From Enterobacter mori LMG 25706 (GTDB lineage Bacteria; Pseudomonadota; Gammaproteobacteria; Enterobacterales; Enterobacteriaceae), in contig NZ_GL890775.1 in NCBI RefSeq assembly GCF_000211415.1, positions 391,253 to 455,252 on the forward strand: a DNA stretch of 64,000 nucleotides, given 5' to 3'. The notes under the pieces were generated by a model that did not search any database, was not told the DNA's origin, and saw nothing but the letters and a program-made list of their open reading frames with translations. Shown piece by piece: positions 1 to 64,000 of this stretch (positions are counted from its first letter, which is position 1; each line of letters opens with the position of its first letter). The position numbers and the translations under genes were made by a program.

Positions 1-6
1 ATGCAC

Positions 7-1206
7 TCAGCTGTACTGCCGCACCCTCGCCACCAGCTCTTCCGCGCTGTCGATTCGGTCGGCAATGACAATCAGCGCCTTGCCGAGCGTAATGGCGTGG
101 CGCAGGCATTCGTGGCGCATGGCGTCATCCGCAATGGTGTCGATATCCGCCACGTGAGAAAGCCCCACGCTTCGGCGAATCAACTCGGTGCCGCAGAAGC
201 CAATGGCATCGTGCCAGACTTTTTTCAGAAACGCGGAGGCGTAGCCCGGTGCGCTCAGCGCCGCATCGCGCGTTTTCTCGTTTGCCAGCGCCTGGAAGCG
301 TTCCGCGAAGGTGTTCCACAGTTCCTGAATATCGGTCAGGCGCTGCTCGCGTGCGGCAGCGGCATCGCGAATGCCCAGATGCCCCGGCAGGCCGCAGAAA
401 TTGAGCAGCAGGTTGCCGATGGCGGTGCCGAGGTCAAAGCCAATCGGCCCGAAATAGCCAAACTCGGCGTCGATGGCCTTCAGGCTGCCGTCCGCCACGA
501 AGATCGACCCGCTGTGAATATCGCCGTGCAGGAGCGCTTCGGCGTGCGAGAAGAAGCGATGCTTCAGCGAGGCCACGGCAATCTTCAGCTGGGCGTCGTC
601 GCGCAGGGCCGCTACGTCATTTTCCAGCTCGGCCGGGTAGCTGTTGCGCTCGTGGATCTGGTACGGATCGTTGAAGAACAGATCTTCGGTGATCTCGCAC
701 ATCTCCGGGTTAATGAATTTCGCCACCTGTGCTTTTTTCTCGTGCGGGTGCAGGTAGAAATCGCTGGTGTGGAACAGCGCGTGCGCGAGGTATTCTCCCA
801 GCTGGCGTGCGGCCTGAGGGTAGTGATTATTTTTAATCAGCTCGCCGCGCCAGATCAGATGGCTGGAGAGATCTTCCATCACCATTACCGCCAGTTCCGG
901 GTCAAAGTGGTGGATTTTCACGGTGTGCTGCGGGCTGTGCTGGTAGTGCTCGACCAGGGTTTGTGCCTCCAGGCGGGCACGATCCAGCGTCAGCGGCCAG
1001 GACTCCCCGACGCAGCGCACGTAGGGCAGCGCCTGCTTAACGATGATGCGGCTCACGCCTGCGCTGTCGAAAATTTTGAACACCAGATTGAGGTTGCCGT
1101 CGCCGACCTCCTGCGCCTCCACCAGCGATGAAGGGTCATCAAGACCGCCAAACTGCCTGGCATACTCCACGGCGTCCTGGGCGGTAAAGGTACGGTATTG
1201 CGACAT
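7..1206 (-). CDS. mtnK: Methylthioribose kinase MtnK
   Basis: Phosphorylates 5-methylthioribose with ATP to methylthioribose-1-phosphate, the entry step of cytosolic methionine salvage from S-adenosylmethionine-derived methylthioadenosine. The 399-residue protein has the choline-kinase/aminoglycoside-phosphotransferase fold: a candidate ATP-contacting Lys57, a Glu111-Asp112 pair, the catalytic loop HGDIHSGS at 227-234 and the metal-binding DAEF at 246-249. Length is normal for the family. It is divergent from mtnA, with three tandem MetJ-type boxes in the 104-bp gap, so both are probably repressed when S-adenosylmethionine is plentiful. The stop codon lies only seven bases from the window edge, so the downstream neighbour is not visible. 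Confidence 0.96.
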
Positions 1207-1234
1207 GGCCTGTTCCTCACGGGTTTGCTAATAA

Positions 1235-1258
1235 AGACATGTAGACGTCTATACATCT
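1235..1258. promoter_or_regulatory. Tandem MetJ boxes between mtnK and mtnA
   Basis: Three contiguous 8-bp units, AGACATGT (1235-1242), AGACGTCT (1243-1250) and ATACATCT (1251-1258), match the MetJ met-box consensus AGACGTCT at 6, 8 and 6 positions. MetJ binds tandem met boxes cooperatively with S-adenosylmethionine as corepressor. The position between the divergent starts of mtnK and mtnA suits control of both genes. Confidence 0.82.
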
Positions 1259-1310
1259 GGATTTCATCCTGACACAATGTGCTACAACAACGCAACAGGG
1301 AATTAACGAC

Positions 1311-2327
1311 ATGCAGACATTACAGACGACCAGCCTGCGGGTGACGGATAATCAGCTCTTTATTCTCGACCAGCAGGCCCTTCCGCAGGAGAAACGCTGG
1401 CTGGACGCCTCTACGGTAGAGGCGCTGGTGGGGCATATTCACGCCCTGCGGGTGCGCGGCGCGCCGCTGATTGGTCTCTCTGCAAGCCTGCTGCTGGCGC
1501 TGCTGGCGGAAAGCGGCAAAAGCCGCGACGAACTGACCGTGGCGCTGGATACCCTGCGCGCGTCGCGCCCCACGGCCGTGAACCTGATGAACAATCTCGA
1601 CCGCATGAAGGTTGCGCTGTGGCAGGAGGATTATGTTCCGGCGCTGGTGGCGGAGGCGCTGCGCCTGATTGACGAAGATAAACAGCTCTGCGATGCGATT
1701 GCGAAAGCCGGTAGCGCGCTGGTAAAACCCGGTAGCCGTCTGCTGACCCACTGCAACACCGGCGGGCTGGCAACCGCGGGCGTCGGCACCGCGCTCGGCG
1801 TCATTGCTCGTGCGCATCAGGACGGTAACGTCAGCAGCGTCTGGGTCGATGAAACCCGTCCGCTGCTTCAGGGAGGCAGGCTGACCGCATGGGAACTTGG
1901 CGAACTGGGCGTGCCGTATCAGCTCATCACCGATTCCATGGCCGCCAGCCTGATGGCGAAAGGGCAGGTCGACGCCGTGTGGGTGGGCGCAGACCGTATT
2001 GCCGCCAACGGCGATGTGGCAAATAAAATTGGTACCTACTCTCTGGCGGTGCTGGCGAAATTCCACGGCATTCCGTTCTACGTCGCCGCGCCGCATACCA
2101 CGCTCGACCCGGCCTGCCCGAACGGGGACGCGATCCCCATCGAGCAGCGTGCCGCCAGCGAAGTCACGGGCGTGGCAGGGAGCTTTGGCGCGGTGCAGTG
2201 GGCACCGGAAAATGCACGGGTCTATAACCCGGCCTTTGACGTTACGCCTGCCTCGCTGATTAGCGGCTGGGTACTGGATACGGGCGTGGTCACGCCGCAA
2301 GAGGTGGCGGAAGGGAAATTCGCCTGA
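1311..2327 (+). CDS. mtnA: Methylthioribose-1-phosphate isomerase MtnA
   Basis: Converts the aldose methylthioribose-1-phosphate to the ketose methylthioribulose-1-phosphate, the second step of methionine salvage. The 338-residue protein is related to the eIF2B alpha/beta/delta family. Visible family motifs are RGAPLIG (49-55), the catalytic Cys148 in [15 protein letters not shown] (181-184), the catalytic Asp228 in GADRI, and NKIGTY (238-243). Full length. It is transcribed away from mtnK under the shared MetJ-box region. The next gene, an SRPBCC protein, follows in the same direction after 42 bp, which include a TTAAGGG/CCCTTAA inverted repeat at 2341-2357. Confidence 0.96.
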
Positions 2328-2369
2328 GTCCGGCTATCCTTTAAGGGTTTCCCTTAAGAGGACAATATC

Positions 2370-2849
2370 GTGACGCTCGATCCTGAAACTGACTTAAAAC
2401 TGGAGCGCGTGGTGGATGCCCCGCGCGACCTGCTGTGGCTATGCTGGACCACGCCGGAACACATCAAAAACTTCTTCATTCCTGCTCCCCATAAGGTGAC
2501 CGAGTGCGATCTCGATCTCCGCGTGGGCGGGCGGTTCAACACCGTGTTTGAGGTGGACGGTCAGCGTATGGATAACCGCGGTGTCTTCCTGGAAATCGAT
2601 CCCGGTAAAAAGCTGGTCTTTACCGACGGTTATACCGAAGGCTGGAAACCGGCCGAAAAGCCGTTTATGACGGCGATTTTATTGCTGGAAGACGTCGGGG
2701 AGGGGAAAACCCGCTATACGGCGATAGCGCGCCATCCGACGAAGGACATCCGCGAGCAGCATGAGCAGATGGGCTTCCACGAAGGGTGGGGCATTGTGCT
2801 GGATCAGCTGGTGGGGTATGTGAAGGGCTTAACGCGTAGTGCGCGCTGA
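2370..2849 (+). CDS. SRPBCC (AHSA1-like) family protein
   Basis: A 159-residue protein of the START/SRPBCC superfamily, resembling the Aha1 C-terminal-like proteins. The helix-grip fold signature is visible as an N-terminal strand ending in VVDAPRDLLW (14-23) and the C-terminal helix around QMGFHEGWG (133-141). The start is GTG at 2370, behind an AAGAGGA ribosome-binding site. The ligand cannot be read from the sequence. Homologues are often paired with an ArsR regulator, but none is present here. It lies between mtnA and the convergent mtnDCB operon, so it may ride on the mtnA transcript, but no known methionine-salvage step needs such a protein. Confidence 0.85.
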   Translation: MTLDPETDLKLERVVDAPRDLLWLCWTTPEHIKNFFIPAPHKVTECDLDLRVGGRFNTVFEVDGQRMDNRGVFLEIDPGKKLVFTDGYTEGWKPAEKPFMTAILLLEDVGEGKTRYTAIARHPTKDIREQHEQMGFHEGWGIVLDQLVGYVKGLTRSAR

Positions 2850-2850
2850 T

Positions 2851-2886
2851 GCCCTCACCCCAGCCCTCTCCCACAGGGAGAGGGAG
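2851..2886. repeat. CCCTCACCCC dispersed hairpin repeat, copy A
   Basis: A GC-rich imperfect inverted repeat in which CCCTCTCCC pairs with GGGAGAGGG, preceded by CCCTCACCCCAG. The same element recurs inverted at 36765-36802 and, shortened, at 48383-48403. All three lie just after the end of a gene. Here it lies between the SRPBCC gene and mtnD, which converge. It resembles the extragenic palindromes that stabilise 3' mRNA ends in enterobacteria. Confidence 0.7.
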
Positions 2887-2892
2887 AAAAGA

Positions 2893-3435
2893 TTATGCCA
2901 GGCGCGGATACGCATCCGCGATCGCATCACCCGTAAACTGCGCCACCCAGCCTTCCGGGTTATCGAAAATACGAATCGCCGTAAAGTTCGGCTCTGAACC
3001 CATATCGAACCAGTGCGGCGTGCCCGCGGGCACGGAAATCAGGTCGTTTTTCTCGCAGAGCACCTGATACACCTCATCGCCAATGTGCAGGCAGAACAGC
3101 CCCGCGCCTTCTACGAAGAAGCGCACTTCGTCTTCGCCGTGGGTGTGTTCGTTCAGGAACTTCGCGCGCAGCGCCTCTTTCTGCGGGTTGTCGGCGCGCA
3201 GGCTGATCACGTCCCAACTCTGGTAACCTTTCTCCGCCACCAGTTTGTCGATCGCATGCTGATAGGCTTCGATCACGGCTTCGGGTGCAGGATCCTGTCC
3301 TAAATCGCGATCGGCTGCCCAACGTTCAAACCGCACCCCTTTAGCGTTGAGCTGCTGGGCGATCTCGGCGGCGTCGGTGCTGTGCCACTGGTGTTGGCTG
3401 GCGTCTTTATCGGAATAAATGGTCAGTGCGCTCAT
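2893..3435 (-). CDS. mtnD: Acireductone dioxygenase MtnD
   Basis: Oxidises acireductone (1,2-dihydroxy-3-keto-5-methylthiopentene). With Fe2+ it yields the methionine precursor 2-keto-4-methylthiobutyrate plus formate; with Ni2+ the family makes methylthiopropionate, CO and formate off-pathway. The 180-residue cupin shows the metal ligands His97, His99, Glu103 (in HTHGEDE) and His141 (in PHW), matching the Klebsiella enzyme offset by the initiator Met. It is the last gene of mtnBCD; its start overlaps the mtnC stop by 4 bp, suggesting translational coupling. Confidence 0.96.
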
Positions 3436-4121
3436 GAAGGGATTTGCTCCGGATTAATCTCGTCAAACTGGTGGACCTGATGGTGATGGCTTGCGCCGTC
3501 ATCATCGCCGCGAATCAGCTGCAGGGTGCGAAAACCTGCCTGTTCAGCCGCATCCAGCTCCTGATGGATATCGGAGAGGAACAGGATCTGCGACGGGGCG
3601 ATGCCCGTTTGCGCCGCAATGTTTTGATAAGACTGCACCTCGCGTTTGGCGCCGATGTGGGTATCAAAATAGCCGCTGAACAGATGAGTAATATCACCTT
3701 CATCGCTGTAGCCAAATAACAGTTTCTGCGCGGCGACGGAGCCCGAGGAATAAACATAGAGATCAATACCTTGCGCTTTCCATTTTTCCAGCGCAGGCAG
3801 TACGTCCGGATAGAGATGGCCGGTAAAGTCGCCGTTCACATAGCCGTCGTGCCAGATGATCCCCTGCAGGGCTTTGAGCGCCGTGGATTTGCGATCTTCG
3901 TCCATAAAGGCAAACAGGGCGTCGATAAGCTCGCTGACGCTGGCGTGTGGGCTACCGATTTCATCGCGCAGGTTGTCCAGAATGGATGTGACCGGCTCGG
4001 CGTACTGCTGCGTGGTGACGAAGGCCGCCAGCCGCTCACGCGCATAGGGGAACAAAACATCATGGACAAAACGGATATCGCTGGTGGTGCCTTCAATATC
4101 CGTCACAATTGCGCGAATCAA
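3432..4121 (-). CDS. mtnC: Acireductone synthase (enolase-phosphatase) MtnC
   Basis: Bifunctional enolase-phosphatase that enolises 2,3-diketo-5-methylthiopentyl-1-phosphate and then removes the phosphate to give acireductone. The 229-residue HAD-family protein has the N-terminal nucleophile motif with Asp8 and Glu10 ([11 protein letters not shown]; the E1 group uses DxE) and a late [10 protein letters not shown] acidic motif for Mg2+. It is the middle gene of mtnBCD, overlapping both neighbours by 4 bp (ATGA type), so the three are almost certainly one transcript. Confidence 0.96.
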
Positions 4122-4732
4122 ACTCTCTCCAGTTGTCGTAAACGCATTTCACATTCAAACAGGAATTCCAGTCCTTCCAGATGACGGCGGGCTTCGGCCA
4201 CGTCGCGTCCCCAGCAGGTTAAGCCATGACCGCGCAGAAGAAAACCATAATTAAGCGGGCGTTCCTGCGCGTAATGGGCGATGCGCGAGGCGAGGGCATC
4301 GATGTCCTGGTCGTTATCAAATACCGGGATGGAAACCGTATCCAGATGCGTGGTCTGTCCGGTGAGGGATTTTTGCATCTCAAAGCCGCTAATATTCAGT
4401 TCAGCCTCTTTCACCAGGCGCGAGAGCACCGTGGCATTGACCGTGTGCACGTGCAGGACTGCATTGGCCTCCGGGAACAGGCGATAAATAAGGGTGTGTA
4501 GCCCCGTTTCGGCTGATGGCTTACGACCAGACGGTGCGCGGTTGGTGGCGATTTCAACCTGCAGAAAACCTTCCATCGTCAGGCTGCCTTTGTCTTTACC
4601 GGATTCGCTGAGCCAGCACAGGCGTTCGTCCTGCCGCACCGACATATTGCCGCCGGTGGCGGGAGCCCAGCCTTTGGCACCAATCCAGCGGCAGGCGTCG
4701 ACTAAATGTGTGAGTTGCAGGTTGTCTGTCAT
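4118..4732 (-). CDS. mtnB: Methylthioribulose-1-phosphate dehydratase MtnB
   Basis: Zinc-dependent class II aldolase-like dehydratase that converts methylthioribulose-1-phosphate to 2,3-diketo-5-methylthiopentyl-1-phosphate. The 204-residue chain shows Zn ligands His94 and His96 (HVH) and His169 (RGHG), a Glu75 in SAETGLH, and the ATGGNMS phosphate-binding loop at 25-31. It is the first gene of the mtnBCD operon. The upstream gap to the divergent mtnE holds MetJ-type boxes. Confidence 0.96.
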
Positions 4733-4771
4733 TTCCTTTTACCCTCGCGGCCAGGAATATTCATATGGTTT

Positions 4772-4787
4772 AGACGTCTAAGCGTCT
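4772..4787. promoter_or_regulatory. MetJ boxes between mtnB and mtnE
   Basis: A perfect met box AGACGTCT (4772-4779) is followed directly by AAGCGTCT (4780-4787), which matches at 6 of 8 positions. Flanking octamers are weaker. The pair lies in the 122-bp divergent promoter region of mtnBCD and mtnE, mirroring the site between mtnK and mtnA, so all four transcription units of the pathway look MetJ-controlled. Confidence 0.75.
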
Positions 4788-4854
4788 TGATTGCCAAAGA
4801 CTAACATCGTGTTATAGTGGCAGCAACATAAGTATTACACGCAGGCACAACACA

Positions 4855-6015
4855 ATGAGCAATAACGCATTGATTCCGCAGAGTAAACTCCCCAATCTCG
4901 GCACCACTATCTTTACGCAGATGAGCGCCCTGGCGCAGCAGCACAACGCCATTAACCTCTCGCAGGGGTTCCCGGATTTTGACGGCCCGCGCTATCTGCA
5001 GGAGCGTCTGGCGTACCACGTGGCGCAGGGGGCGAATCAGTATGCGCCGATGACCGGCGTGCAGGCGCTGCGGGATGCCATTGCAGACAAAACGGCTGAG
5101 TTGTATGGCTATAATCCCGATGCGAACAGCGAGATCACGGTGACGGCAGGGGCGACCGAAGCGCTGTATGCGGCGATTACCGCGCTGGTGCGTGCGGGCG
5201 ATGAAGTCATTTGTTTTGATCCGAGCTACGACAGCTACGCGCCAGCCATCGAGCTTTCCGGTGGCGTGGTGAAACGCGTGGCGCTCCAGCCACCGCATTT
5301 CCGCCCTGACTGGCAGGCGTTTGCCGCGTTGCTGAGCGATAAAACCCGCCTGGTGATCCTGAATACGCCGCACAACCCGTCGGCGACGGTGTGGCAAAAG
5401 GCCGATTTCGCCGCGCTGTGGCAGGCCATTGCCGAACGTGAGATTTATGTTCTGAGCGACGAAGTGTACGAGCACATCTGCTTTGCAGAAGAGGGGCACG
5501 CCAGCGTGCTGGCCCATCCGCAGTTGCGCGAGCGCGCCGTCGCCGTGTCGTCATTTGGTAAGACCTATCATATGACCGGATGGAAAGTGGGCTATAGCGT
5601 TGCACCGGCTGCCATCAGCGCCGAGCTGCGTAAAGTGCACCAGTATCTGACCTTTGCGGTAAACACGCCCGCCCAGCTGGCGCTGGCGGATATGCTGCGC
5701 GCCGAGCCGGAGCACTATCGCGATCTGCCGGACTTCTATCGAAAACGCCGGGATCTGTTTGTGAACGCGCTGAGCAAAAGCCGTCTGGAGATTTTACCCT
5801 GCGAAGGGACCTACTTCCTGCTGGCCGACTACAGCGCGATTTCCGATCTGGACGACGTGAGCTTTTGCCAGTGGCTCACGAAAGAGGTGGGGGTGGCCGC
5901 TATTCCGCTGTCGGTGTTCTGCGCCGATCCCTTCCCGCACAGGCTGATTCGCCTTTGCTTTGCGAAACAGGAATCGACGCTGCTGGCGGCGGCAGAACGC
6001 CTTAACGCACTCTGA
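4855..6015 (+). CDS. mtnE: Methionine aminotransferase MtnE (YbdL)
   Basis: PLP-dependent aminotransferase that makes methionine from 2-keto-4-methylthiobutyrate, the last step of salvage; the E. coli orthologue is YbdL, with preference for methionine and aromatic amino acids. The 386-residue fold-type I enzyme has the PLP Schiff-base Lys236 in SFGKTYHMTGWK, Asn174 in HNPSAT and Asp202 in SDEVYE. Full length. It is divergent from mtnBCD across the MetJ boxes and convergent with ybdM: its stop at 6013-6015 directly abuts the ybdM stop at 6016. Confidence 0.95.
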   Translation: MSNNALIPQSKLPNLGTTIFTQMSALAQQHNAINLSQGFPDFDGPRYLQERLAYHVAQGANQYAPMTGVQALRDAIADKTAELYGYNPDANSEITVTAGATEALYAAITALVRAGDEVICFDPSYDSYAPAIELSGGVVKRVALQPPHFRPDWQAFAALLSDKTRLVILNTPHNPSATVWQKADFAALWQAIAEREIYVLSDEVYEHICFAEEGHASVLAHPQLRERAVAVSSFGKTYHMTGWKVGYSVAPAAISAELRKVHQYLTFAVNTPAQLALADMLRAEPEHYRDLPDFYRKRRDLFVNALSKSRLEILPCEGTYFLLADYSAISDLDDVSFCQWLTKEVGVAAIPLSVFCADPFPHRLIRLCFAKQESTLLAAAERLNAL

Positions 6016-6642
6016 TTATTTTACCGTCCAGGCTTCTGAGAAACGACGGTCTGCAAAGAGTTCCAGCAGGCCGTTAATTTGCTTGAGGCGCAACACCTCA
6101 TCACTGTCCATACCGAGCTCTTTGCCAATTTTCTCCTCGTTCCAGCCAAGCAGAGCCAGTTCACGAACGATTTCTGCCATCGCGTTGATCTGGTGTCGCC
6201 CCCGCGCCCGGTTGTGGCGAATGGTCGCGGCCATTCGGTCGTGTTTATCCTGGCGCTCCCGGCGCAGACAGGTGACGGGAAGATACCCTTTCAGTTGTCG
6301 CTTTAGCGCAGCGCGGGTGCTGCCTATTTCATGGCGATGAAAACCGTCCACGATTTCGTAATGCTGCGGGTCATTTTCGGTCACAACGAGAGGTTGGGTG
6401 AAACCATCAAGTTCCAGCGATTTCGTGAGTAATCGTTTTTCCGGTGGGGCGACATTATTGGGGTTGTAATCATTGGCCGCAATGCGATCCTGTTTAACCC
6501 AGAGGACGCAGTCGACAGGCTGCTCGCGAAAAGGGCTATGCTGATGTATGGCCTGGCGAAATGCATTGATAGCGTTAATGCGATCCTCTTCCGGAAGGGA
6601 CTGAAGGTACGTTTCGATCTCTGAGATTATTCTTTGTCGCAT
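6016..6642 (-). CDS. ybdM: ParB/Srx-type nuclease-domain protein YbdM (IbrB-like)
   Basis: A 208-residue protein with a ParB/sulfiredoxin N-terminal domain (VDGFHRHEI at 98-106, ATIRHNRARGRH at 139-150) and a C-terminal helix-turn-helix-like segment (about 158-190). It resembles E. coli YbdM and the IbrB regulator. The start at 6642 is chosen because GGGGA lies seven bases upstream; a GTG at 6654 is possible. The start lies inside the 3' end of ybdN (16-bp overlap), so the two are translationally linked. ParB-like plus PAPS-reductase-like pairs are common in mobile DNA and were linked to transcription control in the IbrAB case. The biochemical activity is unknown. Confidence 0.9.
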   Translation of the reverse strand: MRQRIISEIETYLQSLPEEDRINAINAFRQAIHQHSPFREQPVDCVLWVKQDRIAANDYNPNNVAPPEKRLLTKSLELDGFTQPLVVTENDPQHYEIVDGFHRHEIGSTRAALKRQLKGYLPVTCLRRERQDKHDRMAATIRHNRARGRHQINAMAEIVRELALLGWNEEKIGKELGMDSDEVLRLKQINGLLELFADRRFSEAWTVK

Positions 6643-7850
6643 AAAATTCCCCACTCCTTGCGTTTTGCCTTCACTCTTTCACTGTAGCGCTGATAGTGTT
6701 TGGGTTTGTTAGGGCTGAAAGAGAGCGCCCGGCACCAGTAGTCGTTATTAAGTAAAACCTTACAAATTCGGCGCCAGGAGGGGATATCTTTCGAGCCAAT
6801 GTCCCCTTCCTGCGTATCGGGAATATCGTCCATGCCCCGCTTTTGATACCAGTGCAGATACACCGCAATTTTGTTGCGGTAATGCTCTGCCGTCGTTTGC
6901 GGCATGCTGTCGAGCAGCAGCATGGCATACGCGTACCAGCTCAGGTGGTCGGGTTTCAGGATCTTCCTGTGGCCGTAGAAATGGTTATCGTGTCCGGCGT
7001 AAATTCCGCCGCTGCTCGCACCGCTGACGCGTTCACACATAACGGCCCAGCGTTCAGGCTCGACAACGTGATACAACCACAAACCCTGACGTTGTTCCGG
7101 GCCAAAGGGTTCGCAGATGCGCATATAGCGTGGTGGGACCCCTGCCTGAAACATGAGATTGTACAGAGGGTTATAGCACTCTCCCGTTTTGGCGAACCAC
7201 GTCCAGATATCCGCGGTTTTCCAGTCGTAAAGCGGGTAGATGTACCACGCGTGCCCGCCCGGAGCGATGGTTGTCCAGGGTTTATCATCGGCGAAACGCT
7301 GTTTGCGGGCATTGGCGATGGTTAAAAAGCGGTTGTAGGATTCATCGGCGCGTATGCCCACCAGCATCGCGGCAGGGCGATGCTGTGCAAACCAGTCAGA
7401 AAACGCACGGACAAAGGCTTCAAACGTCATGCCCGGCTGGTAAAAATCGAAATAATCAGGGGCGGTTATCGCCTCTTCGGGCGGCTGGCGAACCCACGGT
7501 TTTCCCGGCTCCCAGCATCGCCACTCGGGCTGGTATTGCGACAGGGCGTTTTGCGTCGTGAGTGGCAGCGCGACCCACCAGTATTTTTCAATCACATCGG
7601 CATACTGATGGAGCATTCTATTCACATGCTCAATGGTGTAAGTGAACTGCACTTCCCAGTCGATAAAGAGCAGATGAATTTTCTTGCCCATTTTTCGAGC
7701 TTGTTGAGCCGTCAAATGCAGCATGATGGTCGAATCTTTCCCGCCTGAAAATGAAACACAAACCATCGGGAGATTCTCAAGCGTCCATGTGATGCGGTCT
7801 ACCGCGGCCTCAAGGACATTTTGATTCAGAGGATGCTTATACATTGACAA
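6627..7850 (-). CDS. ybdN: PAPS-reductase-like PP-loop protein YbdN (IbrA-like)
   Basis: A 407-residue member of the PP-loop ATP pyrophosphatase/PAPS reductase-like family, with the nucleotide-binding motif SGGKDS at 35-40, followed by a long C-terminal extension rich in Trp and Tyr. Relatives include E. coli YbdN, IbrA and, more distantly, the sulfur-transfer protein DndC. The usual PAPS-reductase catalytic ECGLH motif is not seen, so sulfate assimilation is unlikely. It is first in a two-gene operon with ybdM. The upstream 172-bp gap to ybdO is AT-rich and shows no clear operator. Confidence 0.9.
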   Translation of the reverse strand: MSMYKHPLNQNVLEAAVDRITWTLENLPMVCVSFSGGKDSTIMLHLTAQQARKMGKKIHLLFIDWEVQFTYTIEHVNRMLHQYADVIEKYWWVALPLTTQNALSQYQPEWRCWEPGKPWVRQPPEEAITAPDYFDFYQPGMTFEAFVRAFSDWFAQHRPAAMLVGIRADESYNRFLTIANARKQRFADDKPWTTIAPGGHAWYIYPLYDWKTADIWTWFAKTGECYNPLYNLMFQAGVPPRYMRICEPFGPEQRQGLWLYHVVEPERWAVMCERVSGASSGGIYAGHDNHFYGHRKILKPDHLSWYAYAMLLLDSMPQTTAEHYRNKIAVYLHWYQKRGMDDIPDTQEGDIGSKDIPSWRRICKVLLNNDYWCRALSFSPNKPKHYQRYSERVKAKRKEWGILCDKE

Positions 7851-8022
7851 GGTAAACGCCTCCCTGCAAATAAATACTGCATGCGTGTCAATAATAAAGA
7901 GAGAGTAATATTAGGTAAAAATAATGGCAGGTAAATGAAAAAGAGAAATGTTTTTATAATCTATAAACGTCAATTATATCTTAATAACGATGAATGGCCG
8001 TGAGAAACACAGCCATTCAAAG

Positions 8023-8922
8023 TTATTTTTCTGCGATTTGTTCCACAAAGGTCGCGAAAACCGAACTGTTTAATGCCGAGCGATTATAAATCATGTAAAC
8101 GTCCAGGGGAGGAAGCGTAAACGGGACGTCTAATTTTTTGAGCCTGAGCACATCTCTGTATTTATTAAATAACGGTTCGGGTATGTAGCCCAGCAGATGG
8201 GATGCGCTGATCATGGTTATAATGGTAAAGACTGAGTCACAGCGAAAAGCAATAGTCCTTTCCATATGGACTTTCTCCACCAGTGACTGATAGTTTTTGA
8301 CGCCCGCCTCATCGCTGAGGAAGACGGTAAACTTCTCTTCCTGCAACTCCTCCATTGTGACAACGTCTTTCATGCGCGGATGATCTTGGCTGCACACCAG
8401 AATCATAGGATAACTTGCATAGGGAACGCAGACCATTGAGCGGTTGTTGACCGGGGCCATAGAGAAGATAAGATCCGCTTTACGGTATGCCAGCAGACTC
8501 TCCGCGGAATCAGCAGCAAGCAACATGTCATGTAACTCAATTTCGTAATTATGCTCTCTCATCAATAGCTTAAGTGGGTTAAGCAGATTGTTGGTTGTCA
8601 GGATCTGGGCGCTGTAAACAACAAAATTCTTCTTAAGCGAGGAGCCATGCATGATGTTAATCGTCTGCTCAAGCTGATTGAGGTTTTGCTCAAGATGGTG
8701 GTGAAGATTAACCCCTACGGTGGTGGGCGTGATGCCTTTGCCAGAGCGAATAAAAAGCGGATCGTTGAGCTGATTACGCAACCTTTGCAGCGACTGACTT
8801 ACCGCTGAGGGGGTGATATAAAGCGTTTCGGCTGCCTTACTAATACTGAGATGCTGATAGATACATTCGAAAATGACCAACAGATTAAGATCGAATTTTT
8901 TGAGGTCGTAGAGGTTTGCCAT
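8023..8922 (-). CDS. ybdO: LysR-family transcriptional regulator YbdO
   Basis: A 299-residue LysR-type regulator. The winged helix-turn-helix occupies roughly residues 8-67 (LNLLVIFECIYQHLSISKAA..., then ITPSAVSQSLQRLR) and is followed by the effector-binding domain. Start 8922 gives the same N-terminus as E. coli YbdO and has an AGGAC ribosome-binding site; an upstream in-frame ATG at 8961 is less likely. Its target is not evident: LysR genes usually control a divergent neighbour, which in E. coli is dsbG, but dsbG is absent here and the next gene is ahpC, 624 bp away. Confidence 0.92.
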   Translation of the reverse strand: MANLYDLKKFDLNLLVIFECIYQHLSISKAAETLYITPSAVSQSLQRLRNQLNDPLFIRSGKGITPTTVGVNLHHHLEQNLNQLEQTINIMHGSSLKKNFVVYSAQILTTNNLLNPLKLLMREHNYEIELHDMLLAADSAESLLAYRKADLIFSMAPVNNRSMVCVPYASYPMILVCSQDHPRMKDVVTMEELQEEKFTVFLSDEAGVKNYQSLVEKVHMERTIAFRCDSVFTIITMISASHLLGYIPEPLFNKYRDVLRLKKLDVPFTLPPLDVYMIYNRSALNSSVFATFVEQIAEK

Positions 8923-9197
8923 GTTTCGTCCTGAGGGTGCCGAGTTTGCTGTGGTTAGCACATCACTGATAACTATAGTTTGAAGTTAACCATTTACAAT
9001 CCCTGTGGTTAACTCACTTAATTTTAAATTTAAGTTACCTTAATATATCACGCTATCAAATTAATGAAACAAAACTTCAGGGGTGGTTAAGATAATTTTA
9101 TCTTTAAAGGTCGAGCGCATGAATTGAATGACAATTAATATTTATATATGGTGCGGGATTCATCACTGAATTGTATTTATAACATTCTGAGAACATG
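8923..9197. other. AT-rich gap upstream of ybdO, no gene seen
   Basis: This is the first part of the 623-bp gap between ybdO and ahpC. It is clearly AT-richer than its surroundings, with no open frame that looks coding. In E. coli K-12 dsbG occupies this position; no remnant of a thioredoxin-fold protein is visible on either strand. Confidence 0.6.
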
Positions 9198-9233
9198 TTC
9201 GATCATACCTATCACAGCCATAGGCAGGACTAT
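9198..9233 (+). promoter_or_regulatory. Candidate OxyR binding site upstream of ahpC
   Basis: The elements CTAT (9209-9212), seven bases, ATAG (9220-9223), six bases, CTAT (9230-9233) follow the OxyR pattern of ATAG/CTAT quarter-sites about one helical turn apart. The leftmost quarter-site at 9198-9201 is poor and the last gap is one base short. OxyR is the established activator of ahpCF, so the assignment is plausible but only by eye. Confidence 0.4.
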
Positions 9234-9245
9234 CTCTCTTATGGA

Positions 9246-9274
9246 TTGCTCATTGCTCGCGTGAATGGTGTAAT
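9246..9274 (+). promoter_or_regulatory. Candidate sigma-70 promoter downstream of the OxyR-like site
   Basis: A -35 element TTGCTC (9246-9251) and a -10 element TGTAAT (9269-9274) are separated by exactly 17 bp, with the OxyR-like site ending 12 bp upstream. Transcription would start near 9281 and run rightwards into the structured region and then ahpC. Confidence 0.35.
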
Positions 9275-9280
9275 CAAAAC

Positions 9281-9398
9281 GCTGTTACCGCCTTGATATA
9301 AAGGGTTGTAGAGCGCAACGCAACGCCAGCTTCGGCTGGCACTGAATGTACCTGCGGGGAATTCAGGTATCAGGGCCGCCCGTTGAGGCGGCCTTTTT
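9281..9398 (+). ncRNA. Candidate structured small RNA or ahpC leader
   Basis: Three successive hairpins lie between the promoter-like pair and ahpC: GCCAGC-UUCG-GCUGGC (9325-9340, a UUCG tetraloop), UACCUG/CAGGUA with a nine-base loop (9349-9369), and a final GC-rich stem followed by five U (9374-9398). The order, tight spacing and intrinsic-terminator end resemble a small RNA or a terminated leader of ahpC. I do not recognise a known RNA family. The open frame antisense to it (9239-9427) looks non-coding. Confidence 0.35.
9374..9398 (+). terminator. Intrinsic terminator upstream of ahpC
   Basis: Perfect 7-bp stem GGCCGCC (9374-9380) and GGCGGCC (9387-9393) with a six-base loop, followed by TTTTT. 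It faces rightwards and lies 148 bp before ahpC, so it would end any transcript from the promoter-like pair at 9246-9274, or attenuate it. Confidence 0.7.
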
Positions 9399-9545
9399 AC
9401 TTTCAGGCTCCCTTTAATAAGGTTCACCTTGCTGTCTTGTCGACGTTGTAAGGTTTGGCTGATTGATTTGATAAAGCATACGCATTAGCCCCGATGAAGA
9501 AAGTTGGTTACCTTACATCTCAACGAAAACACGGAGGAAGTACAG

Positions 9546-10109
9546 ATGTCTTTGATTAACACTAAAATTAAACCTTTCAAAAACCAGGCGTTCAAAAACG
9601 GTGAATTCATCGAAGTTACCGAGAAAGATACCGAAGGCCGCTGGAGCGTCTTCTTCTTCTATCCGGCTGACTTCACCTTCGTTTGCCCGACCGAACTGGG
9701 TGACGTGGCTGACCATTACGACGAACTGCAGAAGCTGGGCGTAGACGTTTACTCTGTCTCTACCGATACCCACTTCACCCACAAAGCATGGCACGGCAGC
9801 TCTGAAACCATCGCGAAAATCAAATACGCGATGATCGGTGACCCGACTGGCGCCCTGACCCGTAACTTCGAAAATATGCGTGAAGATGAAGGCCTGGCCG
9901 ACCGTGCGACCTTCGTTGTTGACCCGCAGGGCATTATCCAGGCTATCGAAGTTACCGCTGAAGGTATCGGCCGTGACGCATCTGACCTGCTGCGTAAAGT
10001 GAAAGCCGCTCAGTACGTGGCTTCTCACCCAGGCGAAGTGTGCCCGGCGAAATGGAAAGAAGGCGAAGCGACGCTGGCTCCATCTCTGGACCTGGTCGGT
10101 AAAATTTAA
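9546..10109 (+). CDS. ahpC: Alkyl hydroperoxide reductase peroxidase subunit AhpC
   Basis: Typical 2-Cys peroxiredoxin that reduces hydrogen peroxide, organic peroxides and peroxynitrite, recycled by AhpF. The 187-residue protein has the peroxidatic Cys47 in FVCPTE and the resolving Cys166 in EVCPAKW. The ATG at 9546 sits behind a strong GGAGG ribosome-binding site; an upstream in-frame start at 9504 would add 14 residues unlike the family. Codon use looks like that of a highly expressed gene. It is followed by ahpF after a REP-containing gap. Confidence 0.98.
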
Positions 10110-10118
10110 GCCCGTAAC

Positions 10119-10210
10119 GCCCGACGGCGCTGCGCTTGCACGGGCCTACAGTATCGCAGGCCGGGTAAACGAAGTGCCACCCGGCAATCAATGGGCGCAC
10201 CCGCGCCCAT
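10119..10210. repeat. REP/BIME-like elements between ahpC and ahpF
   Basis: Two imperfect palindromes of REP type (about 10119-10151, GCCCGACGG...CACGGGC, and 10156-10187, GCCGGGT...ACCCGGC), followed by a 7-bp hairpin ATGGGCG/CGCCCAT (10191-10210). In operons such elements protect the upstream message and lower downstream expression, which fits the much higher need for AhpC than AhpF. Confidence 0.8.
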
Positions 10211-10296
10211 TTCATTCCAGCACCATGATGCAAGTTGCATTCAGGCCGCCCGTTAAAGGCAGCTTGCATGATGACGTTTTAAGAGAGGGAAGAACA

Positions 10297-11862
10297 ATGC
10301 TCGACACAAACATGAAAACCCAGCTCAAGGCCTACCTTGAGAAACTGACCAAACCCGTTGAGTTGATTGCCACGCTGGACGACAGCGCGAAATCGGCAGA
10401 GATCAAGGAACTGCTGGTGGAGATCGCAGAGCTGTCACCGAAAGTGACGTTCAAGGAAGATAACGCGCTGGCCGTTCGTAAGCCTTCTTTCCTGATTACT
10501 AACCCGGGCTCTGACCAGGGGCCGCGCTTTGCCGGTTCTCCGCTGGGCCACGAATTTACTTCACTGGTACTGGCGCTGCTGTGGACCGGTGGTCATCCGT
10601 CGAAAGAAGCGCAGGCGCTGCTGGAGCAGATCCGCGATATCGACGGTGACTTTGAGTTTGAAACTTACTACTCGCTCTCCTGCCACAACTGCCCGGATGT
10701 GGTGCAGGCGCTGAACCTGATGTCGGTGCTGAACCCGCGCATCAAACACACGGCAATTGACGGTGGAACCTTCCAGAATGAAATCACCGATCGCAACGTG
10801 ATGGGCGTTCCGGCGGTCTACATGAACGGTAAAGAGTTTGGCCAGGGCCGTATGACCCTGACGGAAATCGTGGCCAAAGTGGACACCGGCGCTGAAAAAC
10901 GCGCGGCAGAAGAGCTGAATAAACGCGATGCCTACGACGTGCTGATCGTCGGTTCCGGCCCGGCGGGCGCAGCGGCGGCGGTGTACTCCGCGCGTAAAGG
11001 TATCCGTACCGGCCTGATGGGCGAACGCTTTGGTGGCCAGGTGCTGGATACCGTGGACATCGAAAACTATATCTCCGTGCCAAAAACGGAAGGTCAGAAA
11101 CTGGCAGGCGCACTGAAAGCGCACGTCAGCGACTACGACGTGGACGTGATCGACAGCCAGAGCGCCAGCAAGCTGGTTCCGGCAGCGGTCGAGGGTGGTT
11201 TACACCAGATTGAAACCGCGTCCGGCGCGGTGCTGAAAGCGCGCAGCATCATCATTGCCACCGGCGCGAAATGGCGCAACATGAACGTGCCGGGTGAAGA
11301 TCAGTATCGCACCAAAGGCGTGACCTATTGCCCGCACTGCGACGGCCCGTTGTTCAAAGGCAAGCGCGTGGCGGTGATCGGCGGCGGTAACTCCGGCGTG
11401 GAAGCGGCCATCGACCTGGCGGGTATTGTTGAACACGTGACCCTGCTGGAATTTGCACCAGAGATGAAGGCCGATCAGGTACTGCAGGACAAAGTGCGCA
11501 GCCTGAAAAACGTCGACATCGTGCTGAACGCGCAGACCACGGAAGTGAAGGGCGACGGCAGTAAAGTGACGGGGCTGGAATACCGCGACCGCGTAAGTGG
11601 CGATGTTCATAGCGTGGCGCTGTCAGGCATCTTCGTGCAGATTGGCCTGTTGCCAAACACTACCTGGCTGGAAGGCGCGATTGAGCGCAACCGTATGGGC
11701 GAAATCATCATTGATGCGAAGTGTGAAACCAGCGTGAAAGGCGTATTTGCCGCAGGCGACTGCACCACCGTGCCGTATAAGCAGATTATCATCGCCACCG
11801 GCGAAGGTGCGAAAGCGTCACTGAGTTCGTTTGATTACCTGATTCGCACCAAAACAGCATAA
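10297..11862 (+). CDS. ahpF: Alkyl hydroperoxide reductase subunit F (AhpC reductase)
   Basis: FAD-dependent NADH:peroxiredoxin reductase that regenerates AhpC. The 521-residue protein has the family's exact length: an N-terminal tandem thioredoxin-fold domain with the CHNC redox centre (Cys129, Cys132), then a thioredoxin-reductase-like part with a GSGPAG FAD loop, CPHC (Cys345, Cys348) and a GGGNSG NADH-binding loop. Start 10297 matches known AhpF; the upstream in-frame ATG is inside the REP region. It forms an operon with ahpC and is closed by a strong terminator. Confidence 0.98.
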
Positions 11863-11894
11863 TAAAAGAAAGTAAGACGACACCTGCAATAGCA

Positions 11895-11926
11895 AGAGGC
11901 CACCGAACGGTGGCCTCTGTTTTTTT
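11895..11926 (+). terminator. Intrinsic terminator after ahpF
   Basis: Perfect 10-bp stem AGAGGCCACC/GGTGGCCTCT with a four-base loop, then a G and a run of T. It overlaps the stop codon of the convergent uspG. Confidence 0.88.
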
Positions 11927-12354
11927 ACCGAACGACCATCACCGGAATGTGAGTGTGGCGGATCACGCTGGAGGCGTTAGAGGCCCAGCAGGTGAGTGGT
12001 GATCGACGGATTACGCGAGCCAATCACCACCACGTCGGCTTTCAACTCACCAGCCAGTTCGTTTACGGCATCACGCACGCTGCCAAAACGGACGTGGGTT
12101 TTGATGCGCGATGGGTCAATGCTGAAGTGCTCAACCATGGTTTGCAGTCGGGTTTCGGCTTCGTGCTGAAGGTGCTCTTCGAAGCGGCGCACGTCGGCGG
12201 CAAAGCGGTGCAGGCTCAGGCTGGCCGAACCCGGTAATACATGAAGAAGATGAATAATGCCGTCCTGCTGCGCAAGGAACTCCGCGTGGCGAACGGCCTT
12301 GTCGCTCAACTCCATCTCAAAAACATCAACCGGCATAATGATTGTCTGATACAT
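11925..12354 (-). pseudogene. uspG: Universal stress protein UspG, frameshifted near the C-terminus
   Basis: Small UspA-superfamily protein; E. coli UspG binds ATP and is made under stress. Reading from ATG 12354 the frame matches UspG for about 123 residues, then meets TAA at 11977-11979 after LLGL. Dropping one base from the G/C run at 11982-11986 restores the normal end ([12 protein letters not shown]... to a TAA at 11925-11927), giving the family length of 142 residues. The lesion hits the last Gly-Ser of the G-2X-G-9X-G(S) ATP-binding motif, so a 125-residue product would probably not bind nucleotide. Real mutation and base-calling error cannot be told apart here. Confidence 0.88.
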
Positions 12355-12535
12355 ACCCGTTTCTCCTTGTTTATAAACGCTGAATTCATTCAAACATAAA
12401 ATATTATCGCTTTCTGTAATCTGAACAGCACTTTTCTATTCCGCCAGGATAAATCTCAAAACAGCCTGATTTCAGGGCTGACCTTCAGAGGACGCTACCC
12501 TTTTAGAAGCTTACTCACATCCTTTCGGAGGTCGC

Positions 12536-13774
12536 ATGAAAGCACTCACATACCACGGTCCACACCATGTTCGCGTGGATAATGTTCCCGATCCCGTCAT
12601 TGAACAACCTGACGATATCATCCTGCGCGTTACGGCGACGGCGATTTGTGGATCCGATCTGCATCTCTACCGCGGTAAGATCCCGAAGGTCGAGCATGGC
12701 GACATTTTTGGTCATGAGTTTATGGGTGAAGTGGTCGAAACCGGCAGGGATGTGAAGAACGTGCAGAAGGGCGAGCGGGTCGTGATCCCCTTCGTGATTG
12801 CCTGTGGCGACTGCTTTTTTTGCCGTCTGCAACAGTATGCGGCCTGCGAGAAAACCAACGCCGGGCAGGGCGCGGCGCTGAACAAAAAGCAAATTCCTGC
12901 CCCTGCCGCACTGTTTGGTTACAGCCACCTTTACGGCGGGGTACCGGGAGGACAGGCGGAATACGTTCGCGTGCCGAAAGGCAACGTCGGACCGTTCAAG
13001 GTGCCGCAACTGCTGTCAGATGACAAAGCGTTGTTCCTCTCAGATATTTTGCCCACAGCCTGGCAGGCCGCAAAAAACGCGCAGATTACAAAAGGCTCGA
13101 GCGTGGCCGTTTTCGGCGCGGGGCCAGTCGGTTTGCTGACCATCGCCTGCGCAAGGCTGTTAGGGGCTGAAAAGATCTTTGTCATTGACCATCATCCGTA
13201 CCGGCTTCAGTTTGCTCAGGAACGTTACGGTGCCATTCCCATTAACTTTGACGATGATAACGACGCGGCGGAAAAAATCATTGAGCAAACGGCGGGGCAG
13301 CGCGGCGTGGATGCAGTGATTGACGCGGTCGGGTTTGAAGCCAAGGGCAGTACCACGGAAACCCTCCTCAGTAATCTCAAGATTGAAGGAAGCAGTGGCA
13401 AAGCGCTACGCCAGTGTATCGCGGCCGTACGACGCGGTGGGGTGGTAAGCGTGCCGGGCGTCTATGCCGGGTTTATCCATGGGTTCTTATTTGGTGACGC
13501 ATTTGATAAAGGGATCAGCTTTAAGATGGGGCAGACGCACGTTCATGCCTGGCTGGGCGAATTGCTGCCGCTGATTGAAAAAGGGCTGCTGACGCCGGAG
13601 GAGATCGTCACACATTATTTGCCTCTGGCCGACGCTGAACGTGCGTATAAGATTTTTGAGAAACGGGAAGAGGCATGTCGCAAAGTCATTCTGGTTCCCG
13701 GCGCGGAAAGCCCCGAGGCGGCAGAGCAGCAGGTTAAGGGGTTGGTTAACGCGTTCCCCGGCGGGGTAGTGTGA
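12536..13774 (+). CDS. ybdR: Zinc-dependent alcohol dehydrogenase-like protein YbdR
   Basis: A 412-residue medium-chain dehydrogenase/reductase, predicted to oxidise an alcohol or aldehyde with NAD(P); the physiological substrate is unknown. Catalytic zinc ligands Cys38, His60 and Glu61, the structural zinc cluster Cys90/93/96/104 and the Rossmann motif GAGPVG (194-199) are all present, so it should be active. Its length equals E. coli YbdR. It has its own 181-bp upstream region, divergent from uspG, with a TTTCGGAGG ribosome-binding site. Confidence 0.93.
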
Positions 13775-13784
13775 ACGTAGTCGT

Positions 13785-13874
13785 TTACCAGTGGCGCTCA
13801 AGATAAAGCACGGCCATGACGATAATCGCCATAAAAATGAGAAAAATAAGTGTGATAGCCAGTATCTCACTCAT
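13785..13874 (-). CDS. Possible 29-residue membrane protein
   Basis: ATG at 13874 opens a 29-codon frame ending at TAA 13785-13787. The product begins MSEILAITLIF, continues as one hydrophobic segment of about 19 residues (roughly 5-23) and ends in the charged tail LERHW. A GGGGA sequence precedes the start by eight bases. The composition is that of single-span small membrane proteins such as KdpF or the Storz-type small proteins, but I cannot name it. It lies 128 bp downstream of rnk on the same strand, beyond a hairpin, and converges with ybdR. Confidence 0.5.
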   Translation of the reverse strand: MSEILAITLIFLIFMAIIVMAVLYLERHW

Positions 13875-13954
13875 AACCGTCCCCGCGGCAACAAAACAGA
13901 TTAAGCGTGGATTAAGGTGATTTTGAGCGATATAGGACAATCGGGTGAAATGAC

Positions 13955-13980
13955 GAAAAGAGGATGCAAGAGCATCCTCT
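13955..13980 (-). terminator. Terminator-like hairpin after rnk
   Basis: A perfect 9-bp stem AGAGGATGC/GCATCCTCT with a four-base loop. On the minus strand it is followed by TTT, so it is a moderate terminator for rnk. On the plus strand it could also slow transcripts from ybdR. Confidence 0.55.
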
Positions 13981-14002
13981 TTGCAGGGCAGGAAACGCGG
14001 GA

Positions 14003-14413
14003 TTAACGAAGGTAATCGCCTGCGGCTTCTGGCTGGTAGAGCAGCTCAAGCACTTCCAGATGCGTCGACGCGCCACCCGGTAGTTCCCAGTGAATGGTAT
14101 CACCTGTGCGCAACCCAAGCAGGGCCGCACCCACAGGTGCCAGTACGGAAAGCTGCGTGCTGCTGTCGGTCATTTGCGTCGGATAGACCAGCGTGCGGGT
14201 CAACTCTTCGCCCGTTGTCAGGTTACGAAATTTCACCTGGCTGTTCATGGTAACCACATCCTGAGGCATGGTCTCAGGCGTGCACATCTGCGCCCGGTCA
14301 AGCTCCTCGTTCAGTGCATCGGCTACCGGGAGAGAAGCGAATTCGGGTTTCTCCAGAAGACGGTCAATACGTTCTGCGTCGAGCTCATTAATGATAATTG
14401 TGGGTCTGGACAT
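14003..14413 (-). CDS. rnk: Regulator of nucleoside diphosphate kinase Rnk
   Basis: A 136-residue GreA-like protein: an N-terminal helical hairpin (about residues 8-45, shorter than that of GreA) and a C-terminal FKBP-like domain (about 50-130). E. coli Rnk binds RNA polymerase and affects nucleoside diphosphate kinase levels, but the short coiled coil lacks the transcript-cleavage activity of Gre factors. Full length. Its predicted promoter has a CRP-like site and an unusual terminator-like hairpin at the start of the leader. Confidence 0.95.
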
Positions 14414-14456
14414 TTTTTACTCCATGTCGTTAATACTGCGTGTAACGCAGAAACCA

Positions 14457-14494
14457 ATCCAAAAGAAAACCCTCGCCGTCTGGCAGCGAGGGTT
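14457..14494 (-). terminator. Terminator-like hairpin in the rnk leader
   Basis: A 9-bp stem AACCCTCGC/GCGAGGGTT with a nine-base loop, followed on the minus strand by TTCTTTT. It lies 44-81 bp upstream of the rnk start codon and within a few bases of the predicted transcript start, a position suited to attenuation. Confidence 0.5.
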
Positions 14495-14505
14495 TAACTC
14501 TCCCG

Positions 14506-14549
14506 ATGATACTGGCTGAGCGTGCAAGTTTGAAGTGATGAAGGTCACA
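14506..14549 (-). promoter_or_regulatory. Candidate CRP-dependent promoter of rnk
   Basis: On the minus strand a CRP-like site TGTGA-N6-TCACT (14534-14549, nine of ten core bases) overlaps a weak -35 TTCAAA, which is 17 bp from a -10 TATCAT (14506-14511). With a start near 14499 the CRP site centres about 42 bp upstream, the class II arrangement. Confidence 0.45.
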
Positions 14550-14662
14550 TTCACGGCCCATATGAATTTTCGCTGAAATTTATTCAGTCTTCATTCCGGG
14601 CGGAATACGTTACGCTGAGTCTTTTGAACCTGGGCGTTGCGCGCCCCCAACGAGAGAGAACT

Positions 14663-15280
14663 ATGTACTTCTACCAACCGTCTCAGGGTCACGGCCTGCC
14701 GCACGATCCGCTGAACGCCATTATTGGCCCGCGCCCGATTGGCTGGATCTCGTCCTGCGACACGAACGGCATGCTTAATCTCGCGCCGTATAGCTTCTTT
14801 AACTGTTTTAACTATCGGCCACCGATCATTGGTTTTTCCAGCAACGGCTGGAAAGACAGCGTGCGCAATATTCATGAAACGGGCGAGTTTGTCTGGAACC
14901 TGGCCACGCGCGATCTGGCTGCTGCGATGAACAAAACCTCGGCCATGCTCCCCCATGATGAAGATGAGTTTACCTTTGCCGGACTCACGCCCGTCGCCAG
15001 CCAGTTGGTGAAAGCGCCGCGCGTGGCAGAAAGCCCGGTGAATTTTGAGTGCCGCCTGTCGCAGTGCATCCAGCTGACCGGCGCAGACGGTACGCCAGTG
15101 GACACCTGGCTGGTATTGGGAGAAGTGGTCGGTATTCATATTGCTGATACGCTGCTGGAAGAGGGGATTTATCAGACCGCAAAAGCGCAGCCCATCCTGC
15201 GTGCGGGTGGGCCGACGGCGTATTACGGCATCAGCGATGAACACCGGTTCGATATGGTGCGTCCGGGCGCGGGTCAATAA
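14663..15280 (+). CDS. Flavin reductase family protein
   Basis: A 205-residue protein of the FMN-binding split-barrel/flavin reductase-like family. The N-terminal NAIIGPRPIGWISS and the central FSSNGWKDSVRNIHETGEFVWNLA segments are typical of the FMN-binding barrel. The ATG at 14663 follows a GAGAGA ribosome-binding site; the longer frame from 14624 adds an unlikely leader. The cofactor is probably FMN; the substrate and any partner oxygenase cannot be inferred, and no monooxygenase gene is nearby. It overlaps the convergent rna gene tail-to-tail by 7 bp. E. coli K-12 has no gene at this position. Confidence 0.87.
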   Translation: MYFYQPSQGHGLPHDPLNAIIGPRPIGWISSCDTNGMLNLAPYSFFNCFNYRPPIIGFSSNGWKDSVRNIHETGEFVWNLATRDLAAAMNKTSAMLPHDEDEFTFAGLTPVASQLVKAPRVAESPVNFECRLSQCIQLTGADGTPVDTWLVLGEVVGIHIADTLLEEGIYQTAKAQPILRAGGPTAYYGISDEHRFDMVRPGAGQ

Positions 15281-16084
15281 CCTGCTTTATCAATAACGAA
15301 CTGTTTGCCGCAGTTGCCTGGATGTGGTTGCGGCGCAAAAGAGGCCGGCGAGAGAGGGGCATTAATGGTGTCGGCTTTCAGGGAGATCTGCATCTCGGTC
15401 AGATAAGCCGGATTGCCGTTACAGGTAAGCTTAATGGCTTTGACGTTCTGTTTGCCCCAGCTTTTGGGCGACGGCATTATCAAAGTCACGGCGGCTGACG
15501 GTCTTGCCGTAGTTGTCCGCCAGAAATTTACCGACTGCGCTGGTTTTAACATCCTGATTTAAACGCACCATGGTGCCGAAGTAAGCGTCGGGATCAAAAC
15601 CAAAGCAGACGCCGTGTTTGGCATATTCGTAACGTTCCAGGCAGGCGTTCCCGCCCGCACCGGGCATCACGCTGTTAAGCTTTGCGGCGCCTGAAAGTGA
15701 CAGCCCGGTTTCTGCGGCAGAACATTTACGGCTTGCTTTTGCTTCAGGCATGTTCGGGACGGGGCGGGTGGCGCAGCCAAAGCGCATCCAGCGGCGTTCA
15801 TCTACCCCGCGTGACGCGATGGATTTTGGCAGGCCAGGCCATAAGCCGTGCACGGTCAGGAAATCAGTTTTGCTGGCGCTCTCTTTTTGCAGGCGACATT
15901 CATCGGGTTCATTGCGATTGCGTTCGACCATGCTCTGACAGAATCCGGTTTGCCAGGAAAGCGCCAGAACGTAGCGATCGAAATCGCCATATTGCGTTGC
16001 CTTGAGGGGTTCTGCTTGTGCGGAGAGGACACAAAGGGCAAGCGCCATAGCGCCAGATGGGATAGCGATATCCTTACTGAACAT
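15274..16084 (-). pseudogene. rna: Ribonuclease I, frameshifted in the C-terminal part
   Basis: Periplasmic RNase T2-family endonuclease that degrades RNA through 2',3'-cyclic phosphates. Start 16084 gives a signal peptide (cleavage expected after SAQA); the active-site motifs TVHGLWPG and EYAKHG are intact. After residue 205 (RRDFDNAVA) the frame shifts and stops at 15431. An extra base in the GGG run at 15466-15468 explains it: removing one restores KSWGKQNVKAIKL... to the family end FVIDKAGY, 269 residues in total. The 811-bp span is one base off a multiple of three. The truncated 217-residue form would lose C-terminal strands and a conserved Cys. Confidence 0.9.
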
Positions 16085-16178
16085 TTGATTTCCTGATCGA
16101 TTGAGTGCAATTAATTTCTGGAAATTATTAAAGCACAAAAAGCGCCCGCAGGCGCTTTTTGGTTATCAGGAATTTCGC

Positions 16179-17546
16179 TTAGGCGGCGCCGGGAACCAGC
16201 ACTTCAGTGGCGATGATCACGATGATCAGGCCAACCACCACGGGTACTGACGTCCGTTTCACTACCTCAAACGGCGAGATTTTTGCCATACCGGCGACGC
16301 CAACCACCACACCCGATACGGGAGAGATGGTACGGCCCAGGTTTGAGGCCTGAAGCATCGGGATAGAAAGGTAAGCCGGGTTAATGCCAGAGGAGTGAGC
16401 CAGTTTCGGGATCATCTCAACGAAGGCATAAAACGGTGCGTTACCGGAACCCGTGGTCATTGCCGCCAACATGGTGAGGATCACCAGGACCAGCATCAGG
16501 ATAATGCTGGCAGAGCCGAACGAGGTGGCGATGGAGATCAGGCTCTGAATAAAGCCGATGGTGCTGAGACCCTGGGCAAACACGCCCGCGGCAACCAGCA
16601 GCATCACGACGCCAGCAAATGCATCCGCCATCCCGCGATAGGCCACTTCCAGTCCTGAGAACACCTTCTGAGTGTTGAAGCCGCGCACAAATTCCAGCAA
16701 GGCTGCCAGCAGCATACAGATCACCAGAATGGTGATGATGTGCAGCTGTGGACCCCATTTGCCGTCAAAAATCAGTACCCCGATAATCGGGGTGAACGGC
16801 AGAATGGCGTAAAACGCGGGCGCAGTGGTGGTGATTTCACTCACGTCCAGCATTTCATGGCTGATGTTCTCTTTCTTATCGAGATAGCGCTGCCAGAAGA
16901 AGTGGGCGATGCCCATACCCACGATGGCAACAATGGAGATGGGCAGCGTGGTTTTAAAGGCGAAATCGATGAGTGACATCTCCGCCGCCTTTGCCGCCAG
17001 CACAACGTCGCCGGAGGTTGGGGAGAGAATAATGGCTGCAGGAGAGGCACAAATTGCCGCGGCCGCGCCACGGCTGATACCGACGTTGACCATAACCGGG
17101 AACAGCGTTGCCATTAACAGTACGCCAAGGCCGGTTGCTGACGACACCGCAAGGGACATCAGGCAGGCGAGGAAATAGGCCGCGACCATGAGCAAATAGG
17201 GGGAGTTGATGTACTGCAGTGGTTTCGACGCCAGTTTGACCACCATATCGTTTGCGCCGATATGGGTCATATAGGCGGCAAAACCGCACAGCATCATAAT
17301 CATCATGCCCAGGTCGCCACCGCGGCTCATGAGCAGAATTTTTATATATTCAACAATGTCGGTGGCCGTGTAGCCGGTGCTGGCTGCGCTGGCAGGTAAC
17401 ACCTGATGACCCATTAGCGCGCTAACAATCAGCAGGGTTAAGCCGCCGACAAATAACACGCCTGTGGCTGAGTACCCTTTAATGATGTAGCGGGCTACAC
17501 CGACAATGACGACGACTCCGATAAGGAGTTCGATAAACGTAAGCAT
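16179..17546 (-). CDS. dcuC: Anaerobic C4-dicarboxylate transporter DcuC
   Basis: Inner-membrane carrier that mainly exports succinate during fermentation and can exchange fumarate for succinate. The 455-residue protein is almost entirely hydrophobic, with about 11-14 membrane segments, and contains the conserved SSATGLGVLL and GSGNAPFYAF loops. The ATG at 17546 has a GGGGA ribosome-binding site; the longer frame from 17579 is not supported. An FNR-like palindrome lies about 100 bp upstream, in line with the known anaerobic induction of dcuC. Confidence 0.94.
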   Translation of the reverse strand: MLTFIELLIGVVVIVGVARYIIKGYSATGVLFVGGLTLLIVSALMGHQVLPASAASTGYTATDIVEYIKILLMSRGGDLGMMIMMLCGFAAYMTHIGANDMVVKLASKPLQYINSPYLLMVAAYFLACLMSLAVSSATGLGVLLMATLFPVMVNVGISRGAAAAICASPAAIILSPTSGDVVLAAKAAEMSLIDFAFKTTLPISIVAIVGMGIAHFFWQRYLDKKENISHEMLDVSEITTTAPAFYAILPFTPIIGVLIFDGKWGPQLHIITILVICMLLAALLEFVRGFNTQKVFSGLEVAYRGMADAFAGVVMLLVAAGVFAQGLSTIGFIQSLISIATSFGSASIILMLVLVILTMLAAMTTGSGNAPFYAFVEMIPKLAHSSGINPAYLSIPMLQASNLGRTISPVSGVVVGVAGMAKISPFEVVKRTSVPVVVGLIIVIIATEVLVPGAA

Positions 17547-17634
17547 GATTTCCCCTGTCTCCTTGCTACCCGAGAGCACAAATAATCAATAAAAAAGAAG
17601 GATGAGAATGTGCCGAATTATTGCTCAGTCCTTG

Positions 17635-17648
17635 CTGATTAAAATCAA
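17635..17648. promoter_or_regulatory. FNR-like site upstream of dcuC
   Basis: CTGAT-N4-ATCAA matches nine of ten bases of the FNR consensus TTGAT-N4-ATCAA. It lies 89-102 bp upstream of the dcuC start codon. E. coli dcuC is FNR-activated, so the position is sensible. Confidence 0.65.
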
Positions 17649-17907
17649 TAAAAAGACTACTAAAGAAGGCATTGACGCTATTTTTGCCATCACTCCGGCA
17701 TTTATGTCATATGGGTATTGACCACCGGATACACCATTATATGTCATTTAGGGCACGGCAGGTCGGGAACGTGCGGGGCGCTGAAGCCTGTCTCTTCTGT
17801 GCACCTGGCAGCCTTTTGCTATAAGCCATATGATGCGTGTGGCTCAAAATCATTTTTTCTTCTCCGGGTATATTATTATTTTGGCGCAACGGATAAATAT
17901 TTATTAC

Positions 17908-18093
17908 ATGACAAATAAATTGAAAAAGAATTTATGGGTTCTTCTGGGGGGTGTTTTATTATGCGGAATGATTTTTTTAATATATCGCCACTGGCCTTCA
18001 GGTTCTGTGGCTGAATATAGTTGTGATAAAGTAGAAGTGATACGAATATGTACCAAGGTGAGAACGGATGGCGGGCTTACTGACGTGTGCTGA
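17908..18093 (+). CDS. Possible 61-residue membrane-anchored protein
   Basis: ATG at 17908 opens a 61-codon frame. The product begins [10 protein letters not shown], has one strong hydrophobic segment (about residues 9-26, [17 protein letters not shown]) and a short hydrophilic tail with three Cys (ending [13 protein letters not shown]). The basic N-terminus suggests the tail faces the periplasm. The frame is open further upstream to 17830, but no good ribosome-binding site is seen at any start; GGATAA lies 12 bases before 17908. It lies between dcuC and pagP in an otherwise gene-free 700-bp stretch, AT-rich compared with its neighbours. Confidence 0.45.
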
Positions 18094-18263
18094 GTGCGGC
18101 GGCAGAGCCCGGCAGGGCTGGAGTGCATCTTCTCATCCTCTTTCTAAGAATATTCTCGGATTTAGGGCCATTAATTAGGAATAACGCTGATGTTGTTAAG
18201 GATTCATTCAACTATTCTATGGTAAACTTTGCCTTGAATACTAAGAATGGTAATTGCATTGTG

Positions 18264-18836
18264 ATGGTACGTAATAAATTTTTCCTGATTTTATTGTTTA
18301 TTTTTGGGCAGTTAACTTTCTCTTCTGTCGCCAGGGCAGAGGATAACGCGGCGGATAAAGGTTGGTTCTCAACGTTTACGGATAACGTCGCGCAAACCTG
18401 GAAGGAGCCAGAACATTACGATCTCTATATTCCGGCGATAACGTGGCATGCACGTTTTGCCTATGACAAAGAAAAAACGGACCGCTACAACGAACGTCCC
18501 TGGGGAGCGGGTTTTGGTCAGTCCCGTTGGGACGACAAAGGAAACTGGCACGGACTGTACCTGATGGCGTTTAAGGACTCCTACAACAAGTGGGAGCCGA
18601 TTGGCGGTTATGGCTGGGAGAAAACGTGGCGTCCATTAGCGGATGAGAACTTCCATCTTGGCCTAGGCTACACGGCAGGCTTTACGGCGCGTGATAACTG
18701 GAAGTACATTCCGGTCCCGGTCTTGCTGCCGTTGGCATCCATTGGCTATGGTCCCGCGACGTTCCAGATGACCTACATCCCGGGAACCTATAACAACGGA
18801 AACGTTTACTTTGCCTGGATGCGTTTTCAGTTTTAA
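18264..18836 (+). CDS. pagP: Lipid A palmitoyltransferase PagP
   Basis: Outer-membrane beta-barrel enzyme that moves a palmitate from phospholipid to lipid A, giving resistance to cationic antimicrobial peptides. From ATG 18264 the product has 190 residues: signal peptide 1-25 (ending ARA), an amphipathic helix ([15 protein letters not shown]), then an eight-stranded barrel ending in the aromatic FAWMRFQF. The surface active-site residues His62, Asp105 and Ser106 are present. A longer in-frame start at 18219 is possible. PhoP/PhoQ control is expected, but I see no clear PhoP box. The leader region is AT-rich. Confidence 0.94.
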
Positions 18837-19026
18837 CTGACAAAACGTTACAAACTGGCGAAAAAGTGCACTCTCGTTGAATCGTAAAGGATAAAAATCC
18901 GTCAACGAAAATTAACGCGACTTTTGTCACTTTTTAGCAAAGATCCGCTGGACAAAAGGTTCCACAATTGATGTACTGATACCCGACACAGCACTTGTGT
19001 CGTTTTTTAATGTAAAGGTAATTTTG

Positions 19027-19236
19027 ATGTCTAAGATTAAAGGTAACGTTAAGTGGTTTAATGAGTCCAAAGGATTCGGTTTCATTACTCCTGAAGATGG
19101 CAGCAAAGATGTGTTCGTACACTTCTCTGCAATCCAGTCTAATGGTTTCAAAACCCTGGCTGAAGGTCAGCGTGTTGAGTTTGAAATCACTAACGGTGCC
19201 AAAGGCCCTTCTGCTGCTAACGTAATCGCTCTGTAA
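19027..19236 (+). CDS. cspE: Cold-shock-like protein CspE
   Basis: A 69-residue single cold-shock domain that binds single-stranded RNA and DNA. RNP1 (KGFGFI) and RNP2 (VFVHF) are intact. CspE is made constitutively in E. coli, melts RNA hairpins and acts as an antiterminator. A strong terminator follows directly. Confidence 0.97.
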
Positions 19237-19260
19237 TTCAGACGCGTCAGCAAGAATTTC

Positions 19261-19288
19261 AAAACCCGCTATTTGAGCGGGTTTTTTT
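19261..19288 (+). terminator. Intrinsic terminator after cspE
   Basis: An 8-bp stem AACCCGCT/AGCGGGTT with a five-base loop, followed by five further T. It ends the cspE message and also faces the small gene on the opposite strand. Confidence 0.9.
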
Positions 19289-19297
19289 CGTTCTGAA

Positions 19298-19384
19298 TCA
19301 ACCAATCAGATACATTTTCAGGAAGCTGGCGACGATTGCCACGCTCAGCAAAACCATTCCTGCGCTCATCAACTGTTCTTTCAT
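19298..19384 (-). CDS. Possible 28-residue membrane protein
   Basis: ATG at 19384 opens a 28-codon frame ending at TGA 19298-19300. The product starts MKEQLMSAGMVLL and has one hydrophobic segment (about residues 7-22), ending KMYLIG. A clear GAGGGTGA ribosome-binding site lies eight to fifteen bases upstream, better than that of many annotated small genes. It starts 70 bp after the end of fluC on the same strand, so it may share that transcript, and it converges with the cspE terminator. I do not know a name for it. Confidence 0.55.
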   Translation of the reverse strand: MKEQLMSAGMVLLSVAIVASFLKMYLIG

Positions 19385-19454
19385 ACTGTCACCCTCGCTC
19401 CGTATTACGTCCAGAGTGACAGAGAAAAATTAAGCCAACATTAACGTCGGGCGA

Positions 19455-19844
19455 TTAATGCGCGCTGGCGGAAGAAAAGAGCCAAAATGCGATCCCGGTC
19501 ATCGCAAATGAACCGAGCATATTGATGGCGATGTTCGTTAATGCCCAGCCAATGCGACCTTCCTGAAACAGGAACACCACTTCAGCAGAGAAGGTGGAGA
19601 ACGTCGTTAAACCGCCACAGAAGCCGGTGGTAATCAATACCTTCCACACCGGGTCGATATGTGTCATGCGGTTAAACCAGGCTAGCCCCATGCCGATAAT
19701 AAAGGCACCAATCAGGTTTGCTGCCAGGGTTCCCATGGGAATGGCCTGATGAAGAGGGTTAAACCGCATACTCAAAAACCACCGCGCAACGCTACCCGTG
19801 CCTCCGCCAATAAAAACGGCTATAAGTAGTTGTAACCCTGTCAA
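19455..19844 (-). CDS. crcB: Fluoride channel FluC (CrcB)
   Basis: Small dual-topology fluoride channel that exports F- and so protects against fluoride. The 129-residue protein has four hydrophobic segments and the signature [13 protein letters not shown] (about residues 74-86), whose Thr/Ser/Phe residues line the pore and the central Na+ site. Full length. No fluoride riboswitch is visible upstream, where ybeM starts divergently only 61 bp away. Confidence 0.95.
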
Positions 19845-19905
19845 TACCTGCTATTGGATGTGTAAGTACGTCGAGTGTAACGCTGTTTTTGACCGGGGGA
19901 CAAAT

Positions 19906-20694
19906 ATGTATGTTGCGGTAGGGCAGTTTGCGGTAACGCCGGACTGGAATGAGAATGCGGGAACATGCGTCTCCCTGATGGCCCAGGCGCGACAGAAGGG
20001 GGCATCCTTGCTGGTGCTTCCCGAAGCGCTGCTGGCACGGGATGATAACGATCCTGATATGTCGGTTAAGTCGGCGCAGTCGCTGGACGGGGCGTTTTTA
20101 CAGCAGCTGCTGGCAGAGAGCGCTGGCAATCTCATGACGACCATTTTTACGGTGCATGTACCTTCTGCTCCGGGCAGGGCAGTGAATACGCTTGTGGCTA
20201 TCCGTGGCGGCGAGATTATTGCACGCTACGCTAAGCTTCATCTCTATGATGCGTTCAACATTCAGGAGTCGCGACTTGTCGATCCCGGCGACAGCGTTTC
20301 ACCCCTGCTGGAGGTCGATGGATTTAACGTGGGATTAATGACCTGCTACGATCTGCGTTTTCCAGAAATGGCACTGAATCTGGCTTTACAGGGTGCCGAC
20401 GTCCTGGTATTGCCAGCGGCCTGGGTTAAAGGGCCCCTAAAAGAGCACCACTGGGCGACGCTGTTAGCCGCAAGGGCGCTTGATACCACCTGCTACGTGG
20501 TCGCTTCAGGAGAGTGTGGGAATAAGAATATTGGGCAGAGCAGGGTTATCGATCCGTTGGGTGTGACCATCGCCTCAGCAGCCGAAACGCCAGCGCTTTT
20601 AATGACTGAGATATTATCAGAGAGAATTGCGCTTGCACGTCGGCAGTTACCCGTTCTTCGCAATCGACGGTTTGCGCCACCGCAATTATTGTGA
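19906..20694 (+). CDS. ybeM: Deaminated glutathione amidase YbeM
   Basis: Nitrilase-superfamily amidase that hydrolyses deaminated glutathione, a metabolite-repair function shared with mammalian Nit1. The catalytic triad is Glu40 (LPEAL), Lys110 (AKLHLYD) and Cys147 ([10 protein letters not shown]). From ATG 19906, preceded by GGGGGA, the product has 262 residues. The gene is intact here, whereas the K-12 copy is, as I recall, disrupted. It is divergent from fluC. Confidence 0.93.
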
Positions 20695-20820
20695 TGTTTT
20701 TTTCAACAATGCTTGATTCACCTTGTTACAGATTGCTATTGTGTGCGCGCGTCAAATGTCCGTTAATACGATCGGGTTTTTGGCGCTTAATGCAGCCTGT
20801 TTTATGTAAAGAAGGTATCT

Positions 20821-21024
20821 ATGGGTGAGATTAGTATTACCAAACTGCTGGTGGTTGCCGCACTGGTCGTCCTGCTGTTTGGTACCAAGAAGTTACGCAC
20901 GTTGGGTGGAGACCTGGGTGCTGCCATTAAAGGCTTTAAGAAAGCGATGAATGACGATGACGCGGCCGCGAAGAAAAGCGCCGAAGATAGTGTTCCTGCA
21001 GAGAAGCTTTCGCACAAAGAGTAA
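20821..21024 (+). CDS. tatE: Sec-independent translocase protein TatE
   Basis: A 67-residue TatA paralogue that joins the twin-arginine translocase in the inner membrane. One N-terminal membrane span (about 1-20) is followed by the [14 protein letters not shown] hinge and an amphipathic helix, then a charged tail. It is a stand-alone gene with a terminator shared with convergent lipA. Confidence 0.96.
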
Positions 21025-21053
21025 TGGCAATCCTGCAAGGCTTGCATAAAAAA

Positions 21054-21079
21054 ACCGGCTCATGAGGCCGGTTTTTTTG
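21054..21079. terminator. Bidirectional terminator between tatE and lipA
   Basis: A stem ACCGGC/GCCGGT with a seven- to eight-base loop, flanked by a run of A on the left and seven T on the right, so it can serve both convergent genes. Confidence 0.85.
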
Positions 21080-21105
21080 TGTTTCTGTAAAAAGATATTA
21101 CAGGT

Positions 21106-22071
21106 TTATTTTACTTCTTCGCCTTTCGCCTGCATATCGGCGTGGTAGGAAGAGCGAACAAACGGGCCACACGCTGCATGGGTGAAGCCCATCGCCATGG
21201 CTTCGGCTTTCATCTCGTCGAACTCATCAGGGCTAACATAGCGCTGTACCGGCAGATGGTGACGGCTTGGCTGCAGATACTGCCCCAGCGTCAGCATAGT
21301 GACACCGTGGCGGCGCAGATCGCGCATCACTTCGATGATTTCGGCATTGGTTTCACCGAGACCCACCATCAGACCGGACTTGGTCGGAATATGCGGATGC
21401 GCTTCTTTGAAGCGCTCCAGCAACTTCAGAGACCAGTTGTAGTCTGCGCCTGGACGCACCTGACGGTAAATACGCGGCACGTTTTCCAGGTTGTGGTTGA
21501 ATACGTCTGGTGGGGTGGCGGTCAGGATATCCAGCGCGCGGTCCATACGTCCACGGAAATCGGGAACCAGCGTCTCAATCTTGATGCTTGGGCTTTTCTC
21601 ACGGATGGCAGTAATGCAGTCTGCAAAGTGCTGTGCACCACCATCACGCAGGTCATCGCGGTCAACCGAGGTGATAACGACATAACGCAACGCCATGTCG
21701 GCGATGGTTTGCGCCAGTTTCTGCGGCTCGTTCACATCTGGCGCAACAGGGCGGCCATGAGCAACGTCGCAGAACGGGCAGCGGCGGGTACAGATAGCAC
21801 CCAAAATCATAAATGTCGCGGTACCGTGATTGAAACATTCAGCAAGGTTAGGGCAGGAGGCTTCTTCACACACGGAGTGAAGGCCATTTTTGCGCATCGC
21901 CGCTTTGATCCCCTGGATACGCGAAGAGTCCGCCGGCAGTTTGATTTTCATCCACTCCGGTTTTCTTAACAGCGCTTCGCGCTCTGTAGCCACGTTTTTA
22001 ACCGGGATAAGGGCCATTTTATCGGCATCGCGGTATTTAACACCGCGTTCCATCACAATGGGTTTACTCAT
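21106..22071 (-). CDS. lipA: Lipoyl synthase LipA
   Basis: Radical-SAM enzyme that inserts two sulfurs into octanoyl groups on lipoyl domains of 2-oxoacid dehydrogenases and the glycine cleavage H protein. The 321-residue protein shows the auxiliary [4Fe-4S] ligands Cys68, Cys73 and Cys79 and the radical-SAM ligands Cys94, Cys98 and Cys101 (CTRRCPFC). It lies in the usual lipB-ybeF-lipA order. Confidence 0.97.
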
Positions 22072-22278
22072 AGCGTGCGTGTTCCAGTTGCGAATATCGA
22101 AGGAAAGCGTTTCAATTCAAGGGAATGTTGTATTTATCAACTATTTTTGAACGAACGACAGGCAGTATATCATTGAAACGGTCGGTAAAGCAGCCTGCCA
22201 GGTCGCCAATTTGTAAAATAGTTGTTGTTTTGTGCGTTTTGCCCCGCATACAGCAGGGGCTTGTGCTGCCAGGCGGGT

Positions 22279-23232
22279 TCAGAAGGCCTGGCGGATAACG
22301 TTGATGACGTTTTCCAGTACCGGATCGCGCAGGCTTAGCTTGTTGTAATGCAGCGAAATTTCAAGCGTTTCGTCATTTAACTGATCGAGCGGAATGCTCT
22401 CCAGCGGCCAGCATTTGCGCAGCAGGTTAAAGAGGCGCAGAGGCATTACGCACAGCATGTCGCTACTGCCAATCAGGGATGCAACGGTAAACATATTGTA
22501 ACTGCTGAAGCTCACCTGCCGCTCCGGGAAGAGTTCATCAATGCGCTGCCGTAGCGGGTTGGATCCCTGGCCTTCTGCCATAAAAGAGGAATGCTCATAG
22601 GCACGCAGGTTTTCTAGCGTCAAAGGCGCATTGAACGCGGGATGATGCTGGCGGCATACCAGGATCAGGCTGTCGGCGTACAGGACATGCTGGCCTAAAG
22701 CCCTTGCACTGAAATTATTGCTGTCAATGATCAGGTCGGTCTGGAACTGCGCCAGTTGGGTTTCAGGATCATTCACGGTGACGTTGCGGATCAACAGCTG
22801 CGGCGCATGTTGCTTTATTGTCTTGTAGATAGCAGGCATCACCAGCACGCCCAATGATGGAGATGTGCCAATAGTGATGGTTCTGTGTTTATCGTAGCTA
22901 CCCGTGAGGTCCAGCGCGCCGAGAATCGATTCCAGTCCCTGGCTAATGTATTCATGCAGATGTGTGGCATAAGCCGTAGGGGTTACGCCCTGGCCCTTAC
23001 GTATAAATAACGGATCCGGGAAAATAGCGCGCAGCTTTTGAATTGACTGGCTAATTGCTGAGGGGGTCAGATTAAGAATTTTCGCAGCGTTAACGATACC
23101 CTTATGGACATAAACTGCCTCAAAAATAGTCAACAGGTTGAGATCAATATTACGTAAAGTCCGAAAAATTTGTGGCTTATCTTCACCGCCGGGTTCATTC
23201 AGGCGTTTGGCTGGTAAATTAGTAGACTCCAC
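22279..23232 (-). CDS. ybeF: LysR-family transcriptional regulator YbeF
   Basis: A 317-residue LysR-type regulator with the N-terminal helix-turn-helix around ILNLTPSAISQSIQKLR (residues 52-68) and a C-terminal effector domain. It lies between lipA and lipB, reading the same way, with gaps of 207 and 281 bp that hold no other gene. Its ligand and targets are unknown. It resembles YbdO (8023-8922) in the region around the DNA-binding domain (LNLL.IFE.VY and ITPSA.SQS.Q.LR), so the two are probably paralogous. Confidence 0.92.
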   Translation of the reverse strand: MESTNLPAKRLNEPGGEDKPQIFRTLRNIDLNLLTIFEAVYVHKGIVNAAKILNLTPSAISQSIQKLRAIFPDPLFIRKGQGVTPTAYATHLHEYISQGLESILGALDLTGSYDKHRTITIGTSPSLGVLVMPAIYKTIKQHAPQLLIRNVTVNDPETQLAQFQTDLIIDSNNFSARALGQHVLYADSLILVCRQHHPAFNAPLTLENLRAYEHSSFMAEGQGSNPLRQRIDELFPERQVSFSSYNMFTVASLIGSSDMLCVMPLRLFNLLRKCWPLESIPLDQLNDETLEISLHYNKLSLRDPVLENVINVIRQAF

Positions 23233-23513
23233 GCTTTCACTCCGTATCCATTCACAATATGAATGATAGTTGAATTTATTTATTATGCTTGCAGAGATTC
23301 GTAAAGTGTTTCACATGTTTAACGAAAACAGACAGTTGGGTGATTGTCACGCAAGTAATATGGGATCCGCAGGCGGCACTATCAAATTGATGAATAATAT
23401 GTATCGCTAATATGCGGGCGCTTCGAAAATATAGAATCTGCTGATTGTTGTAAAGCGTAAATGCGGGAAATAGCCGTGGCCCGTCAAATAATCGAGCCAC
23501 TAGCAAGCATATA

Positions 23514-24155
23514 TTAAGCAGGGATATATTCGTGAGGAGGATTGTTAAGCAGTGCTAAAAAGTTCTTCAAAAGTACAGGACGAATAATATCCGGGGTGGC
23601 GGTGGCTACCCACTGGCACATTTGCGTCATCTCCATACCCGCATAGCCGCACGGATTGATGCGCAGGAAGGGGGCGAGATCCATATTGATATTGAGCGCC
23701 AGCCCATGGAAGGAACAGCCTTTACGAATGCGCAGACCCAGCGAACAGATCTTCATCTCTCCCACATACACGCCCGGCGCATCCGCACGCGGATGGGCAT
23801 CAATGCCGTATTCTGCGAGGGTGTTTACGACGGTTTGCTCCAGCAGGGTGACAAGTTCACGGACACCCAACTTTCTGCGCTTCAGGTTGAGCAACACGTA
23901 CATCACCTGCTGACCCGGACCATGATAGGTTACCTGCCCACCACGATCGCTTTGGATCACCGGGATATCGCCTGTCATCAACAGATGTTCGGCTTTTCCT
24001 GCCTGCCCCTGGGTAAACACAGGAAGGTGTTCAACCAGCCAGATTTCATCGGGTGTGGTTTCATCGCGTGAATCAGTGAAGTCATGCATAGCCTGGGAGA
24101 CAGGCTCGTAAGGTTGAAGCCCGAGATGGCGGACAAGAATGTTATCCTGGTACAA
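23514..24155 (-). CDS. lipB: Octanoyltransferase LipB (TTG start)
   Basis: Moves octanoate from acyl carrier protein to the lipoyl domains, the first step of endogenous lipoate synthesis. The start is TTG at 24155: it gives 213 residues, the E. coli length and N-terminus ([12 protein letters not shown]), and has GGAG nine bases upstream; starting at ATG 24203 would add a 16-residue leader. Catalytic Cys169 (INPCGYAG) and Lys135 are present, as is the YHGPGQ loop at 77-82. An inverted repeat at 24216-24239 separates it from upstream ybeD. Confidence 0.95.
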
Positions 24156-24215
24156 AACGACGTCTCCGAAGACGGGGAGAAAAGGGTGTGGAAAGTATAT
24201 CACAGCAGGGAGAGG

Positions 24216-24239
24216 GGTTACCCGGCAAACCGGGTAACC
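24216..24239. repeat. Perfect hairpin between ybeD and lipB
   Basis: A perfect 10-bp inverted repeat GGTTACCCGG/CCGGGTAACC with a four-base loop. It starts nine bases beyond the ybeD stop codon and lies 61-84 bp upstream of the lipB start. There is no U run, so it is more likely an mRNA-stabilising or pausing hairpin than a terminator. Confidence 0.7.
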
Positions 24240-24248
24240 GCAGAGGGA

Positions 24249-24512
24249 CTACAGCACCATACGAACGATTTCGATATTGCCGAGTTCTTCGTACAGCGTC
24301 TCAACCTGCTCAATGTGTGTCGCAGTGATGGTAATAGAAACCGAGTGGTAGTTGCCCTTGCTGCTTGGTTTTACTGACGGAGAGTAGTCACCCGGCGCAT
24401 GGCGCTGTACCACTTCAACCACCTGATCAACCAGCTCAGGCTTCGCCAGACCCATTACTTTGTAAGTAAATGAGGTAGGGAATTCAAGCAGTTCGTTAAG
24501 TTTGGTTTTCAT
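24249..24512 (-). CDS. ybeD: DUF493 family protein YbeD
   Basis: An 87-residue protein of the UPF0250/DUF493 family, conserved next to dacA and lipB. The known YbeD structure has an alpha-beta fold like the regulatory (ACT-type) domain of phosphoglycerate dehydrogenase, which suggests a small-molecule sensing or allosteric role, not yet shown. The conserved [11 protein letters not shown] and the [15 protein letters not shown] strand are present. Confidence 0.94.
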
Positions 24513-24532
24513 GTCAGCTCCGGCGTAACGTC

Positions 24533-24567
24533 AAAAAATAATAACTCCCACGTCGGGTGGGAGTTAT
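24533..24567 (-). terminator. Intrinsic terminator after dacA
   Basis: An 11-bp perfect stem ATAACTCCCAC/GTGGGAGTTAT with a five-base loop, followed on the minus strand by TATTTTTT. Confidence 0.88.
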
Positions 24568-24618
24568 CAGGATACTTAGTATATGGGGATCAAAATCACA
24601 CTTTCAAGTGTTCAGTTT

Positions 24619-25830
24619 TTAGCCAAACCAGTGGTGGAACATCAATTTAATGTAATCAATGATTTTGCTGAAGAAATTGCCTTCAGGAATTTCATCCAGC
24701 ACCACGAGCGGACGCTGATCGATGGTTTTGCCGTCAAGCTGGAAGTTGATGGTACCCACAACCTGGTTCTTCTGCAGCGGGGCGTGCAGTTCGGTGGTGT
24801 TGAGCACATAGCTCGCTTTCAGATCTTTCATGCGGCCACGAGGAATGGTCAGATACAGATCTTTATCCACACCCAGGGAAGCACGGTCATTATCACCGAA
24901 CCAGACTGGCTCTGAGGCGAACTCTTTACCCGCTTTCAGCGGATTGACGGTTTCGAAGAAACGGAAGCCCCAGGTCAGCAGTTTTTTGCTTTCGGTTTCA
25001 CGGCCTTTGAAGGTGCGACCGCCCATCACGGCGGAAATCAGGCGCATCTGGCCTTCAGTCGCAGAGGCCACCAGGTTGTAACCCGCTTTATCGGTATGGC
25101 CAGTCTTGATGCCGTCAACGTTCAGGCTGTTATCCCACAGCAGGCCGTTACGGTTGGTCTGACGGATACCGTTGAAGGTGAACTCTTTTTCTTTATAGAT
25201 GGTGTATTCGTTCGGAACATCACGGATCAGCGCCTGGCCAATCAGGGCCATGTCACGTGCGGAGCTGTACTGACCGTCTGCGTCCAGGCCGTGTACGGTC
25301 TGGAAGTGACTGTTTTTCAGACCCAGTGCGGAAACATAGCTGTTCATCAGGCCAACAAACGCGTCCTGGCTGCCTGCTGCGAAATCTGCCATGGCGACGC
25401 AGGCGTCGTTACCAGACTGCAGGTTGATACCGCGGATCAGCTGGGAGACGGGAACCTGCATGCCAGGTTTCAGGAACATCAACGATGATCCTTTGACCAC
25501 CGGGTTACCGGTCGCCCAGGCATCGTTACCGATGGTGACCAGGTCGGTTTCTTTGAATTTACCTGCCTTCATGGCCTGGCCGATAACGTAGCTGGTCATC
25601 ATTTTAGTCAGGCTGGCCGGATCGCGACGGGCATCGGCATTCTGTTCTGCCAGAACTTTGCCAGAGTTGTAATCGATCAGGATGTAGGATTCCGCGTCGA
25701 TTTGCGGAACGCCAGGGATCATGGTCTTGATGTTCAGGTCATCCGCGTGAGCTGCAGAGAGAGCAGCTGCGCAAAGGGCCGCGGTCAGCGCCATGCGCTG
25801 CACAAAACGAGCAGAAAAAGTGGTCTTCAT
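24619..25830 (-). CDS. dacA: D-alanyl-D-alanine carboxypeptidase DacA (PBP5)
   Basis: Removes the terminal D-Ala from peptidoglycan pentapeptides, controlling cross-linking and cell shape. The 403-residue precursor has a signal peptide (about 1-29, ending AHA) and the penicilloyl serine transferase motifs: SLTK (Ser73-Lys76), SGN (139-141) and KTG (242-244). The C-terminal amphipathic helix ([18 protein letters not shown]) anchors it to the periplasmic face of the inner membrane. It follows rlpA-mrdB-mrdA, genes of the cell-elongation machinery, but has its own terminator. Confidence 0.97.
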
Positions 25831-25969
25831 GGTCAGAACTACGACATCCGTGATGGAATTAAAAAAAGTGCCTTACTATAGCAAATGCTATACAGGCAGG
25901 CATCCGACTTTCATCATGAGATTGTGAATGTGTTTTACACAACTTGACATTTCGGATACCGCCGATTCA

Positions 25970-27073
25970 TTACTTCGCAACAGTGATAAATGACTGGAGC
26001 TGCGCTTCACTTTGCAAACGCTGTTGCAGGGAAGCTGCCTGAGATTTGCTGGCAAACGGCCCCATCTGAATACGCCAGACTGCACCGTTTTGCTCAACGC
26101 GGCCCGGCACGCTGAACTGCTGGCTTAAGCGCTGCTGATACTGCTGTGCACGTGCCCGATCGCTGACGGCGCCGACCTGAACCACGTAACTGCCGCTTGC
26201 GGCCGCAGGGGCGGGAGTACTTTGCGTGGTCGCTGGTGCGGTCACGGGAGCAGGTTGCGTGACTGGGGCTGCGACAACCGGGGCTGGCGAGGGTTCACTG
26301 CCTTCAAGGACGCCAGAGGATAAAGTTGTCGGCGCACCGAGGAAACCGCTGCTTTTCACCGGGGCACCGGTACTGTCATCGCTTTGTAACGTATCGTTAC
26401 TGATGGCGCGGACTTCGCCCTGTGGTTGAGCTGGCTCTGCAGGGGTAGACGCGCCTCCCATTCCACCACTCAGGTCAGGACGAGCCGGCAGGGCATAGGT
26501 TTGTTTCGCGACAGTCGTACAGGCGGTGCCTGGACCTGAAAGGGTACCATCCTGCGCGACGATAATCGGATCGATACGCACTTTGGTGTTGTTCGAGGTG
26601 TTCAGACGGTCAGCCGCTGCGCGGGACAGCGAGATCACGCGGTCATTCCCGTATGGGCCACGGTCGTTGATACGCACGACGATCATACGGCCGTTCGCCA
26701 GGTTGGTGACGCGAGCATAGCTTGGGATCGGCAGCGTAGGATGCGCCGCCGTGATTTGCATCGGATCGAAGGTTTCGCCTGATGCGGTCAGGTTACTACC
26801 CGGCTCGGCATCATAAATGGCGGCCAAGCCAGCCTGGCTGAAACGGGAAGGATCCTGAACAATTTTGAAGCTTTTGCCGTCGCGCTGATAATCCTGATTC
26901 GCCGTTGCGTTCAGCGGTTCATAGATCGGATCGGCACCGCTAATTTCAACAATCGGGCCGTTACAGACCGCAGGCTGCGGCGGCGCGACGGTTGCCTGTT
27001 GCTGACCATCATCACTCGTGCAGGCTGCAAGTAAACTTGCTGCGATGCAGATCCCCAGCCACTGCTTACGCAT
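25970..27073 (-). CDS. rlpA: Septal-ring lipoprotein RlpA with SPOR domain
   Basis: Outer-membrane lipoprotein; in Pseudomonas it is a lytic transglycosylase acting on naked glycan strands. From ATG 27073 the product has 367 residues: lipobox LLAAC (Cys18), a double-psi beta-barrel with the RINDRGPYGNDRVISLS motif, a Pro/Ala/Thr-rich linker, and a C-terminal SPOR domain (roughly the last 75 residues) that binds denuded septal peptidoglycan. A longer frame from 27145 overlaps mrdB and is rejected. The gap to mrdB is 16 bp. Confidence 0.95.
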   Translation of the reverse strand: MRKQWLGICIAASLLAACTSDDGQQQATVAPPQPAVCNGPIVEISGADPIYEPLNATANQDYQRDGKSFKIVQDPSRFSQAGLAAIYDAEPGSNLTASGETFDPMQITAAHPTLPIPSYARVTNLANGRMIVVRINDRGPYGNDRVISLSRAAADRLNTSNNTKVRIDPIIVAQDGTLSGPGTACTTVAKQTYALPARPDLSGGMGGASTPAEPAQPQGEVRAISNDTLQSDDSTGAPVKSSGFLGAPTTLSSGVLEGSEPSPAPVVAAPVTQPAPVTAPATTQSTPAPAAASGSYVVQVGAVSDRARAQQYQQRLSQQFSVPGRVEQNGAVWRIQMGPFASKSQAASLQQRLQSEAQLQSFITVAK

Positions 27074-27089
27074 TGCGATCCCCTTATTT

Positions 27090-28202
27090 TTATACGCTTT
27101 TGGACAACATTTTTCTGTGGGTATGGATCGACATGACGATACCAAACCCGGCCATCAACACGATCAGTGCCGAGCCCCCGTAACTCACCAGCGGCAGCGG
27201 TACGCCTACAACCGGCAGAATACCACTCACCATACCAATATTTACGAAGACATAAACGAATAAAATCAACATCAATCCGCCTGCCATCACGCGACCAAAG
27301 GTGGTTTGCGCTCGTGCGGCAATCCACAAACCTCGCATGATCAGCAGCACGTAGAGGGCCAGCAGAATTAAGATGCCAACCAGCCCTAACTCTTCCGCCA
27401 GCACGGCAAAGATAAAGTCGGTGTGGCGTTCCGGTAAGAATTCCAGCTGCGACTGTGTACCGTGCAGCCAGCCTTTCCCGCGCAGGCCACCGGAGCCAAT
27501 CGCAATCTTCGACTGAATAATATGATAGCCCGCACCCAGCGGATCGGTTTCCGGATCGAGGAGCATCATCACGCGCTGGCGCTGGTAATCATGCATCAGG
27601 AAGAACCAGAGGATGGGGATAAAGGCGGCAACCAGCACCACCGCGATACCGATCAGACGCCAGCTCAGGCCTGACCGGAACAGGACAAACAGGCCGGACA
27701 GTGCGATAAGAATCGAGGTGCCGAGGTCAGGCTGTGCTGCAACCAGCAAGGTCGGCAGGAAAATCAGCACCAGCGCGATCGCGGTATTTTTTAGCGAAGG
27801 CGGGCAGACGTCGCGGTTAATAAAGCGCGCGACCATCAGCGGTACGGCAATTTTCGCGATTTCCGACGGCTGGAAGCGGACGATCCCCAGATCCAGCCAG
27901 CGCTGTGCGCCCTTGGATATCGCACCAAAGGCATCAACCGCAACAAGCAGGATGATACAGAAAATATAGAGGTAGGGCGCCCAGCCTTCGTACACACGGG
28001 GTGGGATCTGCGCCATCACCACCATGATGACCAGGCCCATCGCGATTTGGCCGATTTTGCGCTCCATCATGCCGATGTCCTGACCGCTGGCGCTCCAGAT
28101 AACCAGGGCGCTGTATACCAGCAAAGCCAGCAGAATCAATAGCATGGCAGGGTCAATGTGGATCTTGTCCCACAGCGATTTTTTATTCGGATTATCCGTC
28201 AT
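27090..28202 (-). CDS. mrdB: Peptidoglycan glycosyltransferase RodA (MrdB)
   Basis: SEDS-family glycan polymerase of the elongasome; works with PBP2 to build the lateral wall of rod cells. The 370-residue protein has about ten membrane spans, and the conserved region with the catalytic Asp ([24 protein letters not shown]) lies in the large periplasmic loop. It starts 2 bp after mrdA, so the two partner enzymes are made together. Confidence 0.96.
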
Positions 28203-28204
28203 GA

Positions 28205-30106
28205 TTATTGGTCCTCCGCCGCAGCGGCTGCCGGGCTTTCTGCCGGCAGTTCGGTGTTGTTATCACCCAGCATAATGTGGTCGAGGATTTGACGCATGAT
28301 GGTACCTACAGCCGGACCTGCACCGCCGTTTTCGAGAATCATCGCCACTGCAACCTGCGGGTTATCATAAGGGGCAAACGCCGTCATGAGCTTGTGGTCA
28401 CGCAGACGTTCAGCAATTTTGTGCGCGTTATAGGTTTCGTTTGCCTTCAGGCCGAAGACCTGCGCGGTACCCGATTTAGCGGCCACTTTGTAGGGTGCGC
28501 CAGCGAAGTACTTATGCGCTGTCCCGTTTGGACGGTTTGCCACGCCGTACATACCGTCTTTGGCGATTTCCCAGAAGCCGGAATGGATATCGCCCACCGG
28601 TGCCTCATGCGGCTGGATCCACGGGACTTTCTTGCCATTCTCAACCGTACTTTGCAGCAGATGAGGAACCTTCACCACGCCGTCGTTAATCAGGATCATC
28701 ATCGCTTTGTTCATCTGCAGTGGGGTAGCTGTCCAATAACCCTGGCCGATCCCGACCGGAATGGTATCACCCTGGTACCACGGCTTTTTAAAGCGCTTCA
28801 GCTTCCATTCGCGGGTGGGCATATTACCAGAACGTTCTTCCGCAAGATCGATGCCGGTGTAGTGTCCGTAGCCGAATTTACTCATCCACGTCGACAGACG
28901 ATCAATACCCATATCATAGGCGACCTGGTAGAAGAAGGTATCCGCAGACTCTTCCAGTGATTTGGTCACGTTCAGATGACCGTGCCCCCATTTCTTCCAG
29001 TCGCGGTAACGTTTTTCAGAGCCTGGCAGTTGCCACCAGCCGGGGTCAAACAGGCTGGTATTGCGATTGATCACGCCCGCACTCAGTGCAGAAACCGCAA
29101 CGTAAGGTTTTACCGTTGACGCAGGCGGGTAAACACCCTGTGTCGCACGGTTCACCAGCGGGGTGTTCGGATCGTTAAGCAAACCGGAATAATCTTTGCT
29201 GGAGATACCATCCACGAAGAGGTTAGGGTCATAGCTCGGCATGGAGACCATGGCCAGAATTCCACCGGTGCGCGGGTCGGTGACGATAACGGCGGCACGG
29301 CTGCCAGCCAGCAGGGTTTCGATATACTGCTGCAGCTTAAGGTCGAGTGTCAGATACACATCATGGCCCGCCTGCGGCGGCACCTCTTTCAGCTGGCGGA
29401 TTACGCGGCCACGGTTGTTAACTTCAACCTCTTCATAACCGGTTTCGCCGTGCAGCACATCTTCATAATAACGCTCAATCCCCAGCTTACCGATATCATG
29501 CGTTGCGGCGTAGTTGGCCAGCTTGCCGTCTTTATCAAGGCGGTCAACGTCTTTATCGTTAATCTTGGAAACGTAGCCAATCACGTGCGTCAGCGCAGAG
29601 CCGTAAGGATAGAAGCGGCGCTTATAGCCTTTCACTTCCACGCCGGGGAATCGATACTGGTTCACGGCAAAACGGGCCACCTGCACTTCTGTCAGGTTGG
29701 TTTTGACTGGAATAGACGTGAAGCGGTGAGAACGGGAACGCTCTTTTTTAAAGGCGGCGATATCGTCATCGTTGAGATCGACCACGCTTCTCAGCGCGTT
29801 CAGCGTATCCTGCACGTTGTCGACCTTTTCCGGCATCATCTCGATTTGATAGATGGTGCGGTTTAAGGCCAGCGGCGTGCCGTTACGGTCGTAGATAATG
29901 CCGCGGCTTGGCGCGATAGGTACCAGCTTGATGCGGTTCTCGTTTGAACGCGTCTGGTAGTCGGTAAAGCGGACAATTTGCAGATTATAGAGGTTGGCGA
30001 TCAGCACGCCGGTCAGCAGCAAAATCCCCGTAAAGGCGACCAGTGCCCGGCGCACAAACAGCGCGGACTCAGCCGTATAGTCGCGAAAAGAATTCTGTAG
30101 TTTCAT
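28205..30106 (-). CDS. mrdA: Peptidoglycan transpeptidase PBP2 (MrdA)
   Basis: Elongation-specific class B penicillin-binding protein, target of mecillinam. The 633-residue protein has an N-terminal membrane anchor (about 21-43), a dimerisation/hook domain and the transpeptidase domain with Ser330-Lys333 (STVK), the SAD box in EESADTFFY and a KSGTAQ motif near 545. The residue numbers agree exactly with E. coli PBP2. It lies 28 bp after rlmH in a likely operon rsfS-rlmH-mrdA-mrdB-rlpA. Confidence 0.97.
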
Positions 30107-30134
30107 CCGCTGCTTAATCTACCCTGGTCAGTCA

Positions 30135-30602
30135 TTACTCGCGGTGGTAGGGGTGGTTGGTAGTAATGCTCCACGCGCGGTACAGGCTTTCTGCCACCAG
30201 CACCCTAACAAGCGGGTGGGGGAGCGTCAGCGCGGAGAGAGACCAACTTTGTTCTGCTGCCGCTTTGCAGGCGGGGGACAACCCTTCAGGTCCGCCAATC
30301 AACAGACTGACATCACGACCATCCTGCTTCCAGCGCTCCAGTTCGTGCGCCAGCTGCGGCGTATCCCAGGGTTTACCTGGAATATCGAGGGTAACGATGC
30401 GGTTTTTGCCTGCGGCAGCTAGCATCAGTTCGCCCTCTTTATCGAGAATACGTTTGATATCCGCGTTCTTGCCGCGCTTACCGGCAGGAATTTCCACCAG
30501 TTCGAACGGCATATCTTTTGGAAAACGACGCAGATACTCAGTAAAACCGGTTTGTACCCAGTCCGGCATTTTGGTGCCGACAGCGACCAGCTGCAACTTC
30601 AC
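30135..30602 (-). CDS. rlmH: 23S rRNA pseudouridine-1915 N3-methyltransferase RlmH
   Basis: SPOUT-class methyltransferase that methylates pseudouridine 1915 in helix 69 of 23S rRNA on assembled 70S ribosomes. The 155-residue protein has the knotted SAM site around [12 protein letters not shown]-type residues ([10 protein letters not shown], about 99-108) and the C-terminal [20 protein letters not shown] that forms the dimer and binding pocket. It starts 3 bp after rsfS ends. Confidence 0.97.
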
Positions 30603-30605
30603 GCA

Positions 30606-31010
<405 letters not shown>

Positions 31011-31191
31011 TCACCGGCCGGGCTTTTGAAGGCGGGTATCATCCCACCCTCCGCCGGAGATTGCATCGCCATTTTTGTAAAACAATTTCTGTAAAGCAAT
31101 GATCGGCGGGAAAGTCTGGCAGCGGAGGATAACAGTATGGCTTACCCTGTCAAGGCAGGATAATCAATCAGCCGCTTTTTCTTGCCTCAGG

Positions 31192-31848
31192 CTATGCGTC
31201 TGCGCTTTTCTGATACAACCCGTGCTGATTGATATCCGCCAGCACTGACGAAGGCAGCATATCGTCACAGGCTAAACCCTGCTGCAGGCGCTCGCGAATG
31301 AGCGTCGCAGAAATATCAAACCACGGCGTTTCTGCCAGATAAATCTTCCCGGCTGGCCGATTATGCAGATCTTCCACGTTGTCGGTGAGATGAGCTTCAA
31401 GCCATTGCTGGTACTGTGGTTCGCGCATGGTCAGCGGATACCCGGGGCGACGGCACACGAGAAGGTGGCTGTTCTCCAGTATGGTTTCATACTGATGCCA
31501 GGTAGGAAAGTTGAGCAGGGAATCCTGACCGATAATAAAGGCCAGCGGTTTATCCGGCCCTTGTTCAGCTCGCCACTCCTGCAGCGTCTGGGACGTCCAG
31601 GACGGGGTGTTGCGACGTAACTCCCGTTCGTCAAGACGGAAAAGGGGTTTATCCGCAATCGCCAGCGCGAGCATCTCTTTTCGCTGTTTGCTGGTGGCCT
31701 CTGGTTGAGGACGGTGCGGCGGAACGTTATTGGGCATAATAATTACGCGCTGCAGGCCGATCAGATTCGCCAGAATTTCAACCGGCTTAAGATGCCCGTA
31801 ATGCACCGGGTCGAAGGTTCCGCCGTACAGCGCTTGTAAAGAATGCAT
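31192..31848 (-). CDS. nadD: Nicotinate-nucleotide adenylyltransferase NadD
   Basis: Essential enzyme that adenylates nicotinate mononucleotide to deamido-NAD. The 218-residue protein carries the nucleotidyltransferase signature [11 protein letters not shown] (9-19) and the C-terminal [10 protein letters not shown], corresponding to the ISxTxxR motif. Start 31848 matches E. coli NadD; an ATG at 31857 would overlap holA by 8 bp. One base separates the holA stop codon from the chosen start. Confidence 0.95.
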
Positions 31849-31849
31849 G

Positions 31850-32881
31850 CTATCCATCGATAAATACGTCTGCCAGCGCCTTGTGGCAGAGCAGCAGTGA
31901 AAGGCTTTCCAGCTCCGACCAGACCGACTGACCGTAATCTTGTTTCAACGTGAGCTCAGCGCGCATCAAAAGCTGTACAGCCTGGCGCAGCTGTTCATGA
32001 CTCAGACGGTTGATGGCCTCGGTGGTCATCGCCCTGCGGTTTTGCCATACACGGTGTTTATCAAACAGTGAACGCAATGGCGTATGGGCAGACTGACGCT
32101 TGAGTGTATTCAGTAACAACAGCTCTCGCTGGAGCGTGCGCAGCAAAATGACAGGTTCACTGCCTTCAAGGCGCAGCTGCTGCAATATGTGTAGCGCGCG
32201 TTTGCTCTTTGCTGACAGCAGCGCGTCAACCCAGTGAAACGGCGTAAAGTGGGCAGCATCGTTTACCGCCTGCTCAACACGCGGTAACGTCAGTTTACCG
32301 TCAGGCCAAAGCAGAGAAAGCCTGTCGAGTGCCTGCGCCAGCGCCAGCAGGTTGCCTTCATAGCAGTAGCAAAGCAGCTGGTTTGCCGCCTCATCCAACT
32401 GAAGATTGTGCTGTTTTGCTCGCGCGGCTACCCATTTAGGCAGATGTGCCTGTTCAGGTGTCTGGCAGGTGACCTGAACTGTGTTGGTCGCAAGTTGAGT
32501 AAACCACGCTGCGTTTTCCTGCGCCTTGGTGAGCTTGTTGCCACGCACAATCAGCAGCAGATCGCTGTGTAACAGGCTGACCAGGGTGGCGAGTTGCTCA
32601 TTCATGGCCGCGTTAGGGCCATTTTCCGGCAGCAGGATCTGGATTGTCTGGCGCGATGCAAACAGGCTCATTGCCTGGCAAAGTGAAAAGAGGGCGTTCC
32701 AGTCGGTGTTGTTGTCCAGCTGGACGGTGTGGTGTTCATCAAAGCCCTGAGCGACCGCCGCGTGACGAACGGCATCCAGACTTTCCTGAAGTAATAGCGG
32801 ATCGTTTCCGAGCAGCAGATACGCCGCGCGCAGCCCTTCATTGAGCTGCGCGCGGAGTTGTTCAGGATACAACCTGATCAT
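31850..32881 (-). CDS. holA: DNA polymerase III subunit delta HolA
   Basis: Clamp-loader wrench subunit that opens the beta sliding clamp. The 343-residue AAA+-like protein has the family's three domains; the N-terminal [19 protein letters not shown] (about 21-39) contains the beta-binding region. Its start codon overlaps the lptE stop by one base (TGATG), so the two are coupled. Confidence 0.96.
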
Positions 32882-33450
32882 CAGTTACCCATCGACGTTG
32901 ACATGGTCGGCGCGTTAGCGTCCGGTGTGTCGATAATGTCAGAGCCTTGTTTCGTCGACGCAGCAATGCTTGGCAGTTTACGGATCAGCTGTTCCGCTGC
33001 CTTATCATACATTTCGTTGATGATAATCTGCTGCTCGGCATCTTTTGCCAGCGCCGTTTGCGGGTTATCGAAGAACGAACGGTAGACTTTAGTACTGATT
33101 GGATAAATATCTTTACCCGGGATCAATACGGCCGCTTTCACGTTAAGCACCATCTGATATTCCGCAGTACGGCCATCCTGGAAGATGGACGCGGTATCTT
33201 TAGACAACGTCGAAGTCAGGATGCGGAATGACGGAACATCCTGGCGCAACGTGCCTTTCTCGATCAACTCAACATCGTTCAAACGGAGCTGGTTACGTAC
33301 AGCCCGGCTGAGTGGGCCATTCGGATCCGAAGAGTCGAAGATCAACGTTTTCATCTGAGGCGGCACTGCCGTGGTATTGCGCAGATGCCACCCGCAACCT
33401 GCGGTGACAAGCACCGCCAGGGATAAGAGTATTGTTGCCAGTTGTCGCAC
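32881..33450 (-). CDS. lptE: LPS-assembly lipoprotein LptE
   Basis: Outer-membrane lipoprotein that plugs the LptD barrel and helps insert lipopolysaccharide. The 189-residue precursor has a signal peptide with lipobox VTAGC (Cys19), followed by GWHLRNTT and the alpha-beta core with the conserved [13 protein letters not shown] segment. It starts 14 bp after the leuS stop codon and overlaps holA by one base, giving the conserved leuS-lptE-holA-nadD order. Confidence 0.96.
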
Positions 33451-33464
33451 GTTTCCTCCCGCGC

Positions 33465-36239
<2,775 letters not shown>

Positions 36240-36259
36240 TTACTTACCCGGGAGGCAAA

Positions 36260-36745
36260 ATGATGAACAAGGTTGCTCAATTTTACCGCGAACTGGTAGC
36301 GACACTGACGGAACGGCTGCGCAACGGCGAGCGCGATATCGACGCGCTGGTCGAACAGGCTCGCTCCCGGGTGGCGCAAACGGGTGAGTTAACGCGAACC
36401 GAAGTGGAAGAGGTGACGCGCGCCGTGCGGCGTGATCTGGAAGAGTTCGCGCGCAGTTACGAGGAGAGCCAGGACGAGGTCGCGGACAGCGTCTTTATGC
36501 GGGTGATTAAAGAGAGTCTGTGGCAGGAGCTGGCGGATATCACCGACAAAACGCAGCCGGAGTGGCGCGAGGTGTTTCAGGATTTGAACCACCACGGCGT
36601 CTACCAGAGCGGTGAAGTGGTGGGGCTGGGGAACCTGGTCTGCGAGAAGTGTCATCACCATATTGCGGTGTACACGCCGGACGTGCTGCCGCTGTGTCCG
36701 AAGTGCGGGCACGATCAGTTCCAGCGTCGGCCATTTGAGCCCTAG
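36260..36745 (+). CDS. ybeL: Zinc-ribbon protein YbeL (DUF1451)
   Basis: A 161-residue protein of unknown function with a long helical, partly coiled-coil N-terminal part (about 1-95) and a C-terminal zinc ribbon whose four Cys are at 128, 131, 146 and 149. Start is ATG 36260, or ATG 36263 one codon later as in E. coli, behind GGGAGG. It is divergent from leuS. In E. coli a block of Sel1/DnaJ/HscC genes follows; here rihA comes directly. Confidence 0.93.
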   Translation: MMNKVAQFYRELVATLTERLRNGERDIDALVEQARSRVAQTGELTRTEVEEVTRAVRRDLEEFARSYEESQDEVADSVFMRVIKESLWQELADITDKTQPEWREVFQDLNHHGVYQSGEVVGLGNLVCEKCHHHIAVYTPDVLPLCPKCGHDQFQRRPFEP

Positions 36746-36764
36746 GTAAAAGCAAAACTGTTTG

Positions 36765-36802
36765 CTCCCTCTCCCGTGGGAGAGGGTTGGGGTGAGGGCA
36801 TC
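36765..36802. repeat. CCCTCACCCC dispersed hairpin repeat, copy B (inverted)
   Basis: CTCCCTCTCCCGTGGGAGAGGG followed by TTGGGGTGAGGGCATCAG in two adjoining pieces, the reverse complement of copy A at 2851-2886. It fills the gap between the convergent ybeL and rihA genes. Confidence 0.72.
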
Positions 36803-37742
36803 AGGCCGCACTATAGTAAGCCAGTCTCTCCGCCAGCAAATCCACAAACGCCTCCCGGTCGATGTTCACCATCACCGTAGTATTCGGTTTATTTCCCGTC
36901 AGCGAGTAATAATCCACCACCGTCATGCCCTGGGTGTATTTTCCCTGCGTCTCAACGCCAACCCATCTGTCCACCGTGGTAAACATCTCAGGTTTTAACA
37001 GCCAGGCAATGGTGCACGGGTCGTGCAGCGGTGCGCCCTGGAAGCCCCACTTCTCGGCTTTGTGATACTCCATAAAGAAGTTGAGCAGTTCGGCCACGGT
37101 TGTCGCAACCGGGTTGCCCACCGAGCGGAAGCGCTCAATATCGTCCGCCATAATCTGCGCGCGGTGGGTAACATCCAGCCCCGCCATCACAATCGGTAAT
37201 CCTGACTGGAAGACAATCTCCGCCGCTTCCGGGTCGACAAAGATGTTGAACTCCGCCGCCGGCGTCCAGTTACCCAGCGCCATTGCGCCCCCCATCATCA
37301 CGATCCGGGCGATTTTACCGTGCAGTTCCGGATGACTGTTCAGCAGCAGCGCAACGTTGGTTTGTGGTCCGGTTGCCACCAGCGTTACGGGCTCTGCGCT
37401 TTCGCGCAGCACCTTCGCCATCAGCTCGACGGCGGTACAGTTTTGCGGTGCAAACACCGGCTCCGGCAGCGTAGGGCCGTCCAGCCCGCTTTCACCATGA
37501 ACGTTGTCGGCAATAATAAGCTCGCGCATCAGCGGCTTCACGGCCCCACCCGCAACCGGAATATCGGTGCGTTTAAGCAGCGTGAGCATGCGCAGCACGT
37601 TGCGCAGGGTTTTTTCAGGCGTCTGGTTTCCGGCGGATGAGGTGACGGCTTTTACGTCGAGTTCAGGGGAGGCAAGTGCAAGGACGAGTGCGATCGCGTC
37701 ATCATGACCTGGATCGCAATCGAGAATGATCGGCTGTGCCAT
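36801..37742 (-). CDS. rihA: Pyrimidine-specific ribonucleoside hydrolase RihA
   Basis: Hydrolyses the glycosidic bond of uridine and cytidine, releasing ribose and the base. The 313-residue nucleoside-hydrolase protein carries the Ca2+-binding signature DCDPGHDD (residues 8-15) and the family Asn/Asp/His positions through the C-terminal half. The start at 37742 is chosen for its GGAG six to ten bases upstream; ATG 37754 would place that site inside the gene. It follows gltL after 108 bp. Confidence 0.94.
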
Positions 37743-37862
37743 AGGGTTCTCCATTATTAGCGTTATTTTGTGACAAGGTTAACGCTGCAATATGACGCCG
37801 ACGAGAAGCGCAGTGTGAAAGCGTGAAGCAGTGCGCAATCCGCAGATCGCGCACCGGGAAGA

Positions 37863-38588
37863 TTAATGCAGGATTTTGGCGAGGAAGTCTTTGGCGCGGT
37901 CAGATTTCGGGTTGGCAAAGAACTCTTCTTTCGGAGAGTCTTCCACAATTTTCCCTTCGTCCATAAAGATCACGCGGTTGGCCACTTTACGGGCGAAGCC
38001 CATTTCGTGGGTTACGACCATCATGGTCATCCCTTCGTGCGCCAGCTCGACCATTACGTCCAGCACTTCGTTGATCATCTCAGGATCGAGCGCCGACGTT
38101 GGCTCATCAAACAGCATCGCCACCGGATCCATACACAGCGCGCGGGCGATCGCCACGCGCTGCTGTTGGCCGCCAGAAAGCTGTGCCGGGAACTTATCGG
38201 CATGTGCCGAGAGACCCACGCGTTCCAGGAGCTTCAGCCCTTTCTCGCGCGACGCCTTTTTATCACGCTTAAGCACTTTAACCTGTGCCAGCGTCAGGTT
38301 CTCGATGATAGAGAGGTGAGGGAACAGCTCAAAATGCTGGAACACCATGCCGACGTGTGAGCGAAGCTGAGCAAGATTGGTTTTCTTGTCGTTCACTTTG
38401 GTACCGTTGACGACAATTTCCCCCTGCTGCACCGGCTCCAGGCCGTTAACGGTTTTGATCAGCGTCGACTTACCGGAGCCGGACGGTCCACACACCACCA
38501 CGACGTCGCCTTTTTTCACTTCGGTGGAGCAGTCGGTCAGCACCTGAAAGTGCCCATACCATTTCGAAACATTTTTCAGGGAAATCAT
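37863..38588 (-). CDS. gltL: Glutamate/aspartate ABC transporter ATP-binding protein GltL
   Basis: ATPase of the periplasmic-binding-protein-dependent Glu/Asp importer. The 241-residue protein has Walker [10 protein letters not shown] (34-42), the ABC signature LSGGQQ (137-142), Walker B MLFDEP (158-163) and the His-switch region VVTHEMG. Last gene of gltIJKL; its start overlaps the gltK stop by one base. Confidence 0.96.
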
Positions 38589-39262
38589 TATACAGTCCTT
38601 TTCTTCAGCCAGCTGACCAACAGCGACGCGCTTAAACTAATCACAAAATAGACCCCACCCGTGAAGAGGACCATCTCAACCTGCGTACCATCACGCTCGC
38701 CGATGGTGGACGCGGTACGGAAGAAGTCTGCCAGGCTCAGGACGTAGACCAGAGAGGTATCCTGGAACAGCACGATGCCCTGTGTCAGCAGGAGCGGAAC
38801 CATGGCGCGGAACGCCTGCGGCAGAATAATGAGCTGCATGGATTGCCAGTGGGTCATCCCCAAAGCCAGTGCGGCGCTGGACTGCCCGCGGGAGATACTC
38901 TGAATGCCCGCACGGATAATCTCTGAGTAGTAAGCGGCCTCAAACATTGAGAATGCCACCATGGCGGAGATCAGGCGGATATCGGTTTTCGGCGACAGTC
39001 CCAGTACGTTCTGCAGGAAGCCGGGAACAATCAGGTAAAACCACAGCAGCACCATCACCAGCGGAATGGAGCGGAAGACGTTAACGTAGGCAGTCGCAAA
39101 CCAGGCGAGGGGTTTAAAGCTCGACAGGCGCATCACCGCCAACAGGGTGCCCCAGACGATACCGATGATGATGGCGATCACGGTGATCTTTAAGGTGATC
39201 ACCAGGCCATCCAGCAGGTAAGGCATGGATGGAACGATAGAACTCCAGTCAAATTCGTACAT
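38588..39262 (-). CDS. gltK: Glutamate/aspartate ABC transporter permease GltK
   Basis: Inner-membrane permease of the polar-amino-acid family, pairing with GltJ. The 224-residue protein has about five membrane spans and the EAA loop (residues about 131-150, [23 protein letters not shown]) that contacts GltL. It overlaps both gltJ and gltL by one base. Confidence 0.96.
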
Positions 39263-40002
39263 TATTTGCCCCCCAGATTGCCCGGCAGGCGAATTTTGCG
39301 TTCAACCAGGTTCATCACCAGCATGATGAAAGCGTTAATCAGAACGTAAGCGAGGGTAATCGCGGTGAAGGATTCCCACGCGTGGGCGGAGTAGTCCAGC
39401 AGCTTACCCGCCTGCGCCGCCATATCCACCAGACCAATAGTCGAGGCGATGGCCGAGTTTTTCACCAGGTTCATCATCTCTGACGTCATCGGTGGAACGA
39501 TAACGCGATAGGCGTTAGGCAGCAGAACGTAACGGTAGGCTTGCGGCAGCGTCAGGCCCATCGCCAGAGCCGCGTTCTTTTGCCCGCGCGGCAGTGACTG
39601 GATGGCAGCACGCACCTGTTCGCAAACCCGCGCGGCGGTGAACAGCCCCAGGCACAGCATGGAAGAGACAAAGAACTGAACGTTAGGATCCAGTTCCGCC
39701 TTGAACCACATGCCGATATTTTCCGGCAGCAGTTCCGGAATGACCAGATACCAGGTAAAGAACTGCACGATCAGCGGAACGTTACGGAACAGTTCCACGT
39801 ACAGGGTGCCGAGTGTTGAAAGAAAGCGATTGGGAACGGTGCGCAGAATACCGAACAGCGAACCGACAAGAAACGCGATAATCCACGCCGTTATCGATAG
39901 CGCAACGGTGACCTGAAAGCCGCTCCACAGCCAGCCAAGATAGGTGGTGTTGCCGAACGGGGCTTGTTGCAGAAAGATGCCCCAGTTCCAGTCAATTGAC
40001 AT
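39262..40002 (-). CDS. gltJ: Glutamate/aspartate ABC transporter permease GltJ
   Basis: Second permease of the Glu/Asp importer. From ATG 40002, with GGAG eleven bases upstream, the product has 246 residues, as in E. coli; the longer frame from 40092 runs through the SroC region and is rejected. It has about five membrane spans and an EAA loop ([21 protein letters not shown]). It lies behind the intrinsic terminator that follows gltI, so its expression should be lower than that of the binding protein. Confidence 0.95.
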
Positions 40003-40014
40003 AATAAACTCCAG

Positions 40015-40039
40015 AAAAAAAAGGGTAGCAGCGCTACCC
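40015..40039 (-). terminator. Intrinsic terminator/attenuator between gltI and gltJ
   Basis: A 7-bp stem GGGTAGC/GCTACCC with a three-base loop, followed on the minus strand by eight T. It forms the 3' end of SroC and limits readthrough into gltJKL. Confidence 0.88.
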
Positions 40040-40180
40040 TCGAAGATTGGTGAGAAGCTCATTTTCGCGCTGAGTGGGGAACGACCACTCAACGTATAGT
40101 CTGTCCATGCTTCCCGACAATCGAGAGGGCAGGAGATCCCGCCCCTGTCGTTCTAATTAGTTAAGCGCTTTATCGTTTGG
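40015..40180 (-). ncRNA. sroC: SroC small RNA (gltI-gltJ intergenic)
   Basis: In E. coli and Salmonella SroC is a roughly 160-nt decay product of the gltIJKL message, covering the end of gltI and the gap to gltJ; it sponges the GcvB small RNA. The same gap here is 154 bp, ends in a strong intrinsic terminator and holds two further stems (GAGTGG/CCACTC near 40073-40090 and a GC-rich one near 40130). The 5' end is an estimate, since it is made by RNase E. Confidence 0.65.
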
Positions 40181-41062
40181 TGATTTGAACAGTGCTTTCA
40201 TGTCGTCAGACAGTTCAAAGTTCATGTTGAGGTTCTTTGGTGGAATCGGGTTCTTGAACCATTTGTCGAACCATTTTTCCGCGTCGCCGGATGTCTGTGC
40301 CTGCGCGATGGTGTCATCAATCAGCTTTTTGAAGTCAGCATCGTCTTTACGCAGCATACAACCGTAGGCTTCTTTCGACTGCGCGGTGCCCACGATTTCC
40401 CAGTTGTCTGGTTTCTTCGCTTTCGCCCGTTCGCCCGCCAGCAGAGCGTCATCCATCATAAACGCGACGGCACGACCGCTTTCCAGGGTACGGAAGGAGT
40501 CGCCATGGTCTTTCGCGCTGATGATGCGCATATCCATTTTCTTCTCGTCGTTCAGCTTGTGCAGCAGCACTTCGGAAGTCGTGCCGGAAGTCACAACGAC
40601 CGCTTTGCCTTTCAGGTCAGCAAAATCTTTGATTGCGCCGCCTTTCTTGGTCAGCAGACGGGTGCCCACGACAAAGATGGTGTCGGAGAAGGCGGCCTGT
40701 TTCTGACGTTCAAGGTTGTTGGTGGTGGAGCCACACTCGAAATCAAAGGTGCCGTTTTGCAGCAGTGGAATACGGTTCTGTGAAGTGATTGGGATCAGCT
40801 TCACCTGCAGGTCAGGTTTGTTCAGCTTTTTCTTCACAGCTTCAACGATAGCGTTGGAGTAATCCTGTGAATAGCCTACGACTTTTTGCGTGTTGTCGTA
40901 GTAAGAGAACGGGACAGAAGATTCACGGTGGCCGACCACGATGACGCCGTTTTTGGCAATCTTGTCGAGAGTGCTGCCTGCTGCCGGGGCATCTTCAGCG
41001 TGAACGACGCCAGCAGACATTCCCATCACCAGCATTGCTGTGGCCAGTTTACGTAATTGCAT
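40157..41062 (-). CDS. gltI: Glutamate/aspartate periplasmic binding protein GltI
   Basis: Periplasmic solute-binding protein that delivers Glu and Asp to GltJKL. The 301-residue precursor begins at ATG 41062, with AAGGAG nine to fourteen bases upstream, and has a signal peptide ending GVVHA (about 1-22). The type II bilobed fold is evident from GVIVVGHRESSVPFSYYDN and the C-terminal MLRKDDADFKKLID. First gene of gltIJKL. Confidence 0.96.
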   Translation of the reverse strand: MQLRKLATAMLVMGMSAGVVHAEDAPAAGSTLDKIAKNGVIVVGHRESSVPFSYYDNTQKVVGYSQDYSNAIVEAVKKKLNKPDLQVKLIPITSQNRIPLLQNGTFDFECGSTTNNLERQKQAAFSDTIFVVGTRLLTKKGGAIKDFADLKGKAVVVTSGTTSEVLLHKLNDEKKMDMRIISAKDHGDSFRTLESGRAVAFMMDDALLAGERAKAKKPDNWEIVGTAQSKEAYGCMLRKDDADFKKLIDDTIAQAQTSGDAEKWFDKWFKNPIPPKNLNMNFELSDDMKALFKSPNDKALN

Positions 41063-41374
41063 ACCCAACTCCTTTCTTATCAGCGCCAGTGACGCATTGA
41101 TACCCATTGTGATGTTGTTATATCTCGCGCTATGCGAGTGCAGTGTTATGCAAGCTTGTTAACATTTAGTCTGGCTTAATGTAAAGATTTTGCTGCGTTA
41201 TTGTTTATTTTTGCGAAGCGCGCCGCACCATTCAGAGGCAATAATCTTTCGTTGCACCGTTTCGGTGCTGCCGATGATCTACGGTGGTGCGACAAGGTTG
41301 CACGTTAAGCCAAACTGCGTTTGCGCGAATAAACAAAGCAATAGGCGTGCCAGAATGGGAGTTTGGAGGGTATT
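41063..41374. other. Gap upstream of gltI, promoter region
   Basis: The first 312 bp of the 401-bp gap between gltI and the end of the REP cluster. It must hold the gltI promoter, but I see no clear -35/-10 pair. No coding frame is convincing; the open plus-strand frames here include REP sequence. Confidence 0.5.
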
Positions 41375-41452
41375 GTCGGGTGGCGGCTACGCCTTACCCG
41401 ACCTACGGGAGCAAAAATGTAGGCCGGGTAAGCGTCAGCGCCACCCGGCAAC
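41375..41452. repeat. REP/BIME pair downstream of lnt
   Basis: Two palindromic REP-type units: GTCGGGTGGCGGCTACGCC with its complement CCGAC (41375-41408), and GTAGGCCGGGT with ACCCGGC (41418-41452). They are in inverted arrangement immediately 3' of lnt, as a typical bacterial interspersed mosaic element. Confidence 0.85.
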
Positions 41453-41463
41453 AGAAGGTAAAA

Positions 41464-43002
41464 TTATTTACGACGCTGGCGCAGACTCATCAGCACCGCG
41501 GCAAAGCCGAACAGCGTGGTCAAAATCCACAGCGGCCAGTTGCCGGTACGTGCGTACGGCGTCAACCCCGTGGTAGGCGTGACTGTAGTGGTCAGCACCT
41601 CGCGGGTGAACTGTGGGATCATCGCCTGAATGTCACCCTGCGGACCAATCACAGCGGTGATGCCGTTGTTGGTGCTGCGCAGCAGCGGACGCGCCAGTTC
41701 CAGGGAGCGCATGCGCGCCATCTGGAAGTGCTGCCACGGGCCGATTGACTTACCAAACCACGCATCGTTGGAGATGGTCAGCAGATAGTCAGTATCCGGG
41801 CGGAAGTTATCGCGCACCTGTTCCCCGAGAATAATTTCGTAGCAGATGGCCGCCGTCAGGGCGAGACCGTGCGCGTGCAGCTGAGGCTGAACGTACGGAC
41901 CGCGGCTGAAAGAGGACATCGGCAGGTCAAAGAACGGGGCCAGCGGGCGCAGAATCGACTCCAGCGGGACAAATTCACCAAACGGTACCAGGTGATTCTT
42001 ATTGTATCGGTTGGTGGAGTTGTGGCTGTATTCGCTGTCTTTGCCGAGCGCAATGATGGTGTTGTAAGTGTCGTAGCGGTTTTGCTGATTCAGGCGTGCA
42101 TCAACGATGCCGGTAATCAGCGTGCTGCCGCGCGCCACAAGCAGATCGTTCATCATGTTGAGGAACGGCTGCTGGTTAATTTCCAGATCGGGAATGGCGG
42201 ACTCCGGCCAGATAATCAGCTGGGATTTACCCATCACCTCTTCGGTGGCGTTGGCGTAGATCTTCAGCGTATTCAGCAGCTCTTTTTCGTCCCACTTCAT
42301 GGACTGCGGGATATTCCCCTGCACCATGGAGACCTGCATGGCGCGCTCGGGTTCAGGTGTGAACCACTGGATATAACGCAGCGGGAAGGGCAGAGCGAAC
42401 AGCACCAGCGCCACAGCCAGCGGTTTCCAGCAGCGCGTGACCAGCGCCAGCACCAGCAGGCCACTGACCACCATCAACAAGAAGTTAATTGCTTCAACGC
42501 CCATCACCGGTGCCAGCCCTTTCAGCGGGCCGTCAATCTGGCTGTACCCGAACTGCAGCCACGGGAAGCCGGTAAGCACCCAGCCGCGCAGGAACTCGGT
42601 AATTTGCCAGACAACCGGTGCGGCAATCGCGACGCGCAGCCAGGTGGTTTTAGGCCACAGACGCGAGAGGATCCCTGCGAACAGTCCGGTATAGAGCGAG
42701 AGATAGGCGGCGAGCAGCACAACGAGGAAGATGTTAACCGGCCCCGGCATGCCGCCAAACTGCGCGATGCTGACGTAGACCCAGTTGATGCCTGAGCCAA
42801 ACAGCCCCAGCCCCCACAAGTAACCGATGGCGGCAGCCTGTACCGGACGCCGATTCAGGGTTAAACCCTGAAGCCCCATCAGGGAGAGAAGGGCCGCGGG
42901 CCAGATGTCGTAAGGAGAAAAAGCCAGCGTACCGCTGGCTCCGAGCAACAGCGCCAGCAGCAAACGGACGCGCTGGCGTTCAAGTAATGGGGCAAATGCC
43001 AT
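41464..43002 (-). CDS. lnt: Apolipoprotein N-acyltransferase Lnt
   Basis: Adds the third acyl chain to the N-terminal Cys of lipoproteins at the outer face of the inner membrane. The 512-residue protein has six to eight N-terminal membrane spans and a periplasmic nitrilase domain with the catalytic Glu267, Lys335 and Cys387, exactly the E. coli positions. It starts 5 bp after corC in the conserved miaB-ybeZYX-lnt array. Confidence 0.97.
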
Positions 43003-43007
43003 TTACA

Positions 43008-43886
43008 TTAATCTTCCAGTTTTGGCACCGGTGAGTCGTCCGGCGTTCTGACGTGAACCTGAATAATACGTCGGCTGTCGGCCATGGCGACTTTGAATTG
43101 GTAACCGTCGATGTCAACGGTCTCTCCGCGCGCCGGAAGATGACCAAAGGCCTGCATCACCAGTCCACCAATGGTATCAACCTCTTCATCGCTGAAGTGA
43201 GTGCCGAAGGCGTCGTTGAAGTCTTCAATCGAGGCCAGCGCGCGCACGGTCCATGTGTGGCGGCTAAGCTGACGGAAGTCGATATCTTCTTCTTCGTCAT
43301 ACTCGTCTTCGATTTCGCCTACGATCAGCTCAAGAATATCTTCGATCGTGACCAGACCTGAGACGCCGCCGAATTCATCAATAACAATAGCCATGTGGTA
43401 ACGCTGAGAGCGAAACTCTTTCAGCATCCGATCCACACGTTTACTTTCCGGCACAACCACGGCCTGGCGTAACACTTTTTCCATGCTGAAAGCTTCGGCA
43501 TCGCTGCGCATAAACGGCAGCAGATCCTTGGCCATCAAAATCCCTTCGATGTGATCTTTGTCTTCGCTGATGACCGGGAAACGGGAGTGGGCGGATTCGA
43601 TGATCACATCGAGGCACTCGTCCAGCGTCTGGTTACGTTTCAGGGTGATCATCTGCGAGCGGGGGATCATGATGTCGCGGACGCGCTGGTCGGCGATGTC
43701 CATGACCCCTTCGAGCATTTCGCGCGTATCTTCGTCGATAAGGTCGTTCTGCCCGGAATCACGAATCAGCTCCAGCAGTTCATCACGGTTTTTCGGTTCG
43801 CCGTGGAAAAGCTGGTTCAGAATGAGGGAGAAAAATCCCTTTTTACTGTTTGTCGTGTCGCTACTGTGTGAATTGTCGTCGCTCAT
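43008..43886 (-). CDS. corC: CBS-domain protein CorC (YbeX)
   Basis: A 292-residue soluble protein with two CBS domains (about 70-190) and a C-terminal CorC/HlyC domain. It has been tied to Mg2+/Co2+ efflux with CorA and, in E. coli, to ribosome metabolism. The CBS motifs [10 protein letters not shown] and [19 protein letters not shown] are clear. It lies directly before lnt (5 bp) and 89 bp after ybeY. Confidence 0.94.
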
Positions 43887-43975
43887 GGCGTTTGTTAAGG
43901 GTTCTCTTGTGAGTTCAATGTTTACCGCCGCGCTATGTCCTTACGCGGCGGCATGTTAGTCAGGCGTTAGACCGA

Positions 43976-44443
43976 CTATTCTTTCTCGGCAATGTACGGA
44001 TCCTCATAGCCCAGAGCAAGCATTATCTCTGTCTCGAGGGACTCCATCTCTTCCGCTTCGTCATCTTCAATGTGATCGTAGCCGAGCAGGTGCAGGCTGC
44101 CGTGTACCACCATATGCGCCCAGTGGGCGTCGAGCGGCTTTTGCTGCTCTTTGGCTTCCTGTTCAACCACCTGACGGCAGATAATCAGATCGCCAAGCAG
44201 CGGCATCTCGATGCCCGGTGGCGCTTCGAACGGGAAAGAGAGCACGTTGGTCGGCTTATCTTTCCCGCGGTAGGTCAGGTTAAGCTCATGGCTTTCTGCT
44301 TCATCCACCAGGCGAATCGTGACTTCTGATTCTTCCTGAAACTGGGGGATAACCGCATCCAGCCATTTCTGAAACTGTGCCTCATCTGGCATGCCGGAAT
44401 TGTCTTCACAGGCCAGCTGTAAATCGAGGATCACCTGACTCAT
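43976..44443 (-). CDS. ybeY: rRNA maturation endoribonuclease YbeY
   Basis: Metal-dependent single-strand RNase needed for 16S rRNA 3'-end maturation and 70S quality control. The 155-residue protein has the zinc motif H3xH5xH as His114, His118 and His124 ([11 protein letters not shown]) and the conserved Arg59 in LTYRGKD. It overlaps ybeZ by 4 bp. Confidence 0.97.
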
Positions 44444-45486
44444 TTCTGTTCTTGCTCCTGCGCTTCGCGCTTACGTTCCGCGGCCTGTTCGGCCCTGCGT
44501 TTTTGATCTGCCTCTTCCCAGGCTTCATAGGCGTTAACGATACGTGCGACCACCGGGTGGCGGACGACGTCTTCACTGTGGAAGAAGTTGAAGCTGATTT
44601 CATCGACCTCAGCCAGGACTTCAATGGCGTGGCGCAGGCCAGATTTGGTGCTGCGCGGCAGGTCGATCTGGGTGACATCACCGGTGATAACCGCTTTGGA
44701 GTTAAAGCCAATACGCGTCAGGAACATCTTCATCTGTTCGATGGTGGTGTTCTGGCTCTCATCGAGAATGATGAACGCGTCGTTAAGCGTACGGCCACGC
44801 ATGTAGGCCAGCGGCGCAACTTCAATCACGTTACGCTCAATCAGCTTTTCAACTTTCTCAAAGCCTAACATCTCGAACAGCGCGTCATAAAGCGGACGCA
44901 GGTAAGGGTCCACTTTCTGACTTAAATCGCCCGGCAGAAAGCCCAGTTTTTCACCCGCCTCAACGGCAGGGCGCGTCAGCAGGATACGACGGATATCCTG
45001 ACGCTCCAGCGCATCCACCGCAGCGGCAACGGCGAGATAGGTTTTACCCGTACCTGCCGGGCCCACGCCGAAGGTGATGTCATGGTCGAGGATATTGGCG
45101 ATATACTGCGCCTGGTTCGGCGTACGTGGCTTGATGACGCCGCGTTTAGTCTTGATGTTGATCGCCTTGCCGTAGTCCGGCACGCTTTCTGCGCTTTGCT
45201 CAAGCACGCGTGCCTCTTTAATGGCGAGGTGAATTTGTTCCGGTTCGATGTCCTGAATCTCGCCACGCATTGGGGCGGTATCGACATACAGGCTGCGCAG
45301 AATATCCGCAGCCGCGTTGACGCAGATAGGGCGTCCGGTGAGTTTGAAATGGTTATCGCGACGATTGATTTCGATACCCAGACGTCGTTCCAGTTGTTTG
45401 ATGTTGTCATCAAACGGCCCGCACAGGCTCAGCAGGCGAGCGTTGTCTGCGGGCTCAAGGCTAATTTCACGCGTGTCTATATTCAA
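44440..45486 (-). CDS. ybeZ: PhoH-like ATPase YbeZ
   Basis: A 348-residue PhoH-family P-loop ATPase, thought to act with YbeY in RNA metabolism and to have RNA-helicase-like activity. An N-terminal KH-like region (about 20-75) precedes Walker A GPAGTGKT (142-149) and Walker B FIILDE. The C-terminus is a charged helical tail. It overlaps ybeY by 4 bp, supporting a joint function. Confidence 0.95.
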
Positions 45487-45611
45487 ACCGTTCCTCTTTG
45501 AGTGTTTTGTAGGCCTGGCGACATAAAACTGTCATTACCGAAAGTATTCACGCCTTAGATTAAAGGCGCAAGCATTGCTATGCATATTGGGACGACGAGA
45601 GGAAATACAAG

Positions 45612-45632
45612 GCCTGCCGGAAAGGCAGGCCA
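45612..45632. terminator. Hairpin after miaB
   Basis: An 8-bp perfect stem GGCCTGCC/GGCAGGCC with a five-base loop, six bases after the miaB stop codon. There is only a weak T-rich tail on the minus strand, so termination may be partial and allow readthrough into ybeZ. Confidence 0.5.
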
Positions 45633-45638
45633 GAAGGA

Positions 45639-47063
45639 TTACGGCTGGTAAATGCCCACGCCTGAATCGTTGACTTTGCGAGTGCGAGAGATAACGGATT
45701 CCGGAGATTCAGCAATTCGCAGGCCCATTTCGTCTTCGGTGCGTACCAGCTTCGCGCGCAGCGAGTTGGTCAGCACGTCGACAATCTCGACGTCCACGAA
45801 TTTACCGATCATGTCCGGGGTGCCTTCAAAGTTCACCACGCGGTTGTTTTCGGTACGACCGGACAGTTCCATAATGCTCTTGCGGGAGGTGCCTTCCACC
45901 AGAATGCGCTGAACGGTGCCGAGCATACGGCGGCTCCACGCGTTGGCCTGCTGGTTAATACGCTCCTGCAGAATATACAGACGCTGCTTTTTCTCTTCTT
46001 CCGGCACATCGTCAACCATATCGGCCGCAGGTGTTCCAGGACGCGCAGAGAAGATGAAGCTGTAGCTGACGTCAAAATTCACTTCACCAATGAGCTTCAT
46101 GGTGCGCTCGAAGTCATCGGTGGTTTCGCCAGGGAAGCCAACGATAAAGTCGGAGCTGATCTGGATATCCGGACGCGCGGCAAGCAGCTTACGAATGGTG
46201 GATTTATACTCCAGCACCGTATGTGGACGGCCCATCAGGTTCAGCACGCGGTCAGAGCCACACTGAATCGGCAGGTGCAGGAAGCTCACCAGCTCTGGCG
46301 TATCGCGATACACCTCAATAATGTCGTCGGTAAATTCCATCGGGTGGCTGGTGGTAAAGCGAATACGGTCAATGCCGTCAATCGCAGCCACCAGGCGCAG
46401 CAGTTCAGCAAAGCTGCCGGTGGTGCCGTCGTAGTTCTCACCGCGCCAGGCGTTAACGTTCTGGCCCAGCAGGTTCACTTCGCGAACGCCCTGTGCGGCA
46501 AGCTGCGCGATTTCAAACAGAATGTCATCCGCCGGGCGGCTGACCTCTTCACCGCGGGTGTAAGGCACCACGCAGTAAGTACAATATTTGTTGCAGCCTT
46601 CCATGATGGAGACGAAAGCAGTCGGGCCATCAGCGCGCGGCTCTGGCAGACGGTCAAATTTTTCGATCTCCGGGAAGCTGACGTCAACGACCGGGCTGCG
46701 ATTGCCACGCACCTTATTGATCATCTCTGGCAGGCGGTGCAGGGTCTGTGGGCCAAAGACAATATCCACATACGGCGCTCTCTGGCGGATCAGCTTACCT
46801 TCCTGCGATGCGACGCAGCCGCCCACGCCGATGATCAGGTCCGGATTTTTACGCTTGAGAAGCTTCCAGCGGCCTAATACGTGAAAGACTTTCTCCTGCG
46901 CTTTTTCACGAATCGAACAGGTGTTCAGCAGCAGCACGTCCGCTTCTTTCACGTTTTCTGTCAGCTGGTATCCGTGGGTTGAATCCAGCAGATCGGCCAT
47001 CTTAGATGAATCGTATTCGTTCATCTGACAGCCCCAGGTTTTTATATGGAGTTTTTTAGTCAT
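45639..47063 (-). CDS. miaB: tRNA methylthiotransferase MiaB
   Basis: Radical-SAM enzyme that adds the 2-methylthio group to N6-isopentenyladenosine 37 of tRNAs. From ATG 47063 the product has 474 residues: an N-terminal UPF0004 domain with cluster ligands Cys12, Cys49 and Cys83, a radical-SAM domain with Cys157, Cys161 and Cys164 (CNKYCTYC), and a C-terminal TRAM domain. A longer frame from 47183 crosses the promoter region with ubiF and is not used. Confidence 0.97.
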
Positions 47064-47198
47064 CGACTTGCTCAGCTCAGGATTGCAAGCCGCGTATTGT
47101 AATGCTTTGGTGGGGTTGTGACCAGTATGAAGGTTATGGGCCTCAAGACCACAAAAATCCGGTAAACTTAAGGGATTCTCCAATAAGGAAAATTGACC

Positions 47199-48374
47199 AT
47201 GACACTCCTACACACCGAAGTTGCCGTTGTCGGCGGCGGTATGGTCGGCGGCGCGCTGGCGCTGGGGCTGGCGCAACAGGGATTTGAAGTAACGGTAATT
47301 GAACAGTCTGCTCCGCCAGCCTTCGATCCCGCCAGCAAACCGGATGTGCGCATTTCCGCGATCAGCGCGGCGTCTGTCGATCTGCTGCGCGGGCTGGGCG
47401 TCTGGGAGGCGGTGCTGGCGATGCGCGCGCATCCGTACAGCCGTCTCGAAACCTGGGAGTGGGAAAATGCCCACGTCGCGTTTGATGCCGCCGAGCTGAA
47501 GCTGCCGCGTCTGGGCTATATGGTAGAGAACAACGTGCTCCAGCTCGCGCTCTGGCAGGCGCTGGAGGCGCACCCGAATGTCACGCTTCGTGTTCCTGAT
47601 TCCCTCAAGGCGTTGCATCATCAACCGGGTGGATATGTGCTGACGCTGGATAACGGCGATGAGCTGGCCGTGAAGCTGGTGGTGGGGGCGGATGGTGCCA
47701 ATTCGCAGGTCAGACAGATGGCGGGCATTGGCGTTCATGCCTGGCAGTATCAGCAATCCTGCATGCTGATCACCGTTCAGTGTGAAAATGCGCCCGGTGA
47801 GAGCACCTGGCAGCACTTTACCCCGAACGGCCCGCACGCCTTTTTACCGCTGTTTGATAACTGGGCCTCGCTGGTGTGGTACGACAAACCGGCGCGCATT
47901 CGCCAGCTGCAGGGGCTGAGTATGGAACAGCTGCAGCGTGAAATTCTGCTGCACTTCCCGAGCCGCGTAGGTCACGTTACGCCGGTTGCGGCTGGCGCAT
48001 TCCCGCTCACGCGCCGTCACGCTTTACAGTATGCTCGTGAAGGGCTGGCGCTGGTGGGCGATGCGGCGCACACCATTCATCCGCTGGCCGGGCAGGGGGT
48101 GAATCTGGGATATCGTGACGTCGACGCGTTACTGGACGTGTTAGGTAATGCGCGCACTCATGCTGAAGCCTGGGCCAGCCATCAGATTCTGAAACGCTAC
48201 CAGACGCGACGTATGGCGGATAACTTCATCATGCAGTCGGGGATGGATCTGTTCTACGCGGGGTTCAGTAACGACCTGGGGCCGGTGCGCATTTTGCGTA
48301 ACATTGGATTGATGGCGGCAGAGCGTGCCGGTGGTTTGAAGCGCCAGGCGCTGAAATACGCTCTCGGACTCTAA
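47199..48374 (+). CDS. ubiF: 2-octaprenyl-3-methyl-6-methoxy-1,4-benzoquinol hydroxylase UbiF
   Basis: Flavoprotein monooxygenase for the C5/C6 hydroxylation late in ubiquinone synthesis. The 391-residue protein has the FAD motif [15 protein letters not shown] near the N-terminus, DVRISAIS, and the [14 protein letters not shown] motif that binds the ribityl chain. ATG 47199 gives the E. coli length and has AAGGA nine bases before it; TTG at 47193 is possible. It is divergent from miaB. Confidence 0.95.
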
Positions 48375-48382
48375 TCCTTTTA

Positions 48383-48403
48383 CCCTCTCCCCGTGGGAGA
48401 GGG
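48383..48403. repeat. CCCTCTCCCC dispersed hairpin repeat, short copy C
   Basis: CCCTCTCCCC/GTGGGAGAGGG hairpin, the stem part of the element also found at 2851-2886 and 36765-36802. It lies nine bases after the ubiF stop codon. Confidence 0.65.
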
Positions 48404-48426
48404 CCAAGTTTAGTCTGTACAAAAAC

Positions 48427-48453
48427 AAAAAAGCCCGCAGAGCGGGCTTTTTT
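48427..48453. terminator. Bidirectional terminator between ubiF and the tRNA operon
   Basis: Stem GCCCGC/GCGGGC with a three-base loop, flanked by six A on the left and six T on the right. It ends the tRNA transcript ten bases after the last tRNA and also serves ubiF. Confidence 0.92.
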
Positions 48454-48463
48454 GTTACTTAAG

Positions 48464-48538
48464 TGGCTGGGGTGCAGGGATTCGAACCCCGGAATGCTGG
48501 TATCAGAAACCAGAGCCTTACCGCTTGGCGACACCCCA
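48464..48538 (-). tRNA. glnX: tRNA-Gln (CUG)
   Basis: A 75-nt cloverleaf with encoded CCA and anticodon CTG in the loop TTCTGAT. It differs from the neighbouring Gln(CUG) copy: the last acceptor pair is G-C instead of A-T (a compensated change), and the T-stem has one G-T pair. Last gene of the seven-tRNA operon. Confidence 0.97.
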
Positions 48539-48575
48539 ATTGCGTTAAACAGACTGCTTAACGACTTTTTTAAAT

Positions 48576-48650
48576 TGGCTGGGGTACGAGGATTCGAACC
48601 TCGGAATGCTGGTATCAGAAACCAGAGCCTTACCGCTTGGCGATACCCCA
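48576..48650 (-). tRNA. glnV: tRNA-Gln (CUG)
   Basis: A 75-nt cloverleaf with encoded CCA, anticodon CTG and fully paired T-stem. Sixth gene of the operon. Confidence 0.97.
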
Positions 48651-48694
48651 ACAATTTTTTCTAGTCTATCGAATAACTCGACAGATTACTAATT

Positions 48695-48771
48695 TGGTGG
48701 CTACGACGGGATTCGAACCTGTGACCCCATCATTATGAGTGATGTGCTCTAACCAACTGAGCTACGTAGCC
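48695..48771 (-). tRNA. metU: tRNA-Met (CAU, elongator)
   Basis: A 77-nt cloverleaf with encoded CCA and anticodon CAT. The first pair is G-C, so this is elongator, not initiator, tRNA. The sequence is identical to the copy at 49087-49163. Confidence 0.97.
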
Positions 48772-48788
48772 AGTACTGCAATCTTCGA

Positions 48789-48863
48789 TGGCTGGGGTAC
48801 CTGGATTCGAACCAGGGAATGCCGGTATCAAAAACCGGTGCCTTACCGCTTGGCGATACCCCA
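48789..48863 (-). tRNA. glnW: tRNA-Gln (UUG)
   Basis: A 75-nt cloverleaf with encoded CCA and anticodon TTG in the loop TTTTGAT. Identical to the next copy at 48896-48970. Confidence 0.97.
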
Positions 48864-48895
48864 ATACCGCGGAGAACCGCAAAATCGAAGAAATA

Positions 48896-48970
48896 TGGCT
48901 GGGGTACCTGGATTCGAACCAGGGAATGCCGGTATCAAAAACCGGTGCCTTACCGCTTGGCGATACCCCA
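48896..48970 (-). tRNA. glnU: tRNA-Gln (UUG)
   Basis: A 75-nt cloverleaf with encoded CCA and anticodon TTG, identical to the copy at 48789-48863. Third gene of the operon. Confidence 0.97.
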
Positions 48971-48993
48971 TCCGTGCAACGCTATCCTGGGAA

Positions 48994-49078
48994 TGGTGCG
49001 GGAGGCGAGACTTGAACTCGCACACCTTGCGGCGCCAGAACCTAAATCTGGTGCGTCTACCAATTTCGCCACTCCCGC
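48994..49078 (-). tRNA. leuW: tRNA-Leu (UAG)
   Basis: An 85-nt class II tRNA with a long variable arm, anticodon TAG and encoded CCA. It lies between metT and glnU, as in E. coli. UAG here is the anticodon reading CUA-type Leu codons, not an amber suppressor. Confidence 0.97.
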
Positions 49079-49086
49079 AAAAAAGA

Positions 49087-49163
49087 TGGTGGCTACGACG
49101 GGATTCGAACCTGTGACCCCATCATTATGAGTGATGTGCTCTAACCAACTGAGCTACGTAGCC
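49087..49163 (-). tRNA. metT: tRNA-Met (CAU, elongator)
   Basis: A 77-nt elongator tRNA-Met with encoded CCA, first gene of the operon, eight bases before leuW. Confidence 0.97.
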
Positions 49164-49201
49164 ATCTTTTTTCGCGTTACCTTATCGGCGTTGCGGGGCG
49201 C

Positions 49202-49230
49202 CTTATGCGTATAGACCCTTGCAGCGTCAA
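49202..49230 (-). promoter_or_regulatory. Promoter of the seven-tRNA operon
   Basis: On the minus strand a -35 TTGACG (49225-49230) is 17 bp from a -10 CATAAG (49202-49207), followed by a GC-rich discriminator (GCGCCCCGC). A GC-rich discriminator is the hallmark of stable-RNA promoters under ppGpp/DksA control. Confidence 0.7.
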
Positions 49231-49345
49231 CACCTTTTTCAACGAAAATAGCCGGAATGTGACTGTTTGGTTAGGTTGCGAACAGCGTGGCCGAATATTC
49301 GGCAATTATTGGTTATTAATCGGTTTTAGCAGGTGAAAAGTGGGG

Positions 49346-49372
49346 AAAAAAATCAGGCCCCGGAGGGCCTGA
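49346..49372 (-). terminator. Intrinsic terminator after asnB
   Basis: A perfect 8-bp stem TCAGGCCC/GGGCCTGA with a four-base loop, followed on the minus strand by seven T. Confidence 0.92.
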
Positions 49373-49386
49373 CGTCTTCATATTGA

Positions 49387-51051
49387 TTATTTGTAGGCAG
49401 ACTGGTGAACGCCGACCGCACGTCCTGACGGATCGTTCATGGATTTGAACGATTCATCCCATTCAATCGCTTTGGCAGACGAGCAGGCAACGGAAGGACC
49501 ACCCGGTACACATTCGGCAGCACTCGGTACCGGGAACAACTCTTCGAAAATTTCACGGTACAGATACGCCTCTTTCGAGCCCGGCGTGTTGTACGGGAAG
49601 CGGAAGCTTGCGGTTTCCAGCTGTTGGTCAGAAACCTGTTTCGCCGCCACCTCTTTCAGGGTATCGATCCAGCTGTAACCGACGCCATCAGAGAACTGCT
49701 CTTTCTGACGCCATGCAACGCTCGCCGGCAGGTAGGATTCAAAACATTCACGCAGGATATGTTTTTCCATTTTGCCGTTGCCGCACATTTTGTCCTGCGG
49801 GTTGATGCGCATCGCCACGTCGAGGAATTTCTTATCCAGGAACGGCACGCGCGCTTCCACGCCCCAGGCGGACATCGCTTTGTTGGCGCGCGCGCAGTCA
49901 AACATATGCAGCGCCTGCAGCTTACGCACGGTCTCTTCGTGCAGCTCTTTGGCGTTCGGCGCTTTGTGGAAGTACAGGTAGCCGCCAAATACTTCGTCAG
50001 AACCTTCACCGGAGAGCACCATTTTGATGCCCATCGCTTTGATCTTACGCGACATCAGGTACATCGGCGTTGAGGCGCGGATGGTGGTCACGTCATAGGT
50101 TTCAATGTGATAGATCACATCGCGGATCGCATCCAGACCTTCCTGCACGGTGAAGTGAATTTCATGGTGCACGGTGCCGAGGTGGTTCGCGACTTCCTGC
50201 GCGGCTTTCAGGTCAGGAGCCCCTTCCAGGCCTACAGCGAAGGAGTGCAGCTGCGGCCACCAGGCCTCAGAGCGCTCCTGATCTTCCACGCGGCGGGCCG
50301 CGAATTTTTTGGTGATCGCGGAGATCACGGAAGAGTCCAGGCCGCCGGAGAGCAGTACGCCGTAAGGCACGTCTGACATCAGGTGGCTTTTTACGGAATC
50401 TTCCAGCGCCTGACGCAGCTCGGCTTTGTCAGTCACGTTGTCTTTTACCGCGTCGTAGTCGAACCAGTCGCGCTGGTAGTACTGGCGGATCTCACCGTCT
50501 TTGCTCCACAGGTAGCTGCCTGCCGGGAACTCTTTAATGGTGCGGCACACCGGGACCAGGGCCTTCATTTCAGACGCAACGTAGAAGTTGCCGTGCTCAT
50601 CGTGGCCCATGTACAGCGGGATAATACCGATGTGGTCGCGGCCAATCAAATAGGCGTCTTTTTCACTGTCGTACAGCGCGAAGGCAAACATGCCCTGCAG
50701 GTCGTCCAGGAACTCCGGGCCTTTTTCCTGATACAGCGCCAGGATCACTTCACAGTCGGAACCGGTCTGGAACGCGTAGCGATCGCCGTATTCGGCGCGC
50801 AGCGCCTGATGGTTGTAGATTTCACCGTTTACCGCCAGCGCGTGCGTTTTTTTCTCGTTATACAGCGGCTGTGCACCGGCGTTGACGTCAACAATGGACA
50901 GACGTTCGTGAGCCAGAATCGCTTTATCGCTGGCGTAGACGCCTGACCAGTCCGGGCCGCGATGGCGCATCAGGCGGGACAGTTCGAGTGCTTTTTTACG
51001 CAGTTCGCCTGCGTCAGTTTTAATATCCAGTACGCCAAAAATTGAACACAT
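49387..51051 (-). CDS. asnB: Asparagine synthetase B, glutamine-hydrolysing
   Basis: Makes asparagine from aspartate, ATP and glutamine amide nitrogen. From ATG 51051 the product has 554 residues: an N-terminal Ntn amidotransferase domain whose nucleophile Cys2 follows the initiator Met (MCSIFGV), and a C-terminal synthetase domain with the PP-loop LSGGLDSS. The upstream frame to 51126 would bury Cys2 and abolish activity, so the chosen start is certain. It is monocistronic between its own terminator and the nagBACD terminator. Confidence 0.97.
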   Translation of the reverse strand: MCSIFGVLDIKTDAGELRKKALELSRLMRHRGPDWSGVYASDKAILAHERLSIVDVNAGAQPLYNEKKTHALAVNGEIYNHQALRAEYGDRYAFQTGSDCEVILALYQEKGPEFLDDLQGMFAFALYDSEKDAYLIGRDHIGIIPLYMGHDEHGNFYVASEMKALVPVCRTIKEFPAGSYLWSKDGEIRQYYQRDWFDYDAVKDNVTDKAELRQALEDSVKSHLMSDVPYGVLLSGGLDSSVISAITKKFAARRVEDQERSEAWWPQLHSFAVGLEGAPDLKAAQEVANHLGTVHHEIHFTVQEGLDAIRDVIYHIETYDVTTIRASTPMYLMSRKIKAMGIKMVLSGEGSDEVFGGYLYFHKAPNAKELHEETVRKLQALHMFDCARANKAMSAWGVEARVPFLDKKFLDVAMRINPQDKMCGNGKMEKHILRECFESYLPASVAWRQKEQFSDGVGYSWIDTLKEVAAKQVSDQQLETASFRFPYNTPGSKEAYLYREIFEELFPVPSAAECVPGGPSVACSSAKAIEWDESFKSMNDPSGRAVGVHQSAYK

Positions 51052-51267
51052 AACCTTCTCCGTTAACCCTGTTGCTTTGTAATGTTGCTTGCTTATGAAA
51101 ATGCCGCAAAGGGTAAAGGCGCGCAAGCGTTTTACCGGGGAAAACGCAAATAGCGCAATGGTGATTGCAGAATGTTGAAAAAAGCGTACGCCTGACGCGC
51201 TTTTATTGAGGATTATTTAATAGAAGGCGTTTTTTATTAGATGGTGCTTTGGTTTTGCGAGCCAGAA

Positions 51268-51295
51268 ATGAAAAACCACGCCCTGAGGCGTGGTT
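51268..51295 (-). terminator. Intrinsic terminator after nagD
   Basis: A 9-bp stem AACCACGCC/GGCGTGGTT with a four-base loop and a following TTT CATTTC tail. It closes the nagBACD operon. Confidence 0.8.
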
Positions 51296-51300
51296 GGGTG

Positions 51301-52053
51301 TCAGATAATGTCGATTTCATCGACGGAGGGATAAATCCAGCTTGGCCGGAATGGCATCGCGTCAATGTCATCAAGTTGAGAGACGCCAGAAAGCACCAGG
51401 ATGGTCTCAAGACCCGCCTGGAAACCGGCCAGAATATCGGTGCGCAGGTTATCGCCGACAATCACGGTTTCTTCGGAGTGTGCCTGCATCTTGTTCAGCG
51501 CGGCACGAATGATCCACGGGCTCGGTTTACCGACCACAAACGGCTGACGACCGGAGATTTTCTCAATACCGGCGCACAGCGCGCCGCAGGCCGGATAAAA
51601 ACCACGGCCGTGCGTATCCGGATTGGTGGCGATAAAGCGCGCGCCGCTGGCGACAAAATACGCAGCTTTATGCATCATCTCCCAGTTAAAGGAGCGCGTT
51701 TCGCCGACAATCACAAAGTCCGGGTTCACATCGGTAATGGTAAAGCCTGCTTTATACAGCTCGTGGATCAGCGCGCCTTCACCGACGACATAGGCCTTTT
51801 TTCCTTCCTGACGCTTCAGAAAATCAGCGGTTGCCATAGCGGAGGTATAAAACACGCTGTCCGGCACGTTGACGCCCGCCGTGGCAAAGCGGTTTGCCAG
51901 ATCCTGACCGGTTTGGGAAGGGTAGTTCGTGAGAAGAACCAGAGGCATTCCTTTGTCGATGATGCGGTGAAGAAACTCCGCAGCACCCGGCACGGCAACG
52001 TTGTCGTGCATCAGCACGCCGTCGATATCACAAATTACATTCTTAATGGTCAT
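51301..52053 (-). CDS. nagD: UMP phosphatase NagD
   Basis: HAD-superfamily IIA phosphatase acting best on UMP in E. coli. The 250-residue protein has the nucleophile motif with Asp9 and Asp11 (CDIDGVL) and a C-terminal VGDNLRTDI motif. ATG 52053 matches E. coli; ATG 52059 lies two codons upstream. Last gene of nagBACD, 45 bp after nagC, although its link to amino-sugar use is unclear. Confidence 0.95.
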   Translation of the reverse strand: MTIKNVICDIDGVLMHDNVAVPGAAEFLHRIIDKGMPLVLLTNYPSQTGQDLANRFATAGVNVPDSVFYTSAMATADFLKRQEGKKAYVVGEGALIHELYKAGFTITDVNPDFVIVGETRSFNWEMMHKAAYFVASGARFIATNPDTHGRGFYPACGALCAGIEKISGRQPFVVGKPSPWIIRAALNKMQAHSEETVIVGDNLRTDILAGFQAGLETILVLSGVSQLDDIDAMPFRPSWIYPSVDEIDII

Positions 52054-52098
52054 GGACAATCCGGCATCAAAAAAAGAAGGCGTTACTATAAGTCCCGA

Positions 52099-53319
52099 TC
52101 AACTTTCCAGCAAATGCTGGAGCAGGATCCCGTTGAGCATGGCGCGTTTTACCAGGGCAAACGCACCAATTGCGGAGCGGTGATCCAATGTAGATCGCAC
52201 TACCGGTAAATTCTGACGAAACGCTTTCAGCGCCTGGGTATTGATGCAACCTTCAATGGCGGGCAGTAAGACTTTTTCGGCTTCGACGATTTCCCCGGCA
52301 ATCACGACTTTTTGCGGGTTAAACAGGTTGATAGCAATGGCGATGGTTTTGCCAAGATGGCGTCCAACCTGCTCGATCACTTCGCAGGCCAGCGCATCGC
52401 CTTTATTAGCGGCTTTGCAGATGGCGCCGATCTTACAGTCGTTCAGCGTTACGCGGCTTTGATAGCCCTGTTCCAGCAGATGGCGAACGCGGTGCTCGAT
52501 GGCGGCGTTGGCGGCAACCGTTTCAAGGCAGCCGAAGTTGCCGCAGTGGCAGCGCTCGCCGAGCGGTTCAACCTGAATGTGACCAATTTCGCCGACGTTG
52601 CCGTTGCGACCGATAAAAATGCGGCCATTCGAGATAATGCCCGCACCCGTCCCCCGGTGTACGCGCACCAGAATAGAGTCTTCGCAGTCCTGGCTCGCAC
52701 CAAAGTAGTGCTCAGCCAGCGCCAGCGAGCGAATATCATGACCCACAAAGCAGGTGACTTTAAAGCGCTTTTCCAGCGCGTCGACCAGCCCCCAGTTCTC
52801 GACCTGGATATGCGGCATGTAACGAATCACGCCGCTTTCCGGGTCGACAAGGCCGGGCAGGATCACGGAGATAGCGATAAGTTCGCGGATCTTACGCTGA
52901 CAGCTCTCAATAAAGTGCGCGATGGTGTTCAGCAGCGCGTGTTCCAGCGTCTCCTGGGTGCGCTCCGGAAGCGGATAGTGCTCTTCAGCGATGGCTTTAC
53001 TGCTCAGATCGTAAAGCGTAAGGGTGGTGTCGTGACGCCCAAGACGGACGCCAATCGCCTGGAAATTGCGGGTTTCGGTAATGATGGAGATGGCGCGGCG
53101 GCCCCCGGTGGAGGCCTGCTGATCGACTTCTTTGATCAGACCGCGCTCAATAAGCTGACGCGTAATTTTTGTTACGCTGGCGGGAGCAAGCTGGCTTTGT
53201 TCGGCTATCTGAATTCGAGAGATTGGCCCGTGTGAGTCAATCAGGCGATAAACCGCCGCGCTGTTAAGTTGTTTAACGAGATCGACATTACCGATTTGAG
53301 CTTGTCCGCCTGGTGTCAT
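52099..53319 (-). CDS. nagC: N-acetylglucosamine repressor NagC
   Basis: ROK-family repressor of nag genes, released by GlcNAc-6-phosphate; also controls chiP. The 406-residue protein has an N-terminal winged helix (about 20-80, with LAPASVTKITRQLIERGLI), and a sugar-kinase-like ROK domain with zinc ligands His247, Cys257, Cys259 and Cys264. It lies in the operon it controls, 8 bp after nagA. Confidence 0.96.
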   Translation of the reverse strand: MTPGGQAQIGNVDLVKQLNSAAVYRLIDSHGPISRIQIAEQSQLAPASVTKITRQLIERGLIKEVDQQASTGGRRAISIITETRNFQAIGVRLGRHDTTLTLYDLSSKAIAEEHYPLPERTQETLEHALLNTIAHFIESCQRKIRELIAISVILPGLVDPESGVIRYMPHIQVENWGLVDALEKRFKVTCFVGHDIRSLALAEHYFGASQDCEDSILVRVHRGTGAGIISNGRIFIGRNGNVGEIGHIQVEPLGERCHCGNFGCLETVAANAAIEHRVRHLLEQGYQSRVTLNDCKIGAICKAANKGDALACEVIEQVGRHLGKTIAIAINLFNPQKVVIAGEIVEAEKVLLPAIEGCINTQALKAFRQNLPVVRSTLDHRSAIGAFALVKRAMLNGILLQHLLES

Positions 53320-53327
53320 ACTTTTAC

Positions 53328-54476
53328 TTACTCAGTGACGACCTCGTTACCATTAACGATGGTCTTAATAATTTTATAATCGTGTGTGAACGCCGTCAGG
53401 TTTGCAACCATACCCGGTGCAATTCCGCCAAGCTGTTTATCCACGCCCATTGCACGAGCCGGATAAAGCGTCGCCATACGCAGCACTTCATCAAGCGCAA
53501 TGCCGCACTGCTCAACCAGGTTACGTACCCCTTCAATCATGGTCAGGGCAGAACCGCTCAGCGTGCCGTTTTCGTCCACACAGAGTCCATTGCGGTAGTA
53601 TATTGTTTTACCAGCAAAAATGAACTGCTCAATATTTGCCCCTGCTGGCGCTGTGGCATCTGTCACCAGACACAGCTTGTCGCCTTTCAGGCGTTTGGCG
53701 TTGCGCATGTTGGTGAAATCGACGTGCAAACCGTCTGCGATGATGCCGCAGTAAACGTCGGGCTCATCCAGAATCGCGCCAACCAGCCCCGGCTCGCGAC
53801 CGGTAATGTACGGCATTGCGTTGTACAGATGCGTCGCAAAAGTAATCCCTGCGCGGAAACCGGCTTTCGCTTCTTTCTGCGTGGCGTTTGAGTGACCCGC
53901 TGACACCACGATCCCGGCGGCAGCCAGTTTGCTGATAACGTCAGTACCGGTCATTTCAGGTGCCAGCGTCACTTTGGTAATGACATCGGCGTTAGCACAC
54001 ATGTAGTCGACCAGCTCAGCGTCCGGTTTGCGGACGTAGTCCGGGTTATGCGTACCTTTCTTCACCATGTTCAGCCACGGCCCTTCAAGGTGCAGACCCA
54101 GCGCCTGATTAGGGTGTTTGGCCAGGTATTCACGCATCACGCGGATACCCTGCTTCATGAGGTCATCACTGCTGGTGATGAGCGTTGGCAAATAGCTGGT
54201 GCAGCCCGATTTCTCGTTGGCTTTCTGCATGATCTCCAGCGTTTCGACCGTCACGGCATCCGCGGAGTCATTGAACTGCACACCGCCGCAGCCGTTAAGC
54301 TGTACGTCGATGAAACCGGGGGAGATTACTGCTCCATTGAGTGAGCGCTGTTCAATCTCCGGCGGCAGTTCTGCCAGCGGACAAACACGTTCAATCAGGC
54401 CATTCGCGATAACAATCGCGTGGTCATCCAGAATTTCATGGCCGGTATAAATCCGACCGTGGGTTAAAGCGTACAT
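53328..54476 (-). CDS. nagA: N-acetylglucosamine-6-phosphate deacetylase NagA
   Basis: Deacetylates GlcNAc-6-P to glucosamine-6-P and removes the NagC inducer. The 382-residue amidohydrolase has Glu131 (HLEGPWL), His195 (HSNAT), His216 (HLYNAM) and Asp273 (TDATAPAG), the metal and catalytic residues. ATG 54476 gives the E. coli length; the longer frame from 54533 enters the nagB gap. Confidence 0.97.
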
Positions 54477-54533
54477 AACGACCCCCGGTTTAAAAAAAAG
54501 CGACCGCCCCTGCACACAGAGGCGGTTATTCAA

Positions 54534-55334
54534 TTACAGACCTTTGATGTTCTCTGCTTCTAACTCGTTGAAGTATTTCAGCGTTTTCACTTTCAGCTCC
54601 ATCGTGGACGGTTCGTCACACACGACGACGGCTTTAGGATGCAGCTGCAGGCAGCTGATGGTCCACATGTGGTTAACGTTGCCTTCAACGGCAGCCTGGA
54701 GTGCCTGCGCTTTCACGCCGCCCAGTACCAGGATCATCACTTCTTCGGCATCCAGCAGGGTGCCTACGCCAACGGTCAAGGCGTATTTTGGAACCTGGTT
54801 CACGTCGCCGTCAAAGAAACGGGAGTTTGCCACGCGGGTGTCATGGGTCAGCGTTTTAATACGGGTACGGGAAGCCAGAGAGGACGCTGGTTCGTTGAAC
54901 GCGATATGACCATCGTTGCCCACGCCACCCATGAACAGGTGGATTTTACCGTAAGAACGGATTTTTTCTTCGTACTGACGGCATTCTGCGTCAATATCAG
55001 GCGCGTTTCCATTCAGCAGGTTAATATTTTCAGCTGGGATATCAACGTGATCAAAGAAATTACGGTGCATGAAGCTATGGTAGCTTTCCGGATGTTCCTT
55101 TGGCAGGCCAACATATTCGTCCATGTTGAAGGTCACAACATGCTTAAAGCTAACCTGGCCCGCTTTGTGCATTTCAACCAGGGCTTTATACGCGGTCAGC
55201 GGGGTACCACCGGTTGGAAGGCCAAGAACGAAAGGACGATCGGCGGTAGGTTTGAACGCATTAATGCGGTTAACGATATGACGCGCAGCCCATTTACCGA
55301 CTTGTTCAGCTGTTGCCAGGGGGATCAGTCTCAT
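54534..55334 (-). CDS. nagB: Glucosamine-6-phosphate deaminase NagB
   Basis: Converts glucosamine-6-P to fructose-6-P and ammonia; allosterically activated by GlcNAc-6-P. The 266-residue protein has Asp72 (FNMDEYVG), Asp141, His143 and Glu148 ([11 protein letters not shown]). First gene of nagBACD, divergent from nagE across a regulatory region with two NagC-like boxes and a CRP-like site. Confidence 0.97.
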
Positions 55335-55433
55335 TGTTCACCTCTAAAGTTTAATTAAAAAGTGGGCGGATGATTCGTGCAACCTGATACGTAAGCGTAA
55401 CCTGGAACCTTTCAGGCCGGATCAATCCGTCTT

Positions 55434-55455
55434 GATTTTTTGAATGATAAAATAA
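55434..55455. promoter_or_regulatory. NagC operator, nagB side
   Basis: Read on the minus strand, TTATTTTATCATTCAAAAAA and the following TC match the E. coli nagB operator as I remember it. Its centre is 95 bp from the nagE-side box, about nine turns of helix, allowing the known NagC loop. Confidence 0.6.
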
Positions 55456-55500
55456 GTTTTCGCTGTTAGCCAGTGAAAGGGAGGGGTGATTACGATATTT

Positions 55501-55516
55501 GGTGACAAAAATCACA
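55501..55516. promoter_or_regulatory. CRP site between nagB and nagE
   Basis: GGTGA-N6-TCACA matches nine of ten consensus bases (TGTGA-N6-TCACA). It lies between the two NagC boxes, as in E. coli, where CRP activates both divergent operons. Confidence 0.78.
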
Positions 55517-55527
55517 AAAAACGGGTG

Positions 55528-55550
55528 TTTAATTTGCGATACGAATTAAT
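55528..55550. promoter_or_regulatory. NagC operator, nagE side
   Basis: Imperfect palindrome TTTAATTTGCG/CGAATTAAT around 55539, in the pattern of NagC sites (AT-rich arms around a G/C step). The two boxes flank the CRP site and suggest a repression loop. Confidence 0.6.
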
Positions 55551-55661
55551 TTTTCACACACTCACAATGCCAGTGAATCATCAACTGTATCTATTAGTTA
55601 ATGACACAATAAAAACACAGCAGAGAACGTGCCTGAAACGGGGTCTCATAGGGGGAAGAAA

Positions 55662-57680
55662 GTGAGTATTCTAGGTTATTTACAAAAGGTTGGCCGCGCG
55701 CTTATGGTGCCGGTTGCCACGCTGCCAGCGGCAGCGATATTAATGGGTGTCGGTTACTGGATTGACCCGGTTGGCTGGGGTGGAGACAACGCGCTAGCGG
55801 CGTTCTTCATTAAGTCTGGTTCTGCCATCATCGACAACATGTCCGTGCTGTTCGCCATTGGTGTGGCTTACGGTATGTCCAAAGATAAAGACGGCGCTGC
55901 GGCATTGACCGGTTTCGTGGGCTTCCTGGCGCTGACCACGCTCTGTTCTCCGGCTGCGGTTTCCATGATCCAGAAGATCCCGGCGGACCAGGTTCCTGCC
56001 GCGTTCGGTAAGATCAGCAACCAGTTCGTGGGTATCCTCGTCGGTATTATCTCTGCGGAACTGTACAACCGCTTCAGCAGCGTTGAGCTGCCGAAAGCGC
56101 TGTCGTTCTTCAGCGGCCGTCGTCTGGTGCCAATCCTCACCTCCTTCGTGATGATCTTCGTTGCGTTCATCCTGATGTACATCTGGCCGGTGATCTTCGA
56201 CGGTCTGGTGAACTTCGGTGAACACATCCAGAAGCTGGGTTCCGTCGGTGCGGGCGTGTACGCGTTCTTCAACCGTCTGTTGATCCCTGTTGGTCTGCAC
56301 CACGCGCTGAACTCCGTATTCTGGTTCGACGTTGCCGGTATTAACGATATTCCTAACTTCCTGGGTGGCGCACAGTCCATCGAAGCAGGTAAAGCGGTTG
56401 TAGGTATCACCGGTCGTTACCAGGCAGGCTTCTTCCCAATCATGATGTTCGGCCTGCCGGGTGCAGCGCTGGCTATCTACCACTGCGCGCGTCCAGAGAA
56501 CAAAGCGAAAGTGCTGGGTATCATGATGGCGGGTGCGTTCGCGGCCTTCTTCACCGGTATCACCGAGCCGCTGGAATTCTCCTTCATGTTCGTTGCGCCG
56601 GTTCTGTATGTGATCCACGCCGTGCTGACCGGTATCTCCGTGTTCATCGCTGCAAGTATGCAGTGGATTGCCGGTTTCGGCTTCAGCGCCGGTCTGGTGG
56701 ATATGGTGCTGTCGTCCCGTAACCCGCTGGCGACCCACTGGTGGATGCTGATCCCTCAGGGTCTGGTGTTCTTCGCTATCTACTACGGGGTGTTCCGCTT
56801 CACCATCACCAAATTCAACCTGATGACTCCGGGTCGCGAGCTGGCTGTTGCCGGTAGCGAAGCGGATGGTCAGGATGTGAACGTGAGCGGCGGTCAGGAG
56901 CAGGATGTTTCTGGTCTGGCGCGTCAGTACATTGCCGCTGTCGGCGGTTCTGACAACCTGACCGGTATTGATGCCTGTATCACTCGTCTGCGTCTGAACG
57001 TTAAAGACTCTTCTCTGGTGAACGAAGCGCTGGCAAAACGTCTGGGTGCCTCCGGCGTTATCCGCCTGAACAAAACCAGCGTGCAGATTATCGTCGGCTT
57101 CGTGGCAGAGAAAATTGCTAACGCGATGAAAACGACGGGTCCGGTAGCCGCTGCTGAAGCCACTGCAGCGCCTGCTGCACCCGCTGCTGTTAAACCACAG
57201 GCTGTGCCAAATGCGGTGACCATCGCCGCGCTGGTGTCCCCGGTTACGGGTGACGTGGTTGCCATTGAGCAGGTACCTGACGAAGCGTTCGCCAGCAAAG
57301 CGGTCGGTGACGGCGTGGCCGTGAAGCCAACGGACAAAACCGTTGTGTCTCCTGCTGCCGGTACCATCGTGAAAATCTTCAACACCAACCACGCGTTCTG
57401 CCTCGAAACGGAAAAAGGCGCGGAGATCGTTGTCCACATGGGTATCGATACCGTTGCGCTGAACGGCCAGGGCTTTACTCGCCTGGTGGAAGAGGGTGCA
57501 GAAGTCGTGGCAGGCCAGCCAATTCTGGAAATGGATCTGGACTTCCTGAACGCGAACGCGCGCTCGATGATCAGCCCTGTCGTGTGCAGCAACATCGACG
57601 ACTTCAGCGGTCTGGTTATCCAGGCGAAAGGTCAGGTGGTTGCGGGCCAAACGCCACTGTATGAGATTAAAGGCAAGTAA
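55662..57680 (+). CDS. nagE: PTS N-acetylglucosamine transporter subunit IICBA (NagE)
   Basis: Imports and phosphorylates N-acetylglucosamine to GlcNAc-6-P. The start is GTG at 55662 behind GGGGGAAG; the product has 672 residues. Domain order is IIC (about 1-390, eight to ten spans with GITEPLEF), IIB with phospho-Cys439 (DACITRLRL), an Ala/Pro linker and IIA with phospho-His592 (VVHMGIDT). The IIC domain differs strongly from E. coli K-12 NagE but matches the Klebsiella/Enterobacter type I recall, which is a reason not to call this Escherichia. IIB-IIA is close to E. coli. Confidence 0.95.
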   Translation: MSILGYLQKVGRALMVPVATLPAAAILMGVGYWIDPVGWGGDNALAAFFIKSGSAIIDNMSVLFAIGVAYGMSKDKDGAAALTGFVGFLALTTLCSPAAVSMIQKIPADQVPAAFGKISNQFVGILVGIISAELYNRFSSVELPKALSFFSGRRLVPILTSFVMIFVAFILMYIWPVIFDGLVNFGEHIQKLGSVGAGVYAFFNRLLIPVGLHHALNSVFWFDVAGINDIPNFLGGAQSIEAGKAVVGITGRYQAGFFPIMMFGLPGAALAIYHCARPENKAKVLGIMMAGAFAAFFTGITEPLEFSFMFVAPVLYVIHAVLTGISVFIAASMQWIAGFGFSAGLVDMVLSSRNPLATHWWMLIPQGLVFFAIYYGVFRFTITKFNLMTPGRELAVAGSEADGQDVNVSGGQEQDVSGLARQYIAAVGGSDNLTGIDACITRLRLNVKDSSLVNEALAKRLGASGVIRLNKTSVQIIVGFVAEKIANAMKTTGPVAAAEATAAPAAPAAVKPQAVPNAVTIAALVSPVTGDVVAIEQVPDEAFASKAVGDGVAVKPTDKTVVSPAAGTIVKIFNTNHAFCLETEKGAEIVVHMGIDTVALNGQGFTRLVEEGAEVVAGQPILEMDLDFLNANARSMISPVVCSNIDDFSGLVIQAKGQVVAGQTPLYEIKGK

Positions 57681-57706
57681 TCGCTCCTGAGTAGAGTCAT
57701 GCCTTA

Positions 57707-57739
57707 AGCGGCGGGGGATATCCTCCGCCGCTTTTTTTT
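57707..57739 (+). terminator. Intrinsic terminator after nagE
   Basis: A long GC-rich stem with AGCGGCGG/CCGCCGCT at its base and a short top, followed by eight T. Confidence 0.92.
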
Positions 57740-57859
57740 GCAGCAAACGCCCCCATTATTTTCATCTGATACGTATTTTCCGTAACTAAGGGTTGTCACT
57801 ACGTCCGGCTTATAAGATCATATGCCGTTATACGTTGTTTACGCTTTGAGGAATCCACG

Positions 57860-59527
57860 ATGAGTGAGGCAGAAGCCCGCCCGAGTAACTTTATTCGTCA
57901 GATCATCGATGAAGATCTGGCCAGTGGTAAGCACACCACAATTCATACCCGCTTCCCGCCGGAGCCGAACGGCTACCTGCATATTGGGCATGCAAAATCT
58001 ATCTGCCTGAACTTTGGTATTGCGCAAGACTATCAGGGCCAGTGCAACCTGCGTTTCGATGACACCAACCCAGTAAAAGAAGACATCGAATACGTTGAGT
58101 CCATCAAGAACGACGTGCAATGGCTGGGCTTCAGCTGGTCTGGCGATATCTGCTACTCCTCTGACTATTTCGATCAGCTGTACGCCTACGCTGTAGAGCT
58201 TATCAACAAAGGTCTGGCGTATGTGGATGAGCTCTCTGCTGACGAAATCCGTGAGTACCGCGGCTCGCTGACCGCACCGGGCAAAAACAGCCCATACCGC
58301 GATCGCAGCGTAGAAGAGAACCTGGCGCTGTTTGAAAAAATGCGTGCCGGTGGCTTCGAAGAAGGCAAAGCGTGTCTGCGTGCCAAAATCGACATGGCCT
58401 CTCCGTTCATCGTGATGCGCGATCCGGTGTTGTACCGCATTAAGTTTGCGGAACACCACCAGACCGGTAACAAGTGGTGCATCTACCCGATGTACGACTT
58501 CACCCACTGCATCAGCGATGCGCTGGAAGGCATTACACACTCTCTGTGTACGCTGGAGTTCCAGGATAACCGCCGTCTGTACGACTGGGTGCTGGATAAC
58601 ATCACCATTCCTGTGCATCCACGTCAGTACGAGTTCTCTCGTCTGAACCTGGAATACACCGTGATGTCCAAGCGTAAGCTGAACCTGCTGGTCACCGACA
58701 AGCACGTTGAAGGCTGGGATGACCCGCGTATGCCGACCATCTCCGGTCTGCGTCGTCGTGGCTACACCTCTGCGTCAATTCGCGAGTTCTGCAAACGTAT
58801 CGGCGTCACCAAACAGGACAACACCATTGAAATCGCTTCTCTGGAATCCTGCATCCGTGAAGACCTGAACGAAAACGCCCCGCGCGCGATGGCGGTGATC
58901 GACCCGGTTAAACTGGTTATCGAAAACTACCCGCAGGGCGAGAGCGAGCTGGTGTCTATGCCTAACCATCCGAGCAAGCCGGAAATGGGTACCCGCGACG
59001 TGCCGTTCAGCGGCGAGATCTGGATCGATCGTGCTGACTTCCGCGAAGAAGCGAACAAGCAGTACAAGCGTCTGGTGCTGGGCAAAGAAGTCCGTCTGCG
59101 TAATGCATACGTGATTAAAGCTGAGCGCGTTGAGAAAGATGCAGAAGGTAACATCACCACCATTTTCTGTTCTTACGATGCAGAAACGCTGAGTAAAGAC
59201 CCTGCTGATGGCCGTAAGGTGAAGGGCGTTATTCACTGGGTGAGCGCTTCCCATGCGCTGCCGGTTGAGATCCGTCTGTATGACCGTCTGTTCAGCGTGC
59301 CTAACCCAGGCGCGGCTGACGATTTCCTGGCGACCATTAACCCGGAATCACTCGTTATCAGGCAGGGTTACGCTGAGCCGTCCCTGAAAGCGGCTGAAGC
59401 GGGTAAAGCGTTCCAGTTCGAGCGTGAAGGTTACTTCTGCCTGGACAGCCGTTACAGCACCGCAGAAAAACCGGTATTTAACCGTACCGTCGGCCTGCGT
59501 GACACCTGGGCTAAGATCGGCGAATAA
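57860..59527 (+). CDS. glnS: Glutaminyl-tRNA synthetase GlnS
   Basis: Class I synthetase that charges tRNA-Gln, for which four genes lie 9 kb away. The 555-residue protein has HIGH at 41-44 ([11 protein letters not shown]), the MSK-type KMSKS equivalent in [10 protein letters not shown], and the C-terminal beta-barrel anticodon-binding domains. It has its own upstream region and terminator. Confidence 0.97.
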
Positions 59528-59554
59528 TATTGCTGCTCTGGTCAAGGAGAAACA

Positions 59555-59580
59555 AACGCCGCTTATTGCGGCGTTTTTTT
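59555..59580 (+). terminator. Intrinsic terminator after glnS
   Basis: A perfect 8-bp stem AACGCCGC/GCGGCGTT with a five-base loop and a T run. Confidence 0.9.
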
Positions 59581-59842
59581 TATTTAATGATCATGGTATT
59601 AAGCCAGGGCTTAAAGATAAGCCGCTAAAATATCAGGTCAATGAGGTGCTACTTATTTTTCTAAAAAAAGTTTGTATTTTTACGAAATACAAAAGGGATA
59701 AAAAATAAACAGCAAATACCTGCGCTACCCGCTGAAATCTCTGATATTTCCCCGCCAATCCTCACTCTCCTCTAAATGTTACAAAGCACTACTAATTATG
59801 TGCACTTCGTCATAATCCTGACTTTTGCCCACGAAAAAGCAT

Positions 59843-59867
59843 TGATAATTCGCGTCGCGAAAAATAA
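59843..59867. promoter_or_regulatory. NagC-like operator upstream of chiP
   Basis: A perfect palindrome TTCGCG-T-CGCGAA (59849-59861) with A/T-rich flanks (TGATAA on the left, AAATAA on the right), the layout of high-affinity NagC sites. chiP is a known NagC target in E. coli. Confidence 0.6.
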
Positions 59868-59954
59868 CCTAAAGGCGGTAGTTAATTCGAGGGTATTTCT
59901 AACTACCCCTGACCTTTTGGTCTTTTATATTTTCGCCGTTGAGGCGTTTTAATT

Positions 59955-59967
59955 CGTCAAAGAGGAA
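59955..59967 (+). promoter_or_regulatory. ChiX small-RNA target at the chiP ribosome-binding site
   Basis: CGTCAAAGAGGAA at 59955-59967 is the exact complement of the ChiX seed UUCCUCUUUGACG as I know it from E. coli and Salmonella. It covers the AGAGG ribosome-binding site of chiP, so ChiX pairing would block translation unless chitooligosaccharides induce the ChiX decoy. Confidence 0.82.
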
Positions 59968-59973
59968 TAATCT

Positions 59974-61371
59974 ATGCGTACGTTCAGTGGCAAACGTAGT
60001 GCGCTGGCGCTGGCTATCGCCGGTGTGACAGCAATGTCGAGCCTGGCGATCACCCCAGAAGCTAAGGCAGAAGGTTTCATCGATGATTCTACCCTCACGG
60101 GCGGTATTTATTACTGGCAGCGTGAGCGTGACCGTAAAGACGTCACTGAAGACAAATACAAAACCAACCTTTCGCACTCTACCTGGAACGCCAACCTGGA
60201 CTTCCAGTCAGGCTATGCCGCGGATATGTTCGGTCTGGATATTGCTGCCTTCACCGCCATCGAAATGGCTGAAAACGGCGACAGCGCACACCCGAACGAA
60301 ATCGCCTTCTCCTCCAGTAACAAAGCGTATAAAGAAGACTGGTCTGGCGATAAAAGCGGTGTCAGCCTGTACAAGGCAGCAGCGAAATTCAAATACGGCC
60401 CGGTGTGGGCACGTGGGGGCTATATTCAGCCAACCGGTCAAACGTTGTTAGCGCCGCACTGGAGCTTTATGCCGGGTACTTACCAGGGCGCGGAAGCCGG
60501 GGCTAACTTTGACTACGGCGATGCGGGCGCGTTGAGCTTCTCCTATATGTGGACCAACGAGTATAAAGCACCGTGGCACATTGAGATGGACAAGTTCTAC
60601 CAGAACGATAAGAAAACCAAAGTCGATTACCTCCACTCGCTGGGCGCGAAATACGACTTCAAAAACGACCTGGTCCTGGAAGCTGCATTTGGTCAGGCGG
60701 AAGGTTATATCGATCAGTATTTTGCTAAAGCCAGCTACAAATTTGATGTTGTGGGCAGCCCGCTGAGCACCAGCTACCAGTTCTACGGCACGCGCGATAA
60801 AGCCAGCAATGGCACCGTCAACGATATCTATGACGGCACTGCATGGTTGCAGGCGCTGACCTTCGGCTACAAAGTGGGCCAGGTCGATTTACGTCTGGAA
60901 GGAACATGGGTGAAGGCAGAAGGGCAGCAGGGCTATTTCCTGCAGCGTATGACGCCAACCTACGCGTCCTCTAACGGTCGTCTCGATATCTGGTGGGATA
61001 ACCGCTCTGACTTCAACGCCGACGGCGAAAAAGCGGTGTTCTTCGGCGCAATGTATGACCTGAAAAACTGGAACCTGCCTGGCTGGGCGGTGGGTGCATC
61101 TTACGCTTACGCCTGGGACGCAAAACCTGCGGATATGGCGACACCGGACGCGTACTACGATCCAAACTATCGTCTGAAAGAGTCTTCTTACAGCCTGGAT
61201 GCAATCTACACCCTGCAGGATGGCCGAGCAAAAGGCACGATGTTCAAACTGCACTTCACGCAGTATGACAACCACTCCGATATCCCGAGCTACGCGGGCG
61301 GTTACGGCAACATCTTCCAGGATGAACGTGACGTGAAATTCATGGTCATCGCGCCATTCACTATTTTCTGA
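59974..61371 (+). CDS. chiP: Chitoporin ChiP (YbfM)
   Basis: Outer-membrane OprD-family porin for chitooligosaccharides. The 465-residue precursor has a signal peptide of about 32 residues (ending AKA) and a long series of amphipathic strands ending in the membrane-insertion signature [10 protein letters not shown]. The region upstream carries the ChiX target and a NagC-like palindrome. It is joined to chiQ by an overlapping frame; the nag genes that use the sugars lie close by. Confidence 0.95.
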
Positions 61372-61415
61372 TGAACACACTGGCGGGCAACGTCCCGCCG
61401 GTATGGAGACTGCAC

Positions 61416-61745
61416 ATGATGAAAAAAATCGTAATCGTCGCGTTGCTGGCATCAGGGCTGGTGGCGTGTGCTCAGACTGAGGCACCAAAAGAAGATTCCC
61501 GCCTGAAGGAGGCCTATAGCGCCTGTATCAATACAGCGGAAGGGTCGCCGGAGAAAATCGAAGCCTGCCAGAGCGTGCTGAACGTGCTGAAGAAAGAGAA
61601 AGCGCATGAGCAGTTTGCGACGCAGGAAAACGTCCGCGTGATGGATTACCAGGCCTGCATTCAGGCGCGTAAAACCGGTAACGATCAGGAAGTGGCGAAG
61701 CGTTGCGATAAGATCTGGAGCGATATTCGCAGTAACAATAAATAA
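61416..61745 (+). CDS. chiQ: Chitosugar-utilisation lipoprotein ChiQ (YbfN)
   Basis: A 109-residue lipoprotein with lipobox GLVAC (Cys18) and a soluble, helical, Lys/Glu-rich domain with three conserved Cys. It is the second gene of chiPQ in E. coli and Salmonella; its exact role is unknown. The start at 61416, behind TATGGAGAC, is preferred to the frame from 61371, which starts at the chiP stop codon and lacks a signal sequence at its start. ATG 61419 is one codon further. Confidence 0.9.
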   Translation: MMKKIVIVALLASGLVACAQTEAPKEDSRLKEAYSACINTAEGSPEKIEACQSVLNVLKKEKAHEQFATQENVRVMDYQACIQARKTGNDQEVAKRCDKIWSDIRSNNK

Positions 61746-61755
61746 GTTGCTTTAC

Positions 61756-61788
61756 GCCCGGTGGCGCTGCGTCACCGGGCTTTTTTTT
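61756..61788 (+). terminator. Intrinsic terminator after chiQ
   Basis: A perfect 8-bp stem GCCCGGTG/CACCGGGC with a nine-base loop and eight T. Confidence 0.92.
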
Positions 61789-61800
61789 GCCCAAAAACAG

Positions 61801-61830
61801 GCAAAAAAAAAGCCAACCTTACGGCTGGCT
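61801..61830 (-). terminator. Intrinsic terminator after fur
   Basis: On the minus strand AGCCAGCC pairs with GGTTGGCT (one G-T pair) around a GTAA loop, followed by nine T. It faces the chiQ terminator tail to tail. Confidence 0.85.
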
Positions 61831-61848
61831 CAGAGTATAAACACGATA

Positions 61849-62295
61849 TTATTTCGCGTCGTGCGCGTGGTCGTCTTCACGGCAATCGCCTTCAGCACAG
61901 TGACCATACAGGTACAGGCTGTGGTTGGTCAGGCGAATACCGTGACGTGCGGCGATTTCACGCTGGCGTGATTCGATGGAATCATCGCTGAATTCAATAA
62001 CCTTGCCACAATCGAGGCAGATCAGGTGATCGTGATGGTGCTGCTGGGTCAGCTCGAAAACGGATTTGCCGCCTTCGAAGTTATGACGGGTAACAATGCC
62101 CGCGTCATCGAACTGGTTCAGCACACGATACACGGTTGCCAGTCCAATCTCTTCACCCATGTCGATAAGACGTTTGTAGAGGTCTTCCGCACTGACATGG
62201 TGATTGTCTGGCCCCTGAAGCACTTCAAGGATTTTTAACCGAGGAAGCGTTACTTTCAGGCCAGCCTTCTTTAATGCGGTATTGTTGTCAGTCAT
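61849..62295 (-). CDS. fur: Ferric uptake regulator Fur
   Basis: Fe2+-dependent repressor of iron-acquisition genes and of ryhB. The 148-residue protein has an N-terminal winged helix (helix around EEIGLATVYRVLNQF, 48-62), the His-rich metal site HHHDH (86-90), Cys93 and Cys96 of the structural zinc, and a His/Asp-rich C-terminal tail. Its start overlaps the stop of the upstream ORF uof, through which RyhB controls fur translation in E. coli. Confidence 0.98.
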   Translation of the reverse strand: MTDNNTALKKAGLKVTLPRLKILEVLQGPDNHHVSAEDLYKRLIDMGEEIGLATVYRVLNQFDDAGIVTRHNFEGGKSVFELTQQHHHDHLICLDCGKVIEFSDDSIESRQREIAARHGIRLTNHSLYLYGHCAEGDCREDDHAHDAK

Positions 62296-62374
62296 GCGGA
62301 ATCTGTCCTGTTGCTAAACGATTCACTTCTAAAGAAGAAGTGACAGAAAATGCACTTGGGATAATGCGTCTCAT
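62288..62374 (-). CDS. uof: Fur leader peptide Uof
   Basis: A 28-codon frame from ATG 62374 to TGA 62288-62290 that overlaps the fur start by 8 bp. The product begins MRRIIPSAFS and ends LATGQIPHD; the C-terminal half matches the Uof (upstream of fur) peptide as I remember it from E. coli. In E. coli uof is translationally coupled to fur, and the small RNA RyhB blocks uof translation, lowering Fur when iron is scarce. Confidence 0.85.
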   Translation of the reverse strand: MRRIIPSAFSVTSSLEVNRLATGQIPHD

Positions 62375-62378
62375 TATA
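62360..62378. promoter_or_regulatory. Candidate Fur box upstream of fur
   Basis: GATAATGCGTCTCATTATA matches the 19-bp consensus GATAATGATAATCATTATC at 13 of 19 positions, with both outer arms intact. On the minus strand it contains TATAAT (62373-62378) and the uof start codon, so bound Fur would cover both. Autoregulation of fur is known in E. coli. Confidence 0.5.
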
Positions 62379-62586
62379 GAACTGCCATGGCTAAATGAAA
62401 ACTGCAAGTCTCAAGCAAAGTATGCTTATAAAAACGTGGTATCACCAACAAACTTGTTCGATGGCATCCACTTTTTACCAGGGGGATATTGTACAGGTCT
62501 GAACGAAAAAGTTAAAAGTTTGTAGCAATTAATTTAATCGGTTTTACCTGGTAAGCGGGCGCAACCGGAGTTGCGCCACCGGGAAA

Positions 62587-63117
62587 TCAGGCGTTAAGAA
62601 TGTCGTCGAGGTTCAGTTCTTCGCGAACCTGTTTAACCCATTTCTCAACGCGTTCAGCGGTCAGTTCCGGCTGACGGTCTTCGTCAATGGCCAGGCCGAC
62701 AAAGTGGTCGTCGTCTGCCAGGCCTTTAGAGGCTTCAAAGTGGTAACCCGCCGTTGGCCAGTGGCCCACGATAGCAGCACCGCGCGGTTCAATAATGTCG
62801 CGGATGGTGCCCAGTGCGTCACAGAAGTATTCTGCGTAGTCTTCCTGGTCGCCACAACCGAACAGCGCGACCAGCTTACCGTTGAAGTCAACTTCTTCCA
62901 GGGTTGGGAAGAAATCATCCCAGTCACACTGCGCTTCGCCGTAGTACCAGGTTGGAATGCCCAGCAGCAGGATGTCATAGCCTTCGAGATCTTCTTTGCT
63001 GCTCTTGGCGATGTCGTGCACATCGGCAACGTCTTTACCGAGCTGTTTTTGAATGTTTTTTGCGATATTTTCGGTATTGCCGGTATCACTGCCAAAGAAA
63101 ATGCCGATGATTGCCAT
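62587..63117 (-). CDS. fldA: Flavodoxin I FldA
   Basis: Essential low-potential FMN electron carrier for radical-SAM enzymes, biotin synthase and methionine synthase. From ATG 63117 the product has 176 residues with the phosphate-binding loop SDTGNTE (10-16) and the aromatic flavin-stacking PTWYYGE. The longer frame from 63231 would add a hydrophobic leader unknown in the family. Radical-SAM clients lipA and miaB lie in the same window. Confidence 0.97.
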
Positions 63118-63272
63118 GAGTAAAATAACCTCTTGAAACTTAATGGTATGGTGGCGCAATTTGTCCACGGATAAGGGCAATAATAGCAGAACAGGCAACC
63201 CTGCGGAAACAGCTATCGCGCAGGACTGCACTCTGTGCTACATGAAAAGGGTCATAAAGGGGATTTTCAGAC

Positions 63273-63560
63273 TTATGCCTTGCTGCGCAATGTCTCAAGT
63301 TGGGTGATTAACATCTCTTCAATCAGTTCGCTGCGGCTGATGTTACGCGCCTCGGCCAGCTCATTTAGTGCATCGACAGCATCGGCGTTCAGCTTCAGTT
63401 CGACACGCTTAAGCCCACGATTTTTATCGCGTTTAAGCTGGTTGCGTTTATTGATACGCAGCTGTTCATCGCGCGAGAGCGGATTCGTTTTCGGTCGTCC
63501 CGGTCGACGCTCATTCGCGAACAGATCTAGTGTCGTACGGTCCGTTTGTTCTTTGGCCAT
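63273..63560 (-). CDS. ybfE: LexA-regulated protein YbfE
   Basis: A 95-residue, highly basic protein with a ribbon-helix-helix-like C-terminal part (VELKLNADAVDALNELAEARNISRSELIEEMLITQL, about 53-88), as in CopG/Arc-type DNA-binding proteins. E. coli YbfE is listed in the LexA regulon, but I see no convincing CTGT-N8-ACAG box upstream here. Function unknown. Confidence 0.9.
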   Translation of the reverse strand: MAKEQTDRTTLDLFANERRPGRPKTNPLSRDEQLRINKRNQLKRDKNRGLKRVELKLNADAVDALNELAEARNISRSELIEEMLITQLETLRSKA

Positions 63561-63647
63561 GATTCTGAGACTTCGGGGGAAATACGCCGCCCTGCTAATG
63601 CCCGGGCGATAAGCGCGCCATCATACATCACCGAAAACGGCACGCCA

Positions 63648-63676
63648 ACGACTGGAAGCCCACAACCTTCCAGTCG
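63648..63676. repeat. Hairpin between ybfE and ybfF
   Basis: GACTGGAAG/CTTCCAGTC, a perfect 9-bp inverted repeat with a loop of about seven bases, located just after ybfF. There is no T run on the minus strand, so it is not a clear terminator. Confidence 0.5.
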
Positions 63677-63688
63677 CTCTCTTTTTAA

Positions 63689-64000
63689 TCAATTTGCAGT
63701 ATCAGAGAGATAGCGACGAATGGCGCGCAGCACGGCGTCCGGTTTTTCGGCGTGAACCCAGTGCCCGGCACCGGCGATCACATGGGCGCGAGCCTGCGGG
63801 AATTGGGCCAGCAGCGTGTCGCGGCAGGCATCGGTAACGTAAGGCGAGTTTCCGCCGCGAATAAAGAGGGTAGGGTGTGGCCACGCGGGGACGTTTTCCC
63901 AGCCCACGATGTTGTTGTATTGCGCCCAGAGCACCGGCACGTTAAAACGCCATTGCCCGTCGACAAACGACTTCAGCAGGAACTGCACGACGCCTTCTTC
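63689..64000 (-). CDS. ybfF: Alpha/beta-hydrolase esterase YbfF, C-terminal part
   Basis: The frame runs off the right edge of the window and gives the last 103 residues of an acyl-CoA/short-chain esterase of the alpha/beta-hydrolase fold. The catalytic His is visible in GAGHWVHAEKPD, and the segment LFIRGGNSPYV carries the strand after which the acid normally lies. The nucleophile Ser lies outside the window. The codon at 63988 is GTG and internal, not a start. Confidence 0.92.
   Translation of the reverse strand, partial: EEGVVQFLLKSFVDGQWRFNVPVLWAQYNNIVGWENVPAWPHPTLFIRGGNSPYVTDACRDTLLAQFPQARAHVIAGAGHWVHAEKPDAVLRAIRRYLSDTAN

Follow-up and report, generated by a model that had tools for sequence, protein, structure and literature searches.

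The stretch 5′ of ahpC, a gene for peroxide detoxification, in the window (the whole 64,000-nt stretch of DNA analysed) contains, in order, an OxyR-like site, a promoter, a folded RNA of about 120 nt and an intrinsic terminator. The RNA had not been recognised in the sequence-only reading; judged by its Rfam score, it is a further member of a family that already has a name, STnc70 (RF02069). Apparently it is turned on by the peroxide sensor OxyR and terminated at a stop signal of its own, and its probable nature is therefore that of a small regulatory RNA derived from the beginning of the ahpC message. The explanation favoured here, with about even confidence, is an OxyR-induced small RNA derived from the 5′ UTR when transcription of the ahpCF leader terminates early; its main rival is a plain attenuator. 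The locus as a whole lies well beyond chance expectation because of the paired changes in its helices, its place before ahpC and the spacing of the OxyR-like site.

The gene ahpC (9546–10109, + strand; Pfam AhpC-TSA; ATG at 9546) has on its other side a LysR-type gene (8023–8961, − strand) and, as was read from the sequence earlier, no dsbG is found in the gap between these two genes. The OxyR-like array proposed before ahpC is present as a predicted 37-nt binding site at 9198–9234 (+ strand) with 13 of the 20 bases of the OxyR consensus. A score of at least 13/20 is reached at 7 of about 64,000 window positions. The adjoining of an OxyR-type site and a promoter is a feature expected of the OxyR regulon. 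The promoter, a −35/−10 pair with a 17-nt spacer that had also been noticed before, is TTGCTC-17-TGTAAT at 9246–9274 (+ strand; −35 at 9246–9251, −10 at 9269–9274). It was not listed by a simple promoter scan, TTGCTC being a poor −35. The only promoter-like site listed by the scan is on the other strand, which is fewer than expected (1 vs. 1.7 in shuffles), and for this reason hexamers alone prove nothing. Table 1 of PMC3946193 assigns TTGCCC-17-TGTAAT to ahpCF as its promoter in E. coli. The same sequence is the distal promoter found in the E. coli loci, equivalent to that of the window; the RNA would therefore represent the prematurely terminated 5′ part of the ahpCF transcript. A possible proximal ahpC promoter, TTGTAA-18-GATAAA (9446–9475, + strand), was noticed by eye in a conserved region (mean majority 0.83), and it is not listed by the simple scan either. 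The part of the window just 5′ of ahpC (9446–9500) is conserved even in relatives without the distal promoter; in many relatives its counterpart reads AATGCAAACGCATT or similar, which by eye resembles a protein-binding palindrome.

The Rfam search placed STnc70 at 9311–9405 with a score of 62.6 bits (E 4e-10), above the cut-off of 40; this is the sole match of this family in the genome. The sequence and structure match extends across the whole Rfam model, and the RNA lies before ahpC as in relatives, a place that is not a stated Rfam criterion. The Rfam model differs from the window RNA in two respects. It begins inside the RNA, leaving an extra 5′ hairpin of the window uncovered, and 58 of its positions correspond to just 3 in the window, from which a stretch of about 55 nt is absent. 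This stretch is carried by four of the five genomes of genus g46, supposed from the family name to be Salmonella, and in these four (L002–L005, match 1501–1649) it sits within hairpin P1. Model positions of about 21–80 alone match elsewhere in nine genomes (G144, G170, G176, G273, G304, G319, G321, G364 and G373), so the stretch probably represents an interspersed repeat that was incorporated into the model. OxyS resembles STnc70 in being an RNA for which control by OxyR is expected, but it differs from the window RNA in sequence and genomic place. A search of the region with E values as high as 1 gave no OxyS match; a match to OxyS (RF00035) with 74.6 bits, just below the cut-off of 75, is located on another contig (G000:C13), and the RNA before ahpC is separate from OxyS because the latter is located elsewhere in the genome. 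RcsR1 was dismissed as well (17.5 bits vs. 60).

The predicted transcript occupies about 9281–9400 (+ strand), and it is matched at G000:C4:400527-400655 by R1, a model built in the present study. The fold of 9282–9403 has an energy of −51.1 kcal/mol (z −3.43), which was equalled by none of 200 shuffles. The three consecutive hairpins described earlier are all present on the + strand, including the one with the UUCG loop, but a further hairpin at the 5′ side, P0 (about 9281–9314), had been missed; it lies mostly outside the Rfam match. The others are P1 with the UUCG loop (9325–9340), P2 (9342–9366) and the intrinsic terminator P3 with its U-run (9372–9398; hairpin 9372–9395). The terminator was correctly foreseen, with five T (9394–9398) located 147 nt before the ATG of ahpC. 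Five is short for a U-run, and a terminator alone means little here, since positions 8900–9700 contain one against 0.6 in shuffles.

Compensatory changes in the stems among relatives had been named beforehand as a test, and they were found. In an alignment of 75 sequences (A1), 91.0% of the cells of the named structure P0–P3 pair; a control with the partners slid along gave 32–53%. Of the 33 pairs, 19 change on both sides, as do 93 cells; the corresponding shuffle values are 9.7 and 25.6, and none of 500 shuffles was as high. Shuffle tests of this sort are inflated by relatedness, and the structure was named from the same sequences. Double changes are present in all six helices counted, with 5/6 outer and 1/4 inner pairs of P0, 3/6 pairs of P1, 5/8 of P2 and 5/9 of P3. 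For these reasons of relatedness and naming, weight is put on the variety of pair types, as at columns 117/130 with 20 AU, 19 GC, 14 GU and 7 CG. RNAalifold run unaided on the same alignment recovered P3 and part of P2, with double changes in 9 of 15 pairs, and missed P0 and P1. A UUAC/GUAA pseudoknot of P2 was rejected: 71.9% of the cells of this helix are paired, and 40 of 500 shuffles reached its covariation score. Over 72 sequences, the distance from the −10 to the U-run is 118.4 nt (sd 7.9) and that from the U-run to the ATG 159.6 nt (sd 17.0); the position of the terminator is tied to the promoter, not to ahpC.

The earlier idea of a lineage-specific region was not confirmed. The RF02069 search gave matches in 76 of 392 family genomes at E 0.001 (62 above the cut-off) and R1 in 129 of 392 at the same threshold. 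The R1 scores show a break, with 75 genomes at 47.6 bits or more and the next at 37.2 and lower, and ahpC is downstream in each of the 75. In 74 of them the match shares its strand with ahpC and ends 117–176 nt before that gene; the remaining one, G028, has no listed ahpC place, but an ahpC start lies 3′ of the RNA in its locus L024. Among nine R1 matches below 40 bits within the family that were checked, two (G210 and G099) are before ahpC and seven elsewhere, and the other weak matches were treated as chance. Elsewhere in the order no copy was accepted: among 247 genomes of the order, the best match outside the family has 38.9 bits (G484) and is, by eye, near the end of an apparent flagellin gene. 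Partial DNA matches, 60–80% identical, occur in 5372 of 5426 E. coli genomes, and in the two inspected the matching DNA lies before ahpC, unannotated.

A total of 222 loci were taken, of which 153 contain the ahpC start and 139 of these are distinct. Among the ahpC upstreams, the OxyR core is found in 103, the distal promoter in 100 and both in 91. The members of A1 were picked by promoter and terminator, independently of the OxyR site; at the expected distance from the promoter their OxyR score (the best of four positions) averages 13.9/20 and is at least 13 in 65 of 75, against a mean of 7.5 and 0.3% of places at 13 or more elsewhere upstream of ahpC. A terminator-like hairpin ends 90–130 nt past the −10 in 78 of the 100 upstreams with the distal promoter, one of which, L196, was doubted and excluded from A1. 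In seven the hairpin ends at 77–84 nt (the short form), in four at 179 nt (an insertion), and in one, L193, it was misplaced by the script, the terminator being present in the sequence. The script found no terminator hairpin in 10 of 100, including L182, where a remnant can be seen by eye; hence, the RNA appears dispensable in some lineages.

With at most one mismatch allowed, the short form occurs in 14 of 392 genomes, belonging to genera g20, g66 and g72. By coordinates or sequence, it is directly 5′ of ahpC in 12 of these, at a contig end in G165 and separated from the gene in G389. Matches with three mismatches (G365, G241 and G040) were treated as chance, because a backwards control pattern also matches at up to three mismatches in several genomes. 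The short form retains P0, the linker GCGCAAC and the terminator, without P1 and P2. By eye, the loop of its terminator repeats the GCAAC of the linker in L171, L175, L184, L194 and L207. In G389 (L256, G389:C11:228700-232600) about 2.2 kb separate the short-form RNA from ahpC, with an insert beginning close to the terminator and containing a gene of the peptidyl-arginine-deiminase type (Pfam PAD_porph) antiparallel to the RNA and, by eye, a LysR-like ORF. The promoter, P0, linker and terminator are kept. Its two flanks share 92% and 97% identity with those of G267; P0 and the linker are unchanged between the two genomes, and two bases differ farther on; the insertion, seen in a single genome, may be recent.

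The linker GCGCAAC (9313–9319, + strand in the window) is a candidate seed; its part GCAAC (9315–9319) is at least 90% conserved. In the 65 A1 sequences with GCAAC its mean chance of being unpaired is 0.60, and it is mostly paired in E. coli-type and g140 sequences. In 10 chosen sequences, base pairing was sought between the RNA and a segment made up of the 70 nt just 5′ of ahpC and 9 nt of the gene; it was rejected, z lying between −2.0 and 1.0 with a single sequence at −2.0. The E. coli and g140 groups also have weak terminator hairpins, from −9.2 to −11.9 kcal/mol in two E. coli and four g140 sequences, against a mean of −17.0 kcal/mol (from −22.6 to −11.9) in 72 other long forms.

Site, promoter, fold, terminator and place before ahpC are conserved together. 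This fits the earlier proposal of a peroxide-induced small RNA or a terminated ahpCF leader, although the RNA turned out to be widespread and already present in Rfam. In the mechanism proposed, peroxide-oxidised OxyR would bind 9198–9234 and bring RNA polymerase to the distal promoter of ahpCF, with transcription starting near 9281. Part of the transcription would halt at the intrinsic terminator near 9398, releasing the structured STnc70 of about 120 nt, and the remainder would continue into ahpCF, to which the proximal promoter may add. The released STnc70 might then pair with other messages through the GCGCAAC linker, alongside OxyS. The small-RNA reading is preferred because of the above-cut-off RF02069 match, the OxyR-like site at a fixed distance and the compensatory changes in six helices; because the terminator is tied to the promoter and the RNA segments are more conserved (mean majority among relatives 0.64–0.80) than the spacer after the terminator (0.51); and because the short form keeps GCGCAAC without P1 and P2 and G389 keeps the RNA despite the gap. 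Counted against it are the 10 upstreams without a terminator, the five-base U-run, the weak E. coli hairpin with GCAAC paired there, the reported low expression of STnc70, the restriction of the G389 case to one genome and the unpaired chance of GCAAC of only 60% on average. A wider proposal, which we hold at somewhat below even confidence, is that many Enterobacteriaceae possess a second OxyR-induced small RNA beside OxyS, derived from the 5′ part of ahpCF and acting in trans through GCGCAAC, and that in E. coli its terminator has decayed and its seed has become hidden.

A quite plausible alternative, which we nevertheless put clearly short of even, is that the terminator acts only in cis, setting the OxyR-driven flow into ahpCF in a regulated or leaky manner, with the short RNA as a by-product. 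As expected of an attenuator, the terminator lies between the promoter and the first gene of the operon, and the RNA sits between the ahpCF promoter and ahpC in all 75 strong matches; the distal promoter is the one given for E. coli in Table 1 of PMC3946193, terminator strength is unlike between E. coli and the others, and the promoter is retained in the 10 of 100 upstreams that lack the terminator. However, no alternative fold emerged from the centroid, which equals the best fold except for one pair of P0, or from the single alternative pairing tried, which was weak. The linker is conserved yet lies outside the terminator, and in G389 P0 and the linker are unchanged though ahpC is 2.2 kb off behind other genes. 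It is improbable that the element is a plain unregulated terminator shielding ahpC from transcription that starts at the distal promoter or farther upstream, with ahpC expressed from the proximal promoter and the RNA roleless. The proximal region (0.83–0.90) is indeed more conserved than the RNA, and some upstreams hold it alone, but the OxyR site and the distal promoter are conserved too, the latter being the listed E. coli ahpCF promoter, and paired changes occur in hairpins besides the terminator. A short coding RNA or leader peptide seems very improbable. A ribosomal coverage value of 6.5 is given for STnc70 of E. coli O157 in the table of PMC5331693, and in many relatives P0 contains, by eye, an AUG directly followed by UAG; however, no + strand ORF of at least 40 aa lies inside the RNA, and the mini-ORF was rejected, as it reads TTG-TAG in the window, is missing in other rows and is thus, by eye, not kept across all A1 rows.

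For STnc70 of E. coli O157, the same table of PMC5331693 lists 47 reads from the transcript and 141 from footprints, i.e., low expression with more footprints than transcript reads. Among the matched passages of the open-licence literature, this paper is the only one in which STnc70 stands as a whole word, the other two containing STnc700. The main text of PMC2515195 includes neither STnc70 nor ahpC. Nothing on a 5′ hairpin, a link to OxyR, a short form or differing terminator strength turned up in the open-licence literature, which is weak evidence of absence because most subscription papers and all supplements were outside its scope. A little-studied Rfam RNA gains a likely promoter, a likely regulator and a fuller structure. 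In many enterobacteria, ahpCF transcription, apparently driven by OxyR, encounters an intrinsic terminator, and in E. coli this terminator is weak. Should STnc70 act in trans, it would be a second small RNA of the peroxide response. E. coli RNAs derived from 5′ UTRs by early termination were reportedly described by Adams et al. in 2021 (PMC7815308), in whose main text ahpC and OxyR are absent. In that kind of RNA, the order of promoter, short RNA, stop and gene is like that before ahpC. A candidate antisense RNA, LSPncRNA41, is reported in PMC3963941 to lie opposite the ahpC 5′ UTR of Salmonella. Other Rfam matches in the window are the rnk leader, the cspA thermoregulator, sroC and seven tRNA genes, located at 14458–14566 (−), 18914–19290 (+), 40010–40161 (−) and 48467–49163 (−).
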